Shown in pieces: positions 1 through 64,000 of a stretch of DNA of 64,000 nt; within the stretch, counting starts at the first letter, position 1, and each line of letters begins with the position of its first letter. This stretch comes from Gloeobacter morelensis MG652769. GTDB taxonomy: Bacteria; Cyanobacteriota; Cyanobacteriia; Gloeobacterales; Gloeobacteraceae. The notes under the pieces are model-generated. The model was not told the DNA's origin, made no database searches, and saw only the letters and a program-made list of their open reading frames with translations. Both the position numbers and the translations under genes were made by a program. The stretch is from assembly GCF_021018745.1 (NCBI RefSeq), contig NZ_CP063845.1, forward strand, positions 124,001 through 188,000, in the 5' to 3' direction.

Positions 1-532
1 GCTGCTCGTGGGTCAGCCGCCCCTGCAGGTGCACCCCTTCGGCGCTCTCCTGACCGCACTGGCGCACCAGCAGCACTAGCATCTCCTGGAGGCGGTCGAT
101 CACCCGCCGCAAGCCCTTGATGGCGTTGAGCGCCTCCAACTGCAACAACAGCCGCACCGAACCTTGATTCAGTTCCCAGGCCAGTTGGGGCTGTCGGTGC
201 ACCTCCTGCCAGGCCACGCGCGTCAGTTGCACATCCGTCAGGGCGTGGACCGCGCAGGCACCTCTTTCGGGCACGAGCATCGCGCCGATTGGCATGCGCG
301 GTCCGACCAGCGCCACGAGGGTCTCGCTGCCGGACCATTGCGCCGTCCGCACCCAGACAAGCCCCCGCTGCACCAGCCAGAGCGAATCCCAGGCAAGCGG
401 GATGGCCTGACCGGCTTTGTAGCAGGCGGTGACGGGCGGTCCGTTGGCCCAACCCACTGCGCGAAAGGCTCCGGTATCGGGCGCCACACCAGGGCCCTCG
501 ACATCTTGAAGCGGGATTGCGTGTTCGCTCAT
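1..532 (-). CDS. Crp/Fnr-family transcriptional regulator, partial
   Basis: The frame is open from an ATG at 532 to the left edge, so only the first ~177 residues are present. The start MSEHAIPLQDVEG is followed by a cyclic-nucleotide-binding-like beta-roll (about residues 25-110: PLAWDSLWLVQRGLVWVR, then PRMPIGAMLVPE) and a long helix rich in Leu/Arg (VRLLLQLEALNAIKGLRRV), as in the dimerisation helix of Crp/Fnr regulators. The HTH should lie beyond the edge in the last visible stretch (RLTHEQ is typical of the start of a Crp HTH). It is divergent from the AraC gene of the iron island, so a role in nutrient control is only inferred. The ligand is unknown. Confidence 0.62.
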   Translation of the reverse strand, partial: MSEHAIPLQDVEGPGVAPDTGAFRAVGWANGPPVTACYKAGQAIPLAWDSLWLVQRGLVWVRTAQWSGSETLVALVGPRMPIGAMLVPERGACAVHALTDVQLTRVAWQEVHRQPQLAWELNQGSVRLLLQLEALNAIKGLRRVIDRLQEMLVLLVRQCGQESAEGVHLQGRLTHEQ

Positions 533-571
533 AAGCCTGAAACCCACGATGACTAAACCCAAGTGCCTAGC

Positions 572-600
572 AGCGTAATTCTCTTGAGAACTGATGTCAA
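572..600 (-). promoter_or_regulatory. Promoter of the Crp/Fnr-like gene, with Fur-like repeat
   Basis: On the minus strand TTGACA (600-595) is separated by 17 nt from TACGCT (577-572). The gene start is ~30 nt further down. The -35 and spacer form TTGA-N9-TCAA, an arrangement shared with two other promoters of the iron island. Confidence 0.5.
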
Positions 601-653
601 TTATTTGCCAGGTGCTGGTCTGTCCAGGCGAGACTCCCAAGGTGGCGCAAGTC

Positions 654-730
654 GGTCAAAAAGCTTGCCACTGAGGTAGAAGAGAGTCAACTTTGACCGC
701 TTGACAGAACGAGGGTCTTAAACCTTAATG
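654..730 (+). promoter_or_regulatory. Control region of the AraC-type regulator
   Basis: TTGACA (701-706) is followed after 17 nt by CTTAAT (724-729), a plausible sigma70 promoter ~65 nt before the GTG start. Just upstream sits the inverted repeat GTCAA-CT-TTGAC (686-697), with another GGTCAA at 654-659. The repeated GTCAA/TTGAC half-sites could bind the AraC regulator itself; this is inference. Confidence 0.4.
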
Positions 731-794
731 AAAGTCTATTCAACAGTACAATGGCAGGTTTTGGTCAGCGGCTGCAGCGATTCGGGGGTTTGCG

Positions 795-1802
795 GTGAGA
801 ATCACGATTTCGGCGTGCAACTTTGGGCAATTCGTCACCGCTTTTCAGGAGTTGACCGGTTGCACCGGCCGGTGCGACGGTGCCGAGTTGACGCTGCGGT
901 GGCCGCAACAGACAGGCGAAGGTTACTACCACTGGCTCCGGTTGCGCAGCGGCATCGAGCTATTTATCTGCGACTACCAATTGCACCAGCCGGTTACTAT
1001 CGACGCGGAGATTTTGGAGTTTCCCGCGCTGTCGGTGGGTTTTATGGTCTCGGGCCATTTTCGCAGCACCCTGCCCGGTGCCGCCGATCCTCTCATCGAA
1101 GGGCAAGCGGGGCAGAGTGGTCTGTTTTTGTTGCCCGCGCACCGGGAAGTTTCCGAATTACCTGCTGCTGAGCGGCTGCGCTTCGTGGGGATGTCCTTCG
1201 AACCGCGTTTGATCGAGGTTGTCCTCGAAGGGCAGGCGTTGCCGGTCGCCCCGGCGCTGCTGCCCTGGATGGCAGGGCGGGAGTCGCCGCCGTTTTTTCG
1301 TCTGGGCTCTATTACCTCCGCGATGGCCACCGCCCTCGATCAGATTTTGCACTGCCCGTTTGCGGGGGTGACCCGGCAGCTGTTTCTCGAAGGCAAGGCG
1401 CTGGAATTGGTGGCATTGCAACTGGAGCAGACCCTGACCGATGGACCGTCGCCGGCCGCGCACCGTCGGCTGCACAGCGACGACATCGACCGCATCCACC
1501 AGGCGCGCGACATCTTGATTGCCAACCTCGAACACCCGCCAACGTTGCTGGCCCTCGCCCGCCAGGTCGGCCTCAACGACTACAAGCTGAAGCTCGGTTT
1601 TCAGCAGGTCTTCGGCACGACGGCGTTCGGCTACCTGCACGCCCACCGCCTGGAGCAAGCCCGACGGATGCTGGCGGCCCGGCAAATCAATGTCTCGACC
1701 GCCGCCCGCGCCGTGGGCTACACCAACCTCAGCGCCTTCAGCCTCGCCTTCAAGCGCCGCTTCGGGGTGCTGCCGAGTGCCTGGCACTCGCGCCGCAGTT
1801 GA
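795..1802 (+). CDS. AraC-family transcriptional regulator, PchR/YbtA type
   Basis: 335 aa starting at a GTG. The N-terminal ~220 residues are the effector-sensing part; residues ~230-335 hold the double helix-turn-helix of AraC proteins (PPTLLALARQVGLNDYKLK, then the second HTH ending in FKRRFGVLPSAWH). The LNDYKLKLGFQQVFGTT signature is typical of PchR-like regulators, which sense ferric siderophores and activate receptor and transporter genes. Its position directly before the YbtPQ-like genes and near TonB receptors fits that job. The true effector is not visible. Confidence 0.85.
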   Translation: MRITISACNFGQFVTAFQELTGCTGRCDGAELTLRWPQQTGEGYYHWLRLRSGIELFICDYQLHQPVTIDAEILEFPALSVGFMVSGHFRSTLPGAADPLIEGQAGQSGLFLLPAHREVSELPAAERLRFVGMSFEPRLIEVVLEGQALPVAPALLPWMAGRESPPFFRLGSITSAMATALDQILHCPFAGVTRQLFLEGKALELVALQLEQTLTDGPSPAAHRRLHSDDIDRIHQARDILIANLEHPPTLLALARQVGLNDYKLKLGFQQVFGTTAFGYLHAHRLEQARRMLAARQINVSTAARAVGYTNLSAFSLAFKRRFGVLPSAWHSRRS

Positions 1803-1898
1803 AGGCTTCCGAAAGCAAAGTGATCCGTCCGGCGGTAGTCATAATCCGTTTGACGGTAGAAGCGGCGAAGCGCGATCGGCTAACCTCACCCTCAGCAG

Positions 1899-1915
1899 TT
1901 GACAACCAATAGCAA
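1899..1915 (+). promoter_or_regulatory. Possible Fur-like site before the ABC operon
   Basis: TTGACAACCAATAGCAA keeps about 10 of the 14 fixed positions of the 7-1-7 Fur consensus and includes a TTGACA hexamer, but I see no good -10 17-18 nt downstream. It lies ~80 nt before the first gene of the operon. Weak on its own; listed because similar sites precede other genes of the island. Confidence 0.25.
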
Positions 1916-1990
1916 CAAGCCCCCGGGTTCCGCCCGATCCTCTCGGGTGAGATGCCTCAAGATCCATCGCCATACACACAGGAAAAGCGC

Positions 1991-2443
1991 ATGTTGACAG
2001 TAGACGAGCAGAAACACCCCATCTATTATTTGCTGTTCGACGGCACACCGACCGCCCAGGATACCGAGGCCCACCTGGCCAGTTGGGAGCGCTGGTTGTC
2101 CGAGGGCGAAAGCTTCGGCGTCATCCAGCGGCAGGTGGGCGTCGAGGCGGGCGAGGGTAAACCCCCAAAGGAAGGCCATAAGCTCGAAGTCGATTTTTTC
2201 CGCCGCAACCGGCCGCGCATTGCCGGGCTGTGCTTTGGCGTGGCGATCGTGCTCGATTCTGAGGCGATGCTCGAAAAATGGCAGCCCCTGGCGGCCAAGG
2301 CGATCGAGAACATGGTGGGCTGCACCGGCCGCGCCTTCGGCACGGTGGCCGAGGCCGTGCAGTGGCTGGAGGAGCGCCAGGCCGCTGTGCAGGAGAATAC
2401 CGCCGTGCCGGTCATCGAAGGTGCCGCCGGAGAGAGCCGATGA
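1991..2443 (+). CDS. Small soluble protein of the siderophore ABC operon, function unknown
   Basis: I chose the ATG at 1991 because AGGAAAAG precedes it; an in-frame ATG at 1952 exists. The ~150 aa product has no signal peptide or membrane segment. A short N-terminal strand region (HPIYYLLFDG) precedes an acidic/amphipathic body. Its stop overlaps the start of the first ABC gene (ATGA at 2440-2443), so it is translationally coupled to the transporter and probably serves the same iron-uptake process. I do not recognise the family with certainty. Confidence 0.7.
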   Translation: MLTVDEQKHPIYYLLFDGTPTAQDTEAHLASWERWLSEGESFGVIQRQVGVEAGEGKPPKEGHKLEVDFFRRNRPRIAGLCFGVAIVLDSEAMLEKWQPLAAKAIENMVGCTGRAFGTVAEAVQWLEERQAAVQENTAVPVIEGAAGESR

Positions 2444-4290
2444 CCCAGACAGCTTCCCCAAATTCCCAGGCATTGCCGCCCATCGCTGCCGAAAGCCTTC
2501 CTCCTACCACCGAGGGGACCATGGTGGGCAACGGCCTGGCACTCATCCTCCGGCTGGCGCGCCGCCGATGGGTGGCCCTCGCTGCGGCGGCCAGCTTCGC
2601 GGTGCTCGCGGTCATCTTCGAACTGGTGCCGTATCTGGCGGTGTATCGGATTGCCGCCGAGGTCTTCTCCGCGGCGCCTGAGCCCGAAGCGATCGTCCGG
2701 TTCGCGCTGCTGGCTTTGGGGGCGGTGGTGCTGCAGTTTGTCTGCATCGGCATCTCCAACACCGTCGCGCACGCGGCGGCTTTTCGGCTGTTGCGGGAGG
2801 TGCGCACCGAACTGACCGAGAAGATGGCCCGACTGCCGCTGGGCTTTTTCGACCGGCACGACAGCGGTGAACTGAAAAAAGCCCTGGTCGAGGATGTCGG
2901 TTCGCTGGAGGGGGTGCTAGCCCACAACATCCCGGACGTTGCCTCGGGGATTCTGGTCCCCTTGGCGGCGGGGATCGCCCTATTCTGGGTCGACTGGCGC
3001 ATGGCGCTCGCGTCGCTGGCGCTGCTGCCGGTGGGCATCGCCGCCCAGATGTGGGCCTTTCGGGGCATGGACGGGCAGTACCGTCTGTGGCACCGCACCG
3101 AGGCACAAGCCAACGCCGGGGTGCTCGAATATCTGCGCGGTATCGCCGTGCTCAAAGCCTTCAACCGCACCGCCAGTTCGCTGGAGCGGGTGCGCTCGGC
3201 CATCTACGGCGTGCGCGACGTGGCCACCGCGATGACCCGGCGCTCGATGTACTCGTATTCACTGTTCTTTATTGCCCTGAGCACCAACTTGCTGGTGGTG
3301 CTGCCGGTGGGTATCGCTCTGCACCTGCACGGGGGGTTGGGGTTGCCGCAACTGTGTCTGTTCCTGGTGCTGGGTGTGGGATTGACAGCACCGCTTACCA
3401 AGCTGATGTTCGTCTTCGGCAGCACCTCCCGCACGATTCTGGGCGCCGGGCGCATCCAGGGGATTCTCGACGCCCCGCCGCTGCCGCAGACGCCCGGGCC
3501 GGTCCAGCCGACGGATTTCGGCGTGCGCTTCGAGGATGTGCATTTCAGCTACGACGGCAACAAGAGTGCTTTGCGGGAAATAAGTTTCATTGCTGCGGCG
3601 GGTCAGGTGACGGCCCTGGTCGGCCCCTCCGGTGCAGGAAAAAGCACGGTGGCAAAGCTCATCGCCCGCTTCTGGGATGTGGACAAAGGCCGGATCGAGG
3701 TGGGTGGTGTGGATGTGCGGGCGTTTGGCCTGGAGGAGTTGATGGGCCACATCGGCTTTGTCTTCCAGGAGGTATTTCTCTTCCACGACAGCGTGCGCGA
3801 GAATATCCGCCTGGGGCGGGGCGGGGCGAGCGACGCCGAGGTGGAAGCGGCGGCCGAGGCGGCCAATGCCCACACTTTTATCCAGGCACTGCCGGACGGT
3901 TACGACACGATGCTGGGGGATCGCGGGGCGCGGCTTTCGGGTGGCGAGAAGCAGCGCCTCGCCATCGCCCGGGCGATTCTCAAGAATGCGCCGATTCTGT
4001 TGCTCGACGAGGCCACCGCCTTTGCGGATCCGGAGAACGAACTGGCGATCCAGCAGGCCCTAGCAGATCTCACCCGGGGCAAGACGGTGATCGTGATCGC
4101 CCATCGCCTCGCTTCGATCGCCGACGCCGACCACATCGTCGTCTTAAATAGCGGGACTGTCGAGGATCAAGGCCCCCACGGGGCGCTCTTAGCGCGCTGT
4201 GCCACTTACCGCAAGCTCTGGGCCACCCAGCAGCAGGCCGCAGGGTGGACGCTCACCACTGCGACAGGAGAAGATGCGCATGCTGGTTGA
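2440..4290 (+). CDS. ABC transporter, fused permease-ATPase, YbtP/IrtA-like subunit
   Basis: 616 aa from the ATG overlapping the previous stop; the frame is open further upstream but inside the neighbouring gene. About six membrane helices (residues ~30-330) precede the nucleotide-binding domain: Walker A GPSGAGKST (~395), signature LSGGEKQRLAIARA (~498), Walker B ILLLDEATAFAD (~518) and the H-loop VIAHRL. The exporter fold with the DEATAFADPENE block is typical of the YbtP/YbtQ and IrtAB group, which import ferric siderophores despite their exporter architecture. The next gene supplies the partner half. Export of a siderophore is the alternative. Confidence 0.85.
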   Translation: MTQTASPNSQALPPIAAESLPPTTEGTMVGNGLALILRLARRRWVALAAAASFAVLAVIFELVPYLAVYRIAAEVFSAAPEPEAIVRFALLALGAVVLQFVCIGISNTVAHAAAFRLLREVRTELTEKMARLPLGFFDRHDSGELKKALVEDVGSLEGVLAHNIPDVASGILVPLAAGIALFWVDWRMALASLALLPVGIAAQMWAFRGMDGQYRLWHRTEAQANAGVLEYLRGIAVLKAFNRTASSLERVRSAIYGVRDVATAMTRRSMYSYSLFFIALSTNLLVVLPVGIALHLHGGLGLPQLCLFLVLGVGLTAPLTKLMFVFGSTSRTILGAGRIQGILDAPPLPQTPGPVQPTDFGVRFEDVHFSYDGNKSALREISFIAAAGQVTALVGPSGAGKSTVAKLIARFWDVDKGRIEVGGVDVRAFGLEELMGHIGFVFQEVFLFHDSVRENIRLGRGGASDAEVEAAAEAANAHTFIQALPDGYDTMLGDRGARLSGGEKQRLAIARAILKNAPILLLDEATAFADPENELAIQQALADLTRGKTVIVIAHRLASIADADHIVVLNSGTVEDQGPHGALLARCATYRKLWATQQQAAGWTLTTATGEDAHAG

Positions 4291-6076
4291 TTTTGGGTTC
4301 GATCTGGCCGGACGCACCGATCCCCGGTTGTGGCGCGGCCTGGCCCTCAGCGTGCTGCAGGCGCTGGTGGGTGTGGTGCCGTACCTGGTGCTGTATTTTG
4401 CCCTGGAGGCCGTGTTTGCCGGCCGGGCCACCGACGCGCTGGCCTGGGGGTCGGCAGCGATCTTGGGCCTCTGCCTGCTGCTGGTGTGGGTGGTGCGCGC
4501 CCACGCGATGCTCGACAATTTTGCGGCCACCTATGCGCTCGTTTGCGACATGCGCCTGCGCCTGGCCGACCATTTGGGCCGCTTGCCGATGGGCTTTTTC
4601 ACCCGCCGCCGCACCGGGGCGCTGGCGGATGTGCTGACCGGAGACTTCGCCATCTACACCGAGGTCGTCACCCACACCTGGGGTCTGGTGGTCGCCAATC
4701 TGGCCCTGCCGGTGTGCATTGCCGGGGTGCTCTTTCTGACCGACTGGCGCCTGGCGCTTTTGGCGGTGGCCACGCTCCCCTTCGCGCTGCTTGGGGCGAT
4801 TTGGAGCCAGCGGCTGCTGGTGCGCGCCGGGCTGAAGCTGACGATCGCCAAGGCCGACACGGTCGGGCGGCTGGTCGAATACATCCAGGGAATCGCCGTG
4901 CTGCGCGCCTTCGGCCGCACGGGCGCAAAACATGCGGCCCTTTCGGCGAGCCTCGCGCAGCTCGAAAAGCAGAGCCTGCGCACAGAACTTGCTCCCGCCC
5001 CCGCCCTGCTCCTTTACGGTTTCACCGTCGAACTGGGCTTCACGATCGCAGCGGTGGCCGGCGCCTGGATGCTCACCGGCGGGACTCTTTCTCCGGCGGT
5101 CTATCTGTTGTTTCTGGTGCTCTCGCTGCGGTTTTACAAATCGCTTGGCGAACTGGGCATCTACCTGGCCGAGTTGCGCTTTGCCTCCGCCACCATCGGG
5201 CGCATCCGCGCATACTTCGGCGAACCCGAACAGCCCGAACCTGCAACACCGAACGCGCCCGCCGGTGGCGATGTGGTCTTCGACGATGTCTCGTTCGCCT
5301 ACGAAGAGCAGACGGTCTTGAGCCAGGTGTCGGCGGCGATGTGCCCGGGGACGCTGACCGCCCTGGTCGGCCCCTCCGGCTCGGGCAAATCCACCGTCGC
5401 CCATTTAACCACCCGGCTTTGGGATGTGGACTCGGGTTCTATCCGCATCGGCGGCGTCGATGTGCGCGAGATGGCCATGGCCACTCTCCAACAGCACATC
5501 GGCCTGGTTTTCCAGGAGGTGTACTTGTTTCGCGACACGGTGCTGAACAACATCCGCCTCGGCCGTCCCGACGCTACCGCCGAACAGGTGCTTGCCGCCG
5601 CCAAGGCCGCCCACGCCCATGCATTCATCCTGGATCTGCCGCAGGGCTACGACACGATCCTGGGTGAGGGCGGCTACAGCCTTTCCGGTGGGCAGCGCCA
5701 GCGCCTCAGCATCGCCCGCGCCCTGCTCAAAGACGCCCCGATTCTCATCCTCGACGAAGCGACCGCAAGCGTCGATCTTGACAACGAGCGGCTCATCCAG
5801 GAGGCGATCGCCCAACTGGCCAGGGGACGCACGGTGATCGTGATTGCCCATCGACTCTGGACTGTCCAGCACGCCGATCAGATCCTCTACTTTGAGTGCG
5901 GCCGCATCGTCGAGCGCGGCACCCACGCCGAACTGCTCGACCTCGAAAATGGTCGCTACCGCCGCCAGTGGCAGGCGCAGCAGCAGGCACGGGGTTGGAG
6001 GATCGGCGGAGCTACTCTATTGCAGTTGCAGCCCGGCAGCCGATCGCTGCTCTCCGATGAGCCCGCTGAGATCTAA
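4280..6076 (+). CDS. ABC transporter, fused permease-ATPase, YbtQ/IrtB-like subunit
   Basis: About 598 aa. ATGs at 4274 and 4280 are both possible; AGGAG at 4266-4270 gives better spacing for 4280. It overlaps the end of the first ABC gene, as expected for subunits of one heterodimer. Membrane helices fill residues ~20-310, then Walker A GPSGSGKST (~364), signature LSGGQRQRLSIARA, Walker B ILILDEATASVD and VIAHRL. Both halves keep the catalytic Glu after Walker B, so both ATP sites look competent. Substrate inferred from context: ferric siderophore. Confidence 0.85.
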   Translation: MLVDFGFDLAGRTDPRLWRGLALSVLQALVGVVPYLVLYFALEAVFAGRATDALAWGSAAILGLCLLLVWVVRAHAMLDNFAATYALVCDMRLRLADHLGRLPMGFFTRRRTGALADVLTGDFAIYTEVVTHTWGLVVANLALPVCIAGVLFLTDWRLALLAVATLPFALLGAIWSQRLLVRAGLKLTIAKADTVGRLVEYIQGIAVLRAFGRTGAKHAALSASLAQLEKQSLRTELAPAPALLLYGFTVELGFTIAAVAGAWMLTGGTLSPAVYLLFLVLSLRFYKSLGELGIYLAELRFASATIGRIRAYFGEPEQPEPATPNAPAGGDVVFDDVSFAYEEQTVLSQVSAAMCPGTLTALVGPSGSGKSTVAHLTTRLWDVDSGSIRIGGVDVREMAMATLQQHIGLVFQEVYLFRDTVLNNIRLGRPDATAEQVLAAAKAAHAHAFILDLPQGYDTILGEGGYSLSGGQRQRLSIARALLKDAPILILDEATASVDLDNERLIQEAIAQLARGRTVIVIAHRLWTVQHADQILYFECGRIVERGTHAELLDLENGRYRRQWQAQQQARGWRIGGATLLQLQPGSRSLLSDEPAEI

Positions 6077-6858
6077 CGGTAGCGGATGTGGATGATTTTC
6101 ATCGACCGGCGCACCGCGGGCAAATGGCGCAGCAGCCGCAGCCACCCCCAGCGCTGCGGGTAGTAGTCCAGGTAGTACCATTCCTGCAGGAACTCGACCC
6201 CGCCGCTCCAGCCTTCCAGGTGGCTGCCGCGGTCGATACCCCAGCGAAAGGAAGCGGCCTCGGTCCGGTCGTGGCGCTCGACGACAACCGGGCTGACGGC
6301 CTCCGCCAGCAATTCGGCACAAGGAAAGGCGGCTCCCAGGCAAGCGACCAGTTGCCGGGCTTCGCACTCCGTCAGATACATCAGCAGACCCTCCGCGACA
6401 AACAGAAACGGCGAGCGGCGCAGCGGCTGCAGGATATCCATCCAGGCAAAATCCATCACCGAGCAGCCCAGATGCCGATGGCGGTCGCTCTCGCCGAACA
6501 GGTGGCTCCACGGCCGCTTTAGGGCCGGCAGGTCCAGTTCGTACCAGCGCACCCGGCCGTTGTCCACCCGAAAGTAGCGCGTGCAAAGCCCCGCTCCCAG
6601 GTTGACGACCACCGCCTCGGGATGGACCTGCAAAAACCGCTGCACCGCGCGATCGAGGAGCTCGGTGCGGATGGCGACGGCCGCCTGCGTGGGCCAGATG
6701 CGGTTGCGCTTGGCCAGGGCGGTGCAATCGAGGTTCAACCTGTGGACAATCTCGATGGCTTTCTGGTCGAAGACGATGCCGTCCGGCCGCTGCGTCTCCA
6801 GGTAGCGGGCGCACAAGGAGAACAGCAGACCCTCAGACACCCCCGGCAGAGCCCGCAT
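6073..6858 (-). CDS. Class I SAM-dependent methyltransferase, leucine carboxyl methyltransferase (LCM/TcmP) family
   Basis: 261 aa. The SAM site is VVNLGAGLCTRYFRV (~residues 89-103), followed by the acidic end of strand 2 (WYELDLPALK) and the LCM hallmark FLFVAEGLLMYL (~150). This family O-methylates carboxyl or hydroxyl groups of proteins, polyketides and other small molecules. The gene follows a small Cys-rich gene by 3 nt and converges on the ABC operon with a 4-nt overlap of ends. A role in modifying a siderophore-like molecule is possible but not shown. Confidence 0.82.
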   Translation of the reverse strand: MRALPGVSEGLLFSLCARYLETQRPDGIVFDQKAIEIVHRLNLDCTALAKRNRIWPTQAAVAIRTELLDRAVQRFLQVHPEAVVVNLGAGLCTRYFRVDNGRVRWYELDLPALKRPWSHLFGESDRHRHLGCSVMDFAWMDILQPLRRSPFLFVAEGLLMYLTECEARQLVACLGAAFPCAELLAEAVSPVVVERHDRTEAASFRWGIDRGSHLEGWSGGVEFLQEWYYLDYYPQRWGWLRLLRHLPAVRRSMKIIHIRYR

Positions 6859-6861
6859 TGG

Positions 6862-7212
6862 TCATCCCCCTTTGAGCGGCGGGGTCGCGCATACAGCCCC
6901 GCAGGGACAATCAAGGCAATCGCCGCAACGCGCGCAGGCAGCGGACTGTGTTGCGGCGAAGGGTTCGGCCCTGCCGAAGCCGGCTTCCGGCAGATCCCGC
7001 TCTACGATCAGCCCTTCCGGTTGGCGGCGGTAGGGAAGCGCTTGCGCCCTGGCCCACCCGCGCTGCCGCCAGAGGGGCTCTTCGCCGGGGTGGCGGGCGA
7101 AGTGCACCACCCAGCGGTCTTCGCAGCGCACGCAGGGCAACACCTGGGGGATGACGTCGCCGGCGCACAGGTAACCCCAAAGATAGCCGCCGAGCAATTG
7201 GATCTCAGGCAC
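6862..7212 (-). CDS. Small cysteine-rich protein, function unknown
   Basis: 116 aa from a GTG at 7212 preceded by AGGAGG with 5-nt spacing, a strong reason for this start. The C-terminus carries a dense cluster CARCGDCLDCPCGAVC (six Cys), and two more Cys lie near the N-terminus (PCVRCEDRW). This spacing could hold a metal ion or an Fe-S cluster. The stop is 3 nt before the methyltransferase start, so the two are co-transcribed. I do not recognise the family. Confidence 0.6.
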   Translation of the reverse strand: MPEIQLLGGYLWGYLCAGDVIPQVLPCVRCEDRWVVHFARHPGEEPLWRQRGWARAQALPYRRQPEGLIVERDLPEAGFGRAEPFAATQSAACARCGDCLDCPCGAVCATPPLKGG

Positions 7213-7302
7213 CGCTTCCTCCTTGTTCGGTCTGCAGGAAAGGGCAACCGGCCGGTGGTGGTCCGCTGTCGGCCTGAACCGGCTGCCCCGGCTTAGCCCA
7301 AG

Positions 7303-7815
7303 CTAGATGCCGAACTCGCGCTTCAACTGCGCCGCCCACTGCTTGATACGCCGCTCGGTCTGTTCCGGTTGGTTGTCGTCGTCAAGGGCAAGACCGACGA
7401 ACTTGCCGTTTTTGTAGGCTTTTGAGGCGTTGAAATCGTAATTGTCCGCCGGCCAATAGCCGACGGTGGTACCGCCGCGCTGGGAGATCTTTTCTTCCAA
7501 GATGCCCATGGCGTCCTGGAAGTTGTCGCCGTAGCCGCGCTGGTCGCCGGTACCGAAGTAAGCCACCTTCTTGCCGGCGAAATTGATCTCGTCGAGATCC
7601 GGATAGAACGAGTCCCAGTCGTCCTGCAAATCGCCGATATTCCAGGTGGGACAACCGATGATCAGGTACTCGTAGGCGCTCAGGTCCGCCTTGGACGCCC
7701 GGCCGATGTCGCGCAGATCCACCTGGGTTTTACCCAATTCCTGCTGGATGACCTCGGCGGCATCCCCGGTCTTGCCGGTGGTGGTGCCAAAAAACAAACC
7801 GATCTTGGCTGGCAT
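7303..7815 (-). CDS. isiB: Flavodoxin
   Basis: 170 aa, the usual length of long-chain cyanobacterial flavodoxins. The FMN phosphate loop FFGTTTGKT is at residues ~7-15; the flavin-stacking loops PTWNIGDLQDDW (~56) and GTGDQRGYGDNF (~89) are intact. It replaces ferredoxin as electron carrier from photosystem I when iron is scarce. I chose the ATG at 7815 because GGAGG lies 4-5 nt upstream; the frame is open further up. It sits divergently from a TonB receptor, consistent with iron control. Confidence 0.95.
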   Translation of the reverse strand: MPAKIGLFFGTTTGKTGDAAEVIQQELGKTQVDLRDIGRASKADLSAYEYLIIGCPTWNIGDLQDDWDSFYPDLDEINFAGKKVAYFGTGDQRGYGDNFQDAMGILEEKISQRGGTTVGYWPADNYDFNASKAYKNGKFVGLALDDDNQPEQTERRIKQWAAQLKREFGI

Positions 7816-8005
7816 AGAACCTCCGTGTTCTTGAAATGGGCCGACTGAGTCCGGTCGCGCAGAACTCAAAGGCCGAAGGGCACACGCCCTGCAACCCGGA
7901 TACTCACCGAACGCAGCGAATACACGAGGACGCATTGCAGCAGCACCCGCCGCCGGTCACGTCGACCGCCATCGGGGTTGTGCAGCGCCGCTCTCTTTCT
8001 ATGGC

Positions 8006-8034
8006 AGCTTAGTATTGTTGAAAGTAACTGTCAA
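8006..8034 (-). promoter_or_regulatory. Flavodoxin promoter overlapped by Fur-like repeat
   Basis: On the minus strand TTGACA (8034-8029), 17-nt spacer, TAAGCT (8011-8006). The -35 and spacer read TTGACAGTTACTTTCAA, a TTGA-N9-TCAA repeat with about 10 of 14 fixed positions of the 7-1-7 Fur box. Repression by Fur with iron would fit flavodoxin. Confidence 0.55.
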
Positions 8035-8135
8035 TAAATTTTGATCGGCAAATTCACAAATGACACTCCGAGGCTGTGTTTCCAGAGCTTCGCAATTGGT
8101 ACACCGCGTGGAGACGGTGAAGTCCTCAACTGCTA

Positions 8136-8164
8136 TTGAAGCTTTTTCCCAATTGCGCTATCCT
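8136..8164 (+). promoter_or_regulatory. Promoter of TonB receptor 1
   Basis: TTGAAG (8136-8141), 17-nt spacer, TATCCT (8159-8164), about 85 nt before the chosen start. The -35 is preceded by TCAA-N6-TTGA, another TTGA-type inverted repeat. Confidence 0.45.
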
Positions 8165-8248
8165 ACGCCTGACCATCCATCGGCGCGAGTGCTGGGTTCG
8201 CCCGATTGGCTGATTCGTTTTCTTTGCTTGCCGGCAATGGAGCCGCAC

Positions 8249-10501
8249 ATGCGCAGTTTTTTGGACTGTTTCTTCTTAGGACATTTGGCCCTGGCGACCC
8301 TGCCCAGTTTGGCGGCCTGCGCTCCGGCCGCAGCGCTGCCTGCAACGGGCAGCGCTGCGGCCCTTGTGCGCAAGGCCGATCTGGAGCGCAGCGCAGTCGG
8401 GGCGCGGGGACTACTGGTAGGTGAGCTGGCCCAGGCACCGCCCGCCGCGACACCCGCTGCGCCCAGCCAGAATCCGCCCGAGGAGGATCCTTCCGAACTC
8501 GACGAAGTCACGGTGGTCGGGCGCTACCTGCGCAAGGACGCCACTACCGCCACCAAGACCGACACGCCCCTCATCGACATTCCCCAATCGATCCAGGTGA
8601 TTCCCCGACAATTGCTGGAAGATCAAAAGATTATTCAGTTCAACGACGCGCTCAAGACCGTGAGCGGCGTCTTCAACGCCAACCCCAGCTTTGCGCCCTT
8701 CAGCACTTTCAGCATCCGGGGCTTCAACACCAACAACATCTACCGCAACGGCTTTCGCGACGGCGTCAACAGCCTAGCTGGCTTCGACGTCGCTTCGATC
8801 GAGCGCATCGAGGTGCTCAAAGGGCCGGGTTCGGTGCTCTACGGCCAGGGCGAACTGAGCGGCATCATCAACGTCGAGACCAAAAGGCCCCAGCCCAAGG
8901 CCGCCTATGCCGCCACCTTCGACGCGGGCAACTACGGCCTGTTTCGAAGCAGCCTCGATTTTACCGGGCCGCTCACCGCCGACAAGGCGCTGTTGTATCG
9001 CTTGAATCTGGTTTATCAAAATTCCAAGAGTTTCATCGATTTTTTCCAGGCGAACCGCTGGCTGGTAGCCCCCGCCTTCACCTGGCGCATCGGCAGCAAC
9101 ACCACCTTCGACATCGAAGGGGAGTTCTACAACGCAAGCCAGCCTTCCACCTTCGGTTTGCCCGCCCTGGGCACGGTCCTGCCCAACCCGAACGGGCAGA
9201 TCCCGCCCGGTCGCTTCGTGGGTGAATCCTTGCTCGACAACTACAGCAGCAGCGCCTACCGCTTCAGCTACCGGCTCGATCACCGCTTCAGCCCGAACTG
9301 GTCGCTGCGCCACGGTTTTTCTTCGAGCCACCAGCGCACCCAGGCCACCCAAACAATCCCCTTCGAACTGTTTCCCGACGGGCGCACGCTGTTTCGGGTC
9401 TTGACCGGCACGACGGCCCCCGATGGGTACACCTTCTGGCGCGACAGCAACATCGTCGATACTTACGTTGTCGGCAACTTCCGCACCGGGCCGGTCGATC
9501 ACAAGCTCGTCCTCGGCTTCGACGCCTCCTGGTTCTACGACGCTACCCGGCAATTCTACGGCGCGCTTGTCGCCCCTTTGGACCTGTTTAACCCCGTCTA
9601 CGCTCCGACCCGGGGTCCAACCATTCTCGAAGCCAACAACTACAGCTCGCCCTCCTCCTACGGCATCTATATTCAAGATCAGCTGAGTTTTTCTGAGAAT
9701 CTGAAGCTGCTGTTGGGCGTTCGCTATGACAATGCCACCCAGCGGACTACGGATGTGCTCTCAGGCATCGCCACCAACCAGAATTTTGACGCGTTTAGCC
9801 CCCGTGTCGGCTTGGTCTGGAAACCGATTGCGCAGTTGGCGGTGTATGGCAGCTTCAGCCGTTCGTTCCGGCCGGTGCTGGGGACCAACCTGGCCGGGGT
9901 ACCGTTCGTACCCGAGCGCGGCGAGCAGTTCGAGGGGGGCCTCAAGGCGGACCTGTTGGACGGGAAGCTATTCACGACGCTCGCCTATTTTGATCTGACC
10001 CGCCAGAATGTGCTCACCCCCGATCCGACCAATCCCCTCTTCTCCCTGCAAACGGGCGAACAAAACAGCCGCGGCGTCGAATTCGACATCACCGGCGAGC
10101 CTTTGCCGGGTTGGAACCTGACCGCCGCCTACGCCTACATCGACGCGCGCATCACCCGCGATACCCAGTTTGCGGCGGGCAACCGCCTCAACACCGCCCC
10201 CCGCCACAGCGCCAGCCTCTGGAGCACCTACCAGTTGCAGGAAAGCTCCCTCAAGGGCCTGGGAGTTGGCCTCGGCCTGTTCTACGTGGGCGCTCAGACA
10301 GGCGATCTGGCGAATACTTTTACGCTGCCCAGTTATCTGCGCACCGACGCGAGCCTTTTTTACCGCGCCGACAACGTCCGCTACGCCTTCAACTTCCGCA
10401 ATCTGTTCAATGTCGCATACTACGAAGGTGCGGCGAGCCCCCTCGATGTGATCGTCGGTACCCCGTTCACGGTCATCGGCAGCATCTCGGTGGAGTTTTG
10501 A
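8249..10501 (+). CDS. TonB-dependent siderophore receptor 1
   Basis: 750 aa from the ATG at 8249 (GGAG 6 nt upstream; the frame opens at 8060 but the added residues do not look like a signal peptide). Signal peptide residues ~1-25 (MRSFLDCFFLGHLALATLPS), a short conserved linker, TonB box DELDEVTVVG (~85), plug with DIPQSIQVIPRQLL and IERIEVLKGPGSVLYGQGE (~190), then a beta-barrel ending in VIGSISVEF with terminal Phe. It carries ferric siderophores across the outer membrane using TonB-ExbBD. A PepSY protein follows 3 nt after the stop. Confidence 0.93.
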   Translation: MRSFLDCFFLGHLALATLPSLAACAPAAALPATGSAAALVRKADLERSAVGARGLLVGELAQAPPAATPAAPSQNPPEEDPSELDEVTVVGRYLRKDATTATKTDTPLIDIPQSIQVIPRQLLEDQKIIQFNDALKTVSGVFNANPSFAPFSTFSIRGFNTNNIYRNGFRDGVNSLAGFDVASIERIEVLKGPGSVLYGQGELSGIINVETKRPQPKAAYAATFDAGNYGLFRSSLDFTGPLTADKALLYRLNLVYQNSKSFIDFFQANRWLVAPAFTWRIGSNTTFDIEGEFYNASQPSTFGLPALGTVLPNPNGQIPPGRFVGESLLDNYSSSAYRFSYRLDHRFSPNWSLRHGFSSSHQRTQATQTIPFELFPDGRTLFRVLTGTTAPDGYTFWRDSNIVDTYVVGNFRTGPVDHKLVLGFDASWFYDATRQFYGALVAPLDLFNPVYAPTRGPTILEANNYSSPSSYGIYIQDQLSFSENLKLLLGVRYDNATQRTTDVLSGIATNQNFDAFSPRVGLVWKPIAQLAVYGSFSRSFRPVLGTNLAGVPFVPERGEQFEGGLKADLLDGKLFTTLAYFDLTRQNVLTPDPTNPLFSLQTGEQNSRGVEFDITGEPLPGWNLTAAYAYIDARITRDTQFAAGNRLNTAPRHSASLWSTYQLQESSLKGLGVGLGLFYVGAQTGDLANTFTLPSYLRTDASLFYRADNVRYAFNFRNLFNVAYYEGAASPLDVIVGTPFTVIGSISVEF

Positions 10502-10504
10502 GTG

Positions 10505-11617
10505 ATGAAGTTCAAGGTGCGGCCTGTGGTTTTTGCGCTCCACCAGTGGACCGGTGTGGTGCTCGGTCTTCTGCTGGTGGTCATCTGTGTGAGCGGCAGC
10601 GTGCTGGTCTTCAGCGAGGAGATCAACCGCACCCTGCACCCGCAGTGGACGCATTCGAAACTCCAAGGAGCTCGGATCTCCCCGGCCGCCGCGATCCATA
10701 CGCTGCGCACCACCTTCGCCGAAAGCCAGGTACTGAGCCTGCGGGTACCCCTGGAGCCGGACGGCACGTATATGGGGGTGCTCGTGAGCGGGAAGCGGCT
10801 GCAAGTCGGCTTTGTCGATCCGCGCGGCGGCGCGCTGATGGGCGGGCGCATCGACGTGCTCTCGGTGCCCATCGGCTTTTTGCTGCTGTTGCATACGAGC
10901 TTGCTGGCCGGGGCGGTCGGGGGATTGATGGTGGGTATGGCCGGCATTTTGCTTATCGTCCTGGGACTGAGTGGCCTGGTGCTCTGGCCCGGTTGGGGAC
11001 GCTGGCGCCAGGGGGTGCGGGTGCGCTGGGGTTCCCCGAGTCGCCTGGTGAACTACGACCTGCACAAGGTAAGCGGTATCCTTTCTGCCGTGCTGCTGGT
11101 GCTGATTGCCCTGACCGGCTCAGCGCTCGTCTTTCACGACCTAGTCGAAGAGTGGGTCTATGGGCTGTTCGCTCAGAAGCCGCCGCCGCACTTGGTCTCC
11201 ACTGTCCGTCCCGGCCTCAAGCCCCTGGAGATCGCCCGGGTTCTGGAGCGGGCGCAGGCTGCCGTGCCGCAGGCGACCGTCACGAACGTTTCACTGCCCA
11301 CCCGGCCGCAGGGTGTGGTCTATGTCACCATGCGCTGGCCGCAAGCCGAGGGGGCAGGCCAGGGCACCGTTGCGCTCGACCAGTACACCGCAACTGTCCT
11401 GCGGATGGACAATCCTCTGCGCTTAACTCCCCCCGAGCAGGTGATGAACTGGCTCTACCCATTGCACGTCGGCAATTTCGCCGGGCTACCGATGCGGATA
11501 CTCTACGCCGCAGCGGGTCTGGCCCCGGCACTGCTGTTTTGGACGGGCTTTGTGCTCTGGTTGGACCGCCTGAAAAAGCGTCTCGGCCGCCGCGCCGTGG
11601 CCGCCCACAGCAAGTAG
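10505..11617 (+). CDS. PepSY-associated membrane protein
   Basis: About 370 aa; the ATG at 10505 (or the GTG at 10502) follows the receptor stop almost immediately. Four hydrophobic segments are visible: ~10-35 (VVFALHQWTGVVLGLLLVVI), ~120-160, ~185-215 and the C-terminus (~330-360). The HQWTG and YDLHKVSGI His-containing motifs are typical of the PiuB-like PepSY_TM family. These inner-membrane proteins accompany TonB siderophore receptors and are thought to help reduce or release iron. Co-transcription with the receptor is likely. Confidence 0.87.
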   Translation: MKFKVRPVVFALHQWTGVVLGLLLVVICVSGSVLVFSEEINRTLHPQWTHSKLQGARISPAAAIHTLRTTFAESQVLSLRVPLEPDGTYMGVLVSGKRLQVGFVDPRGGALMGGRIDVLSVPIGFLLLLHTSLLAGAVGGLMVGMAGILLIVLGLSGLVLWPGWGRWRQGVRVRWGSPSRLVNYDLHKVSGILSAVLLVLIALTGSALVFHDLVEEWVYGLFAQKPPPHLVSTVRPGLKPLEIARVLERAQAAVPQATVTNVSLPTRPQGVVYVTMRWPQAEGAGQGTVALDQYTATVLRMDNPLRLTPPEQVMNWLYPLHVGNFAGLPMRILYAAAGLAPALLFWTGFVLWLDRLKKRLGRRAVAAHSK

Positions 11618-11639
11618 CCAGATGGAGATTGTCCTTTGT

Positions 11640-11660
11640 GCAGCGTTGAACGCTGCTTCT
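11640..11660 (+). terminator. Hairpin after the first receptor-PepSY pair
   Basis: GCAGCGTT-G-AACGCTGC (11640-11656) is a perfect inverted repeat followed by TTCTT, 23 nt after the PepSY stop. The short T-tract makes it a modest rho-independent terminator candidate. Confidence 0.45.
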
Positions 11661-11947
11661 TGGCGGCAGCTTCTGGACGTCCTACCGCGTCGTGGAGGGG
11701 CCGCTTGAAGGCTGGGGCGGGGGTGTTCTTGGTGGGCGAACGCTTCGGGGATCCCGACAATAGCTTTTCGGTGCCCGGCTACACGCGCGTCGATGCGGCG
11801 CTTTATTATCGACGCGGCTGGTTGAACGCAGCCCTCAACTTCAAAAATGTGCTGAGTGCCCAGTACATCGAGGCGTCCTTCTACCGGACCGGCGCCTTTC
11901 CCGGCGCGCCCTTCACAGTGCAGGGCACCCTCGAAGTGCGCTTTTAA
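11657..11947 (+). pseudogene. C-terminal remnant of a TonB receptor, frameshifted
   Basis: The last ~95 codons of a receptor barrel survive: GGSFWTSYRVVEGPLEGWG in one frame, then AGVFLVGERFGDPDNSF to a terminal Phe (TVQGTLEVRF) in another. The frame change lies in the G-rich run at ~11713-11724. The segment aligns by eye with the same part of the receptor at the right end of the window (SLWTTYRLREGALSGFG). No N-terminal two thirds is present upstream, so this is a decayed fragment. Confidence 0.8.
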
Positions 11948-11993
11948 CGGCGCAAGGCAGACAACCGGGCGTTTGGCAAAATTGGAGTAAACT

Positions 11994-12093
11994 ATGAACG
12001 CACTTCATCCCTGTGTGCCGGTTGGGTGTCCGGGGATGCTGCTCGCCCCGGCGGCTTTCGCTGAGGAGCAGACCGCGCGGCTGCGGGATGGAC
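11994..12093 (+). pseudogene. Truncated 5' end of an exported-protein gene
   Basis: An ATG at 11994 has GGAG 7 nt upstream and begins a signal-peptide-like stretch ending GMLLAPAAFAEEQ. After ~33 codons the frame runs into the 3' end of the opposite-strand gene at 12094 and loses any sensible protein character. It looks like a gene start cut by a rearrangement. The original function cannot be told. Confidence 0.35.
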
Positions 12094-12564
12094 CTACAGC
12101 TGCGGACGTTGTTGCTGCAACCACTGCTCCAATTCGCTGCGATCGGCCAGATCCAGCAGCACCTCCGCCAGACTTTCCAGCTGGGCACTGCTCAGCTGCG
12201 ACAGGCGCTCCAATAAAGCCTCCTCCAGAAGGCCGAACCGGCGGGTCAGCAGTCGGCTGACCACGGCCAACTCACCTTGCTCGCGCGCTTGCTGGGCGAC
12301 TTCCCGGAAGTAGCGCGTGTTTTTTAACTCCTCCAAGCCAAACATCGCTTCAAGCTCCTCGCGGCTGTACCCAAGTTTGTACACGTAGTACGGCAACTCG
12401 GCAGCCTCCGGTACCAGGACGCCGTCGATGCGCAAAGCCGTCTCTTTGACTTCGATGAATTCGAAGCGGTAGCTGCCCGGTGCGGGGGGCTGAGTACCCG
12501 CCAGGACAAAGAGCGTCTCGGGAAAAGTCTCGAAGAGCTTGTAGAAGAGGTGGTCGGTGCGCAC
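12094..12564 (-). pseudogene. PD-(D/E)XK nuclease-family transposase-like (DUF2887/Rpn type), internally deleted
   Basis: 156 aa from a GTG. The N-terminus (RTDHLFYKLFETFPETLFVL, then VKETALRIDGVLVP) and the C-terminus (KNTRYFREVAQQAREQGE, then a Leu-rich tail ending in the domain seen after Rpn nucleases) match the family, but the two parts join at YYVYKLGYSREELEAM with about 100 residues missing. The lost part contains the catalytic core, so the product should be inactive. The reading frame is still open, so a stable stub may be made. Confidence 0.65.
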
Positions 12565-12627
12565 CGGTGTCCTCGCTCACCTATCCCCGGCAGCTTAACA
12601 GCCATGCGCAGCGGCAGTCGGAGATAA

Positions 12628-12657
12628 TTGACAGTGAATTCTCAGCAAGTTTAAGCT
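12628..12657 (+). promoter_or_regulatory. Promoter of the broken TonB receptor
   Basis: TTGACA (12628-12633) with TTAAGC 17 nt later or TAAGCT 18 nt later (12652-12657). GATAAT directly precedes the -35 and could be a Fur-box half. The gene start is at 12687. Confidence 0.45.
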
Positions 12658-12686
12658 ACTGTCGTCCACGCACCGAGGGTGAACGG

Positions 12687-14109
12687 ATGGGATGTCTTCG
12701 GCAGGTGAGCCATTGCGCCGCTTTGGCGCTGTTGGGTGGGGCGGTAGTGATCGGCAAGTGTTCGCAAGTGCTTGCTGAGACGACGACGACGGAGGCCGGG
12801 TCGCAGGTGGTGGTGCGCCGGGCGGATCTGCAAAGGGCGGTGCACACGGAGGCAAAAGGGCTGCTTGAAAGTGCTCTGGCCCAGGCCGAGCCGACAACGC
12901 CCGCGGTGGAGCCCGCTCAGGCCCAGATGGCTCCCCCGGCGGACGACGCCGAGGAACTCGACGAGGTGACGGTGACCGGCACCGGCACTTACCGCCGCTC
13001 CAACTCCTCGACCGCCACCAAGACCGACACGCCGATTCTCGATACACCCCAGTCGATCCAGGTGATCCCCCGGCAGGTCATCGAAGACCAGGGGACCGTG
13101 CGGTTGCGCGACGCCCTGCGCAACGTCAGCGGCGTCTATCTGAGTGGCACCGATGGCAATTACGGCGAATACTTCAATATTCGTGGCTTTAGCTCCAACA
13201 CCTACATCAATGCCTTTTTGCCGAATGCGCTTCCTTCTTTAAGATCCCGTCAACATCGAGCGCGTCGAGGTGCTCAAGGGACCGTCCTCGGTGCTCTTCG
13301 GCCGCGCCGAACCGTCGGGTATCATCAACTTCATCACCAAAAAGCCTCTCGCCCGACCCTACGCTGCGGTCGGTTTCACGGCGGGCAACTACGACTTCTA
13401 CCGCACCACCGCGGATCTTTCCGGTCCGCTCACTGCCGACGGGGCTCTGGCCTACCGGCTGAATCTTGCCTACGAGGATGCCAACAGTTTTCGTGGCATC
13501 CAGGGCAGAAGGACGTTCTTCGCGCCGGTGCTGGAGTGGAGAATTAGCCCCGATACGAAGCTATCTTTTGAGGTGGAGCACAACCGCGACAACCGTCTTC
13601 TCGATCCAGGGATTGTTGCGGTGGGCACCGGTGTGGCACCCGTGCCGTACAACCGGCTGTTCGTCGCGGGTGGAATGCCGATTTTCGGGTATGTGACGCG
13701 GGCGACGGCGGTGCTGGAGCACCGGTTTGCCGAGAACCTGACGATGCGCAGCAGCGGACGGTACACCAGCTTTCTTGAGTCCTACCCCAGACAGTACTTC
13801 CCCCAGGAGTTGCTGGCGGACAACCGCACGTTGGTGCTGTCGTACTTGCAGGGGAGTTCCTACTTTGAAAGTATCGCCTTTCAGAACGACCTGGTCTGGA
13901 AGAGACAGACGGGCTCTGTGGACCACACGGTCCTCTTTGGTCTCGAACTGAGCAAAGTTGCCACTGCCTTCGATTCCGCCTCCGGCACCGCCAATGCCAT
14001 CGACATCTCTCAGCCGCCGCCCTACTCGTACGTGCCGCCCTCGGAATTGTTCCGTTTTGCCTCCATCTCCACCACCAGCGGCTTCGGGATGTACCTGCAG
14101 GACCAGGGT
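12687..14109 (+). pseudogene. TonB-dependent receptor 2, frameshifted and C-terminally truncated
   Basis: From the ATG at 12687 there is a signal peptide, a linker (RRADLQRAVHTEAKGLLES), a TonB box EELDEVTVTG (~residue 90) and the start of a plug. A frameshift at ~13241-13246 (one extra base at TTTAA before GATCCCGTCAAC) moves the plug end (IERVEVLKGPSSVLFGRAE) and barrel to another frame, which continues to GMYLQDQ at ~14105. There the receptor stops abruptly and permease sequence begins; roughly 270 barrel residues are missing. Not functional as it stands. Confidence 0.85.
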
Positions 14110-14120
14110 TTCTACCCTGG
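14103..14120. repeat. Inverted repeat at the receptor/permease breakpoint
   Basis: CCAGGGT-TTCT-ACCCTGG, 7-bp perfect arms and a 4-nt loop, lies exactly where receptor sequence changes to permease sequence. It may have promoted the deletion, or be a product of it. Confidence 0.6.
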
Positions 14121-15283
14121 GTGCCAACAAGTTGCGCAGCAGCTTGACGATGCTGGGCATCGTGATCGGCAACGCCTCGGTGATTGCGATGGCGGGCATC
14201 GGCCAGGGCAGCCAGACTTTGATTGCCGGCAAGCTCGAAGCCTATGGCACCAACCGGATCACGGTATTTACCCAAACCGAAGATCCCGAGGGCTACGTCT
14301 TTCCGGATTCCAAACTGGTGCTCTCCGACGCCGAGGCGATCCGCACCCAGGTGCCGGCGGTGCGGGCGGTGGCTCCGATTATCGAGGTGCGCTACCCGCT
14401 ATTTGTGGGCAGCCGCCGGGCGGCCACCTATGTGCGCGGCACGACGCCGGATTTTGCCCGGGTACAAAATTTTGCCGTCGGCCGCGGGCGGCTCTTTTCG
14501 CCCGACGAAGTGCAGCGCGAGGCCCAGGTGGTCATCCTCGGGGCGACCACGGCCGGCAAGCTCTTCGGCCGCAGCGCGCCCATCGGCCGGGAGGTGACGA
14601 TTAACAACCTGGCCTTTCGGGTGATCGGCCTGCTCAAGCCCAAGGGTTCCTTTGCCGGGGACAACCCGGACGAAACGGCCGTCGTGCCGGTGACGACGAT
14701 GGCCAACCGGGTGGTGGGGCGGCGCTCGGCCTACGGCACGCCCATCACTTATCTGGAGGCGATGGCGGTCGATTCGACGCAGATCCGTGCTGCCGGTTTT
14801 CAGATGCTCAACGTGCTGGAGCGCCTGCACGGCCGCAAGGACGTGATTCTTTCAGCCAACAAGTCCTTTATCGACCTGGCCAACCAGGTGAGCGGCGCGC
14901 TGTCGCTGCTGCTGTCGTTGGTGGCGGCGGTGTCGCTGCTGGTGGGCGGCATTGGGATCATGAACATGATGCTCGTCTCGGTGGGCGAGCGCACCCAGGA
15001 AATCGGCCTCAGAAAAGCGATCGGCGCCAAACAGCGCGATATTCTTAGCCAGTTTCTGCTCGAGGCAGTGCTCCTCTCAGCGGCGGGCGGATTGGTGGGT
15101 ATCGCCGTGGGCATCGGCGCCACTGTGCCGCTCGCCTGGTTCACCCCGATCGAGCCTGTGATCCCCTGGAGCGCGGTGCTGCTCGCGGTTGGGGTCTCAG
15201 GCACCATCGGTCTGGTGTTCGGTGTCTTTCCGGCGCGGCAGGCCGCCCGCCTCGACCCGATCGCGGCCTTGCGCAGCAGTTAA
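14111..15283 (+). pseudogene. MacB/FtsX-type ABC permease lacking its N-terminus
   Basis: About 390 residues from TLGANKLRSSLTMLGIVIGN to the stop. Visible are membrane helix 1, a MacB-like periplasmic domain (~60-255), and three C-terminal helices with the FtsX motif GIMNMMLVSVGERTQEIGLRKAIGA. Relatives begin ~15 residues earlier with an amphipathic start. Here the upstream DNA is receptor sequence, with no ATG, GTG or TTG between the junction and the first helix; the nearest in-frame ATG is 13958, inside the receptor. It could be translated as a chimera or be dead. No partner ATPase is adjacent. Confidence 0.8.
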
Positions 15284-15387
15284 AAGATTGCCACTGGAGG
15301 ATAGACATTGCCGGCTATGTTTGCCACGCCGGTGTGTGCAACACCGGGTTTGCTACCTTTGGGACAGCCATTCCCCACAGCACGGCC

Positions 15388-16182
15388 ATGGTGCACTTCG
15401 ATGCCTCGCTACGCCTGCCCACCGCTCTGGAGTTGCCCGACTCCGATGAGACGCCCGTGGATAACGAACTGCAAGATTCTGTTCCCGCCGTGCTCAAAGC
15501 CATCCTGGCACTCCTCTGGCAGAATCGTTCGGACTGGTTTTTCGGCATCGACATGGGCATCTATGCCAACACCGAAGCGCCCAGAACCGCGATTGTCCCC
15601 GATGGCTTCTTGAGCCTGGGGGTACCCCGGTTCAGGCCCAAGTACGGCAAGCGCGGTCGCCCCAGCTATGTGCTTTGGGAAGAAGAGGGCATCGTGCCGG
15701 TCTTTGTCCTGGAGGTGGTCTCGCAAACCTACCGCGGAGAGTACACAAAAAAGCTCAAAGAATACCAGGACCTCGAAGTGCTGTACTACGCGGTCTACGA
15801 CCCGGAAGGTTTTCAGCCGGAGCACGAGCGGCTTGAGGTGCAGCACCTGGTTGAGGGTGTGTATGTGCGGATGGTCGGTGAACCGGTCTGGCTGCCCGAG
15901 ATTGGTCTGGGCCTCGGTCGGTCGGAAGCGGTTATCAATGGTTGGGAGCGCGAGTGGCTGTTTTGGTTCAACAAAGCAGGCGATCGCTATCCGGTGCCCG
16001 AGGAATATCAGCGCTACCGGGCCGAGGTAGCCGAACGCGAAGCCCAGCGGGCGCAACAGACGCGCCTGGAGGCAGAACAGCAGGCCCAGCGGGAGCAGCA
16101 GGCGCGCCTGGAGGCAGAAAAACGCGCTCAGACGCTTGCTGAACGGCTGCGGGCGCTGGGTGTTGATCCGGATAGTCTTTAG
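15388..16182 (+). CDS. Uma2-family (DUF820) endonuclease-like protein
   Basis: 264 aa from the ATG at 15388, chosen because relatives begin just before LPTSLELPDSDDTPVDNE-like sequence; an ATG-like start at 15334 is possible. The PD-(D/E)XK-like core shows D in TAIVPDGFL, E in VFVLEVVS and the following TKKLKEYQ. The last ~70 residues form a charged coiled coil with repeats of QARLEAEQQAQRE type. The family is very abundant in cyanobacteria and its role is uncertain. Confidence 0.82.
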   Translation: MVHFDASLRLPTALELPDSDETPVDNELQDSVPAVLKAILALLWQNRSDWFFGIDMGIYANTEAPRTAIVPDGFLSLGVPRFRPKYGKRGRPSYVLWEEEGIVPVFVLEVVSQTYRGEYTKKLKEYQDLEVLYYAVYDPEGFQPEHERLEVQHLVEGVYVRMVGEPVWLPEIGLGLGRSEAVINGWEREWLFWFNKAGDRYPVPEEYQRYRAEVAEREAQRAQQTRLEAEQQAQREQQARLEAEKRAQTLAERLRALGVDPDSL

Positions 16183-16223
16183 CCAAAGCTTTCGAGCTAA
16201 AGGCGACCCGGCCAACCCAGCAA

Positions 16224-16252
16224 TTGACATTTAGTATCAATAGTCCTATGCT
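16224..16252 (+). promoter_or_regulatory. Promoter of TonB receptor 3 with Fur-like box
   Basis: TTGACA (16224-16229), 17-nt spacer, TATGCT (16247-16252), a near-consensus sigma70 promoter. The stretch TTGACATTTAGTATCAA is a TTGA-N9-TCAA repeat matching 11 of 14 fixed positions of the 7-1-7 Fur consensus. Bound Fur would block the -35. Confidence 0.62.
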
Positions 16253-16345
16253 CTAGCCCAGCCGGCATTTCCAAAGCAGATGTTCTTCAGTTCCGGACTG
16301 TAGAACGGTTAGCGCTGCCGATCCAGGACATTGGAGCATTGGGTG

Positions 16346-18721
16346 ATGATTCGCAGGAATGGTGCCTGGCGCCGTGGCCGGTTCGCTCTGTCCATACTGA
16401 TGAGTTCAGCTGCATGCCATTCTCAAGTAAATGCCCTACCGATTGGAATGGAGGCCGCGGACACAGCACCGCCGCTCATCGAGCGCAGGGCGGATCTGCG
16501 GCCGTACCGCACCGAGGCGAGCGCCCTGCTGGGCGAGCACATCGCTCAGGGACCACCGGCCGAACCCGGTCCGACCCCCCAGTCTGCGCCCACCATCGAG
16601 GACGATAGGTCCGAGGCGGATCTCGAAGAGGTCGTGGTTACCGCCACCCGCACCCGCGAGCGCCTGTCGGATGTGGCGCGCACGGTCTATGTCGTCCCCC
16701 GGCGGACCATCGAGCAGCAGTCGATCCTCACCGGCAGCGTTGTGGATATTTTGGGCAACACCGTGCCGGGGTACGGGCCACCTAAGGAAAACCGGGTGGG
16801 CAACACCCTGCGGGGGCGCGACCCGCAAGTGCTCATCGACGGGATCCCCGTGATCAGCAACTACGCCAGTTTCTATGAATTGCGCTATATCGCTCCGATT
16901 GCCATCGAACAGATCGAGGTGGTGGGAGGACCGACGGCCATCTACGGCGACGGGGCCACCGGCGGCACCATCAACATCCTGACGCGCCGGAGCACAGAGA
17001 AACCCCAGGCGACGACCCGCGCCGGCTTCGACCTGGGCCTCAGCAACACCGCGGGCGGTGCCGGCAAATTTGTCGAGCAGTTTTTTTCCAGCCAGGCAGG
17101 TCCGCTGGATTTTACCGTCGCCGCCTCCTACCGCGGCAGCGGCAACTTCTACGACGCCGCGGGCAACCGCACTCCGAGCCTGAGCGATACGCTCGACACC
17201 CAAAACGCCTACAGCGCCTACGGCCGGTTCGGATTCAAGCTCACCCCCGAGCAAAAACTGCAGCTGGTGGCCAGCTACAGCGCCGACACCCGCTATGTCA
17301 ACAGTTTCGCCTCTCCCGCCGTGAATAGCTGCTGCGGCGTACAGCAGTCGCGGGCCATCGAGCGCAACGTCGTTCTGGAGAGCAGCTACGGCCAACCGGT
17401 GCTGCAAAACTTTCTGGCCGCCCTCGACTACACCCACGAGAATCTCTGGGGGAGCAAGTTGTTCGCCCAGGTCAGTTACCGCGATGCTTTCGAGGTAGGG
17501 ATCCCCTACGACTTTCGCTTTACACCGGATGGCAGCGGCGGCGTTTTCGACTCGTTCCTGCGCTTTGTCAAGGGCAACGAACAGGTGACCACTGCACGGG
17601 TGCAGGTGGAAACCCCCCTGGCGGACAACCTCAAAATATTGTGGGGCAGCGACTTCAAAAACGATCCGGTGGGCGCCGGCATATTCGAACTTTTCGACTC
17701 CAAGGTCTTCGATGAGAGCAACCAGAGTATCCTACGAACGAACGGCCTGGTGACCATCGCGCCGGCCTACCGTGTCGCGAGTCTCGGCGCGTTTTTACAA
17801 ACCCAGTGGAACATCAGCGAGCAGTGGGTGGCCAGCGGCGGTCTGCGATTCGAGAACGTCAATCTAACGGCGCAGAACTTTTTTTCGGAGTTTGCCGGCG
17901 GGCTGGTCAAAGGCGGTAGTCTCGACGACAGCGCCACCGTCTTCAACCTGGGCCTCGTCTACAAGCCCACCGCCGAAACCAGTGTGTACGTCAACTTCGC
18001 CCAGGGCTTCTCGGTGCCGAATTTTGGCGCGGCGCTATTTGGGGTGCCAGTAGGCTTCGTGCTGTCGGACTCGCTGCGGGCTTTACAACCCCAGATCGTC
18101 GACAACTACGAGATCGGTTTTCGTGGGCGCTGGCGATCGGTGCAGGCGACGCTCGCGGCTTTTTTCAACTATTCGGCCCTGGGCACCAGTACCGTGCAAA
18201 CCTCCGAGACCACCTTCGAGACCTCGCGCTCACCCCAGCGCAACTACGGCGTCGAGGCGACTCTCGACTACCAGCCCGCCCCCGGGTGGCGGTTGGGTAC
18301 CCTCTTCGGGTGGTCCGAAGGCGAACAGGATTTTTTTGGTGACGGCAACTTCTACCCCTTGAATTCTTTTGCCGTCCCACCGCTGAAGGCCACCGCCTAT
18401 ATCGAGCATCAGAGCGCGCCGGGATGGAGCAACCGCCTGCAATTTTTGTACTCGGGCAACCGCGACCGGGCGTACAACGCGTTTGTCGACGGTTTTCGCG
18501 TGGAGGGCGCCCCCATCTACGACTATGCGACGGTCGATTACATCAGCAACATCAAGCTCGGTTCCGGAACATTGGAAGTCGGCATCAAGAACCTGCTCAA
18601 CAATCTCTACTCGCCGGTGTACAGCCAGGCCTATTCGAGCTTCGGCTTCGGTCCGACCGACCGGTTCAACGTGGCGGCGCGGGGAGTCACCCTCAACATC
18701 GCCTACACCATCGATTATTAA
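16346..18721 (+). CDS. TonB-dependent receptor 3
   Basis: About 791 aa from the ATG at 16346 (GGAG at 16333-16336; TTG at 16331 and GTG at 16343 are weaker). Basic N-terminus with signal peptide ending near SSAACHSQVNA, the linker ERRADLRPYRTEASALLGE, TonB box ADLEEVVVTATR (~95), plug with VLIDGIPVISNY and IEQIEVVGGPTAIYGDGATGG, and a barrel ending NIAYTIDY. It differs from receptors 1 and 2 in the plug and probably takes another ligand (the VVTATR class includes siderophore, haem and B12 receptors). A PepSY gene follows 4 nt later. Confidence 0.92.
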   Translation: MIRRNGAWRRGRFALSILMSSAACHSQVNALPIGMEAADTAPPLIERRADLRPYRTEASALLGEHIAQGPPAEPGPTPQSAPTIEDDRSEADLEEVVVTATRTRERLSDVARTVYVVPRRTIEQQSILTGSVVDILGNTVPGYGPPKENRVGNTLRGRDPQVLIDGIPVISNYASFYELRYIAPIAIEQIEVVGGPTAIYGDGATGGTINILTRRSTEKPQATTRAGFDLGLSNTAGGAGKFVEQFFSSQAGPLDFTVAASYRGSGNFYDAAGNRTPSLSDTLDTQNAYSAYGRFGFKLTPEQKLQLVASYSADTRYVNSFASPAVNSCCGVQQSRAIERNVVLESSYGQPVLQNFLAALDYTHENLWGSKLFAQVSYRDAFEVGIPYDFRFTPDGSGGVFDSFLRFVKGNEQVTTARVQVETPLADNLKILWGSDFKNDPVGAGIFELFDSKVFDESNQSILRTNGLVTIAPAYRVASLGAFLQTQWNISEQWVASGGLRFENVNLTAQNFFSEFAGGLVKGGSLDDSATVFNLGLVYKPTAETSVYVNFAQGFSVPNFGAALFGVPVGFVLSDSLRALQPQIVDNYEIGFRGRWRSVQATLAAFFNYSALGTSTVQTSETTFETSRSPQRNYGVEATLDYQPAPGWRLGTLFGWSEGEQDFFGDGNFYPLNSFAVPPLKATAYIEHQSAPGWSNRLQFLYSGNRDRAYNAFVDGFRVEGAPIYDYATVDYISNIKLGSGTLEVGIKNLLNNLYSPVYSQAYSSFGFGPTDRFNVAARGVTLNIAYTIDY

Positions 18722-18725
18722 CCTC

Positions 18726-19829
18726 ATGAAAAGCCGCTGGTTGCTGTTTCACATCCACCGAGTCGCCGGGTTGAGCGCGGGAATTCTTCTCGCAATTCTC
18801 GGGCTGACCGGCAGCAGCATTGTCTTCTGGAAAGAACTGGACCACGCCCTGTACGCCCCGCTTTTTCATGTGGTGCCCCAGGGGCAAAAAGTGCCGCTTG
18901 ACCGCGTCGTTGCGACGGTCAAACAAGCCCATCCCAAGAGTGATTTGGAATCTATTCAACTGCCGCAACAACCCCACGACCCCTACATGATGAACTTGAA
19001 GCGCGGTGAAGAGTACTACGAAGTTCACGCCAACCCCTATACTGGAGAGCTGCTTGGAGCCAGGCGATGGGACCAGACTCCCATCGGATATCTTTACCAG
19101 ATGCACAACACGCTTCTACTGGGGGAGACCGGCGAACTGGTTGTCGGACTCTGCGGCCTGTGGCTGCTGTTGCTTGGGGGAAGTGGACTGCTGCTGTGGC
19201 CGGGTTGGAAAAAACCCGCCACCGGTTTTAAGGTGCGCTGGCAATCTCCCTCTCCGCTTTTGCAATATGATCTTCACAAAATCACAGGAATTTTTTCGGC
19301 GGCATTGCTGATGATTTCCGGCTTGACGGGTGCGCTTATCATCCTGCTTCACCTGGTTCCGAGTCTATTTTTCGCGATGATCGGCTCTGCGCCCCCGAGC
19401 GCGGAGCCGCCGATTTTGCGCGCAGGTGCCAACCGGCCGCCGATACCCCTCAAAGCGCTGTTGGACCGGGCCGATGCGGCTCTACCGGAAGGTCGGACGA
19501 TCTCCATTTCACTGCTCGAAGGCGCAAACGTGCAGGTGAGAAAGCATATTCCCCCGGCCCCCTTTCCCGAGGAGGGACTGAGCACGGTGGATCTCGACGG
19601 TTACACCGGCCGGGTTCTGGCGGTCCAAAAAGTTGCTGAGCCAACCCTAGGTATCCAGGCTTTGGTGCTCATTACCGCACTCCATTTCGGCTCGTTTGGC
19701 GGTCTACCGACACGCATCCTTTATGTTTTGCTCGGCCTGACACCGAGCCTGCTCCTGATGACGGGCTTGCTTCGTTGGCTCTACAAACTGCGACTTGGGC
19801 GCATAAAAAGCAGGAGTGCTCCCCATTGA
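18726..19829 (+). CDS. PepSY-associated membrane protein
   Basis: 367 aa. The start FHIHRVAGLSAGILLAI is the first membrane helix with paired His; further helices lie at ~130-160 (LVVGLCGLWLLLLGGSG), ~180-215 (YDLHKITGIFSAALL) and ~325-350. Same family as the protein at 10505, again right behind a TonB receptor. It probably acts at the inner membrane on iron delivered by that receptor, perhaps by reduction; this role is known only loosely for PiuB-like proteins. Confidence 0.87.
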   Translation: MKSRWLLFHIHRVAGLSAGILLAILGLTGSSIVFWKELDHALYAPLFHVVPQGQKVPLDRVVATVKQAHPKSDLESIQLPQQPHDPYMMNLKRGEEYYEVHANPYTGELLGARRWDQTPIGYLYQMHNTLLLGETGELVVGLCGLWLLLLGGSGLLLWPGWKKPATGFKVRWQSPSPLLQYDLHKITGIFSAALLMISGLTGALIILLHLVPSLFFAMIGSAPPSAEPPILRAGANRPPIPLKALLDRADAALPEGRTISISLLEGANVQVRKHIPPAPFPEEGLSTVDLDGYTGRVLAVQKVAEPTLGIQALVLITALHFGSFGGLPTRILYVLLGLTPSLLLMTGLLRWLYKLRLGRIKSRSAPH

Positions 19830-19894
19830 GTATCGTGGGATGGCCGGAGTATCGGTTGCCGGAAGGGTCATACTCGGGCACACCAGCCCTCGCT

Positions 19895-20617
19895 CTATGC
19901 CGGAGGCTCGATTCCCAGTTCCCGCAATTTTTCGGCAAGCCTCTCGGCTTTTAATCGCTCCTGCTCCGCTCTTTGCTCGGCCTGCTCGGCGCGCTGTTCG
20001 GCCTGCTCCGCTCTTTGCTCGGCCTGCTCGGCGCGTTGTTCGGCCTGCTCGGCGCGCGCAGCGATTTCTACATAACTTTCAAATGGCGTGCCGTCCGGGC
20101 GCCACATCTGCAACTGGCCCTCGACATCCACATCGAAGCGCACCCCCAACCGAGGGCTCACCCACCCTGCCATCGACTCGATGCCCTCCAGCACCTCGCC
20201 CCGACGTCGATAGCCGTCGAGGGCACCCGCTTCGGGATCATAAATGTAATACTCCTCGACGCCATGGCGCTGGTAGAAGGCGAACTTGCGCGTCATCTCC
20301 CGGACATTGTTGCCGGGTGAGAGCACCTCGAAGAGCACCTGCGGGGGAACACCCGCTTCGTGCCACTGCCGGTAGCTGCCGCGCTTGCCCTTGGGTCGGC
20401 CGAAAACCACCAGAGCGTCGGGAGCCTGCCGGGTCTTGTTGTCTCCTTCCAGCGGGTACCATAGCAAATCCCCGGCTACGAAGACGTCGGGGGCGTCCAC
20501 GAACAACCATTCCAGACCTTCTTTGATGTAGACGATCCAGCGAAACTGCTCGGTGTTGTCGGACATGGGCAGGCCATCGGAGTCGGGGTAGACAACCGGT
20601 TCTGTGGAGACAACCAT
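19895..20617 (-). CDS. Uma2-family (DUF820) endonuclease-like protein with heptad-repeat tail
   Basis: 240 aa from the ATG at 20617 (AGGTGA 6 nt upstream). The core keeps D in TRQAPDALVVFG, E in VLFEVLSPGNN and the TRKFAFYQRHGV region. Residues ~190-225 are nearly perfect RAEQAEQ heptads forming a coiled coil, coded by a 21-bp tandem repeat, followed by ERLKAERLAEKLRELG. It lies tail-to-tail with the PepSY gene. Function unknown; some authors link the family to mobile DNA. Confidence 0.82.
   Translation of the reverse strand: MVVSTEPVVYPDSDGLPMSDNTEQFRWIVYIKEGLEWLFVDAPDVFVAGDLLWYPLEGDNKTRQAPDALVVFGRPKGKRGSYRQWHEAGVPPQVLFEVLSPGNNVREMTRKFAFYQRHGVEEYYIYDPEAGALDGYRRRGEVLEGIESMAGWVSPRLGVRFDVDVEGQLQMWRPDGTPFESYVEIAARAEQAEQRAEQAEQRAEQAEQRAEQAEQRAEQERLKAERLAEKLRELGIEPPA
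19961..20057. repeat. 21-bp tandem repeat inside the Uma2 gene
   Basis: About 4.5 copies of a 21-bp unit (starts 19961, 19982, 20003, 20024, 20045). Alternate copies are more alike, giving a 42-bp higher-order unit that encodes two RAEQAEQ heptads. Confidence 0.85.
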
Positions 20618-20950
20618 GGCGTTCACCTGTGAACCTATGCTCACCATCATAGCGATAGCGGCGGCAGGAGGCCGGGGATCTGCCGCTATTGTTTCTGCCT
20701 CGCCGTAACTTGAGGTATGGCGGGTCACAAAGACTGCAGGTTCTGCAAAGTTGGAGGTGAGCCTTGTCTACCAGGATGATTGGTGTCGTTCTAACTGACA
20801 GGCAGCTTATCTTCTATCTCCCTTATGCAACGTCAAAAAAATGGGCTTTCAGAAAAGACGACCACAAAATCGGCTTTCCGGCGACCCATTGTCCACGCAT
20901 AATCCTGCTATCGAGAACCTATCGCTTCGTGCGAACCGCCCGCCCGGTTG
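20618..20950. other. Intergenic stretch, no gene seen
   Basis: 333 nt between the Uma2 start and the cytochrome c6 stop. A 77-codon plus-strand frame at 20764-20997 runs into cytochrome c6 on the other strand, lacks a ribosome site and has no protein-like pattern. Local base composition is lower in GC than the neighbours. I see nothing else definite. Confidence 0.4.
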
Positions 20951-21295
20951 CTACTTTTTCCAGCCTTTGTTCGCCTGATCGAGCACGTAGGCGGTGACAC
21001 TATCAATTTGATCCTGCTTTAACTTTCCATTTTTTCCGAACGCAGGCATGGCACCCTTACCGTTGTAAAGCTGTGCCGAAATGGCAGCGGCCGTGTCCAT
21101 CTTGTACTTCTTGAGATCTTCGATCTTCAAGGATTTGGCCGGGTTGACCGTGTTGCGTCCCCCCGCATGGCACATGGCGCAATTGGCCTTGAATACTTTC
21201 TCCCCCTGGGCGAGATCGGCTGCGGCTTGCAGCGATGATACGGCAAAGACAATACCCACAACGCTCAACAATAAACCGCCGACAAGTTGTTTCAT
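20951..21295 (-). CDS. petJ: Cytochrome c6
   Basis: 114 aa from the ATG at 21295. Signal peptide MKQLVGGLLLSVVGIVFAVSSLQA, then a mature class I cytochrome c: haem site CAMCH (~residue 39), the GGRNTVNPAKSL segment typical of c6, and the Met ligand in GAMPAFG (~83). It carries electrons from cytochrome b6f to photosystem I and can replace plastocyanin. The frame is open upstream but the signal peptide fixes the start. It is transcribed away from the superoxide dismutase gene. Confidence 0.95.
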   Translation of the reverse strand: MKQLVGGLLLSVVGIVFAVSSLQAAADLAQGEKVFKANCAMCHAGGRNTVNPAKSLKIEDLKKYKMDTAAAISAQLYNGKGAMPAFGKNGKLKQDQIDSVTAYVLDQANKGWKK

Positions 21296-21570
21296 GTACA
21301 GCTCGCGGAATGACTGATTTCGGTTTTTATAGTAGGACCGTTGTGAGGCGAGCGCAAAAGACATCGTGTCAAACCCTCCCGTCGGCTTAAATCTTTCGGT
21401 TTAATGGCGACCGGTGGCGTCTGTGCCGGCCAGAATGCGGACGGGTCTGAAATTTTCGAGGGGTTTGGCGCCTGGCCGCGCAAGCAGTTTGACAGGCTGT
21501 CGTTTGCCGTTCGAAAGTTTGCGGCCTTAGCCTGGAATCGTCAGGTTGCAATGGCAGCGAGGAAGCGTCG

Positions 21571-22200
21571 ATGAGTAAGCATCTATCCGCCCTGGGGGCC
21601 GTGGGGTGGTTGCTGGCCGCACCGGCTCTGGCCGGCGAGCAGCCGGCGGCCGTCTCCGAAATCAAAGATCTGAGTGGACAGGTGGTAGGCACAGCCAGTT
21701 TCCACCAGCAACCGGAGGGCGTCCTGGTCAATATCCAGGTGCAGGGACTGCAGCCGGGCAAGCACGCCATGCACATCCACGCCGTCGGCAAGTGCGAACC
21801 GCCCACTTTCAAGTCCGCTGGTCCCCACCTGGGCGATGCGAAGATGGCGTCGGCCCCCGGCATACTCCACAACCACGGTGCAAAAGGCACCACCGCCGCA
21901 TCGAGTATGAATCACGCTCACAGTGCCGGACCGACGGCTTCGGCCATGCCCCATAACCATGGAGCCATGCACGCCGCGATGGCCGGGGATCTGCCGGATC
22001 TGGTCGTCGGCAGCGACGGCAGCGGCAAAGCCGAAATTCTGAATGCCGAGGTGCGCCTCACCCCCGGCCGCAACTTTTTGTTGCAAAGTGAAGGAACGGC
22101 GCTGCTGATTCACGATGTCGCCGACCCCAATCAGCGCATCGCCTGCGGTGTTATTTCGAAGGCGCCGAACTCCTCCCCCAAAGCCCAGGTGAACCCGTGA
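21571..22200 (+). CDS. sodC: Periplasmic Cu/Zn superoxide dismutase with His-rich insertion
   Basis: 209 aa with signal peptide (residues 1-21, ending APALA). Copper ligands are H68 and H70 (HAMHIHAVGKCE), H86 and H181; the disulfide pair is C75/C192; R189 keeps the substrate-guiding position. Zinc should use H86, nearby His residues and D140 (AMAGDLPDL). Between H86 and D140 lies a longer stretch with HNHG, NHAH and HNHGAMH, while the loop after H181 is shorter than usual (HDVADPNQRIACG). It dismutates superoxide in the periplasm. The next gene overlaps its stop by 4 nt. Confidence 0.93.
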   Translation: MSKHLSALGAVGWLLAAPALAGEQPAAVSEIKDLSGQVVGTASFHQQPEGVLVNIQVQGLQPGKHAMHIHAVGKCEPPTFKSAGPHLGDAKMASAPGILHNHGAKGTTAASSMNHAHSAGPTASAMPHNHGAMHAAMAGDLPDLVVGSDGSGKAEILNAEVRLTPGRNFLLQSEGTALLIHDVADPNQRIACGVISKAPNSSPKAQVNP

Positions 22201-22631
22201 ACAAACACAGACTTTGGATCCCAGGGCTGATGCTCCTCCTGGCAATGGCTGCAACCGGGCAGACCCACGAACTGCAGGCCAACAAGCAGGTGGGGGCCTT
22301 GATGCACATCCAGCCCGACGACAGCCCCCAGGCCGGGGTGGAGACGATTGCCTGGTTCGGTCTGGTCAAGCGCGGCGGCGAGCCGGTGCGCCTCGCCGAG
22401 TGCGAGTGCGGCTTGAGCATTTACAAGGGCAAAGCCGCCGCCGGCAAAGCGATCGTCACCCCGAGCCTGCGCGAGGGCCGAGTGGAGGGGGAGATGGGCA
22501 ACAAAGACCGCCTGCTCGCCGATGTCACGTTTCCCCAGGCAGGCCCCTACACGCTGGTACTCACCGGCAAGCCGAAGGAATCCGGGCGCTTTGCGCCCTT
22601 CCAGTTCAAATGGGTGGTGCGCGCCACCTGA
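22197..22631 (+). CDS. Small exported protein translationally coupled to sodC
   Basis: 144 aa from a GTG overlapping the sodC stop (GTGA). Signal peptide residues 1-22 (GLMLLLAMAATGQTHE), then a mature part with HELQANKQVGALMHIQPDD, two Cys as CEC (~69) and a beta-rich C-terminus ending FKWVV. The N-terminal His/Met-containing motif could bind copper; a similar layout is seen in small periplasmic YtkA/FixH-like proteins, but I cannot assign it. The coupling suggests a job in metal loading or periplasmic stress. Confidence 0.7.
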   Translation: MNKHRLWIPGLMLLLAMAATGQTHELQANKQVGALMHIQPDDSPQAGVETIAWFGLVKRGGEPVRLAECECGLSIYKGKAAAGKAIVTPSLREGRVEGEMGNKDRLLADVTFPQAGPYTLVLTGKPKESGRFAPFQFKWVVRAT

Positions 22632-22676
22632 AACCGTCCCCGGGGAGGGTGAGTGTCAGATCGCCGCGCTCGAACT

Positions 22677-23264
22677 TTAGAAGTTGGCCGGCTCGACGTA
22701 GGGCAGGCACCAGAGCGTCACCTGCAGCACGATGGACTTGAACCATGCCTGGTGCATCTTTTCGACCTCCTCGGCGCTGTGGCCCTTATTGGCCAGAAAG
22801 GGCTTGACCGTGGCGGTAATCGGATAGATGAAGGCGATCATGTAGCGCATGCCGATGTAGGGGACCGACCGGACATGGTCGGTGAGGTTCTTTTTTGCCC
22901 GGGTGTGCCGCAGGCCGATTTCTTGCTGGTAGTTGAGCCAATCGGTGTCGTAGGGCCGGTTGCAGGTATCGAGAATCCACTGATGGAAACGGGCTCGCAC
23001 CCTGGTCAGATACTCGGTATCGAGCACGCCCTCCGGGCTGCTGAAGTAGATGGCCAGGTGGGGGTGGGAACCTACAAACCCATACCAGACATCGAGCACC
23101 GCTTCGATTTGATCCGCCAGCACCTCCCCTGCCAGGCGCAGGTAACGCTCGTCCTCTGCACCGAACAAGACCGTTTTCTTGAGCAAATCGAACTCTTCTG
23201 CACTGAGCGGTGAGCGGGCGACAGCGTCACTGCCATAGGTGTAACCCGCAATCGCAGTCTCCAT
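22677..23264 (-). CDS. Protoglobin-family haem protein
   Basis: 195 aa from the ATG at 23264, with AAGGAGG 9 nt upstream. The residues that define the haem pocket of Methanosarcina acetivorans protoglobin are at the same numbers: W60 and Y61 (DVWYGF), F93 (RFHQW) and proximal H120 (GLRHTRAKKN). There is no sensor output domain, so it is a stand-alone globin that should bind O2, CO or NO. Its neighbours give no clear pathway; the nearby superoxide dismutase and stress protein hint at redox stress. Confidence 0.93.
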   Translation of the reverse strand: METAIAGYTYGSDAVARSPLSAEEFDLLKKTVLFGAEDERYLRLAGEVLADQIEAVLDVWYGFVGSHPHLAIYFSSPEGVLDTEYLTRVRARFHQWILDTCNRPYDTDWLNYQQEIGLRHTRAKKNLTDHVRSVPYIGMRYMIAFIYPITATVKPFLANKGHSAEEVEKMHQAWFKSIVLQVTLWCLPYVEPANF

Positions 23265-23551
23265 AGTCCATGACCTCCTTGCAAATTCCGGCCACCGAAC
23301 CGCAGCGAGTACCGGGCCTGCCTCCCACACTCAACAACGACAGGCGCAACTTGGTGCACCCAGGGTCGAACGCAACCGCGACAGGCAAAACAGTAGGATC
23401 AGGTGATGGATTTTGGCTTGTCGGATTTCAAACCATTTTGAGTACAAGCTGGGCGGCTCTCTCGGCGGCGGTGCCTTTGCCTTTAAGATACCTCCCAAAC
23501 CCAGATGCGCACAGCGCGTTCGTCCCCCTACCCCCGGACAACCCCCGGCTT

Positions 23552-23800
23552 TCAGGCTCCCCGTAGACTGCGAGCCGAACCGTGGCCGGGACACAATTCC
23601 CAAAGACGGTCCCCCAGACGATACCAGGTGCAAGTCTGGCCGCAGCGCGGGCAGAGAGTCTGCAGCTTGACCAAATGCAGCGGGTTATCCAGATCGAAAA
23701 AAGCTCCCCCCCCGGGACCGGTACCCTGACGGCGAGAACGGCTGGAAGGCATAGCCACCTCAATAACCCGTCCGGACGGGTTACGCAATTGCAACGTCAA
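23552..23800 (-). CDS. Putative small zinc-ribbon protein
   Basis: Up to 82 aa from a TTG at 23800; an ATG at 23752 is the better start. The C-terminal half has CPRCGQTCTW and ELCPGHGS, a CxxC...C...H arrangement that could hold zinc. No ribosome site is convincing and neighbouring frames are also open, so it may not be real. Confidence 0.3.
   Translation of the reverse strand: MTLQLRNPSGRVIEVAMPSSRSRRQGTGPGGGAFFDLDNPLHLVKLQTLCPRCGQTCTWYRLGDRLWELCPGHGSARSLRGA
23764..23783. repeat. Perfect 20-bp palindrome
   Basis: TAACCCGTCCGGACGGGTTA is its own reverse complement with no loop. No T-tract follows on either strand, so it fits an operator or protein-binding site better than a terminator. Confidence 0.6.
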
Positions 23801-23864
23801 ACACCATACTGAAATACTCCAGGATAAAAACGATTCAAAACTTTACCCTGGGCAACCATTCGTG

Positions 23865-24389
23865 TTAATTCGTTGCGTTGTGGGCCGTTTCGGCGGCGGC
23901 GGCGCGGGCGCGGGCTTTGCGGTGGACGACATAGACCGAGCAAGGGGCGTGGTGGAGCACGTAGTGGCTGACCGAACCGAGCAGCACTTCGCTGAGGGTG
24001 GAGCGACCCCGGCGGCCGAGGACGATCAGATCCACCTGCTGGGCGCGGGCGAGATCGCAGATTTTGCGGCCCGGATTGCCGGAGGCCTGGTGAATATCGA
24101 CGCTCACCCCCTGGGCTTCCGCCTGCACCTGCCGTTCGTTGAGCAGCTCCAGACCGCGCCGCTCGAAGGCTTTCCAATGGTCCAGATACTGCTTGAGCGG
24201 CTCGTCGTCCAGCGACGGGTACAGCTGGGAAGCGAAGGTGATGGGCAGCGAGGGGCTGCCTTCTTCGTCGCTTGAGAGCACGTGCAGCAGCAGGAGGTGG
24301 GCGCCGGTGGCGCGGGCCAAATCGAGCGCCTCGCCAAAGACGGCGGAACCCGTCTCGCTCGAATCGAAGGCAGCCAGGATTTTTTGCAT
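23865..24389 (-). CDS. Universal stress protein, UspA family
   Basis: About 174 aa; ATG at 24389 has AGGA 8 nt upstream (another ATG lies at 24398). The fold begins MQKILAAFDSSETG and ends with the ATP-binding loop LIVLGRRGRSTLSEVLLGSVSHYVLHHAPCSVYVV, G-x2-G-x9-G(S/T) type, so it belongs to the ATP-binding subgroup. An Ala/Arg-rich tail follows. It lies 70 nt upstream of nothing similar, but just beyond the ppsA stop on the same strand, so co-transcription with ppsA is possible. Confidence 0.9.
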   Translation of the reverse strand: MQKILAAFDSSETGSAVFGEALDLARATGAHLLLLHVLSSDEEGSPSLPITFASQLYPSLDDEPLKQYLDHWKAFERRGLELLNERQVQAEAQGVSVDIHQASGNPGRKICDLARAQQVDLIVLGRRGRSTLSEVLLGSVSHYVLHHAPCSVYVVHRKARARAAAAETAHNATN

Positions 24390-24462
24390 AGGATCCATCC
24401 TGTAACGACAAAGGGCGGTTCCAGGCGCCAGTATCCTCCCGGGAGCGCGGTTGCGCACCCGG

Positions 24463-26904
24463 TCAGGACGGCCGGGAGAGTTCCTCCTCGACGCGGGCCA
24501 CCAGCAGCCGGGTCTTGAGGGCAGCGTCGGGATTGAGACTCAGCGAGTCGATGCCCCGTTCCACCAGGAAGCGGGCAAATTCGGGGTAGTCGCTCGGAGC
24601 CTGGCCGCAGATGCCGATTTTGCGCCCGGCGGCATGGGCACCCGCGATGGCCATCGCCACCATCGTCCTGACCGCCGGGTGGCGCTCGTCGAACAGGCCC
24701 GCCACCCCGGCCGAGTCGCGGTCGAGACCGAGGGTGAGTTGGGTGAGGTCGTTCGAGCCGATCGAAAATCCGTCGAAGACCCGGGCGAATTCGCCCGCAA
24801 GGACGACGTTGCTCGGCAATTCGCACATCACGTAGACTGCCAGGCCGTTTTCGCCGCGCACCAGACCGTGAATTGCCATCTCGGCCATCACCCGGCGACC
24901 TTCTTCGGGGGTGCGGCAAAAAGGGACCATCACCACGACGTTGGTGAAGCCCATCTGGTCGCGCACCCGCTTCAGGGCGCGGCATTCGAGGGCAAAGGCG
25001 GCGCGGTAGCGCTCGTCGTAGTAGCGCGAGGCGCCCCGCCAGCCCAGCATCGGGTTTTCTTCGAGCGGCTCGAAGTGCCGCCCGCCCAGCAAGTTCGCGT
25101 ACTCGTTGGACTTAAAATCCGACAGACGCACGATCACCGGCTGGGGATAGAAGGCGGCGGCGATGGTCGCCACCCCCCGCGCCAGGTGTTCGACGAAGTA
25201 CTCGGCCCGCTCGCCATAGCCCTCGGTGAGGGCGGCCAGGCGCGTTTTTTCGTCGCCCTCGGGCAGCTGCTCGAAGTGCAACAGCGCCAGCGGATGCACC
25301 TGGATGTGGTTGGCGATGATAAATTCCAGCCGCGCCAGACCGACGCCGTCGTTGGGAATGGCGGCGAGGCGAAAGGCTTCCGCCGGGTTGCCGACGTTGA
25401 GCAGTATCCGGGTGCGCGGCCGGGGCAGGGCGTCGATGGCGACCTCCGTGCGCTCGCAGGGCACAGCCCCGGCGTAGACCCGGCCCTCCTCGCCCTCGCA
25501 GCAGGCGACGGTGACCAGGTCGCCGCCCGCGATGCGGCGGGTGGCCTCCCCGGTGCCGACGATAGCCGGGATGCCCAGTTCGCGGGCGATGATAGCAGCG
25601 TGACAGGTGCGGCCGCCCTGGTTGGTGACGATGGCGCCCGCCTTTTTCATGATCGGTTCCCAGTCCGGGTCGGTGCGGTCGGTGACCAGGACTTCGCCTT
25701 TTTCGAAAGCTTCGAGTTGACTTGGATCGCGGATCACCCGGGCGCGGCCCTGGCCGACGCCCTCCCCGACCGCGCGGCCCGTGGCAAGCACCGGGGCCGT
25801 GCCCTTCAGGTGCCAGTGCACCAGGGTCTGGGCGCTTTTGTGCGACTGCACCGTCTCGGGACGGGCCTGCACGATGAACAGTTCCCCCGTGCGGCCATCT
25901 TTGGCCCATTCGATGTCCATCGGGGTGTTCACCCCGCGCACCCGGCTGTAGTGCCGCTCGATGAGCACCGCCCACCGGGACAGTTCGAGAATTTCGGCCT
26001 CTTCGAGCACAAAACTCGACCGCTCAGCGGGGGAGGTCTCGACGGTGATCGGACCGGTCTCGCCGTAGACGAGCTTGCGCTCTTTGCTGCCGGGGCGCTT
26101 GGCGAGGATGGGAAAAAATCCGCGCTCCAGCGTCGGCTTGAAGATAACGTACTCATCCGGGTTGACGGCGCCCTGCACCACCAGTTCGCCCAGGCCCCAA
26201 CCGGCGGCGATGTGCACAACGTTCGCAAACCCCGTCTCCGGGTCGATCGAAAACATCACCCCGGCACCCGCCAGATCCGATCGAACCATCTTCTGGATGC
26301 ACACCGAAAGGGCCACTTCGAAGTGATCGAATTCCATCAACTGCCGGTAGGAGATGGCCCGGTCGGTAAACAGCGATGCGTAACAGCGCTTGCAGGCTGC
26401 CAGTACCGCCTCCTCGCCCTGCACCCCCAGATAGGTCTCCTGCTGACCGGCAAAGCTGGCCTCGGGCAAATCCTCGGCGGTGGCGCTGGAGCGCACCGCC
26501 ACGTCGGTGTCCGCCCCGTAGCGCCCGCACAGCTCGCGATAGCCTGCCCGGATATGCTCCTGCAGGCGCTCCGGCAAAGCCGAGGCGAGCACCAGAGCGC
26601 GAGCCTGCTCGCCCACACGGCGCAACTGCTCGATGTCCTCCGTGTCCAGACCCGAAAACAGGTCGCGCAACCTGGCTTCCAGGCCGTTGTGGGCAATAAA
26701 TTCGCGATAGGCAAAGGCGGTAGTGGCAAAACCTTCCGGCACACGAATGCCCTCGGCGCTCAACTGGCGGAGCATCTCGCCCAAAGAGGCGTTCTTGCCC
26801 CCGACTTTGTCGATGTCGGCAAGGCCCACTTCACCCAAGCGCAACACCAGAGCCCGATCGCGAGGCAACCGGCGCTGGGAATCGTGTCGCTCAACCTGCA
26901 GCAT
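24463..26904 (-). CDS. ppsA: Phosphoenolpyruvate synthase (pyruvate, water dikinase)
   Basis: 813 aa from the ATG at 26904 with GGAGG 7 nt upstream. The N-terminal ATP-grasp domain starts at VGLADIDKVGGKNASLGEM; the phosphohistidine domain has GGRTCHAAIIARELGIPA (catalytic His); the C-terminal TIM barrel holds RLSDFKSNEYANLLGG, FTNVVVMVPFCRTPEEG and GICGQAPSDYPEFA with the conserved Cys. It converts pyruvate + ATP + water to PEP + AMP + Pi, feeding gluconeogenesis. Confidence 0.95.
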   Translation of the reverse strand: MLQVERHDSQRRLPRDRALVLRLGEVGLADIDKVGGKNASLGEMLRQLSAEGIRVPEGFATTAFAYREFIAHNGLEARLRDLFSGLDTEDIEQLRRVGEQARALVLASALPERLQEHIRAGYRELCGRYGADTDVAVRSSATAEDLPEASFAGQQETYLGVQGEEAVLAACKRCYASLFTDRAISYRQLMEFDHFEVALSVCIQKMVRSDLAGAGVMFSIDPETGFANVVHIAAGWGLGELVVQGAVNPDEYVIFKPTLERGFFPILAKRPGSKERKLVYGETGPITVETSPAERSSFVLEEAEILELSRWAVLIERHYSRVRGVNTPMDIEWAKDGRTGELFIVQARPETVQSHKSAQTLVHWHLKGTAPVLATGRAVGEGVGQGRARVIRDPSQLEAFEKGEVLVTDRTDPDWEPIMKKAGAIVTNQGGRTCHAAIIARELGIPAIVGTGEATRRIAGGDLVTVACCEGEEGRVYAGAVPCERTEVAIDALPRPRTRILLNVGNPAEAFRLAAIPNDGVGLARLEFIIANHIQVHPLALLHFEQLPEGDEKTRLAALTEGYGERAEYFVEHLARGVATIAAAFYPQPVIVRLSDFKSNEYANLLGGRHFEPLEENPMLGWRGASRYYDERYRAAFALECRALKRVRDQMGFTNVVVMVPFCRTPEEGRRVMAEMAIHGLVRGENGLAVYVMCELPSNVVLAGEFARVFDGFSIGSNDLTQLTLGLDRDSAGVAGLFDERHPAVRTMVAMAIAGAHAAGRKIGICGQAPSDYPEFARFLVERGIDSLSLNPDAALKTRLLVARVEEELSRPS

Positions 26905-27304
26905 GAAGATCCTCCCAAATGGACCAAAGGCGCGACGGCCCCTCCAGCGGACCACCGAATCGAACCGCAAAATCTTTGCACGGCAGTCGCAAAAACAACT
27001 GAAACAACGATAGATTTTGCAGAGCCTCTATCCGATTCGGAGTAGACCCATCGGAGTCAAATCAATTTTGAAGCGTCCCCACAACGAACCGGCCGCAAAC
27101 AGGAATAATGCCAGCCCGTCCTACTCCAAATATAGTCCGAATGTTCAGGCTGAACATCAAAGTATTTTTAAGCGTCGGGCGCGGGGATCAGGCGCGCAGT
27201 CTGGATTTGCGCCTTGCGGGACTGGCAGAATGCTTGAAGATGGGCTGCGGGCCGTGGCCAGCCGGGGGCTAGACTGGGGGAGCCGTCTTGCGGACGCCGC
27301 TTCG
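26905..27304. other. Intergenic region between ppsA and the EamA gene
   Basis: 400 nt, AT-richer than its surroundings. It should contain both divergent promoters. The only striking structure is a perfect 17-bp palindrome at 27141-27157. The plus-strand frame is open from 27017 but that part lacks a ribosome site and is not membrane-like. Confidence 0.45.
27141..27157. promoter_or_regulatory. Perfect palindrome, candidate operator
   Basis: ATGTTCAG-G-CTGAACAT: 8-bp arms around one base. It lies ~240 nt from the ppsA start and ~150 nt from the transporter start. Such symmetric sites usually bind dimeric repressors; the protein is unknown. Confidence 0.5.
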
Positions 27305-28234
27305 ATGTCTATGCACCGCAGCACTGGGCGCTGGCAGTTGGGATTGGCCCTGGCCCTGCTTACGATGTTCCTCTGGGGGATACTGCCGATTGCTTTGAGT
27401 ATTGCCCTGCAGGCGATCGATGTGTACACGCTTACCTGGGCGCGCTTTACGGCGGCGGGCGGATTGCTGTTGGGGCTTCTGGCCGTGCGCCGCCGGTTGC
27501 CGCCTTTGGGGAAGCTCACCGCCGCCAGTTGGGGGCTTCTGGCGGCGGCGGCCGTATTTTTGGGGGGCAACTACTGGCTGTACCTTGAAGGGCTGTCCCT
27601 GACGACCGCGGCCAATGCCCAGGTGCTCATCCAGCTCGCCCCGGTGCTGTTGAGCCTGGGGGCGCTCGTCATCTTCAAAGAGCGCTACTCGCCGTTGCAG
27701 TGGACGGGTATGGGGGTGCTGGTGGCGGGCTTCGCGCTCTTTTTTCGCGAGCAGTTGCAGGGGCTGCTCAGCAGCCCGGGGGCCTACCTGACGGGCAGCA
27801 CCTTTGTCCTGGCGGCGGCCACAAGTTGGGCGATTTATGCCCTGGCCCAGAAACAGCTGTTGCGGGTGCTGCCCTCGGCAGGGATCATGCTGGTACTCTA
27901 CGGCGGCTGCGCGCTATTGTTTACACCCTTTGCCCAGCCCGCGGTCCTGCGGGGTCTGGATACCCTGCACACGGCCGCGCTGGTGTTTTGTGCCTTCAAT
28001 ACGTTGGTGGCCTACGGCGCGTTTGCCGAGGCGCTCGAACACTGGGAGGCTTCGCGGGTGAGCGCGGTCCTGGCGCTCACCCCCCTGGTTACCCTCGGGG
28101 CGGATTGGGGCTTCGCCCAGCTGTGGCCGGGACTCATCAAGCCGGACGTACTGACGGGCCTCGGGGTGTTCGGGGCAGTGTTGGTCGTGACGGGTTCGCT
28201 GGCCATGGCCCTGGGCAATACCGGCAAGCGCTGA
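27305..28234 (+). CDS. EamA-family (DMT superfamily) transporter
   Basis: About 309 aa from the ATG at 27305 (27311 also possible). Ten hydrophobic segments form two EamA repeats: residues ~12-135 (start LALALLTMFLWGILPIALSIAL) and ~155-300. The motif FLGGNYWLYLEGLSLTTAANAQVLIQ around helices 3-4 is typical. Members export amino acids or other metabolites by drug/metabolite-transporter mechanism; the substrate here is unknown. Confidence 0.87.
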   Translation: MSMHRSTGRWQLGLALALLTMFLWGILPIALSIALQAIDVYTLTWARFTAAGGLLLGLLAVRRRLPPLGKLTAASWGLLAAAAVFLGGNYWLYLEGLSLTTAANAQVLIQLAPVLLSLGALVIFKERYSPLQWTGMGVLVAGFALFFREQLQGLLSSPGAYLTGSTFVLAAATSWAIYALAQKQLLRVLPSAGIMLVLYGGCALLFTPFAQPAVLRGLDTLHTAALVFCAFNTLVAYGAFAEALEHWEASRVSAVLALTPLVTLGADWGFAQLWPGLIKPDVLTGLGVFGAVLVVTGSLAMALGNTGKR

Positions 28235-28264
28235 GCTTCTGGGGCGCTGGGGTAGGCTGGAGCT

Positions 28265-28756
28265 ATGCAACACCTGCCGAGCGCCCCGGCGCGCGCCGCC
28301 GCTTTTCTGGAAATGGCTCCCGAGGAACGCCGCCGGGTGCTGAAGGAATTGGGCCTGAACCGCTACGCAGGCTTTCTGGTGCTGATGAGCGCGAGTGAGG
28401 CAAATATCGTCTGTGTCTCACGATTTTTGCGCCACCCTGAGCGGGTGAAATTTCCGGACCTGCGCGGAGCGGAACTTGCGGGGTTGGATTTGGCTGAGAT
28501 CAACTGGATCCGCGGCGATCTGAGCGGCGCGGACCTGCGCGGCTGCCGGCTGGTGCGGGCGAACTTGCTCTTTGCCCGTCTGGAGGCCGCCAATTTGGAC
28601 GGCGCGGACCTGCGCGGCGCCGCACTCGCCGAAACGGTCTGGACCGGGGCGACGGTCACCGGTTGCCGCTTCGGGGCGGGGCTCGGCCTGGGGGAAGCCG
28701 CGCGCCGGGATCTGGCGGCGCGCGGCGGTCTGTTTGGCCTTTCGGACTTTGGCTGA
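28265..28756 (+). CDS. Pentapeptide-repeat protein
   Basis: 163 aa; GGAG lies just before the ATG. An N-terminal helical part (~1-60) is followed by about 12 A(D/N)LxG-type repeats at ~62-135 (FPDLRGAELAGLDLAE, LSGADLRG, LDGADLRGAAL). These form a right-handed quadrilateral beta-helix. The family is abundant in cyanobacteria and mostly of unknown function. It starts 31 nt after the transporter and leads into the acylase gene. Confidence 0.85.
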   Translation: MQHLPSAPARAAAFLEMAPEERRRVLKELGLNRYAGFLVLMSASEANIVCVSRFLRHPERVKFPDLRGAELAGLDLAEINWIRGDLSGADLRGCRLVRANLLFARLEAANLDGADLRGAALAETVWTGATVTGCRFGAGLGLGEAARRDLAARGGLFGLSDFG

Positions 28757-28797
28757 AGCGGCCCTACAATTTATCTGGCCTGCTCCCGCCCTTCCCG

Positions 28798-31218
28798 ATG
28801 AAATTTGTTCCCTGGCGCAAGATCTTGCTGAGGGCCTCGCTGGGCTTGCTGATCCTGGCCGGTGCGGCCGTGGGTGGTGTTTACTTCTGGCTCGCGGGCA
28901 GCCTGCCTGTCACCGCAGGCCGCGTGCGCCTGGCCGGGATCAAAGCCCCGGTCGAGATTCGGCGCGATGCCGACGCCGTGCCCCATATCCGCGCCCTCAG
29001 CGAAGCGGACGCCCTGTTCGGCCTGGGCTACGTCCACGCCCAGGATCGGCTCTGGCAAATGGAGTACCAGCGCCGCATCGGCCAGGGCCGCCTCGCCGAG
29101 GTCCTGGGGGAAGCGGCCCTCGAAACCGACCGATTTTTGCGCACGGTCGGAACCGGCCGGGCGGCCAAGAGCGCCTGGCAGCGCACCCGACCGGCCACCC
29201 GCCGGCTCATCGAGGCCTACACCGCCGGGATCAACGCCTTTATCGCCAGTCGCCGCGGCCGGCAGTTGCCGGTGGAATTTGCCCTGTTGGGCTTCGAGCC
29301 GGAACCCTGGAAGCCCGAAGATGTCGTGGTCTGGTCGAAGATCATGGCGCTCAACCTGGGGGGCAACTGGAGCGATGAAATTTTAAGAAGTGAACTTGCC
29401 GCCCGACTCGGCCCCGAGCGGGCCGCCCGTTTGCTGCCTGCCTACACCGCCGACGGCCCCGTCATTCTGCCCGGCAAAGGGCACAATGCCGCCGCTGCGG
29501 TCCCGTCTCCCGTGCCTGCGGCGTTGCGCCCGGGGAGTTTGCTGGCCCTGTCGGACAAAGTCCACACGCTTTTGGGCGGCGAATCGCTCGCGGTCGGCAG
29601 CAACAACTGGGTGGTGGCAGGCAGCCGCACCGCCTCCGGCAAACCGATGCTTGCCAGCGACCCGCACCTGGGCCATCAGATTCCCTCGGTCTGGTATCTG
29701 GCCCACGTCGAAGGGGGAAATTTCAACGCCATCGGCGCTACCCTCCCGGGTTTGCCCGGCTTTCCGATCGGCCACAACGGCCGCATCGCCTGGGGGGTGA
29801 CCAACCTCGAAGCGGACGTCCAGGATCTATTTATCGAACAACTCGACGCCGGTGAGCGCCATTACCGGGCCAAGGGTCGCTGGCAACCGCTCACGGTGAT
29901 AAGCGAAGTGATCAAAGTCAAAGGGAAGCCGGCGGTGCCGATCGCCGTGCGCATCACCCGCCACGGCCCGCTCATCAGCGATGCCGTCAAAGGGACAGCC
30001 CAACCGCTCGCCCTGCGCTGGGCCGCCCTCGACCCGGAGGACCACACCATCGAAGCCTATCTGGGGGTCAACACCGCCTCGGACTGGCGAGATTTCACCC
30101 GCGCCCTGGCAAACTTTCACGCCCCGATGCAGAACTTTGTCTACGCCGATCGAGCGGGCAACATCGGCTACTACGCCGCCGGGGCGGTGCCGGTGCGCTC
30201 CTCCGGCGACGGCACCGCCCCGGTCCCCGCTCAGGACGACCGTTATGCCTGGCGGGGCTACGTTCCCTTCGGTGCCTTGCCCCACACCTATAATCCGCCC
30301 CGGGGTTTCGTTGCCACCGCCAACAACCGGGCGGTCTCCGGCGGCTATCCCTACGTACTGAGCACCAACTGGGCGCCTCCTTACCGGGCGGAGCGCATCG
30401 TCGAGCGACTGGCCGCAGCCCGCAAGCTGACGGCCCAAGACATGGCCGACCTGCAGGGGGATGTGCAGTCGACTTACGTGCGCAGGCTGTTGCCGCTGCT
30501 GTTGCGCGTCGAGGGCTCCGACGCGCGCTCGCGGCAGGCTGTCGCCCTGTTGCGCGGTTGGGACGGCAGACTCACCGGCGAGAGCGCCGCCGCCGCCGTC
30601 TTCTGGGCCTGGCACCAGCGCATTCCCGAGGCGCTGTTTGCCGACGAGTTGGGCGCGGATCTGGCCGGCAAGTATCTGCGCCTGGGCGGCATGCTGGGCA
30701 AAGTGCTTCCCGGCGCCCTGGCCGGTGAGGGCGGTTGGTGCGACGATGCGGCCACCCGTCCGCCGGAAGATTGCCGCGAGATCTTAAAGCGCGCCCTGGC
30801 GGCGGGTCTCGATGATATGGCCCGTCGCCAGGGCAGCGACAATCCGGCCGACTGGCGGTGGGATCGGGTGCACCGGGCCGTCTTCGCCCACGCACCCTTC
30901 GACAAAGTCGAGACGCTCAAGCCGCTCTTTAGTCGCAGCATCGGCAACGGCGGCGACAGCTTCACGGTCAACGTCGCCCCGGTCAACCGCAAAGAACCGT
31001 ACAACCAGTTCGTCGGCGTCTCCTACCGGCAGATCGTCGATTTCGGTGCGCTTGAAGCTTCCCGCTTCATCCACACCACCGGCCAGTCGGGGCACTTCTT
31101 GAGCGGCGACTACGCGGCCTATCTCGATCGCTGGCGGCGGCTGGAATACGTGCCGATGCGCTTCGGACACCGGGCGGTCGAAGCGGCGACCCGCGCCACG
31201 TTGGTGCTGGAACCCTGA
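28798..31218 (+). CDS. Penicillin acylase family Ntn hydrolase
   Basis: 806 aa from the ATG at 28798. A membrane/signal segment (residues ~10-32) directs export. Family features are GLGYVHAQDRLWQMEYQRR (~80) and the self-cleavage site VG/SNNWVV, with Ser268 becoming the N-terminal nucleophile of the beta subunit; ASDPHLGHQIPSVWY and the later NRAVSGGYPYVLSTNWAPPYRAERI are also typical. Relatives cleave penicillin, aculeacin or acyl-homoserine lactones by hydrolysing amides. The natural substrate cannot be told; quorum-signal or lipopeptide amides are possible. Confidence 0.9.
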   Translation: MKFVPWRKILLRASLGLLILAGAAVGGVYFWLAGSLPVTAGRVRLAGIKAPVEIRRDADAVPHIRALSEADALFGLGYVHAQDRLWQMEYQRRIGQGRLAEVLGEAALETDRFLRTVGTGRAAKSAWQRTRPATRRLIEAYTAGINAFIASRRGRQLPVEFALLGFEPEPWKPEDVVVWSKIMALNLGGNWSDEILRSELAARLGPERAARLLPAYTADGPVILPGKGHNAAAAVPSPVPAALRPGSLLALSDKVHTLLGGESLAVGSNNWVVAGSRTASGKPMLASDPHLGHQIPSVWYLAHVEGGNFNAIGATLPGLPGFPIGHNGRIAWGVTNLEADVQDLFIEQLDAGERHYRAKGRWQPLTVISEVIKVKGKPAVPIAVRITRHGPLISDAVKGTAQPLALRWAALDPEDHTIEAYLGVNTASDWRDFTRALANFHAPMQNFVYADRAGNIGYYAAGAVPVRSSGDGTAPVPAQDDRYAWRGYVPFGALPHTYNPPRGFVATANNRAVSGGYPYVLSTNWAPPYRAERIVERLAAARKLTAQDMADLQGDVQSTYVRRLLPLLLRVEGSDARSRQAVALLRGWDGRLTGESAAAAVFWAWHQRIPEALFADELGADLAGKYLRLGGMLGKVLPGALAGEGGWCDDAATRPPEDCREILKRALAAGLDDMARRQGSDNPADWRWDRVHRAVFAHAPFDKVETLKPLFSRSIGNGGDSFTVNVAPVNRKEPYNQFVGVSYRQIVDFGALEASRFIHTTGQSGHFLSGDYAAYLDRWRRLEYVPMRFGHRAVEAATRATLVLEP

Positions 31219-31290
31219 TATCCTCCCCGGCCTCGAAGGTCGAGGATTCCTTCCTGCTTCTGTCGCCCTCGACCAGTAGCGACGGAAATG
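31217..31290 (-). mobile_element. Possible right-end remnant of an IS200/IS605-type element
   Basis: Read on the minus strand, the segment ends with a hairpin CCTCGA-CCT-TCGAGG (31245-31231), then a G-rich GGCCGGGGAGGATATCA end, as at the right ends of many TnpB/OrfB elements. The preceding codons (EGDRSRKESSTFEAGED) could be the last bit of a TnpB C-terminus. No tnpA or tnpB body is present. The hairpin may now serve as terminator of the acylase gene. Confidence 0.4.
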
Positions 31291-31453
31291 GCCGGGCACC
31301 AAGGGTAAAAGATTCGGTTGATCCCAGAATCGACAGATCAGCCTTCAGGTTGTGGATCACTGGTTTCAAAAAGTCTGTAACCCTCGAGCGAGTAGAAGAA
31401 GTAAACATATGAAGTGTCAGGCTGCGAATTGCTTCCGGTTCTGGGCTGCTGCT

Positions 31454-32233
31454 TTAGCGCTCCCCCAACCGGTTACTGAGCTGCACGAAGTGCTCGACGC
31501 TCAAATCCTCGGCGCGGGCGTCCGGATTGATACCTAGCGAGGCAAAAGCAGCGAGAAGCTTATCGCCATCTACCCAGCCTTTGAGGCAGTTTTTGAGCAT
31601 CTTGCGGCGGGTGGCGAAGGCGCGGGTGACGAGCACCTCGAAGTGGGCAGGATCGTCGGCTTGCACAGCAAAGGGGCGCGGCGTGAGGCGAATCACCACC
31701 GAATCGACCTTGGGCGGCGGGGTGAAGCAGCGGGGCGGAACTTCAAAGAGCAGTTCGCACTCGGCCAGGTACTGCAGTCGCACCGAGAGCGCGCCGTAGG
31801 TGCGGCTGCCGGGTGGGGCGGCGATGCGCTGGCCCAGTTCCTTCTGCACCAGCAACACGATGGTGCGGAAGCGCCGAATGGGCTGTGCCGCGCTGCCGGT
31901 AAGCTTGGCTAGGATTGGGCCGCTGATGTTGTAAGGAATGTTGGCCACCACGACGTTGGCATCCTCCGGGAAAGCTTCGCGCAGAATATCCCCCTCCACC
32001 AGCACGAAGCGCTCGTCGCCGCCGAACTGCCGCTGCAACTGGGCCACCGCCCGCCGGTCGATTTCGACGGCCACCACCGGGGCAAGGCGCAACAGCCGGG
32101 CGGTGAGACTGCCCAGACCCGGGCCAATCTCGAGCACCCGGTCGCCACCGGCGAGCCCGGCGGCCGCCACGATCCGATCGAGAACCGCCCCGTCGTTGAG
32201 CCAGTGCTGACCAAAACGTTTGAGAGTGTACAT
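31454..32233 (-). CDS. rsmA: 16S rRNA dimethyladenosine transferase
   Basis: 259 aa. The start YTLKRFGQHWLND, SAM loop LEIGPGLGSLTARLL (~35-50), acidic VAVEID, and the catalytic NIPYNIS (~103) identify KsgA/RsmA. It dimethylates two adjacent adenines at the 3' end of 16S rRNA during small-subunit assembly. It is divergent from minCDE, sharing a ~115-nt control region. Confidence 0.96.
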   Translation of the reverse strand: MYTLKRFGQHWLNDGAVLDRIVAAAGLAGGDRVLEIGPGLGSLTARLLRLAPVVAVEIDRRAVAQLQRQFGGDERFVLVEGDILREAFPEDANVVVANIPYNISGPILAKLTGSAAQPIRRFRTIVLLVQKELGQRIAAPPGSRTYGALSVRLQYLAECELLFEVPPRCFTPPPKVDSVVIRLTPRPFAVQADDPAHFEVLVTRAFATRRKMLKNCLKGWVDGDKLLAAFASLGINPDARAEDLSVEHFVQLSNRLGER

Positions 32234-32299
32234 ATCAAATCAAAGCGATCCGAGATGGCCGCGAAGCACAGCCTGCAGCCCGGTGGGCGCAATATCCCG

Positions 32300-32308
32300 T
32301 GCTACACT
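32300..32308 (+). promoter_or_regulatory. Extended -10 promoter of minCDE
   Basis: TGCTACACT (TG at 32300-32301, TACACT at 32303-32308) lies ~40 nt before the minC start. No clear -35 is seen, as is common for extended -10 promoters. Confidence 0.4.
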
Positions 32309-32348
32309 AATCTGCAACCTTTGCGCCCAAGCTAGAAGCCGCCCGGCC

Positions 32349-33062
32349 ATGCAGACTCTGCCCAATTCCCTCCCCACCCAGGTTACCTTCAAGGGGACTC
32401 TCGAAGGGTTGCGGCTGCTCATCCCGGTCGTTTTGCCCTGGGAAGAAGTGGTGCTGCAACTGCAGCACCGGCTCAACGCCGGGGAGCGCCTCTGGCAGGG
32501 AGGGGCGGTGGTGATTTTGGAAGTCGGCGAACGGCTGTTGGACGGCCCGCAACTGCAGGCTGTCACCGAAATGCTCGCAGCCCAACAGCTGCACCTGACG
32601 CGGGTGCGCACCGTGCGTCGTCAGACGGCGGTGGCGGCGGCGGTGGCTGGGCTATCCGTCGATCAAAAAGAATCTCCCCCGGAGGAGAGCCCCGACAAAC
32701 CCCCGGCCCTGCGCGGGCAGGCCGAACCGCTCTATCTACAGACGACCCTGCGCTCGGGGATGAGCCTGGTGCATCCCGGCACGGTGATCGTGGTGGGCGA
32801 TGTCAACCCGGGTGCGGAGATCGTCGCCGACGGCGACATTCTCGTGTGGGGAACCCTCAGGGGCGTCGCCCACGCCGGTGCCCACGGCAACACGCGGGCG
32901 CTGATTTTTGCTTTGCGCCTCAGGCCCATCCAGTTGCGCATCGCCGATCGCGTGGCGCGCGCCTCCGACGAACCGCCCGCCGCCCCGCAGCCGGAGGTGG
33001 CCTACATTCAAGAGAACACCATTCATATCGCTATTACAACGGAGTTTGCCCGGAGGTGGTAA
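32349..33062 (+). CDS. minC: Septum site-determining protein MinC
   Basis: 237 aa. The N-terminal FtsZ-inhibiting domain covers ~1-100 (FKGTLEGLRLLI, GGAVVILEVGERLL); a Pro/Glu-rich linker (~108-125) leads to the C-terminal beta-helix domain with LRSGMSLVHPGTVIVVGDVNPGAEIVADGDILVWGTLRGVAHAGA spread over ~133-185 in classical MinC pattern. It blocks FtsZ assembly away from midcell together with MinD. The stop is 2 nt before minD. Confidence 0.95.
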   Translation: MQTLPNSLPTQVTFKGTLEGLRLLIPVVLPWEEVVLQLQHRLNAGERLWQGGAVVILEVGERLLDGPQLQAVTEMLAAQQLHLTRVRTVRRQTAVAAAVAGLSVDQKESPPEESPDKPPALRGQAEPLYLQTTLRSGMSLVHPGTVIVVGDVNPGAEIVADGDILVWGTLRGVAHAGAHGNTRALIFALRLRPIQLRIADRVARASDEPPAAPQPEVAYIQENTIHIAITTEFARRW

Positions 33063-33064
33063 AC

Positions 33065-33871
33065 ATGAGCGGCAAAGTAATCGTCATTACCTCGGGCAAA
33101 GGCGGCGTCGGCAAGACGACCTCCTCGGCCAACCTCGGGATGGCCCTCGCCTCCCGCGGCAAGTCCGTGGTGCTCATCGACGCCGACTTTGGGCTGCGCA
33201 ATCTGGATCTGCTGCTGGGTCTCGAAAATCGCGTAGTCTATACTATTCTTGAAGTTCTCGACGGCGAGTGCCGTCTGGAGCAGGCTCTCGTGCGCGACAA
33301 GCGCCAGCCGGGGTTGGCGCTGTTGCCGGCGGTGCAGCGCCGCGACAAATCGGCGGTCACCCCCGAGCAGATGCAGGAACTCACCGGTCGCCTCGCCGAG
33401 ATGTTCAACTACGTGCTCATCGACTGTCCGGCGGGCATCGAGCAGGGATTTCGCAACGCCATATCGGGCGCCCACACGGCGATCGTGGTGACCACGCCGG
33501 AGGTCTCGGCGGTGCGCGACGCGGACCGGGTGATTGGGCTATTGGGTGCGGCGGGGGTAGGCGAACCGCGGCTGGTTATCAACCGCTACCGCCCGCAACT
33601 GGCCCAGACCAACGACTTGATGTCGGTGGACGATGTGCTGGAGATTCTGGCGGTGAAGTTGCTCGGAGTCGTTCCCGAGGACGAGCAGGTGATTACGACC
33701 ACCAACCGCGGCGAACCGATCGTGCTGGCCGCCAGTCCGCCGCCTGCGGGCCAGGCTTTTATCAACATCGCCCGCCGCCTGGAGGGGGAGGATGTGCCGT
33801 TGATGGAGTTCAAGCTGCCTGCGGGCAACGGCTTTATTGCCCGCTTGCGCGCCCTATTTACCGGACGCTGA
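33065..33871 (+). CDS. minD: Septum site-determining ATPase MinD
   Basis: 268 aa. Deviant Walker A SGKGGVGKTT (~10-19) with the signature Lys, switch I/II regions VLIDADFGLRNLD and VLIDCPAGIEQGF, and a C-terminal amphipathic membrane-targeting helix (NGFIARLRALFTGR). It cycles on the inner membrane with ATP, carrying MinC, and is released by MinE. Middle gene of the minCDE operon. Confidence 0.97.
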   Translation: MSGKVIVITSGKGGVGKTTSSANLGMALASRGKSVVLIDADFGLRNLDLLLGLENRVVYTILEVLDGECRLEQALVRDKRQPGLALLPAVQRRDKSAVTPEQMQELTGRLAEMFNYVLIDCPAGIEQGFRNAISGAHTAIVVTTPEVSAVRDADRVIGLLGAAGVGEPRLVINRYRPQLAQTNDLMSVDDVLEILAVKLLGVVPEDEQVITTTNRGEPIVLAASPPPAGQAFINIARRLEGEDVPLMEFKLPAGNGFIARLRALFTGR

Positions 33872-33881
33872 GGAGATTTCG

Positions 33882-34157
33882 ATGGTCTTCGATCTGCTCG
33901 AACGCCTGTTTAACCGCAACAAGACCGGCAGCGCCACCGTCGCCAAAGATCGCCTCAAGATGGTCCTGGCGGTCGATCGCACCGAGATTGCCCCCCAAAC
34001 TATCGAGCAAATCCGCAAAGAAATTCTCGATGTGATCGTGCGCTACTTCGAGATCGACGAAAATGAAAAGTTCGACGTCACCCTCGAACGGGAGCGCGGT
34101 TCGACGGCCATCATCGCAAACGTGCCCATCCGCCGCATCCGGCCCGAACACATCTAG
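33882..34157 (+). CDS. minE: Cell division topological specificity factor MinE
   Basis: 91 aa; AGGAG 6 nt before the ATG, 10 nt after minD. The N-terminal membrane helix (VFDLLERLFNRNK), the MinD-contact segment RLKMVLAVDRTEIAPQTIEQIRKEI split over ~24-48, and the C-terminal dimer domain are all recognisable. It stimulates MinD ATPase and sets the Min oscillation. Confidence 0.95.
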   Translation: MVFDLLERLFNRNKTGSATVAKDRLKMVLAVDRTEIAPQTIEQIRKEILDVIVRYFEIDENEKFDVTLERERGSTAIIANVPIRRIRPEHI

Positions 34158-34520
34158 GGCGCAAACAAACGCAACCTCCGGCCCGTTGGAGAGCGTTCGA
34201 CTCAGTCCATGGGCGGATGAAGGGAATGCCATTTCCAGCAACATGGAGGTACGTAATCGCGTCAGGTTCCTGCCGAAAATGGACAGGCCTGGCCTTTCCC
34301 TCACTATTGCAATGGATACCCAGATGTTGATTTCCCAGGCGCCGTCGATTCCCCGCTTGCAGGCCGCTGCACAGGCGATCAAAGTTCCTGAGCTCAAGAA
34401 CGCTTGCGGCGATTCCGCCGCCGACGCCGATCTTTCTGTGTGGCACAAACTGTACCGTCCCTGCTCCTGCGATGCGCACTTTATGGGGGTGAAGACAGCC
34501 GCAATCTTCGAGCCCTAGAT
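34158..34520 (+). other. Region between minE and chlH-like gene, possible small ORF
   Basis: 363 nt. A plus-strand frame from an ATG at 34243 (or 34312) to 34518 would encode 91 or 68 aa, including VPELKNACGDSAADADLSVWH and four Cys/His near the end. No convincing ribosome site is seen and base composition is lower in GC than genes nearby. It ends 3 nt from the opposite gene's stop, so it could be a real small gene, but I cannot support it firmly. Confidence 0.25.
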
Positions 34521-37500
34521 TCAAATCTTTTCGATAGTGTCCTCAGCCAGGCCATACTGCGCCTGTAGGTGAGCGAGTGTGTCCGCGTCGGCTTGCCAGA
34601 AGCCGCGGCCGTTCGCTTCGAGCAGGCGGCCCACGACGTTGCGAAAAGCCTCCGGGTTGGCGCGGCGCAGCCGCTCGGCCATGGCCCCATCGAGCACATA
34701 GGTCTGGGCGGCCTGGTCGTAAACCCAGCCGTCGCGAAAATCGGCGGTCGCTGCCCAACCGATCAAAGCCGTAAAGCGCTGGGAAATCTCGAAGGCACCC
34801 CCGGAGCCCGCCGCCGCCATCTGCTCGGCCCACTTCGGGTTGAGCAATTTGCTGCGGTATTCCAGGCGCAACAACTTCTCCAGTTCGATCGCCTCGGGGT
34901 GGCGGGCGTAGCTCTCGATGAAACTGGCCCCCACCGCCTTGCCCCCGGCCCGTTCGGCGGCGAGTTTGAGCGCACCGGTGTTGGCGTAGTACTCCTGGAT
35001 ATCGGTGAGGCCATATTCCACTGAATCGATTTGCTGGATAATCCGGCCGGTGGTGGCCAGCAGTCCTTCGAGCAATTCGGGGCGGGCGGTGCCCCGCTCG
35101 GCGCGGCCGTAGGCGTACTGGTTGCGACCGCGCCAGGTGTCGGCCAGTTGAGCGCTTGCTTCCCAACTGGAGGTGACTACCTGATCGCCCACCAGCGAGC
35201 CGTAGTCTCCGGCCGGGTTCGAAAATAGCCGCGCCTCGGGATCCGCGATCCCCCGCCGGGCAAATTCGAGGGTGTGCTTGCGGAGGAAGTTGGCCTCGGG
35301 GGGTTCGTCGGCCGCCCCGGCCAGGCGCAGCACATCGTCGAGGATCTCCAGCACATTGGCAAAGGAGTCGCGGAAGATCCCCGAGAGGTTGGCCAGCACA
35401 TCGATGCGGGGTCGTCCCAACTCAGCCAGCGGCAGCAGTTCGTAGGCCACCACCCGGCCGGTTAATTCCTTGACGGGTCGCGCCCCGATGAGCCCCAGCA
35501 CGATACCCACCGATTCGCCCCGGGTCTTGATGGCATCGAGCCCCCAGAGGGGGACGGCAACCGTCTCGGGGTAACTGCCGTGGGTGGCCCGGTGCTCGCT
35601 GAGGATCGATTCGGCGATCTGACGGCCGCGCTGGTAGGCACCCTCGCTCGGCATCCGATAGGGATCGAGGGCATGGATGTTGCGGCCGGTGGGCAATACC
35701 CCGGCGCCGTCGCGGATGAGATCGCCGCCGGGAGCCGGCGGGATGTAGCGGCCCTCCAGACCGCGCAGGAGATTGGTCAATTCTTCGGTTGTGCGCAACA
35801 GCAGGGCACGCACCTCGCAGGCTTCGCGCAGACACTCCTGTTGCTGGGCGGTGAGAATCGCTTCCTGGCGAATCTGCTCGAGGCCGCCTCCGCGGGCCAC
35901 CGCCTCCAAGAGTTCGCCCTCCAGCCGATCCCCGAGATAAGCATCCAGGTAAGTGAGCAGTTGCCGGGGGGTGGGCCGCTCTCCCAGCACGTGCAGGCCG
36001 CTGGAGAACAGGCGCCCTGCGAGCGTCTGCAGGTGGCGGTGGAGGGTATCGGCGTAGCGCTCGAAGGCGGTTTCGTCGGGTGGACAATCGACATCGAGCC
36101 CGGCGCAGCGCACTTTCTGGAGAATCAGCGGCTCCAGGGCACGGTTGGCGGCGGGTTCCTCCCGGTATTCGCCGAGCAATTCCTGGATCTGGGCGAGTTC
36201 TTTGTAAAGACCGGCGCGGGTGTACGGGGGCACATTGTGGGAGACGAGTACCCCCAGCCCCCGCCGGCGGGCGAGGATCGATTCGGAAGGGTTGTTGGCG
36301 GCGTAGAGATAGAGATTCGGCAGATCCCCCACCATCGCGTCGGGCCAGCTGTCGCCGGTGTTGCCCAGGGGGGTGCCCGGCAGCCACTCGAAGGTGCCGT
36401 GCATGCCGAAGTGCACCAGGGCGTCGGCCCGAAATTCGCGCTGCAGCCACAGGTAAAAGGCGGCGTACTGGGGGTGGGGGGTGAGGTCTTTTTCGAACAG
36501 CAGCCGCATCGGATCGCCCAGAATACCCAGGGCGGGCTGCACACCTATCCAGACATTGCCCAGGCGGATGCCCGCCAGACCGTAAGCCCGCCCGTCGAAG
36601 CCGATATCGCCGCGCTCGAGAGCCCCCCAATGTTTTTCGATGCGGCGGCTTTTGCGGTATCCCAGCCAGCGCTGCAGTTGGCTGGGACTGACCGCGCTTT
36701 CGGGCTGGGCTGTTTGTTCAGCCTGGCGCAGCCGTGCGATCAGCGCTTCGCCGTCGGTGGGAACCGCCCCCCCCAGGTCGTAGCCCTGGGCGGCGAGGGC
36801 CTGCAAAAAGGCGACCAGCGAGGCGGGCACGTTGAGCAACGCGGCCGTACCCGTCGCCCCGTAGCCCGGCGGAAACCCATAGACGATCACCGCCACCCGC
36901 CGCCGGGAGGGCGGTGTGCGCCTGAGGTGCACCCAGCGCTGGAGCCTGCCCGCCAGCCGGTCCACCCGCTCGGGCACCAGATAGATCTGCTCGCCCACCA
37001 GCCCGCCCAGCGCCACCGGATCGATGGCGCCGTCCAGTTCCGGCAGGGCGTAGAGCACCACCGACTGCAAGCCCCCCACCCCCTGGCGGTACCAGGAGCG
37101 GATGTCCTGAATCAAAAGGGGTGCACTCACCAGATAAGGCACATCGCGGCGCTCCAGAATACGCACGGCCGCCTCCACCCGCCGGCCCGCCTCCATCGTG
37201 CCGGCGGGGCCACCCACCAGCGGAAAGCCCAATGTCGAGACCACCGCATCGACGCGGGCCACCCCTGGTGCTACGGATTCATCCGGGCCGCAAAGCCAGT
37301 CGCGCACCACCTGGTGCCCTTCGACACCGGTGACAAAAATAGGCACCGTCCGCAGGCCGCAGGCCTCCAGGCGCCGGAGCAACTGGAGGATGTAGGGCAG
37401 CTTCGAGACGACGTGCTTGCGGTACAGCAGCACCGCCACCCTGGGCCAATTGCCCCGCTCCGGGTAGTGCCGGTCGTACCAGGTGAGGTAGCCGGACGGA

Positions 37501-38135
37501 TCGGCAAAAAAGCCCGTGTACTCCGGGTGCAGCAGACCGGTGTCGGGGGTGGGTACAGCCTCGGGCACCGGCCCGATCCGCGCACCCAGGTACTCCCGGG
37601 CGAGCAGCAAGAACAAATGGGCGACATTTTGCGCCCCCCCAGCACTCCAGTAGCCATAGAGCGTGAGCCACAGACGCAGATCCCGCGCCTTCGCGCCGGG
37701 GACAAACTTGAGAAACTTCGGCCCTGCTTTGAGAAAGCCCAAATATCCGGCCAGGCGGTCCTCCTCCCGCCCCGAGCCGAACTTATCGAGCAGGGCGCGC
37801 ACAGGTCCCGGCATGCCTTTGCTCTGGCCTAACCGAAAGCCGCCCAGCTGGGTTTGGCCCATCAATTCCAGGGCCGACTCGAAAACCAGGCGCTGGGGAA
37901 TGGCCCCCAATCGCGCGTTCAGCCACTGCACCTGCCGGTAGTCGAACAGCAAACTGCCCAAAAAGGCGCTCGCCCCGGCAAGGGCCGCTGCCACCGCCTG
38001 CGGCCGCTCAGAGATGTCCCGGTCGCAATAGACGACCAGTTCCAGTTCCGGGCAGGCCGCGGCTACCAACCGGGCCGCCTGCCGGTACAGATCGGCGTTG
38101 AAGGACTCAAAACCCGTGAGCAGGACGGCGCGCAT
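34521..38135 (-). CDS. chlH: Magnesium chelatase subunit H-like protein (ChlH/BchH/CobN family)
   Basis: 1204 aa, clearly shorter than the ~1330 aa of usual cyanobacterial ChlH. The N-terminal domain keeps LGQSKGMPGPVRALL and the GPKFLKFVPGAKARD stretch seen in ChlH; the CobN/Mg-chelatase core has VPIFVTGVEG, HFGMHGTFEWLPG (His/Glu of the porphyrin site), SHNVPPYTRAGLYKEL, and the end LNPKWAEQMAAAGSGGAFEISQRF. It binds protoporphyrin and inserts Mg with ChlI/ChlD in chlorophyll synthesis. Its divergent N-terminus suggests a paralogue or a BchH-like form; a cobalt chelatase role is less likely. Confidence 0.85.
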   Translation of the reverse strand: MRAVLLTGFESFNADLYRQAARLVAAACPELELVVYCDRDISERPQAVAAALAGASAFLGSLLFDYRQVQWLNARLGAIPQRLVFESALELMGQTQLGGFRLGQSKGMPGPVRALLDKFGSGREEDRLAGYLGFLKAGPKFLKFVPGAKARDLRLWLTLYGYWSAGGAQNVAHLFLLLAREYLGARIGPVPEAVPTPDTGLLHPEYTGFFADPSGYLTWYDRHYPERGNWPRVAVLLYRKHVVSKLPYILQLLRRLEACGLRTVPIFVTGVEGHQVVRDWLCGPDESVAPGVARVDAVVSTLGFPLVGGPAGTMEAGRRVEAAVRILERRDVPYLVSAPLLIQDIRSWYRQGVGGLQSVVLYALPELDGAIDPVALGGLVGEQIYLVPERVDRLAGRLQRWVHLRRTPPSRRRVAVIVYGFPPGYGATGTAALLNVPASLVAFLQALAAQGYDLGGAVPTDGEALIARLRQAEQTAQPESAVSPSQLQRWLGYRKSRRIEKHWGALERGDIGFDGRAYGLAGIRLGNVWIGVQPALGILGDPMRLLFEKDLTPHPQYAAFYLWLQREFRADALVHFGMHGTFEWLPGTPLGNTGDSWPDAMVGDLPNLYLYAANNPSESILARRRGLGVLVSHNVPPYTRAGLYKELAQIQELLGEYREEPAANRALEPLILQKVRCAGLDVDCPPDETAFERYADTLHRHLQTLAGRLFSSGLHVLGERPTPRQLLTYLDAYLGDRLEGELLEAVARGGGLEQIRQEAILTAQQQECLREACEVRALLLRTTEELTNLLRGLEGRYIPPAPGGDLIRDGAGVLPTGRNIHALDPYRMPSEGAYQRGRQIAESILSEHRATHGSYPETVAVPLWGLDAIKTRGESVGIVLGLIGARPVKELTGRVVAYELLPLAELGRPRIDVLANLSGIFRDSFANVLEILDDVLRLAGAADEPPEANFLRKHTLEFARRGIADPEARLFSNPAGDYGSLVGDQVVTSSWEASAQLADTWRGRNQYAYGRAERGTARPELLEGLLATTGRIIQQIDSVEYGLTDIQEYYANTGALKLAAERAGGKAVGASFIESYARHPEAIELEKLLRLEYRSKLLNPKWAEQMAAAGSGGAFEISQRFTALIGWAATADFRDGWVYDQAAQTYVLDGAMAERLRRANPEAFRNVVGRLLEANGRGFWQADADTLAHLQAQYGLAEDTIEKI

Positions 38136-38239
38136 GGTGGAGCACAGTCTTTCTACTCCCGTTATAGGTTGTGTTGACGCCTTTGCTGTGCACTGTTCCA
38201 GTACGACTGGCGCAGTCTATTCGGCTGACTGCAGAGCCT

Positions 38240-39229
38240 CTACTTGGGCAGCTTTGCTGCCAGGACATCGACTTTCTCGATTACAGGCGGCTGTGCAAAA
38301 AGCTCGGGGGCTTTTTCCATCAAGGCGGCTGCGACGCGGCCTGAGAGATGTGCCTGTCGGCCCGCCTCGTCCGGGAAGGCATCGAAGATGCCAAATGTCG
38401 ATGGACCCAGGCGGAACGCAAACCACGCGCTCGTCGCGGTTTCCTCCTGGACAATCGACAGCCCCCCGCGCAGGAAGCTCTCGACGTCCGCCTCTTTGCC
38501 GGGTTTGACCTCCAGTCGAACGAGCAGCGCCACTGCGACTGTCGAATCACCGGCCCTTAGTTGCTGCAATACCGCTTCGGCCCCGGCTTCCGAGGAAGCC
38601 GGGTTCTGGCCGGTGATCAAATTGCCGTCGCAAACGGTGTAGGGTTTCCAGTCGTCTGTCTTCGAATAGTTGCCGCCGAGCTTTTTCAGCGCGTCTTCCA
38701 CCAGGAAAGGCACGACGTCTGTCAGTCCAACTGCGGCCTCTTCCGAGTTTGCAAAGCCGGTCACGGCCTTGCCCTGTACCAGGGGAGCCCCGCCGGGAGC
38801 TTTGGTGCGGCGCAAGACGCCGGGAGCGTGACAAACCGCAGCCACAGGCTTGCCGGCGGCATACATCGCTTCGATTAAAGCAATCGAAGCGGCATCCTCC
38901 GAGAGATCCCACAGCGGGCCGTGACCCCCGGGATAGAACACCGCATCGTAATCGTCGGCAGAGACGCTCGACAGCTTCAGCGTGCCGGCCAGGGCATCTT
39001 GCGCTTGCTGGTCCTGTTTGAAACGCTGGGTAGCCTTGGTTTGAGCGTCCGGCTCGTCGCTTTTGGGGTCCAGCGGCGGTTGTCCGCCTTTGGGGGAAGC
39101 GAGGGTAATCGCAGCGCCTGCGTCTTTAAAGACGTAATAAGGAGCAGCGAACTCCTCCAGCCAAAAACCGGTATTTTTGCCCGTATCGCCGAGCCTGTCG
39201 TGCGAAGTCAACACCATCAATATTTTCAT
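38240..39229 (-). CDS. DJ-1/PfpI-family protein fused to an antibiotic biosynthesis monooxygenase (ABM) domain
   Basis: 329 aa in two parts. Residues 1-~230 are an Hsp31-like DJ-1/PfpI domain with nucleophile C133 followed by H134 (AAVCHAPGV) and an acidic EE at 25-26, the set used by glyoxalase III and deglycase-type members. Residues ~232-320 are a ferredoxin-like ABM domain (VALLVRLEVKPGKEADVESFL to SGRVAAALMEKAPELF). ABM domains often oxidise quinol-like compounds or act in redox defence. The fusion suggests coupled detoxification of reactive carbonyls or quinones. Its neighbour is a nitroreductase on the same strand on the far side of its start. Confidence 0.87.
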   Translation of the reverse strand: MKILMVLTSHDRLGDTGKNTGFWLEEFAAPYYVFKDAGAAITLASPKGGQPPLDPKSDEPDAQTKATQRFKQDQQAQDALAGTLKLSSVSADDYDAVFYPGGHGPLWDLSEDAASIALIEAMYAAGKPVAAVCHAPGVLRRTKAPGGAPLVQGKAVTGFANSEEAAVGLTDVVPFLVEDALKKLGGNYSKTDDWKPYTVCDGNLITGQNPASSEAGAEAVLQQLRAGDSTVAVALLVRLEVKPGKEADVESFLRGGLSIVQEETATSAWFAFRLGPSTFGIFDAFPDEAGRQAHLSGRVAAALMEKAPELFAQPPVIEKVDVLAAKLPK

Positions 39230-39335
39230 CGTTACCTCTGTTGTTCATCTCGTCCGACGCATCCCGCTTGGCTTTGAGGACTTTCTGAGGAACTCCTGGA
39301 CTACACGGCATTGGCGAGCCGGGCTTTTTGTAGAT

Positions 39336-39956
39336 TCAACCGGCCTCAGATTGCGACACTATCGGCGACGCTTTTCCCCAGATGCCGCCAAAGACGAACT
39401 CGCGCAGGGGCTTGCGCCGCCTTGGCGTCAAATCCCGCTCTCCAAGCCGCTCCGGCAACCTGTTCGGATCTCCCGGATAGCCAATGGCCAGAGCGGTCCA
39501 CGCCGCCGACCCCTCAGGAATCTCGTAGACCTCGCGGGCCTTCTCAGGAACGATCCCGATCATCTGATGGACGAACAGTCCCCGTGCCGTCGCCTCCACA
39601 GTCAGATTCGCCGCGGCGAGGCCCAGATCGTGGACGGCTGCCCGGTTGGGCTGATCGTTCAGGACAAAGCGCAGCCGCACAATACCCAAAGCCAGCACCG
39701 GTGCAGCCTGTGCCCAGGTCTGGTTTCCTTCTACAAGACAGCAGAGGAGTTTCTGGAACTCCTCGGAATTTTCCCGCTTCGCAACTACATAATTCCAGGG
39801 TTGCTCGTTGTAGGAAGACGGTGCCCAGCGGGCCGCTTCAAACAATGAACAGAGATCGTCATCTGAAACGGACCGCTCCGCAAAGGCGTACGGACTCCAC
39901 CGGGCGGCCAGAAGTTCGTGGATCGGATAATCCGTTGAGGCGCTTTTGTCGATCAT
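39336..39956 (-). CDS. Nitroreductase-family protein
   Basis: 206 aa from the ATG at 39956 with GGAG 8 nt upstream; the frame stays open to 40220 but without ribosome site. The FMN-binding pattern is seen in LLAARWSPYAFAERSVSDDDL (~13-33, split), EAARWAPSSYNEQPWNYVVA and the C-terminal ALAIGYPGDPNRLPERL. Such enzymes reduce nitro compounds, quinones or flavins with NAD(P)H. The same-strand DJ-1/ABM gene lies ~105 nt downstream, so they may form a small stress operon. Confidence 0.88.
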   Translation of the reverse strand: MIDKSASTDYPIHELLAARWSPYAFAERSVSDDDLCSLFEAARWAPSSYNEQPWNYVVAKRENSEEFQKLLCCLVEGNQTWAQAAPVLALGIVRLRFVLNDQPNRAAVHDLGLAAANLTVEATARGLFVHQMIGIVPEKAREVYEIPEGSAAWTALAIGYPGDPNRLPERLGERDLTPRRRKPLREFVFGGIWGKASPIVSQSEAG

Positions 39957-40036
39957 GGCAGTGACTCCGCTCGGTGGGCAAATCGACAGGTCTACAACAT
40001 CGGCAGCACTCGGGAACGGGCGCCAAGCGCAAAAGC

Positions 40037-40135
40037 CTAGTCTATCCGTTCTAGCTCGGCTTCGCGTTTTCGGCGGTATGCTCCGGGCGTGAGGCTTTGG
40101 GGATGGCGAAAGCTGTCCCGACGGGCGCTCCTTGA
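40037..40135 (-). pseudogene. C-terminal remnant of an AraC-family regulator
   Basis: On the minus strand one frame reads SARRDSFRHPQSLTPGAYRR and then KREAELERID before a stop at 40037. SLTPGAYRR is the hallmark end of the AraC/GlxA second HTH. Nothing upstream in this frame resembles the rest of the protein, so only the tail remains. It precedes the nitroreductase, which it may once have controlled. Confidence 0.5.
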
Positions 40136-40259
40136 GCAGCCGGGTCTGCTGCTGCCTCCAGGCTAGTAATCCGTTTCGCAGAGCGGGTACGCGCGCTTTC
40201 GGGGCCTGGTGCTCCCTCAAATATACCGATGCTCAGCAGCGGCGTTTGGCGCCTGCACC

Positions 40260-41729
40260 CTAAGCAAGGTTGGAAACTTTTAAGCTGCGCAGGGTGGCGG
40301 TTTTTTTGCGCTGGTGCTCCTGCATGCGGCAGAGGATGTCGGCGAGGGAGTGCACCGCTTCCACGACGTGGGGGCCTTTATTGAGCATGACGCACTCGGC
40401 GCGCTGGCTCATCGCCGCGTCGGTGATCTCGGCGCGCGAGGGCAAACCCTTTTTGGCCAGTTTTTCGAGTACCTGGGTCGCCCAGATCACCGGCATGTGC
40501 CCCGCTTCGCACAGCCAGAGGATTTCCTCCTGCACCTCGGCGGTGCGCTCCCAGCCGCACTCGACCGCCAGATCCCCGCGGGCGATCATCACCCCGGCCG
40601 GATAGGAGCGCATGGCAGCCAGGATCAGTCTGGGCAACTGCTCGAAGCCCCGGCGCGTTTCGATCTTGAGCACAATGCCCAGATGTCCTGCCCCCCGCTC
40701 GCCCAGGGCCGCCTGCAGCGCAAAGACATCCTCGGGTTCATTGGCGAAGGACATCCCGACGAGGTCGGCGCGGCGGGCGACAAAATCGAGGTGCTCCAGA
40801 TCCTGTTCGCTCAGCCCCCGAAGCTCCAGGCGGCTCTCGGGAAAATTGATCCCCTTGTCGGCGGCCAGACGGCTGCCTTTGTCGTCGGCCCGGGTGATCT
40901 CCAGCTGGATTTCGTCCGGCGCCACCCCCCGCACGACGCTCTCGATTTTGCCGTCGTCGAACAGCACCGCCTCGCCCACCTGCACACCGCCGTAGATCTC
41001 GCTGACCGCGCACACCACGCGCGCCGGGGAATTTTCGCAGGCAGACTTGCCCTGTTCTGGGCCACGGCAGAGGACGAGTCCCTCACCTCTGCGCAGGGTG
41101 AGGACTTCGGCAAGCGGGCCGGTGCGCAATTTCGGCCCGCCCAGGTCCATCAAGATCCGGCAGGCGCACCCCACCTCCCGCTCGGCGCGGCGGATGTTGC
41201 CCACCATGCGCTCCCAGACCGGCTCGCTGTCGTGGGCACAATTGATGCGCGCACAATTCATCCCGGCCCGGATGAGATTGCGCAACAGCGGGTAATCGCT
41301 CTCAGCTTCGCTGGGTAAGGTAACCATGATCCGGGTGGCGCGCGTCGCGGGCCTCGGTCCCAGGAGCGCCTCGGTGTGGGCGGTGAGCAGATCCCGGCCC
41401 CGGGCATAATCGTCCGCAAAAGAGACGACCTCGCCGCCGCGGCCCGCGAGCCGCTGGAGCACCTGCACCACGGCGTTCAAACTCGCCATCGTGTGCGCCT
41501 CGGTGCGGCCCAGTGACGAGAGGCCCAAACCGCTCAACTGCTCCTGAATCTCCCGCAGGTCGAACTGGCGCAGGGCGAGATATTCGATCAAGTTATGGGC
41601 GCTGTCGGCAAAGTGGGGATGCACTTGCTGGAGGTGCTCACCGAATTGTTGCTTGAGGCGCTCTGCATGGGAACGGATGGTGTCGAGCTGATCGATCAGC
41701 GATTGCAGCTGTAGTTGAACGGGGGACAT
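40260..41729 (-). CDS. Pyruvate kinase-like protein with N-terminal helical extension
   Basis: About 489 aa from the ATG at 41729 (an in-frame ATG at 41765 would add 12). Residues ~1-125 are a helical, Leu/Gln-rich region absent from normal pyruvate kinases. The TIM barrel follows: TRIMVTLPSEAESD, AGMNCARINCAHD, LMDLGGPKLRTG, IVLKIETRRGFEQL (catalytic Lys and Mg-binding Glu), VMIARGDLAVECGWE and IWATQVLEKLAKKGLPSRAEITDAA. The usual C-terminal allosteric domain is missing. It should act on PEP/pyruvate or a related enolpyruvyl substrate; the family is sometimes labelled 'pyruvate kinase, alternative form'. Confidence 0.85.
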   Translation of the reverse strand: MSPVQLQLQSLIDQLDTIRSHAERLKQQFGEHLQQVHPHFADSAHNLIEYLALRQFDLREIQEQLSGLGLSSLGRTEAHTMASLNAVVQVLQRLAGRGGEVVSFADDYARGRDLLTAHTEALLGPRPATRATRIMVTLPSEAESDYPLLRNLIRAGMNCARINCAHDSEPVWERMVGNIRRAEREVGCACRILMDLGGPKLRTGPLAEVLTLRRGEGLVLCRGPEQGKSACENSPARVVCAVSEIYGGVQVGEAVLFDDGKIESVVRGVAPDEIQLEITRADDKGSRLAADKGINFPESRLELRGLSEQDLEHLDFVARRADLVGMSFANEPEDVFALQAALGERGAGHLGIVLKIETRRGFEQLPRLILAAMRSYPAGVMIARGDLAVECGWERTAEVQEEILWLCEAGHMPVIWATQVLEKLAKKGLPSRAEITDAAMSQRAECVMLNKGPHVVEAVHSLADILCRMQEHQRKKTATLRSLKVSNLA

Positions 41730-41885
41730 CGCTCTAAACCGAATGGCCGGGTCGCTACTTTGCATGATAGCGGCAGGGGTTGCCCACCACCTGCATCCGA
41801 TGGCAGTCTATTACAGATGACTGGAAACGCACCGGGGGCGTTCGGCGTCCAATCAAGCACAAGGCACTTACGGAAGCAACACGCT

Positions 41886-42575
41886 GTGATTCGACTCGAA
41901 AACATCGTCAAGAACTACACCCTGGGCGAGGTGGTCGTGCCGGTGCTGCGGGGCATCGATCTGGCGATTGCCGCCGGGGAATATACCGCGATTATGGGGG
42001 TCTCCGGCTCCGGCAAATCGACCCTGATGAACATCATCGGTTGTCTGGATCGCCCGAGCGGCGGGCGCTATCTGCTCGAAGGCCAGGACGTCACCGACCG
42101 CGACGACGACGAACTGGCCGAGGTGCGCAACCGCCGCATCGGCTTTGTCTTCCAGCAGTTCAACCTGCTGCCGCGCCTGAGCGCCCTCGAAAATGTGATG
42201 CTGCCCATGGTCTATGCGGGTTACACCAAAGCGGAGCGCCGCGGGCGCGCCGAGGCAGTGCTCGCCCAGGTGGGTCTGGCCGATCGCCTGCAAAATAAAC
42301 CCAGCCAACTCTCCGGCGGCCAGCAGCAGCGCGTCGCCATCGCCCGCGCCCTGGTCAACGAACCGGCCCTACTGCTGGCGGACGAGCCGACCGGCGCCCT
42401 CGACACCCGCACCAGCGAGGAAGTGATGGCCCTGCTCACCGCCCTCAACGACGGCGGGATCACGATTGTGATCGTCACCCACGAACCGGAGGTTGCCCGC
42501 CAGACCCACCGGATGATCCGCGTCCAGGACGGATTGATCATCGACGACGCGGCGGTGCTCACCGGCCAAACGTGA
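41886..42575 (+). CDS. ABC transporter ATP-binding protein, LolD/MacB type, without permease
   Basis: 229 aa from the GTG at 41886, which gives the family start [15 protein letters not shown]; the frame is open upstream. Walker [10 protein letters not shown] (~40), Q-loop [18 protein letters not shown], signature [15 protein letters not shown], Walker [14 protein letters not shown]-loop VIVTHEPE. These ATPases pair with FtsX-type permeases for lipoprotein, peptide or antibiotic transport. No permease follows: the next gene is on the opposite strand 14 nt away. It could serve a permease coded elsewhere, for example the orphan one at 14111-15283 (speculative). Confidence 0.9.
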
Positions 42576-42589
42576 GTGCATTCGCACTT

Positions 42590-43621
42590 TTAGCGCGGAT
42601 AAAGGGGCGGCACCGGCATGTAGGGCACCCCGGCGGGCGGATAGGGCACTCCGGCGGGTGGGTAGGGCACCCCCGCCGGCGGGTACGGATACGGATACGG
42701 GCTGTTGTAGCCGTAGCCCGACGGATAGACCGGCGCCGGACCGACGGGGCTCACCGGGTACATCATCGCCGGGGTATTCGCGGCGTTGGGGACCACCGCC
42801 TGGCCGGGTAGGTGGGCCGGCGAGAGTTCCGTCTGCGGCTGGGTCATGTCCACCTCGGCCATGAATTCGACCGACAGGCTCTGCAGCGGCGAGAGATCGG
42901 CCACCAGCACGCTCGGGATGTCGCGTTCGAGAATTTCTTCTTGCTCGCCGGTCGACTGGTTGACCGCCCCCTGCTGCTGCAGCGCCCCGATCAGGCCGCC
43001 CAACGCCCCGATCGCCGAACCGGCGCGGTACGATCCCCAGGTGCCCCCGATCGCGCCAACCATACTGCCGGTGGCGCGGCCGAGGCTGCTGGTGGTGCGG
43101 CCCTGGGTCACCCCCCGCCGCTCGCGCACATAAGATTTGGTCAGATCCTTGCCGTCCTGGACCGTCTGCAGGCTATAGGGGTCCGCCCGCAGTTTGCCTG
43201 GCACCGGGTCGCTCATCGCCTGCACTTTGTAGACGCGGTTTTCGATAACGAGCGTATCGAAGACAAATTGCCCCAGTTTCTCATCGAGCCGGTTGAGCGC
43301 ACCGAGCAGCATCGAGCCGCTCGGCAACTTGACGTCGCCCATGCGGCCCGAGACCGGAATTTGCACCGCCTTGCCTTCCTCGACGGTGAGCGCCGAGACC
43401 GGCCCGCTCGCCACAAAGGTGACAATCAGATCGCCGCGGGTGCCGGCGGCGATTTTCTGCACGCCGGTGCGAAAAGTGCGAATCGACCCACCGTTGCCCT
43501 CGGTGACGGTCGGGGGTTGGGCGCGCAGGGCAGGTTGCGCCAGGACTTGGGGTGCAGCGGTGCACAAAACGATCGCCAGGGCGGCCCCCAGCCGTACCGG
43601 AAGCAGAAGGGTATTCGACAT
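42590..43621 (-). CDS. Exported protein with Pro-rich repeat tail, VirB10/TrbI-like core possible
   Basis: 343 aa from the ATG at 43621 (AGGAG 7 nt upstream). Signal peptide residues ~1-28 (ending PQVLAQ). The middle carries KLPSGSMLLGALNRLDE and FDTLVIENRVYKVQAM, which resemble the beta-barrel of TrbI/VirB10 secretion proteins, then Gly-rich GRATGSMVGAIGGTWGS. The last ~60 residues are Pro/Tyr-rich with three PYPPAGV repeats. It probably sits in the periplasm or outer membrane. The VirB10 resemblance is by eye only, and no other type IV secretion genes are near. Confidence 0.6.
   Translation of the reverse strand: MSNTLLLPVRLGAALAIVLCTAAPQVLAQPALRAQPPTVTEGNGGSIRTFRTGVQKIAAGTRGDLIVTFVASGPVSALTVEEGKAVQIPVSGRMGDVKLPSGSMLLGALNRLDEKLGQFVFDTLVIENRVYKVQAMSDPVPGKLRADPYSLQTVQDGKDLTKSYVRERRGVTQGRTTSSLGRATGSMVGAIGGTWGSYRAGSAIGALGGLIGALQQQGAVNQSTGEQEEILERDIPSVLVADLSPLQSLSVEFMAEVDMTQPQTELSPAHLPGQAVVPNAANTPAMMYPVSPVGPAPVYPSGYGYNSPYPYPYPPAGVPYPPAGVPYPPAGVPYMPVPPLYPR
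42621..42683. repeat. Three 21-bp tandem repeats coding PYPPAGV
   Basis: Units start at 42621, 42642 and 42663, each TAGGGCAC(C/T)CCGGCGGG-like, encoding three seven-residue Pro-rich repeats at the C-terminus of the exported protein. Confidence 0.85.
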
Positions 43622-43850
43622 GACAAACTCCTTTGGCAGACTCGGAAGCAATGGCCTTCCCGCCCGCACCACAGAGGTATCCTACATGAGCGAGATGCCA
43701 TGACCGGTCGCCAGTAGTAAATCTTAAAATTTCGCCTTTTGTGGTAAATGCCTAGAGATGCGGATCGCTGGGCGCCCCCGCAAAAAATTCACATCCGGGA
43801 TCAAAGCCGCGCAGTAGGCTGAAAATCAACAGCATTGCGGGGTAAAGCCG

Positions 43851-45440
43851 ATGAAGGCGTTGCTGCTTTGGCCCCATATGCCCAATTCTTTCTGGTCCTA
43901 CCGCAGGACGCTCCAGCTTGCGGGTCTGCGCTCGACAAACCCGCCTTTGGGGCTGATCACCGTGGCGGCACTGCTGCCTGCCGACTGGCAGATCCGCTTT
44001 GCTGATCGCAATGTGCGCTTTGAGACCGAAGCAGATTGGGCCTGGTGCGATCTGGTGATCATCTCGGCGATGATCGTCCAGCAAGAAGACTTTCGGGCGC
44101 TCATCGAGAAGGGCGTCGCTCTGGGCAAAAAAGTGGCCGTAGGCGGGCCGTTTCCCACCTCGGTGCCGGATTTTGCCCTGGCGGCCGGGGCGCACTATTT
44201 GATCCTCGATGAGGGCGAGTGTACAGTGCCGCTATTTGTGGACGCGCTTGGGCGCGGGGCAGAGCGGGGCATTTTCCGCTCCGCCGACAAACCTGATGTC
44301 ACCTGCACACCCGTCCCGCGCTTTGATCTGTTGGATATGCGGGCATACCTGGCGATGACGGTGCAGTTCTCGCGCGGCTGTCCGTTTCAGTGCGAATTTT
44401 GCGACATCATCAACCTGTACGGCCGCAAGCCGCGCACCAAGCATCCCGAGCAGATGCTCGCCGAACTGGAGGTGCTCTACCGGATGGGCTGGAACCGCTA
44501 CGTGTTCGTGGTGGACGACAACTTCATCGGCAACGCCCGCAATGCCAAGATCTTCTTGCGGGCGCTCGTCCCCTGGATGGAAGCGCGCCGGTACCCGTTT
44601 ATTCTGCTCACCGAAGCGTCGCTCAATCTGGCCGAAGACCCCGAACTGGTGGAACTGATGGTGAAGGCGGGTTTTACCACCGTCTTCATGGGTATCGAGA
44701 CCCCCGATACCGACAGCCTGCTGGAGGTGCACAAGCTCCAGAACACCCGCCATTCGCTCGCGGAGTCGTGCGAGAAGGTCACCCGGGCGGGTCTGCAGAT
44801 TATGTCCGGGTTCATCATGGGCTTCGACCACGAGCGGCCCGGAGCGGGGGAGCGCATCCGCGCCTTTATCGAACTGACCGGCATCCCCCAGGCCCAGCTC
44901 AGCCTGCTGCAGGCGCTGCAGAACACGGCGCTCTGGCAGCGATTGGAGCGCGAGGGACGGCTTATCGACGGTCTGGGTACCTTTCACCAGGGGGCCTTGA
45001 TGAACTTCGTGCCCACCCGGCCGGTGGAGGAGGTTGTCGAAGAATATATCGACGCTTTCTGGCGCATCTACGAGCCGCTACCCTACCTCAAGCGCACCTT
45101 TACCCACTTTGGGCGCATGGGAGTCCGGCGGGCCGATAGCCGCAGGCGCTTCGATTGGGCGGCTTTGCGGATGTTTGCGGCCGTCTGCTGGCATCAGGGG
45201 ATCGTCCGCTCGACGCGCTGGCGCTTCTGGTGGCAGCTTGCAGCGATCGCCCTCACCAAATCGCGGCTGCTGTTCGATTACTTCATCGCCCTGGCGGCCG
45301 GGGAGCACTTTTTTGCCTACCGCCACGAGGTGCGCGCCCAACTGCGCGCCCAGCTCGCAGCGATGCGGCAGCTGAGGGAGCACCCAGAAAATCAGCCGCC
45401 CTCGGCTGCCACCCCCAGTGCCTGGGCCAACAACGCCTGA
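43851..45440 (+). CDS. B12-binding domain radical SAM protein (DUF4070 group)
   Basis: 529 aa. Residues ~1-150 are a cobalamin-binding-like domain (NPPLGLITVAALLP, VGGPFPTS), followed by the radical SAM site RGCPFQCEFCDI (C-x3-C-x2-C, ~181), VFVVDDNFIGNARN and VFMGIETPDTDSLL. The C-terminal ~150 residues with FHQGALMNFVPTRP and YLKRTFTHF match the DUF4070 tail. B12-radical SAM enzymes often methylate unreactive carbons; the hopanoid C-2 methylase HpnP is of this architecture, but I cannot decide between it and other paralogues. Its 3' end overlaps the convergent ABC ATPase gene by 49 nt. Confidence 0.87.
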   Translation: MKALLLWPHMPNSFWSYRRTLQLAGLRSTNPPLGLITVAALLPADWQIRFADRNVRFETEADWAWCDLVIISAMIVQQEDFRALIEKGVALGKKVAVGGPFPTSVPDFALAAGAHYLILDEGECTVPLFVDALGRGAERGIFRSADKPDVTCTPVPRFDLLDMRAYLAMTVQFSRGCPFQCEFCDIINLYGRKPRTKHPEQMLAELEVLYRMGWNRYVFVVDDNFIGNARNAKIFLRALVPWMEARRYPFILLTEASLNLAEDPELVELMVKAGFTTVFMGIETPDTDSLLEVHKLQNTRHSLAESCEKVTRAGLQIMSGFIMGFDHERPGAGERIRAFIELTGIPQAQLSLLQALQNTALWQRLEREGRLIDGLGTFHQGALMNFVPTRPVEEVVEEYIDAFWRIYEPLPYLKRTFTHFGRMGVRRADSRRRFDWAALRMFAAVCWHQGIVRSTRWRFWWQLAAIALTKSRLLFDYFIALAAGEHFFAYRHEVRAQLRAQLAAMRQLREHPENQPPSAATPSAWANNA

Positions 45441-46879
45441 GCGTCGTAGGGGGGCCGCTGTTCGCCCACGATGCGCCCGCCCTGGAGCACCAGCAGGCGC
45501 TCGGCCAGCAGGGTCAATTCGGGCAGATCCGAAGAGACTACCAGCACGGCGGTGCCGCCCTCGGCGAGGGCGCGGATAAGCCCGTAGATCTCGACTTTGG
45601 CCTCGACATCGACGCCGCGGGTCGGTTCGTCGAGCAGCAGCACCCGGCACCCGGCGAGCAGCCAGCGCCCCAAGAGCGCCTTTTGCTGGTTGCCGCCGCT
45701 CAGGGCGCGGATGGCCATCTCCTGGGCGTGCGGCGCCAGGCGCAGTTGTCCCCCCAGTGCGCGGCAGGCGCTCCGCTCGCGGTACTGCTCGACGATCCCC
45801 CAGCGGGCGCGGCCGGGCAAGCTCACCAGGGCCATATTTTCGCGCACGCAGCGCTCGGGCAGCAGGCTGTGGCGCTTGCGGTCCTCCCCCAGCATGCCGA
45901 TGCCGCGGGCGACGGCGTCGCGGGGCGAGCGCCAGACCACCGGTCGTCCATCGAGCACAATCTCTCCCGCCTCGGGCCTTTGGGCACCGAACAGCGTGCG
46001 CACCAACCGGGAGCGGCCCGCCCCGGCCACCCCCATCAGCCCCACCACCTCGCCGGCCCGCAGTTCCAGGTGCACATCTTTGAGCCGGCCGCAGCAGAGA
46101 TTGTGCACGGTGAGGACGGGTCGGCCGGTTTGCGAGGCGGCCGGGGCGCCGGTCGGTTCAAGGGTGCGGCCCACCATGTGGCGCACCACCTCCGCCATCG
46201 ACAGTGCTCCCACCGCAGCGCAGTGGACGCGCCTGCCGTTGCGCAGGACCGTCACCTGGTCGCAAAGGGCAAAGATTTCCTCCAGGCGGTGGGAGATATA
46301 GATAATTGCCGTGCCCTCCGCGCGAATCCGCCGGAGCACGGCGAACAGCTGCTCGCTCTGTTGGGCGCTCAGGCTGGCTGTGGGTTCATCGAGGATGAGC
46401 AGGCGCGCCTGTTGTCTGAGGGCGCGGGCAGTCTCGACCATCTGCTGTTCGGGCAAATTGAGCCGTCCGACCGGCGTGCGCGGGTCGATCGGTTGGCCCA
46501 AGCGCTCCAGTACCGCGCGGGCCGAATTTTCGAACTTCCCGTAGTCCACCGGCCGCCACCAGCTGTGCGCCTCCCCCAGGCAGATATTTTCGGCCACCGA
46601 CAACGCCGGCACCAGCGCCAGTTCCTGGTGGATCATGGCGATGCCGGCGGCGCGGGCGGCGCGGGGCGAATCGAACCGGACGGCGGCACCCTGCCAGCGG
46701 ACGGTACCCGCGTCGGGAGCAAGGGCACCCGAGAGAATTTTCATCAGCGTCGATTTACCGGCGCCGTTTTCACCGACCAAGGCGTGCACCTCCCCCGCCT
46801 CGACGGTGAAATCCACCCCGTCGAGCACCGTGACCGGCCCGAAGCGGCGGCTGATCTTTTCGAGAGCAAGGAGAGGCAT
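45392..46879 (-). CDS. Sugar-type ABC transporter ATP-binding protein (RbsA/MglA family)
   Basis: 495 aa with two ATPase domains. The first has Walker A GENGAGKST (~37), LPEQQMVETARAL and LLILDEPTASL; the second has a degenerate Walker A (GVAGAGRS), SGGNQQKALLGRWLL and LLLDEPTRGVD. This tandem arrangement is specific to ribose/galactose/autoinducer-type importers. The binding-protein gene lies 5 nt upstream in the same operon. No RbsC-type permease is on either side; the downstream end collides with the radical SAM gene. Confidence 0.92.
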   Translation of the reverse strand: MPLLALEKISRRFGPVTVLDGVDFTVEAGEVHALVGENGAGKSTLMKILSGALAPDAGTVRWQGAAVRFDSPRAARAAGIAMIHQELALVPALSVAENICLGEAHSWWRPVDYGKFENSARAVLERLGQPIDPRTPVGRLNLPEQQMVETARALRQQARLLILDEPTASLSAQQSEQLFAVLRRIRAEGTAIIYISHRLEEIFALCDQVTVLRNGRRVHCAAVGALSMAEVVRHMVGRTLEPTGAPAASQTGRPVLTVHNLCCGRLKDVHLELRAGEVVGLMGVAGAGRSRLVRTLFGAQRPEAGEIVLDGRPVVWRSPRDAVARGIGMLGEDRKRHSLLPERCVRENMALVSLPGRARWGIVEQYRERSACRALGGQLRLAPHAQEMAIRALSGGNQQKALLGRWLLAGCRVLLLDEPTRGVDVEAKVEIYGLIRALAEGGTAVLVVSSDLPELTLLAERLLVLQGGRIVGEQRPPYDAQALLAQALGVAAEGG

Positions 46880-46884
46880 CGGTA

Positions 46885-47811
46885 TCAGGGGGCGGGGGTA
46901 AGGGTTTCGTTGCCCAGGGCGGCTTTGTCCACCAGCCGCACGGGCACGGGGATCACCGGTTCCACCGGTTGGCCCGCGAGGTGGGCAGCCACCGCCCGGA
47001 TCGTCTCCTGGCCGATGCGGTAGGGATCCTGGGCGATATCGGCCTGCAGGGGAGATTTGCCCCCGGCGATGAGCTTACGCGCCTCCTCGGAGGCGTCGTA
47101 GCCCACGACGAAGATGCCTTTGCGCCCGGCAGCCTCGATGGCCGAGACGACGCCGAAGGCCGATTCGTCGTTGATGGCAAAGACGGCGTCGAGCTTGCGC
47201 TGGGACTGGAGCAGATCTTCGGCGGCTTTTAAGGAGCGGTCGCGCACGCCGTCGCCGGTGAGGCGGGCCACCACCCGGATATTCGGATAGGGCTTGAGGG
47301 CTTCCTCGAAGCCGCGCACCCGCTCGATCACCGACTGGATATAGGGCTGATCGATAATGGCCACCTGGCCCTGGCCGTTCAGGCGCTTGGCGATATACTC
47401 GCCCGCGAGCCGCCCGCCCGCAATATTGTCCGAGGCGATGTGGGAGACGACCGTGCCTTCTCTGGCGCGGATGTCGGCGGTGAAGACGGGAATATCGGCC
47501 TGATTGGCGCGGGCGATGGCCGGGCCGATCCCCTGGGAATCGGTCGGGCAAACCACGATCGCCGCCACTTTCTGGACAGCGTAATTTTCGAGCTGCCCCT
47601 GTTGGCGGGCCAGATCGAATTCGCCCGCATCGAGTCGCACAGTGAGCTTCTGCTTGGCCGCTTCTTCTTTGAGACCACGCTCCAGTTCGCGGTAAAAGGC
47701 GTCCTGACGGGTGAGCAGCGACACCCCCACCACCGGCCCCTCCGACCCGTTCTGGACACAGGCACCCAATACCAGTGCCCACAGCGCCGCCAACCACCAG
47801 AACCTTCGCAC
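46885..47811 (-). CDS. Sugar-type ABC transporter substrate-binding lipoprotein (RbsB family)
   Basis: 308 aa from the GTG at 47811, which gives a compact lipoprotein signal RRFWWLAALWALVLGAC; a GTG at 47829 would add six residues. The mature part has the periplasmic binding protein type 1 pattern: VVGVSLLTRQDAFY, AAIVVCPTDSQGIGPAIARANQADIPVFTAD, SHIASDNIAGGRLAGEYI, and DAVFAINDESAFG, each at the expected place. The ligand is a sugar, polyol or autoinducer-like molecule. It pairs with the ATPase just downstream. Confidence 0.9.
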   Translation of the reverse strand: MRRFWWLAALWALVLGACVQNGSEGPVVGVSLLTRQDAFYRELERGLKEEAAKQKLTVRLDAGEFDLARQQGQLENYAVQKVAAIVVCPTDSQGIGPAIARANQADIPVFTADIRAREGTVVSHIASDNIAGGRLAGEYIAKRLNGQGQVAIIDQPYIQSVIERVRGFEEALKPYPNIRVVARLTGDGVRDRSLKAAEDLLQSQRKLDAVFAINDESAFGVVSAIEAAGRKGIFVVGYDASEEARKLIAGGKSPLQADIAQDPYRIGQETIRAVAAHLAGQPVEPVIPVPVRLVDKAALGNETLTPAP

Positions 47812-47829
47812 CCCGGACCCACCGCGCAC

Positions 47830-48167
47830 ATTTTCAGGCTCAAATGTACCAGGTGTCAGGTGTCATATCGAATCCGCGTCTATGGACATGGAATAACCCG
47901 GCGCTATTGCCAGCCGTCCTCCTCGCCGCAGTCGCTACGCAAAGCGTGCACGCACTGGAAACATCGGCCAAGCCCACCAACCCACTCTCCCGCTTATCAC
48001 GCCCTGAAGTCCGGGGGGTGTCGGGGGGCTGGCAGCCCCTCGACGCGGGGAGGGGGAGAGCGCGAGAGGGGAACCCGAAGGGGGTGCCGCCTCTCGCCCA
48101 CCCGCTGTCGTGCCAAGCCAACCACAGGTGCTAATAAGCACACCTTAGAAGATCACTGACAACTTTT
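47830..48167. other. Intergenic region between the ABC and RND operons
   Basis: About 338 nt, very G-rich in the middle (48017-48090), with the small hairpin GGGGCT-GGC-AGCCCC near 48030, a possible terminator or repeat family member. Plus-strand frames here have no protein-like pattern and no start signal. Confidence 0.4.
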
Positions 48168-51100
48168 TTATTGTTGAGCCGGGGTTTGCATCGGCTGAGC
48201 CGTCTCGATGGTGGAGCGCCGGGCCAGCCGAGCCAGCCAGTTTTTGAAGTCGTCCACGTAGGTAAACAGCACCGGGATCACCACCAGGGTGAGCAAGGTC
48301 GAACTCAAGAGTCCCCCCACCACCGCCACGGCCATAGGCGAGCGAAACTCCGAACCCGCCCCGATCCCCAGGGCAATGGGCAGCATGCCCGCGATCATGG
48401 CGATCGTGGTCATCAAGATCGGCTGCAGCCGGTCGATGCCCGCCGCCATCAGCGCCTCGCGCCGGGGCAGGCGCGCCTTTTCGATCAGCACAGTCGCGTA
48501 CTACGACTAGCAATATCGAATTTTTGGTGACGATGCCCATCAGCATCAAGATGCCAATCAGGGCCGGCAGCACCAGGGGTTTGCCGGCCACCAGCAGCCC
48601 CGCGAGCGCCCCGCCGATGGACAGGGGCAATGCCGCCATGATTGTGAGGGGATGGAAAAAGTCCCCAAACAGCAGCACCAGTACTCCATAGATGAGCAAC
48701 ACTCCCACCAGCAGGGCCGTCCCGAAGCGTTCTGAAACTTGATCTTGCAGGTCCACATCGCCCGAGCGCACCAGGCGGATCGATTCGGGTAAATCGCCCA
48801 TAGCGGGAAGGGCGTAGATCTGCTCCAGGGCAGGGCCGAGCTGCACGCCGTTCAAGTTGGCCTCCACCGAAATCTGGCGGGCGCGGTCGTAGCGATCGAT
48901 CTGGGCGGCACCGCTACCGACGGCCAGCTCGGCCACCGTCTCCAGGGGGATGGCCCGCCCGTCGTCGGCGGTGACGCGCAGGTTGCGCAGCACCTCCAGA
49001 TCTGTGCGGTAGCGCGGGTCGAGCTGCACGCGGATCGGAATCTGGCGATCTTCGAGGTTGAACCTGGCCAGGTTCGCGTCGATGTCGCCCAGCGTGGCGA
49101 TCTTGGCGGTCACCCCGATGCGCTCCACCGAAACGCCCAGGTCCGCCGCCCGCTCAAAGCGGGGCCGGATGAGCAGTTCGGGGCGCGAGAGGCTCGCGGT
49201 GTTGCTGACGTTGGCAAGCCCCGGCAGCGCCTGCATCTGGGTGCTCAGCCCCTCGGCTGCGCGCGCCAGTTCGGCGGTATCTTCGCCCGTCAGGATAATC
49301 GAGACTTCTTTGCCTCCCCGAAAGCCCACCGAGAAGCCGAGGCGCGCCCCCGGCACAGCGGCCAGCACCGGTTGGATCGCTTTATCAAAATCTTGCTGGG
49401 TGATGGCGCGCTCCTCGCGGGGCTTGAGGTTGATGAAGAGCGTGGCCAGGCGCACCTCGCCTTGATCCCCGATCGAGACAAAGACATTTTTGATCTCGGG
49501 CCGCTTTTGCAATTGGTCATTCAGCCCGCGCGCCACCGCGTCGGTCTGGGCGAGGGTCGAGCCGGGCGGCAACTCCAGTTGCACTATCGACTGGCCGCGG
49601 TCGGTGTTGGCGAGAAACCCCGAAGGGAGGAGCGGGGCCAATAGCAGCGAGAGGACAAAAAAAGCGACCGCGGCCCCAATCGTGGCGGCGCGGTTGGAGA
49701 GCGCCCAGGCGAGGACGGTGCGGTAGGCGCGGGTGTACCAGGGCAACCGGATAGGGGCAGGCTTGGCTGCGAGCCAGTAGGCGGCCATCAGCGGGGTGAC
49801 CATGCGCGCCACGAAGAGCGAAAAGAGCACCGCCGCCACCACCGTAAAACCGAACTGGCCAAAAAACTGACCCGGCACCCCGCCCATGAATCCCACCGGC
49901 ACGAAGACCGCCACGATCGTCATCGTGGTCGCCACCACCGCCAGGCCGATTTCGTCGGCGGCAGCGAGGGCGGCCTGAAGGGGTGGTTTGCCCATCTTGA
50001 TGTGGCGGTCGATATTTTCGATTTCGACGATCGCATCGTCCACCAACACCCCCACCACCAGCGCCAGCGCCAGCAGGCTCAAGCTGTTGAGGCTGTAGCC
50101 CAACAGCTTCATGACCGCAAAGGTGGGGATGGTCGAGAGGGGCATCGCCACCCCGGCAATCAAGGTCGCCCGCCCGTCGCGCAAGAACAAATAGACCACC
50201 ACGACCGCGAGGGCCGCCCCCAACCAGAGCGCTTCGATCGAGGCGTCGTAATTTTCGTGAACGTAGCGCACCGAGGTATTGACCAAATCGAAGTGCACAT
50301 CGGCGAAACGCTTCTCCAGTTGGGCAATCTGCGCTTCGACCCCCTTTTCGATCGCGACTTCGGAGCTGCCGGTGGAGCGGATCACCGAGAAGCCGACCAC
50401 CGGTTTGCCGTCCAGGCGCGCCAGCTGGCGCGCTTCGGAGGTGCCGTCGCTGACGCTCCCCAGATCCGCAAGGGCCACGCGCCGCCCGCCCGGCAGGACA
50501 ATTTGCGTGGCGCGCAGGTTCTCGACGGTAGCAGCGCTGCCGAGGGTGCGGATGGTCTGCTCGCGGCTTCCCAGTTCCCCCCGTCCCCCCGGCAGATCCC
50601 GGTTGAGGGCGCGCACCTGGCGGTTCACTTCCTCAGCGGTGATCCCCAGGGCAAACAACCGATCCGGGTCGAGGTCGATGCGCACTTCGCGGCTCACGCC
50701 CCCGAAGCGCTGCACCCGCGAGACACCCTCGACGGTGAGCAAGGCCCGGCTCACGTCGCGATCGACAAACCAGCTCAGCTGCTCGACCGACCGGGTGGGA
50801 GAACCCACCGCATAGATCATCAGGGCGCCGCCCACAAAATCGACCCGCGCAATCACCGGCTCGTCGATGTCCTGGGGAAGTTCCTGGCGGATCTTGGTGA
50901 CCGCGTCGCGCACGTCGTTGACCGCCCGGTCGGTGTCGGTGCCCAGCACAAATTCAACCGTCGTGGCCGAGAGGCCGTCCTTGATAGTCGAGCGCAGGTG
51001 CTCGACGTTCTCGATGCCCGCCAGGGCGTCTTCGATTTTGCGGGTCACCTGGCTTTCGAGTTCGGGCGGGGCAGCCCCGGACTGGGTGATGTTCACCGAG

Positions 51101-51237
51101 ACGGTGGGCACATCGACGTTCGGGTTTTCGTTGACGGGCAGTTGCACAAAGCCCACCACTCCTGCGATCACCAGGGCGATAAACAGCACCGCAATCACGA
51201 TCGGATGGCGAATCGACCAGGCTGAGAGGTTGTTCAC
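48168..51237 (-). pseudogene. RND efflux pump inner-membrane subunit (AcrB/HAE1 family), frameshifted
   Basis: Starts at a GTG (51237) overlapping the adaptor stop. The first ~915 codons are a normal RND pump: AWSIRHPIVIAVLFIALVIAG, porter domain, TM4 with the proton-relay LVVGVLVDDAIVEIEN, and MGIVTKNSILLV near TM10-11. At ~48499-48507 one extra base turns the expected LLVDYATVLIEKAR into VVRDCADR; the right frame continues separately at 48168-48491 with the last two helices and TPAQQ end. The in-frame product would end in ~110 unrelated residues. Broken gene, recent sequencing error, or slippage are the options. Confidence 0.88.
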
Positions 51238-52487
51238 GGCATTCCTCCTGCAGTGCGCACGCGCGCGCCGTCTTTGAGATATCCCGCCCCGGCGAGCACG
51301 ATTTGCTCCCCGACTGCAAGCCCGCCGGTGATCTCCACCTGTCCGCCGGAGCGCGCCCCGGTCCCGACCGCGCGGCGCACGGCCTTCTCACCCTGGACGA
51401 CAAAGACGTGGGCGCGGCCGTTGTCGAACAGCAGAGCTCCCTCGGGGACCGCGAGCGCTAAACCGGCACCAGCGCGCAATTCACCGCGCGCGAACATACC
51501 CGGTCGCAAAGCCGGGTCGGGCGGGAGGTCAATTTTCACCAGGGCATTGCGGTTACCCGCATCCACGGCCGGGGCAATTTCGCGCACGCGCCCTGCGAAG
51601 CGGCGTTCCGGGAGCGCATCGGTCTGCACAGTGACCGCCTGCCCCGGGGCAATCGCCCCCAGGCGCACTTCGCTCACCTCCGCCTGCAACTCCAGGCGCT
51701 GGTCGCGCACGAGGGTGAAAAGCGCCTGGGCGCTCAGGGGACTGACCACGCTGCCAAGTTTTGCCTGGCGTCTGCTGATGAGCCCGCCCGCAGGAGCGGT
51801 GATCCGCGTCTGGGCGAGCATGGCGAGCAACTCTTCGCGCCGCGCCTCGGCACGGGCCAGATCGCTCTCAGCGACGGCAATCGCCTGCGAAGCGCCGCCC
51901 AGGCGCGCCCCGTACGTGTCGGCGCTGGTGCGCCGGGCCGTGGCTTCCACCTCGCTAATCGCCCCCTGGCGCTGCAGGTCGTCGAAGCGGCGCCGGTTGG
52001 CCTCCGCCTCGCCGCGCAGCGCCCTTGCCTCCGCGAAATTCGCGCGGCTCTGGGCAATCAGCGCCCGGCTGCGGGCAATCTCCGCCTCGACCTGCCGGAT
52101 CTGGGCGCGCAGAGGCCGGTCGTTAAGGCGAGCGAGCAACTGGCCGCGCCCCACCCGCTCCCCCTCTTCGACGTAGACACCCTCGATGCGCAATCCGCTC
52201 AGCTCGGCCCCGATGGGCAACTCGTCCCAGGCGGCGATCGAACCGGTGACCATGAGCGTCTTCGCAAACGGGCGTCTCTCGACAGGCTCGACGGTGACGC
52301 TCAAAGCCGCGGGCGGCCCGGCCGCCTCGCTCGCTTTGGGTGCCGGACGGCTCAGCGCAAAGACGAGCACCCCGACAAGCCCGCTCCCGGCCAGCAGCAG
52401 CCAGCGCACCGTCCAGCCCGAACGCTTCGCCGGGGGCGTGTGGGCGGCGGGAGACGGGTTCTCGATGCCTTCGAGAGATGGACGCAT
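51234..52487 (-). CDS. RND efflux periplasmic adaptor (membrane fusion protein)
   Basis: 417 aa from the ATG at 52487, preceded by GGGAGGAGCGATC. N-terminal membrane anchor ~27-45 (WLLLAGSGLVGVLVFAL), barrel-sandwich halves around IGAELSGLRIEGVYVEEGERVGRGQ and ITAPAGGLISRRQAKLGSVV, a long alpha-hairpin of Ala/Arg-rich coils between them, and a beta-barrel with AVTVQTDALPERRFAG. It links the pump with an outer-membrane channel, not coded here. Stop and pump start overlap (GTGA). Confidence 0.92.
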   Translation of the reverse strand: MRPSLEGIENPSPAAHTPPAKRSGWTVRWLLLAGSGLVGVLVFALSRPAPKASEAAGPPAALSVTVEPVERRPFAKTLMVTGSIAAWDELPIGAELSGLRIEGVYVEEGERVGRGQLLARLNDRPLRAQIRQVEAEIARSRALIAQSRANFAEARALRGEAEANRRRFDDLQRQGAISEVEATARRTSADTYGARLGGASQAIAVAESDLARAEARREELLAMLAQTRITAPAGGLISRRQAKLGSVVSPLSAQALFTLVRDQRLELQAEVSEVRLGAIAPGQAVTVQTDALPERRFAGRVREIAPAVDAGNRNALVKIDLPPDPALRPGMFARGELRAGAGLALAVPEGALLFDNGRAHVFVVQGEKAVRRAVGTGARSGGQVEITGGLAVGEQIVLAGAGYLKDGARVRTAGGMP

Positions 52488-52914
52488 GATCGCTCCTCCC
52501 ATGGAAAGGTGACCGCGAAGCCCGGGGCCTGCGGATGGCTACAAATCCTGTACGCGCGAACCATCCCCCACAGGTGCAGGGACGCCACAACCGGAATAAA
52601 ATGTAAGCGAAAGCTCGTATTTGCAGAATATGAGCTATTGCTCGTATCTGTCAAGCGGGTGGTTGCCTCTTGAAGCATCCACTGCTCTACGTCGCAGAGG
52701 CTTCTGAGGTACATGGCTCCCAGTTTTCAGCTGGTCCACAGGCCCGAATCGCATTCCACCAAAGACCGACAAGACGAAGCAGGCCAGCAAATGCTTGAAC
52801 CGCTGGAAATGACGACAGTGGGCGGGACTTATAAAGATTGCACCATCGTTGTGCCCGCCCATTGGCGATAAGTTGCCTGGCTTGCGGGCGGAGCCGAAGG
52901 TTGATCCCAATTCC
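52488..52914. other. Control region upstream of the RND operon
   Basis: 427 nt. It contains the RND promoter and operator at 52614-52655. The rest (52660-52910) holds no gene I can support; minus-strand frames there lack starts and family features. Confidence 0.45.
52614..52655 (-). promoter_or_regulatory. RND promoter with three-half-site operator
   Basis: On the minus strand TTGACA (52655-52650), 18-nt spacer, TATTCT (52631-52626). Three octamers alternate in orientation over it: GCTCGTAT (52641-52648), ATATGAGC (52629-52636) and GCTCGTAT (52614-52621), making two overlapping inverted repeats with one mismatch each. This layout is typical for a TetR- or MarR-type repressor; no such gene is in the neighbourhood. 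Confidence 0.6.
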
Positions 52915-54033
52915 TTAGGTGGCAAGACCTGCTTCGAGATCGGCGACCACCGCCACCAGCGAGCGGGTCTGGGCGTGGATGCGGCGCTGGCGCGTCGCAC
53001 CGTTGCCCGATGCGAGCATGGCGAAAATCCCCGCCAGATAAGCGCTACAGCCCAACTCTGCCGCCAGCGGCTGCATCTCGCCCACGGTCTGCTCAATGAG
53101 TTTGCGGGTAGGAATCCCTTGGAGGGTGAGCGGGTCGATCAATTCGCCCTCCAGCCCCCAGCGGCAGGCGCGCCACTTGTTCTCGCGGATGATGCCGGGG
53201 TGCAGCAGGCGGACTTCCTCGCCGTTTTCGTAGAGTCGCCGGAAATACACCGCCAGGCACTGCACCAGGGCGGTGAGGGCGAGCACCTCCGCCAGGGTGC
53301 GGGTGGCGTCGCAGATGCGCACTTCGATCGTGCCGAAGTCGGAGTGGGGCCGGATATCCCACCAGATTTCGCGCTGGCTGCCGATCGAACCGGTCTCCAG
53401 CAGCACCTGAATCAGATTTTCGTAGCCTTCCCAGTTCTCAAAGCGAAACGGCAGACCGGCGGAGGAGAGATTCTCGAAAACCTTGGTGCGGCAGCTATCG
53501 AGGCCCGTGTCGTCACCCTCCCAAAAAGGCGAATTGGCCGAGAGCGCCAGCAGCATCGGCGCGTACTGGGTGATCTGGTTGATCACCTGTATCGCTGTCT
53601 CGCCGTCGGGCATGCCGACATGGACGTGCAGGCCGTAAATCTGCATCCGCCGGGCCGTCCAGACGTGTTTGTCGACCAAGGCACGGTAGCGGGGGGTCTG
53701 GGTGTACTGCCGCTCGCGCCAGCGGGCAAAGGGGTGGGTGCCGGCCGAGAGAAAGCTTACGCCGCGCTCGCGGCAGACAGAGCGCAGCAGCGTAAGCTGC
53801 GTGGTCAGATCCCGCTCGACCTGGGCGACATCCTTGCAAATGCCCGTGTTGATCTCGATGGTGGCCTGCACCAGTTCCGGCTTGACCACCAGTCCGACCT
53901 CCGGGTGCTCCTCGCAAAAAGCGACCAGCTCCGGTCCGCGCGGGGTGAGATTGCCCGTTTCGGGGTCGATAATCTGAAGCTCCATCTCGACCCCGAGGGT
54001 TGGAGCAGCGGAGGACTGGAAAGGGATGGTCAC
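52915..54033 (-). CDS. GCS2/YbdK-family carboxylate-amine ligase (glutamate-cysteine ligase-like)
   Basis: 372 aa from a GTG at 54033, chosen because the family begins at FQSSAAPTLGVEMELQIID; the open frame further up overlaps petH. Motifs: GVEMELQ (~14), VVKPELVQATIEINTG, the HVHVGMPDGETAI His pair and DIRPHSDFGTIEVRICD. The family joins glutamate and cysteine (the first step to glutathione) or makes related amides; in cyanobacteria this short type is believed to supply glutathione. Its start lies 1 nt beyond the petH stop, so the two are co-transcribed. Confidence 0.88.
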   Translation of the reverse strand: MTIPFQSSAAPTLGVEMELQIIDPETGNLTPRGPELVAFCEEHPEVGLVVKPELVQATIEINTGICKDVAQVERDLTTQLTLLRSVCRERGVSFLSAGTHPFARWRERQYTQTPRYRALVDKHVWTARRMQIYGLHVHVGMPDGETAIQVINQITQYAPMLLALSANSPFWEGDDTGLDSCRTKVFENLSSAGLPFRFENWEGYENLIQVLLETGSIGSQREIWWDIRPHSDFGTIEVRICDATRTLAEVLALTALVQCLAVYFRRLYENGEEVRLLHPGIIRENKWRACRWGLEGELIDPLTLQGIPTRKLIEQTVGEMQPLAAELGCSAYLAGIFAMLASGNGATRQRRIHAQTRSLVAVVADLEAGLAT

Positions 54034-54034
54034 A

Positions 54035-54925
54035 TTAGTAGGTTTCGACGTGCCAGAAACCGGATTGCTTGAGATTGTAGCGGTAATCCTTCCAGACGAT
54101 GTCCTTGGCGGCGGCGGCGGCGGTAAAAGCGTCGTCGATGCCATCTTCCATGCCCTTGAGGCCGCAAATATACGTAAAGGTGTTGCCGCCTGAGATGAGC
54201 TCCCACAGAGCCCCGGCGTGCTCGGCGATGCGGTGCTGGACATACATGCGGCCGCCCTGGGCGTTCTTTTGCTCGCGGCTAATCGCTTCGACGATCTGAA
54301 AGTCGCCCTTGGCGGTGTAGCCGGCCAGTTCGTTCTGGTATAGGTAGCTGTTGGAATTTTGCATCCCAAAAAACAGCCACACCTTGCCCTGCCAGGGGGT
54401 ATCCATTTCGTCGTAGATGCGGCGCAGGAAGGCGCGAAAGGGCGCGATGCCGGTGCCGGTGGCGATCAAGACCAGGTTGGTGCTCGGATCTTCAGGCAGC
54501 AGGAAGGTCTTGCCGGTGGGGCCGGTAATCGACACAGCGTCGCCAGGGGCCAGATCGCAGATAAAGTTCGAGGCAACGCCACGGACGATCTGACCGGTCT
54601 CGGGGTGTTTGTAGACGACGCGCTTGACGCACAGCGAGACGGTCTGGCCGTCTTTGTTGTCGCCGATGCGGCTGGAGGCGATCGAGTAGAGCCGCAACTT
54701 GTGGGGCTTACCCTGGGCATCGGTGCCCGGAGGAACGATGCCGATGCTCTGGCCTTCGAAGTAGCGCAGATCGCCGCCGCTCAAGTCGAGGACGACATGG
54801 CGCACATCGTTGTCCGGGTCGTCGGGCGTCAGGTTGATGTTTTGAAGCGCCTTGCCCCGGAACGGACTGGCCGGACGGTAAATGTTGACGGGGACTTCGA
54901 AGGTACGTGTGGCGGCGTGGGCCAT
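54035..54925 (-). CDS. petH: Ferredoxin-NADP+ reductase, short form
   Basis: 296 aa. FAD site RLYSIASSR (~80), KRVVYKHPETGQIVRGVASNF region split around ~105, FAD/NADP hinge GPTGKTFLLPED, NADP motif ATGTGIAPFRAFLRR, and the family's C-terminal Tyr (HVETY). The N-terminus (AHAATRTFEVPVNIY) begins directly at the catalytic part: the CpcD-like phycobilisome-linker domain of most cyanobacterial PetH is absent. It reduces NADP+ with ferredoxin or flavodoxin from photosystem I. Confidence 0.95.
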   Translation of the reverse strand: MAHAATRTFEVPVNIYRPASPFRGKALQNINLTPDDPDNDVRHVVLDLSGGDLRYFEGQSIGIVPPGTDAQGKPHKLRLYSIASSRIGDNKDGQTVSLCVKRVVYKHPETGQIVRGVASNFICDLAPGDAVSITGPTGKTFLLPEDPSTNLVLIATGTGIAPFRAFLRRIYDEMDTPWQGKVWLFFGMQNSNSYLYQNELAGYTAKGDFQIVEAISREQKNAQGGRMYVQHRIAEHAGALWELISGGNTFTYICGLKGMEDGIDDAFTAAAAAKDIVWKDYRYNLKQSGFWHVETY

Positions 54926-55298
54926 GGTCGGCTATCTCCTGAAGACGGCGAAACGGCAGCGGGCAACGATCGACAGATTATGCCCAGTGTAAAACCTCAC
55001 CGGCAAAGCTCAGCACATCGCGCCGGATCCAGCGAGCGGATCCACGGGGGAGGGACAGACGGGGAGGAAAAAATTTCAAGAAATAATGCGCGATGTTTAG
55101 ATTTACCGATAGGTATTTTTACCTTACTATAGATAACAAAGAAAGTAACTATTGCCACACTCGGACCGGGGTCTTGTTGCTCCGGTACCTGTGCTCTGTT
55201 ACCATTGGGGGGCATTTTTTGCTTGCTCTGTGGGCATTTGAGCCCGGTGGGCGAGTAGCGGGTGGTCCAGTCAGGGAAGCCAGTCCAAGGAGAACGCG
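54926..55298. other. Divergent control region between petH and prk
   Basis: 373 nt, AT-rich around 55075-55145. A repeat-rich stretch with a possible prk promoter is at 55102-55130. No gene is seen. Confidence 0.45.
55102..55130 (+). promoter_or_regulatory. Possible prk promoter with TACC/GGTA repeats
   Basis: TTTACC (55102-55107), 17-nt spacer, TACTAT (55125-55130). The spacer includes AGGTA-TTTT-TACCT (55111-55124), and a further TACC (55104-55107) makes alternating TACC/GGTA half-sites. A LysR-type (CbbR-like) regulator would be a natural candidate; not shown. The leader would be ~160 nt. Confidence 0.35.
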
Positions 55299-56294
55299 AT
55301 GGTCAGTACGTTGGACCGAGTGGTCCTGATCGGTGTCGGTGGGGATTCGGGTTGCGGCAAGTCGACATTCCTCAGGCGGCTCAAAGATCTGTTCAGCAAG
55401 GAGCTTGTCACGGTCATCTGCCTCGATGACTACCACTCGCTCGACCGCAAGCAGCGCAAAGAAACGGGCATCACCGCCCTCGACCCGCGCGCCAACAATT
55501 TTGATCTGATGGCCGAGCAGGCGACCGCCCTCAAGGCCGGCCAGTCGATCATGAAGCCCATCTACAACCACGAGACGGGCAAAATCGACCCCCCCGAGCT
55601 GATCGAGCCCACTCCGATCGTCATCCTCGAAGGGTTGCATCCTTTTTACGACGAGCGCGTGCGCAGCCTGTTCGACTTCAAGATCTACTTCGACCTCTCC
55701 GATCCGATCAAGATTCAGTGGAAGATCCAGCGCGACATGGCCGAGCGCGGCCACACCTACGAAGATGTCCTCAAGCAGATCGAATCGCGCCGCCCGGACT
55801 TTTCGGCCTACATCGACCCGCAGAAGCAGTACGCCGATGTGGTGCTGCAGATTCTGCCCAGCGAGCTTCCTGAAAAACCGGGCGGCATCAAGCGCGTCAA
55901 AGCTTGCATGGTGCAGGTGGACGGCATCCCCAACTACGACGCGCCCTACCTGTTTGACCGGGCGATCTCCGATGTGTGCTGGAAGCCCAATTTCCCCAAC
56001 TCGGATGAAGAGTTGACCTTTTGCTACGGCACCCAGGATTACTTCGGTCGCCCGGCGTCGTACCTGTCGATCGACGGCGAGTTTGCTCCGGAGGATTCTC
56101 CCGAACTCGAAGAGAAGCTGCGCAACACCAGTGAGACGCGCTACGGCGAACTCGCTTCGCTCATCCTCAAGCACACCGATTACCCCGGCTCCCGCGACGG
56201 CACCGGCTTTTTCCAGGTGCTCATGAGCCTCAAGTTCCGCGCTATCTACGAAGCTCTCACCGCCCAACTGCTGGCGGGTTCCAAGGCCAAGTAG
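55299..56294 (+). CDS. prk: Phosphoribulokinase
   Basis: 331 aa; AAGGAG lies before the ATG. P-loop [12 protein letters not shown] (12-23) with Cys19, and Cys41 in [12 protein letters not shown] form the light/thioredoxin- and CP12-regulated disulfide pair of cyanobacterial enzymes. Later motifs are KPIYNHETG and [14 protein letters not shown]. It makes ribulose 1,5-bisphosphate in the Calvin cycle. Transketolase follows 35 nt downstream on the same strand. Confidence 0.97.
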
Positions 56295-56329
56295 CGCGCC
56301 GCGCCCACCTTTCGCGACAGGAAGTATCC

Positions 56330-58342
56330 ATGACTGGCACTTTGCTTGACAAGACCGCCGCCCAGTTGGACGAGTTGAGCATCAACACCATTCGTTTTCT
56401 GGCCGTTGATGCCGTCCAGAAGGCCAACTCCGGTCACCCGGGCCTGCCGATGGGGGCCGCCCCGATGGCCTACGTGATCTGGACGAAGTTCCTCAAGCAC
56501 AACCCCACCAACCCGAAGTGGTTCGACCGCGATCGGTTCATCCTCTCGGCGGGTCATGGTTCGATGCTGCTCTACGCGCTGCTGCACCTGACCGGCTACG
56601 ACCTGTCGATGGACGATCTCAAGCAATTTCGCCAGCTGCACTCGCGAACCCCGGGCCATCCGGAGAACTTCATGACCCCGGGGGTGGAGGTGACCACCGG
56701 CCCCCTCGGCCAGGGCCTCGGCAACGGCATCGGCGTCGCCATCGCCGAAGCGCATCTTGCGGCGCGCTACAACCGTCCCGGCCACGAAATCATCGATCAC
56801 ACCACCTACGCGATCGTCTCCGACGGCGATCTGATGGAAGGGGTGGCCTCGGAGGCCGCTTCGCTGGGGGGCCACCTGGGCCTGGGCAAGGTCATCTATC
56901 TCTACGACGACAACCACATCTCGATTGACGGCGAGACCGAGTTGTCCTTTACCGAAGACCGCATGCAGCGCTTCGACGCCTACGGCTGGCACACCCAGGC
57001 GGTAGACGACGGCAACGACCTGGAGGCCATCGAGCAGGCCATCCACAACGCCCGCGCCGTCACCGACAAGCCTTCGATCATCGCCGTGCGCACGATCATC
57101 GGTTACGGTTCACCCAACAAAGCCAACAGCCACGACGTGCACGGCTCGCCTCTGGGCGGGGACGAAGTCAAAGCGACCAAAGAGAACCTCAAGTGGCCCC
57201 TGGAGCCCGAGTTTTATATTCCCGAGCAGACCCTCGCCCACTTCCGCAAAGCTGTAGAGGCGGGCAAGCAGGCGGAGGAAGACTGGAACGCCCGCTTTGC
57301 CGCCTACAAAGCCGAATTTCCGGAACTGGCCGCCGAACTGGAGATGCTCATCGAAGGCCGTCTGCCGGACGGTTGGGAATCCTCCCTGCCCACCTTCAGC
57401 CCCGCCGACAAGCCGCTTGCCACCCGCGCCGCTTCAGGCAAAGTGCTGGGTGCTGTCACTGCCGCCCTCCCGGGCCTGATTGGCGGCTCGGCGGACCTGG
57501 CACCTTCCAACAACACCTACGTCAAAGCCTTTGTAGACTTCCAAAAAGATACTCCTGAAGGCCGCAACTTCCACTTCGGCGTGCGCGAGCACGGCATGGG
57601 AGCAGTGATGAACGGCATGGCCCTGCACGGCGGCCTCAAAGTTTACGGCGGCACCTTTCTTATCTTCATGGACTACATGAAGGGGGCCGTGCGCGTCGCG
57701 GCGCTTTCCCATTCGCCGGTGGTCTACGTGTTCACCCACGACTCGATTGGCCTCGGTGAGGACGGTCCCACCCACCAGCCGGTCGAGCAGATTCTCACCC
57801 TGCGCGCCACACCCCAGCTCACGGTTATCCGTCCCGGCGATGCCGTCGAGACGGTGGGCGCCTGGAAGGTGGCCATCGAGAGCACCCGCGACCCGGTCGC
57901 CCTCATCCTCACCCGCCAAAACCTGCCCATCCAGCCCGGCTCCACAATCGAGGCGGTGGCAAAGGGCGCCTACACGCTGGTCGAAGCCGACAATCCCGAA
58001 ATTATCTTGATTGGCACCGGCTCCGAGGTGCAACTGGTGGTCGAAGCCCAAAAGCAGCTGGCCGAGCAGGGCATTGCCGCCCGCGTCGTCTCCTTCCCGA
58101 GCTGGGAACTATTCGAAGCCCAGCCCCAGGCGTACAAAGACAGCGTCCTCACCCCCGGCGTCAAGCGCCTGGCGGTGGAAGCGGGCACCAGCCTGGGCTG
58201 GCACAAGTACGTCGGTCTGGAGGGGGCGGTGATTGGCGTCGATCGCTACGGCGCTTCGGCTCCGATTAAAGCGGTCATGCCCGAGTACGGCTTCACAGTC
58301 GACAATGTCGTCGCCCATGCCCTGAAGGTGTTGGGCAAGTAG
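56330..58342 (+). CDS. tkt: Transketolase
   Basis: 670 aa, standard length. Thiamine-diphosphate motif [32 protein letters not shown] (~165-195) with Mg ligands, substrate His residues in [26 protein letters not shown] and [15 protein letters not shown], and the transketolase signature [19 protein letters not shown] with [18 protein letters not shown]. It moves two-carbon units in the Calvin and pentose-phosphate cycles. Co-transcription with prk is likely and a strong terminator follows. Confidence 0.97.
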
Positions 58343-58358
58343 CCGTTCTGATTCGACT

Positions 58359-58399
58359 GAGGGTTTGCCCTTTCCACGATCGACAAAGGGCAAACCCTC
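58359..58399 (+). terminator. Strong hairpin after tkt
   Basis: A perfect 15-bp stem (58359-58373 with 58385-58399, arms GAGGGTTTGCCCTTT and its complement) and an 11-nt loop, 16 nt after the stop. No U-tract follows, so it may act as a bidirectional transcription barrier or mRNA 3' stabiliser. Confidence 0.7.
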
Positions 58400-58460
58400 C
58401 GAGCTAATTTGTAAAGACTATTCAGCAGCCGGAGCTAACCTCCCTTTGTAATTTGTGCGC

Positions 58461-59029
58461 TCAGAGCTGCGCGCCGGAGCGGAAGGCGTCGAGGTCTGGC
58501 GCGTCGAGCACAAGATCGAGCAATTGTTCGAGTTGCCCAGAATCGTCGATGCCGTTCAGGGTGGCTTGCAGATCCGTGCTCAGGTTGCCGAAGCGGTGGG
58601 TCAAAGCCCGCACCAGAGCCCTGCGCAGCCCTTCCGCCTGGCCTTGTTGTTCTCCGCGTCGTTCGGCTTCTTGAAGAAGCTGTTGTCCAAGCGGGGTGTC
58701 CTGAAGCAGATCGAACATGGCGCGACTCTCCACAAAAGCCCTAAGAACGTCCCGATGCACACGGATCGAGGCCAGCAGCAGGGTCACGGTGAGCAGTTCG
58801 GCCCGCTGCTGAGTCGATTGTACCTGCCGGTCGATGGCTGCCACACAAGTGTTCAGAAGCTCCTGGGCTGGAGCACCCCCCATTAAGGGCACCAGAGGCA
58901 TCAGCCCCGGTAGAGCGCTATCGAGTAGCGGTTGGGGGTCAAGTTGCCAGAGTCGGATCAGAGGAAGTCCCGGCTGTAGCGGGTAGCCAGTCCGCGCAGT
59001 CCGGTATCAAAGGGTCGCCGCTGGGTCAT
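58461..59029 (-). pseudogene. Rpn-like PD-(D/E)XK transposase-family gene with internal deletion
   Basis: The family's N-terminus TQRRPFDTGLRGLATRYSRDFL begins at the ATG at 59029 and hits a stop at ~58958. Directly behind it, in another frame, LIRLWQLDPQPLLDSALPGLMPLVPLMGG resumes the family ~100 residues further on and runs to the usual C-terminal domain (LTHRFGNLSTDLQATLNGI). The nuclease core is missing. An ORF from MPLVPLMGG (58901) is still open but lacks its own signals. Confidence 0.75.
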
Positions 59030-59206
59030 CGTTGTCGGAGGGAAGGTAGTGCGCGTTCCAGATTGTGCCGTACTGCAAAAGAACCGGCAATCGCCTGTCC
59101 GCGGTGGCGGTTTTTTTGGCCTGCCCTCTTCTCGAACCTGTTTTGTTCGCAAACGACCAGCCTCCCATGGGAAATGAGACAATCAAATCTCATAGCAAGT
59201 GTGCCC

Positions 59207-60193
59207 ATGGGAAAAGCCCTCCCCCAAACCGTTCTATTGGGCATGGTTCTACTGAGCGTTGTACTTGGTTCGTGCGCCCCGGCCAAAAAGCAGCGCTTGC
59301 GGTGCACTGACTTTACTTCGTCCCAGCAGGTGATCGATGCCTACCGCAGCGGTGCCAAGTACCTTGACAGTGATGGGAACGGCTACGCCTGCGAGGACAA
59401 ATTCAATGTCTATGTCGGTAAGCGGGACACCGTGGCGGTGGTTCCGCCAGCAGCAAAGACCGGCACGGCCATAGAGCATTTGCTTTTGGGCAATCCCAGC
59501 CGGGCGACAGCCACCCCCGGCAGTGTCAATAACTATCTGCTTCTCAAGCCGCAGTACGCGCTTTCGTACAACGCGGCCAAAGGGATTCCCAACTGGGCCA
59601 GCTGGCAACTGAACCGCGCCTGGCTGGGAAGGACCGATCGCCAGAACGACTTTCGCCCGGACGAGAGCCTACCGGTGGGATTATATCGGGTGAATCCTGC
59701 CGAGTACACCGGCAGCGGCTACGACCGGGGCCACCTGGTGCCCTCGGCGGACCGCACGGTGAGTGGGGTGGACAACTCCGCAACGTTTTTGATGACCAAC
59801 ATGACCCCCCAGTCACCGGATCTCAACCGCGGCCCCTGGGAGAAGCTCGAAAGCTACTGCCGCGAACTGGTCGGCGCAGGCAAAGAACTCTACATCGTGG
59901 CTGGGGCCAGCGGGGAACTTGGCAGAATCGGCGGCGGCAAGGTGAGTGTGCCCGCGCGACACTGGAAGGTGATCGTCGTGCTGGATGCGCCGGGGGCAGG
60001 TCTGGCCGCAGTGACGGGACGCACGCGGGTGATTGCGGTGGACATACCCAATGGCCCAAGAATCAAAGATGCCGGCTGGCGCGAATTTCGGGTGAATGTC
60101 GACCGCATCGAAGCGGCCACCGGCTACAACCTGCTCTCGGGGGTGCCCGAGAACATCCAGGCGTTACTCGAAAGCCGCCTGGACAATCGGTAA
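59207..60193 (+). CDS. nucA: NucA-like DNA/RNA non-specific endonuclease, lipoprotein with excalibur domain
   Basis: 328 aa from the ATG at 59207. Lipoprotein signal with lipobox LGSC (Cys23). Residues ~33-65 are an excalibur-type calcium motif (RCTDFTSSQQVIDAY, then YLDSDGNGYACED). The nuclease domain (~120-320) has the catalytic DRGHLVPSADR (D173, H176), TNMTPQ and LNRGPWEKLE with the Mg-binding Asn and Glu. It degrades single- and double-stranded DNA and RNA outside the cytoplasm. The convergent neighbour is its NuiA-like inhibitor. Confidence 0.93.
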   Translation: MGKALPQTVLLGMVLLSVVLGSCAPAKKQRLRCTDFTSSQQVIDAYRSGAKYLDSDGNGYACEDKFNVYVGKRDTVAVVPPAAKTGTAIEHLLLGNPSRATATPGSVNNYLLLKPQYALSYNAAKGIPNWASWQLNRAWLGRTDRQNDFRPDESLPVGLYRVNPAEYTGSGYDRGHLVPSADRTVSGVDNSATFLMTNMTPQSPDLNRGPWEKLESYCRELVGAGKELYIVAGASGELGRIGGGKVSVPARHWKVIVVLDAPGAGLAAVTGRTRVIAVDIPNGPRIKDAGWREFRVNVDRIEAATGYNLLSGVPENIQALLESRLDNR

Positions 60194-60262
60194 ACAGGCA
60201 ACGCCAGGCGAGCGGGAAACCCTTGCGAGCAATCGTTTTCACCCTGACACCTGGCAGCTGCT

Positions 60263-60685
60263 CTAAGTTTCGACGATCCGGGTTTTGAGGCCGCTCAGGG
60301 TACCCTCCTGGTTGAGGCCGACGATGTAAACATCCGCTTCGACACCGCCCACCCGGTAGACTTTGATCTCGTCCAAAGCGTTTTTGAGGGTGCCAAGCAG
60401 CGCCTGGAACCGCTGGGCGGTGGCCCGCTGCCGAGGCTCCTGCCAGTCCGCCTCGCGGCAAGCCGGTGCAAAGAACGCCTCGAGATCCAGTTCGCTGACG
60501 GCCATATCCGGAGGGTGACCCGTGTTTTCCAGCAATTGCTCTGGGTTCAACTCTGAGATGAGCCACTCGAACACTTCAAGGGGCGCGTCCGTCTCGCTTG
60601 GAAACAGCAATCCGTCGGCGGCGCGCTCCAACTCGGCGGTGGCACCCTGCAGCGCGAAAGTAGGCTGGGAAAAGTCTGGTTCCAT
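60263..60685 (-). CDS. nuiA: NuiA-like nuclease inhibitor
   Basis: 140 aa (Anabaena NuiA has 135). The family pattern is clear: ADGLLFPSETDAPLEVFEW near the N-terminus, AFFAPACREADW, RFQALLGTLKNAL, VYRVGGVEADVYIVG and the C-terminal RIVET. In Anabaena the inhibitor's Glu24 and C-terminal Thr reach into the NucA active site; both are kept here (SET and the final Thr). No signal peptide, so it would protect the cytoplasm from unexported NucA. Its gene faces nucA tail-to-tail, 69 nt apart. Confidence 0.9.
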   Translation of the reverse strand: MEPDFSQPTFALQGATAELERAADGLLFPSETDAPLEVFEWLISELNPEQLLENTGHPPDMAVSELDLEAFFAPACREADWQEPRQRATAQRFQALLGTLKNALDEIKVYRVGGVEADVYIVGLNQEGTLSGLKTRIVET

Positions 60686-60909
60686 GGGTCCAAGTTGGTG
60701 CTGATGCCAGGATACCGAAGTCTGCCGACAACGAAGATTTAAACACTCGCAAGCACAAGCAATACCGCCGGGAGAATCGCCCGCACAGGACTGGCTGCAT
60801 AAACACCGTGCGGGGACAGGATGAAGCTGTACGCTTTTCTAGGCTATTCATAGATGTGGCACGGCCAGAATAAGCGGTCCGGCGCCGGGCGCGCGACAGC
60901 CCGCTTGGT

Positions 60910-61125
60910 TCAGTCGGCCGCTTCGAGATCGCCGCCGTCGATCAGAAAAGCACCCTGCTTGAAGCGCACCGCCCAGTAGTTGCCGGGCCTGCGATCGAGA
61001 ATGAACCCTTCCTGGCCCACCTCCAAAAAGGCCGAGGAGCGCAGCATGGGCATGGCGTCGGCGGTTTTGACGTAAGGCGGCACCCGCACCAGACGCACTT
61101 TTTGCCCGACTTCCATCCCGGCCAT
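60910..61125 (-). CDS. sipA: SipA-like regulatory protein (DUF3148)
   Basis: 71 aa from the ATG at 61125 (61116 also possible). The compact SH3-like pattern VGQKVRLVRVPPYVKTADAM, LEVGQEGFILDRRPGNYWAVRF and GAFLIDGGDLE fits SipA, which binds and stimulates the histidine kinase NblS that governs high-light and nutrient stress genes in cyanobacteria. It lies next to the divergent yidD gene. Confidence 0.85.
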   Translation of the reverse strand: MAGMEVGQKVRLVRVPPYVKTADAMPMLRSSAFLEVGQEGFILDRRPGNYWAVRFKQGAFLIDGGDLEAAD

Positions 61126-61262
61126 GACCCACCGCGTGCGATAACTGCCCCTAGTGTACCGCCGCTGCGAATATCGACCTTTCCCCAGGTTTTCCACAGA
61201 CCTGTGGAAAAAGTTGGAAAACTTTGGGCTTGCTAGGCTGGATGGGTCCAGGAAGATTATCC

Positions 61263-61499
61263 ATGAAGCTTGTCCGCAGGGCCGCCACCGGGGCCATCCG
61301 CTTCTACCAGCGGTTTATTTCGCCTTTGACGCCGCCCACCTGCCGTTTCGTGCCCACCTGCTCGGAGTACACCCGCCAGGCGATCGAGCGATTTGGGGTG
61401 GCGGGGGGCATCTGGCTGGGCACCCAACGGTTATGCCGCTGCCATCCGCTGCATCCGGGCGGTTACGACCCCGTACCCGAGCGCCGGTCGGTCCGTTAG
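61263..61499 (+). CDS. yidD: Membrane protein insertion efficiency factor YidD
   Basis: 78 aa from the ATG at 61263. The family signature is complete: [25 protein letters not shown] (residues ~10-34), then [25 protein letters not shown]. It is a small amphipathic inner-membrane-associated protein that aids YidC/Sec insertion. tatC follows 47 nt downstream on the same strand. Confidence 0.95.
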
Positions 61500-61546
61500 A
61501 CGACAGACCCGGGCGCTAGAATTAAGAGCGAAGTGGCTCGACCGTT

Positions 61547-62332
61547 ATGACCGTTACGCGCCCAGACTTCGAACAAGAAGACAATCCGCCCGAGGCCGAC
61601 GACGCCCTCGACTCCAAGAACGAATTTCCGGACGAGGTCGAGATGACCCTGGGGGAGCACCTCGAAGAGTTGCGCACCCGCCTCTTCTGGGCGCTTGGCA
61701 CCTTTATCGCGGCCACTATCGGCTGTTTTATCTTCGTCAAACCGATCGTTGATCTGCTGCAGAAGCCGGCGGGCACGACGGTCAAATTCATCCAGACCAT
61801 CCCGGGCGAATTTTTCTTTGTCTCGTTTAAAGTGGCGGCCTACAGCGGTCTGATGGTCGCGGCCCCGATGATTCTCTATCAAATTGTGCGCTTCGTGCTG
61901 CCGGGGCTCAGTCGCCGCGAGCGCAAGCTCATCCTGCCCATCGTGGTCGGATCGAGTGTGCTGTTCGTGGTGGGCGTCGTCTTTGCCTTCATGGTCCTCG
62001 CCCCGGCCGCCCTCAACTTTTTTGTAAGCTACGGCGACGGCGTCGTCGATCAGACCTGGACGATCGAGCGCTATTTCGACTTGATGTTCGTGATGCTGAT
62101 CAGCACCGGCATCGTCTTTCAGGTACCGATTTTGCAGGTGCTGCTCGGGGTGAGCGGCATCGTCACCTCCGAGCGGATGTTCTCGGTCTGGCGCTACGTG
62201 AGCGTCTTTGCGGTGGTACTGGGGGCCATCGTCACCCCCTCGACCGACCCGCTCACCCAGACCTTTCTAGCTGGGGCGGTGACAGTCCTCTATTTTGGCG
62301 GCGCGGGCGCGGTCAAACTGATCGGCAAGTAA
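61547..62332 (+). CDS. tatC: Sec-independent protein translocase TatC
   Basis: 261 aa. A charged N-terminal tail (~1-33) precedes the TatC hallmark MTLGEHLEELRTRLFWAL, six membrane helices, and the conserved GEFFFVSFKVAAYSGLMVAAP and FGVSGI-like ILQVLLGVSGIV regions. It recognises twin-arginine signal peptides and, with TatA/B, exports folded proteins. Located after yidD, so the two may form a protein-targeting operon. Confidence 0.95.
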   Translation: MTVTRPDFEQEDNPPEADDALDSKNEFPDEVEMTLGEHLEELRTRLFWALGTFIAATIGCFIFVKPIVDLLQKPAGTTVKFIQTIPGEFFFVSFKVAAYSGLMVAAPMILYQIVRFVLPGLSRRERKLILPIVVGSSVLFVVGVVFAFMVLAPAALNFFVSYGDGVVDQTWTIERYFDLMFVMLISTGIVFQVPILQVLLGVSGIVTSERMFSVWRYVSVFAVVLGAIVTPSTDPLTQTFLAGAVTVLYFGGAGAVKLIGK

Positions 62333-62345
62333 GCCGGGGCTACCC

Positions 62346-62687
62346 ATGGGCATCAATCTCACCCCCGAACAGGAAGACTTCGCACTAAGCAAACTCCAGG
62401 CCGGGCAGTACCGTTCTGCCGAGGAACTGCGGGAGGTAGCGCTGAAGTTGCTCGAAGCGCACGAGCGCGCCGAGGCTGTGTGGGTCGAGGATGTGCGGGA
62501 GAAGATTGACGCGGCCATTGTCGCCTCGGAGCACACCCCACCTGTGGATGGCGCAGCTTATGTGGCCCGAACTCACCCTCTCGCCGCCTTAGCCGGTAAA
62601 TTCTCGGGACCGGAATGGTCCGAAGTGTGGAAAGAAATCGAACACTTCTGCCGGCGACAGAACAAGCCGGCAGAAGCGTCGGAGTAA
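62346..62687 (+). CDS. Putative ParD/CC-type antitoxin
   Basis: 113 aa. The N-terminal ribbon-helix-helix-like part (INLTPEQEDFALSKLQAGQYRSAEELREVALKLLE spread over 3-37) matches ParD-type antitoxins; the acidic C-terminal tail with ALAGKFSGPEWSEVWKEIE would wrap the toxin. It begins 13 nt after tatC and ends just before a PIN-domain toxin in the same frame. The tail is longer than in typical ParD proteins. Confidence 0.75.
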   Translation: MGINLTPEQEDFALSKLQAGQYRSAEELREVALKLLEAHERAEAVWVEDVREKIDAAIVASEHTPPVDGAAYVARTHPLAALAGKFSGPEWSEVWKEIEHFCRRQNKPAEASE

Positions 62688-62696
62688 GCGGGTGTA

Positions 62697-63119
62697 ATCC
62701 TGGACACAAACATCGTCAGCTACTTCCTGCGAGATGCTGACGGTGGCAGCATCCTGAGCCGAAAGATCTTGAGTACTCCCTCTGCACACCTTTTCATCAC
62801 CGTCATCACGATGGAGGAAATGCTGGGTGGTACTTTGAGCTATGTGCAGCGCGTCCGGCTTAAACCTGAAGTGATTGGCACCTATGCACGTTTTCTGGAG
62901 ATGTTTCAAGTACTGCAAGCATTTCGGGTGCTGCCCTATTCGTCCGAAGCCGAGCGCTTTTTTTCTGACTTGCCGCCCGAAAGTCGGCGGGTAGGCACCC
63001 AGGATTGCCGGATTGCTGCCATTGCCCCCACGCATGCATACACCCTGGTGAGCGCCAATGCCGCCGACTTTCGGAAAATTGGGGGAGTGCGGGTTGAAGA
63101 CTGGACCGCGCCGCCCTGA
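62697..63119 (+). CDS. PIN-domain toxin (VapC family) without a standard start codon
   Basis: About 140 aa. The family start LDTNIVSYFLRD is read from ATC CTG at 62697/62700, preceded by GTA where ATG or GTG is expected. The first normal start in frame is a TTG at 62769, which would cut off the first active-site Asp. All four PIN acids are present: D in LDTN, E in TMEEML, D in GTQDCRIAAIA, and D in NAADF. It should be an RNase neutralised by the preceding antitoxin. It may start at CTG/ATC by coupling, or be silenced. Confidence 0.75.
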   Translation: MLDTNIVSYFLRDADGGSILSRKILSTPSAHLFITVITMEEMLGGTLSYVQRVRLKPEVIGTYARFLEMFQVLQAFRVLPYSSEAERFFSDLPPESRRVGTQDCRIAAIAPTHAYTLVSANAADFRKIGGVRVEDWTAPP

Positions 63120-63166
63120 GGAGGACCAGGAATCAGGTATAGTGTCGCTTTGCCCAGAAACTGCCT

Positions 63167-64000
63167 TCAAAACTGATAGCTGAGTGTTCCCTGAACAGTA
63201 AATGGCGTACCGACGTAGATGCGTGTGTCGCTTTGCACCCCTTCGAAGTAGCGTACGTTGAATAGATTCTTGAAGTTGACCGCCGCCCGCCAGCGCTCCC
63301 GCTCGTAGTAGATGGCGGCGTCGGCCCGCGTGTAGCTGGGAATGGCGAAAGTGTTATCCAGATCGCCCGCGCGCTCACCTACATAGAACAAGCCTGCTCC
63401 CACCCCGAAGCCCGAGAGCGCGCCCTCGCGGAGGCGATAGGTCGTCCAGAGGCTGGCGGTGTGGAAGGGGGCGTTGGGCAGGCGGTTATTCACCGCGAAG
63501 GTGTTGTCGCGGGTAATGCGCGCATCGCTGTAGGCCCAGGAAGCAATGACATTCCAGCCTGTAAGAATTTCGCCTGCGATATCGAAATCGACGCCGCTAC
63601 CGCTCTGCTGACCGACCTGGATCGAAAAGCGCGGATTGAAAGGATCCGCTGTCAGGACGTTGTCCTTTTCGAGGCGATAAATGGACAACGTCGAGAACAA
63701 GCGTCCCTCGGCCAGTTCGGCTTTGACCCCGGCTTCGTAGAGCGTGCCACGCTCAGGCAAAAAGGCCGTCCCGGACGGATTGAGACCGAACTGGGGCAAA
63801 AAAGAACGGTTGTAGGTGGCAAAAAGCGAAACCGGCACGATCGGTTGCCAGACCAGGCCCACCCGGGGCGAAAACGCCTGGGCGCGGGCCAGGGAGTTGA
63901 AGCTGTCGTCGCGGTAGTCGTCCTGGTAGTCGAAGCTGTCGAAGCGCCCGCCCAACAACAACTTGAGATTGTCGGAAAAAGCGATTTGATCCTGGATATA
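63167..64000 (-). CDS. TonB-dependent receptor 4, partial (C-terminal barrel)
   Basis: 278 codons are visible, open to the right edge (first residues YIQDQIAFSDNLKLLLGGRFD). Barrel motifs are FSPRVGLVWQPIVPVSLFATYNRSF, LPERGTLYEAGVKAEL, the AYSDARITRDNTF stretch and the terminal TVQGTLSYQF with Phe for BAM recognition. It closely parallels receptors 1 and 2 and the fragment at 11657-11947, so it belongs to the same siderophore-receptor subfamily. The plug and signal peptide lie beyond the window. Confidence 0.9.
   Translation of the reverse strand, partial: YIQDQIAFSDNLKLLLGGRFDSFDYQDDYRDDSFNSLARAQAFSPRVGLVWQPIVPVSLFATYNRSFLPQFGLNPSGTAFLPERGTLYEAGVKAELAEGRLFSTLSIYRLEKDNVLTADPFNPRFSIQVGQQSGSGVDFDIAGEILTGWNVIASWAYSDARITRDNTFAVNNRLPNAPFHTASLWTTYRLREGALSGFGVGAGLFYVGERAGDLDNTFAIPSYTRADAAIYYERERWRAAVNFKNLFNVRYFEGVQSDTRIYVGTPFTVQGTLSYQF

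Follow-up and report, generated by a model that had tools for sequence, protein, structure and literature searches.

A tail-to-tail NucA/NuiA-type nuclease and inhibitor gene pair in Gloeobacter morelensis, with an excalibur-like module on the nuclease

Two facing genes in the window (the 64,000-nucleotide stretch of Gloeobacter morelensis MG652769 DNA analyzed here) very probably constitute a NucA-NuiA cassette kept on the chromosome, which would encode an exported, lipid-anchored nuclease and a cytoplasmic NuiA blocking the enzyme before its export. The pair is the well-known NucA/NuiA system and is mostly explained by it, and the module added to the nuclease is a rare variation. The two open reading frames (ORFs) were found where the sequence-only reading had placed them, in convergent (tail-to-tail) orientation, with their stop codons separated by 69 bp. 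The features of the locus are as follows.

59207..60193, plus strand: nucA-like gene for a 328-aa DNA/RNA non-specific endonuclease, lipoprotein precursor (PF01223, structure matches)
59207..59275, plus strand: signal peptide and lipobox LGSC, with predicted lipidated Cys23 (sequence, PS51257-like pattern, orthologue N termini)
59303..59395, plus strand: excalibur-like module, residues 33-63 (sub-threshold PF05901, ligand spacing)
59396..59470, plus strand: linker, residues 64-88, of low model confidence (pLDDT 63 for block 71-80 and 57 for block 81-90)
59495..60151, plus strand: catalytic beta-beta-alpha metal-finger domain (PF01223, conserved columns in 37 homologues)
59723-59734, plus strand: DRGH motif, D173 R174 G175 H176 (positions checked)
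60194..60262, no strand: intergenic gap between the nucA and nuiA stops, 69 bp
60263..60685, minus strand: nuiA-like gene for a 140-aa nuclease inhibitor, no signal peptide (PF07924, 2o3b_B match)
60266..60268, minus strand: codon of C-terminal T140 (NuiA T135), invariant in 28 NuiA
60443..60448, minus strand: codons of D80 and W81 (NuiA D75 and W76), W81 conserved to at least 90% and position 80 mostly D or E
60593..60595, minus strand: codon of E31 (NuiA E24), invariant in 28 NuiA

The assignment of the pair as NucA-like and NuiA-like, made originally from the letters of the DNA, was borne out by profile and structure comparisons. The nuclease scored 199.5 bits against PF01223 (cut-off, 23), and its best match among solved structures was Anabaena NucA (1zm8/2o3b_A; E about 1e-94 by phmmer). 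Its AF2 model, with a mean pLDDT of 87.8 and confident over the core, matched 2o3b_A in Foldseek with a TMt of 0.97, an rmsd of 0.8 A, and about 59% identity. The numbering of the window nuclease equals that of NucA plus 52; R145, D173, R174, H176, N207, E215, and R219 correspond to NucA R93, D121, R122, H124, N155, E163, and R167. D121 is named for 2O3B in PMC5374557. All the catalytic and metal-site residues are present (DRGH plus N207, E215, R219, and R145), and the 37 homologues show no variation at D173, H176, and E215 and very little at R145, R174, N207, and R219.

The inhibitor scored 157.5 bits against PF07924 (NuiA; cut-off, 22.1) and matched the NuiA structures 2o3b_B and 1j57 with an E value of about 4e-26 (3.7e-26 for 2o3b_B). 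Its AF2 model (mean pLDDT, 81.4; confident over the core) matched 2o3b_B in Foldseek with a TM of 0.86/0.89 and an rmsd of 1.3 A, while TCTP-like matches of the same model were weak. The paper on 2O3B reportedly describes NuiA E24 and the C-terminal T135 as entering the NucA active site, and D75 and W76 as a second contact; in the alignment to 2o3b_B, E24, D75, W76, and T135 fall on E31, D80, W81, and T140 of the window protein. The two Anabaena contact residues that the inhibitor had been said to keep are E31 and T140, and D80 and W81 are present as well. Chance ORFs or a pseudogene were rejected as explanations, both frames being intact and the residues conserved.

The nuclease was also correctly described as a lipoprotein as far as its N terminus goes: MVLLSVVLGSC, with its lipobox after a hydrophobic signal peptide, fits the PS51257-like pattern, and lipidation is predicted. 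An in-frame ATG at 59174 is a possible alternative start, the Met at 59207 being the one common to the orthologues. A lipobox is common among NucA relatives, near-Anabaena types included, and neither it nor the facing pair is special to this locus.

The pair resembles NucA-NuiA of Anabaena (Nostoc) sp. PCC 7120 (1ZM8, 2O3B, and 1J57) in the fold and catalytic residues of the nuclease, in the fold of NuiA, and in the contact residues, at about 59% (NucA) and 40% (NuiA) identity. The likeness extends to an exported enzyme with an intracellular inhibitor and to the convergent arrangement, also found in near relatives; unlike the Anabaena enzyme, the window nuclease has an excalibur-like module after the lipobox. 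Serratia nuclease, EndoG, and EXOG share the same DNA/RNA non-specific endonuclease superfamily fold but are more distant (22-31% identity) and had no NuiA partner in the comparisons made. NuiA inhibits NucA competitively, at a site that overlaps that of DNA (PMC5758888), and the measured pKd of NucA-NuiA is 11.49 (PMC5374557). The NucA signal peptide is encoded by 69 nt and was removed in one study to retain the enzyme inside the cell (PMC4890671); a NucA homologue is present in the Anabaena exoproteome (PMC4390845). The nuclease and NuiA of the window most likely have the same roles as their Anabaena counterparts.

We infer the location and activity of the nuclease and its inhibition as follows. 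The nuclease would be exported via Sec, lipidated on Cys23, and tethered to the outer face of a membrane; its Mg/Mn-dependent metal-finger domain would there cut DNA and RNA with no sequence preference. NuiA, which has no export signal, would remain in the cytoplasm and block any nuclease that folds prior to export, placing E31 and the C-terminal T140 in the active site. The presence of an export signal on the nuclease and its absence from the inhibitor argue for self-protection by an intracellular inhibitor, as had been suggested. Since the convergent order implies separate promoters, the inhibitor could be made regardless of the nuclease.

We then consider the linkage of the two genes in other cyanobacteria, a survey that had been proposed as a check. 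Of 386 genomes sampled across the phylum, 34 had NuiA and 40 had PF01223; all 22 genomes with canonical NuiA (at least 100 bits) also carried PF01223, against 2.3 expected (Fisher 3e-25, the related genomes not being independent). Named genomes were scanned with a Nostocales NuiA alignment, a query biased to Nostoc-type NuiA, the 28-row alignment being too divergent; with the window NuiA as the sole query, the same scan found nothing. Among the best 80 of 113 matches, the nuclease was convergent with NuiA at 72 loci (only a fragment at two of them) and in another arrangement at one, and at seven there was no nuclease within the DNA examined (at most 3 kb on each side and less near contig ends). 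In the phylum and family set, convergent linkage was seen in 22 of 34 rows, two of which are pieces of one gene. The distances of linked NucA and NuiA correlate (Mantel r = 0.87, 89 pairs), to which species history contributes. The facing nucA/nuiA arrangement is therefore a conserved cassette, and this conservation, together with the co-occurrence of NuiA and the nuclease, places the locus in the known NucA/NuiA system. A system whose biochemistry comes from a single Anabaena strain is thus a tail-to-tail cassette conserved across cyanobacteria, this lineage included, and often located on plasmids.

The plasmid locations bear on a reading that treats the pair mainly as a mobile nuclease-immunity cassette spread by plasmids, the nuclease hitting competitors or their DNA and NuiA acting as the immunity protein. 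NuiA was found on 24 plasmid records, most from Nostocales; of the 24, 11 were typed as mobilizable or conjugative; a ParD/ParE pair adjoins it on one plasmid and integrases lie near it on another. Its distribution in the phylum sample is patchy, and some genomes carry more than one NucA/NuiA pair. We nevertheless regard this reading as unlikely: within this genus the pair sits on the chromosome and three species share its upstream gene order, neither a delivery domain nor a secretion system lies next to it, and phage records contained no NuiA. IMG/VR viral contigs, searched with patterns from Nostoc-type NuiA, likewise gave no relative. NuiA-like domains were also seen inside longer frames, some 300-680 aa in length and often with two such domains (L026, L030, L031, L032, and others), several of which sit in genomes without PF01223.

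The genus itself fits the preferred reading of a chromosomally kept cassette, with exceptions. The order prk-tkt-nucA-nuiA occurs in three genomes of the genus, the pair being chromosomal, and is kept in G387 and G388, both with the module. The CRR42-like, YidD, and TatC genes and the DUF4351 ORF that surround the pair in the window did not turn up in the 18 kb searched in G387 and G388; as far as the first three show, gene order is conserved on the tkt side only. In the congener G386, nucA and nuiA are not neighbors, and the encoded nuclease is without a module. The genome of the window itself encodes a second PF01223 nuclease (C1:4252023-4252781, L002/L074), which has no lipobox, module, or adjacent NuiA and falls with its genus orthologues in another clade; the only NuiA of the genome is that of the window. 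The unlinked genes of G386 and this second nuclease without an inhibitor count against the preferred reading, as do the sub-threshold score of the module, its N58 in place of the Asp of CbpL, the lack of a module in the G386 nuclease, and the part of the distance correlation that is due to species history.

The intergenic gap contained no strong shared hairpin (fold z = -0.47, not beyond shuffles) and no terminator-like match, the region gave no Rfam family, NCBIfam yielded no match, and the sole promoter-like match, at 58817-58844 on the minus strand, was weak. The 305 bp upstream of the nuclease gene contain no TTAA, which is the core of the cyanobacterial Pho box, and so show no sign of such a box. 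This speaks against scavenging of phosphate or nucleotides from external DNA as the main task of the nuclease, NuiA being the safety device; such a task would be a purpose within the preferred explanation rather than a different mechanism. The predicted export and non-specific cutting of the enzyme favor such a purpose, as does the nutritional role suggested for the family (PMC4890671), and we hold it to be a reasonable possibility, somewhat short of an even chance. Defence, also proposed from the sequence alone, found no support in the analyses made.

The remaining peculiarity of the locus is the module, which starts ten residues past the lipid anchor. The claim of an added excalibur motif holds, on a match just short of threshold. 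The module scored 20.6 bits against PF05901 and so missed the family cut-off of 22, as did those of the orthologues (19.8 and 18.1 bits). It retains Cys33 and Cys62 and four probable Ca ligands, D54, D56, N58, and E63, at spacing 0, 2, 4, and 9. In the excalibur domain of CbpL the Ca ligands are D58, D60, D62, and E67, the domain is unfolded without Ca, and a disulfide joins its two cysteines (PMC5137146). The ligand spacing of the nuclease module matches that of CbpL, N58 standing where CbpL has Asp. A stand-alone 91-aa protein of the same genome (L078/L169, around C1:1065329-1065457) is 65% identical to the module over 43 residues; it was not found in any other genome of the family sample. 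The fused nuclease L039 has an excalibur match above threshold, at 24.4 bits. The excalibur identity is credible despite the low score because of the conserved ligands and cysteines, the same-genome paralogue, and the match of L039.

Like PF05901 domains of pneumococcus CbpL and Bacillus subtilis YokF, the module would be a small extracellular Ca-ligand loop with two cysteines, and it directly follows the export signal, as in CbpL. Unlike them, it is fused to a NucA-type nuclease, has Asn as the third ligand, and scores under the family cut-off. Further fusions of the module to NucA were found in G105, G215, and G170 (N-terminal) and in two Nostoc (C-terminal); that of G170 (L059) was recognized by eye and by a weak phmmer match, not by Pfam. 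Nearly all NucA relatives lack it. A tree of 108 rows requires three changes of the N-terminal module label and four when every label is counted; judged from these sequences, N-terminal fusion to NucA is seen on at least three separate branches and C-terminal fusion once.

As for what the module does, we infer that between the anchor and the enzyme it most likely serves as a spacer, or as a domain for surface interaction, that folds on binding Ca, and not as a catalytic switch. Were it a genuine Ca switch, its folding with Ca close to the anchor would alter nuclease activity, stand-off, or release. The ligands and cysteines at CbpL spacing and the separate fusions on several branches agree with a switch, while the sub-threshold match, the 25-residue low-confidence linker between module and enzyme, and the lack of the module in most NucA make it improbable. 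Slightly less probable is the broader proposal that excalibur was attached independently in several cyanobacterial lineages and that surface Ca controls folding, stand-off, or release of the tethered NucA, so that the pair would consist of a surface nuclease gated by Ca and an inhibitor inside the cell. The repeated gain of excalibur supplies natural variants for asking if a tethered nuclease is changed by a spacer that binds Ca. Two NucA relatives, L035 and L122, have a different cysteine-rich N-terminal segment (CECPYD...RPGG/RPSG), to which, in L035, Pfam gave no match.

Apart from the module, the locus is ordinary and well explained. Between tkt and nucA lies a 146-aa ORF (58461-58901, minus strand) with a sub-threshold DUF4351 match (22.7 versus 25 bits), perhaps the remnant of an Rpn-like protein. 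Beyond the pair are genes for a CRR42-like protein (60910-61197, minus strand), YidD (61224-61499, plus strand), and TatC (61547-62332, plus strand). Although tatC is nearby, Tat export of the nuclease was rejected, as its signal peptide has no twin Arg.
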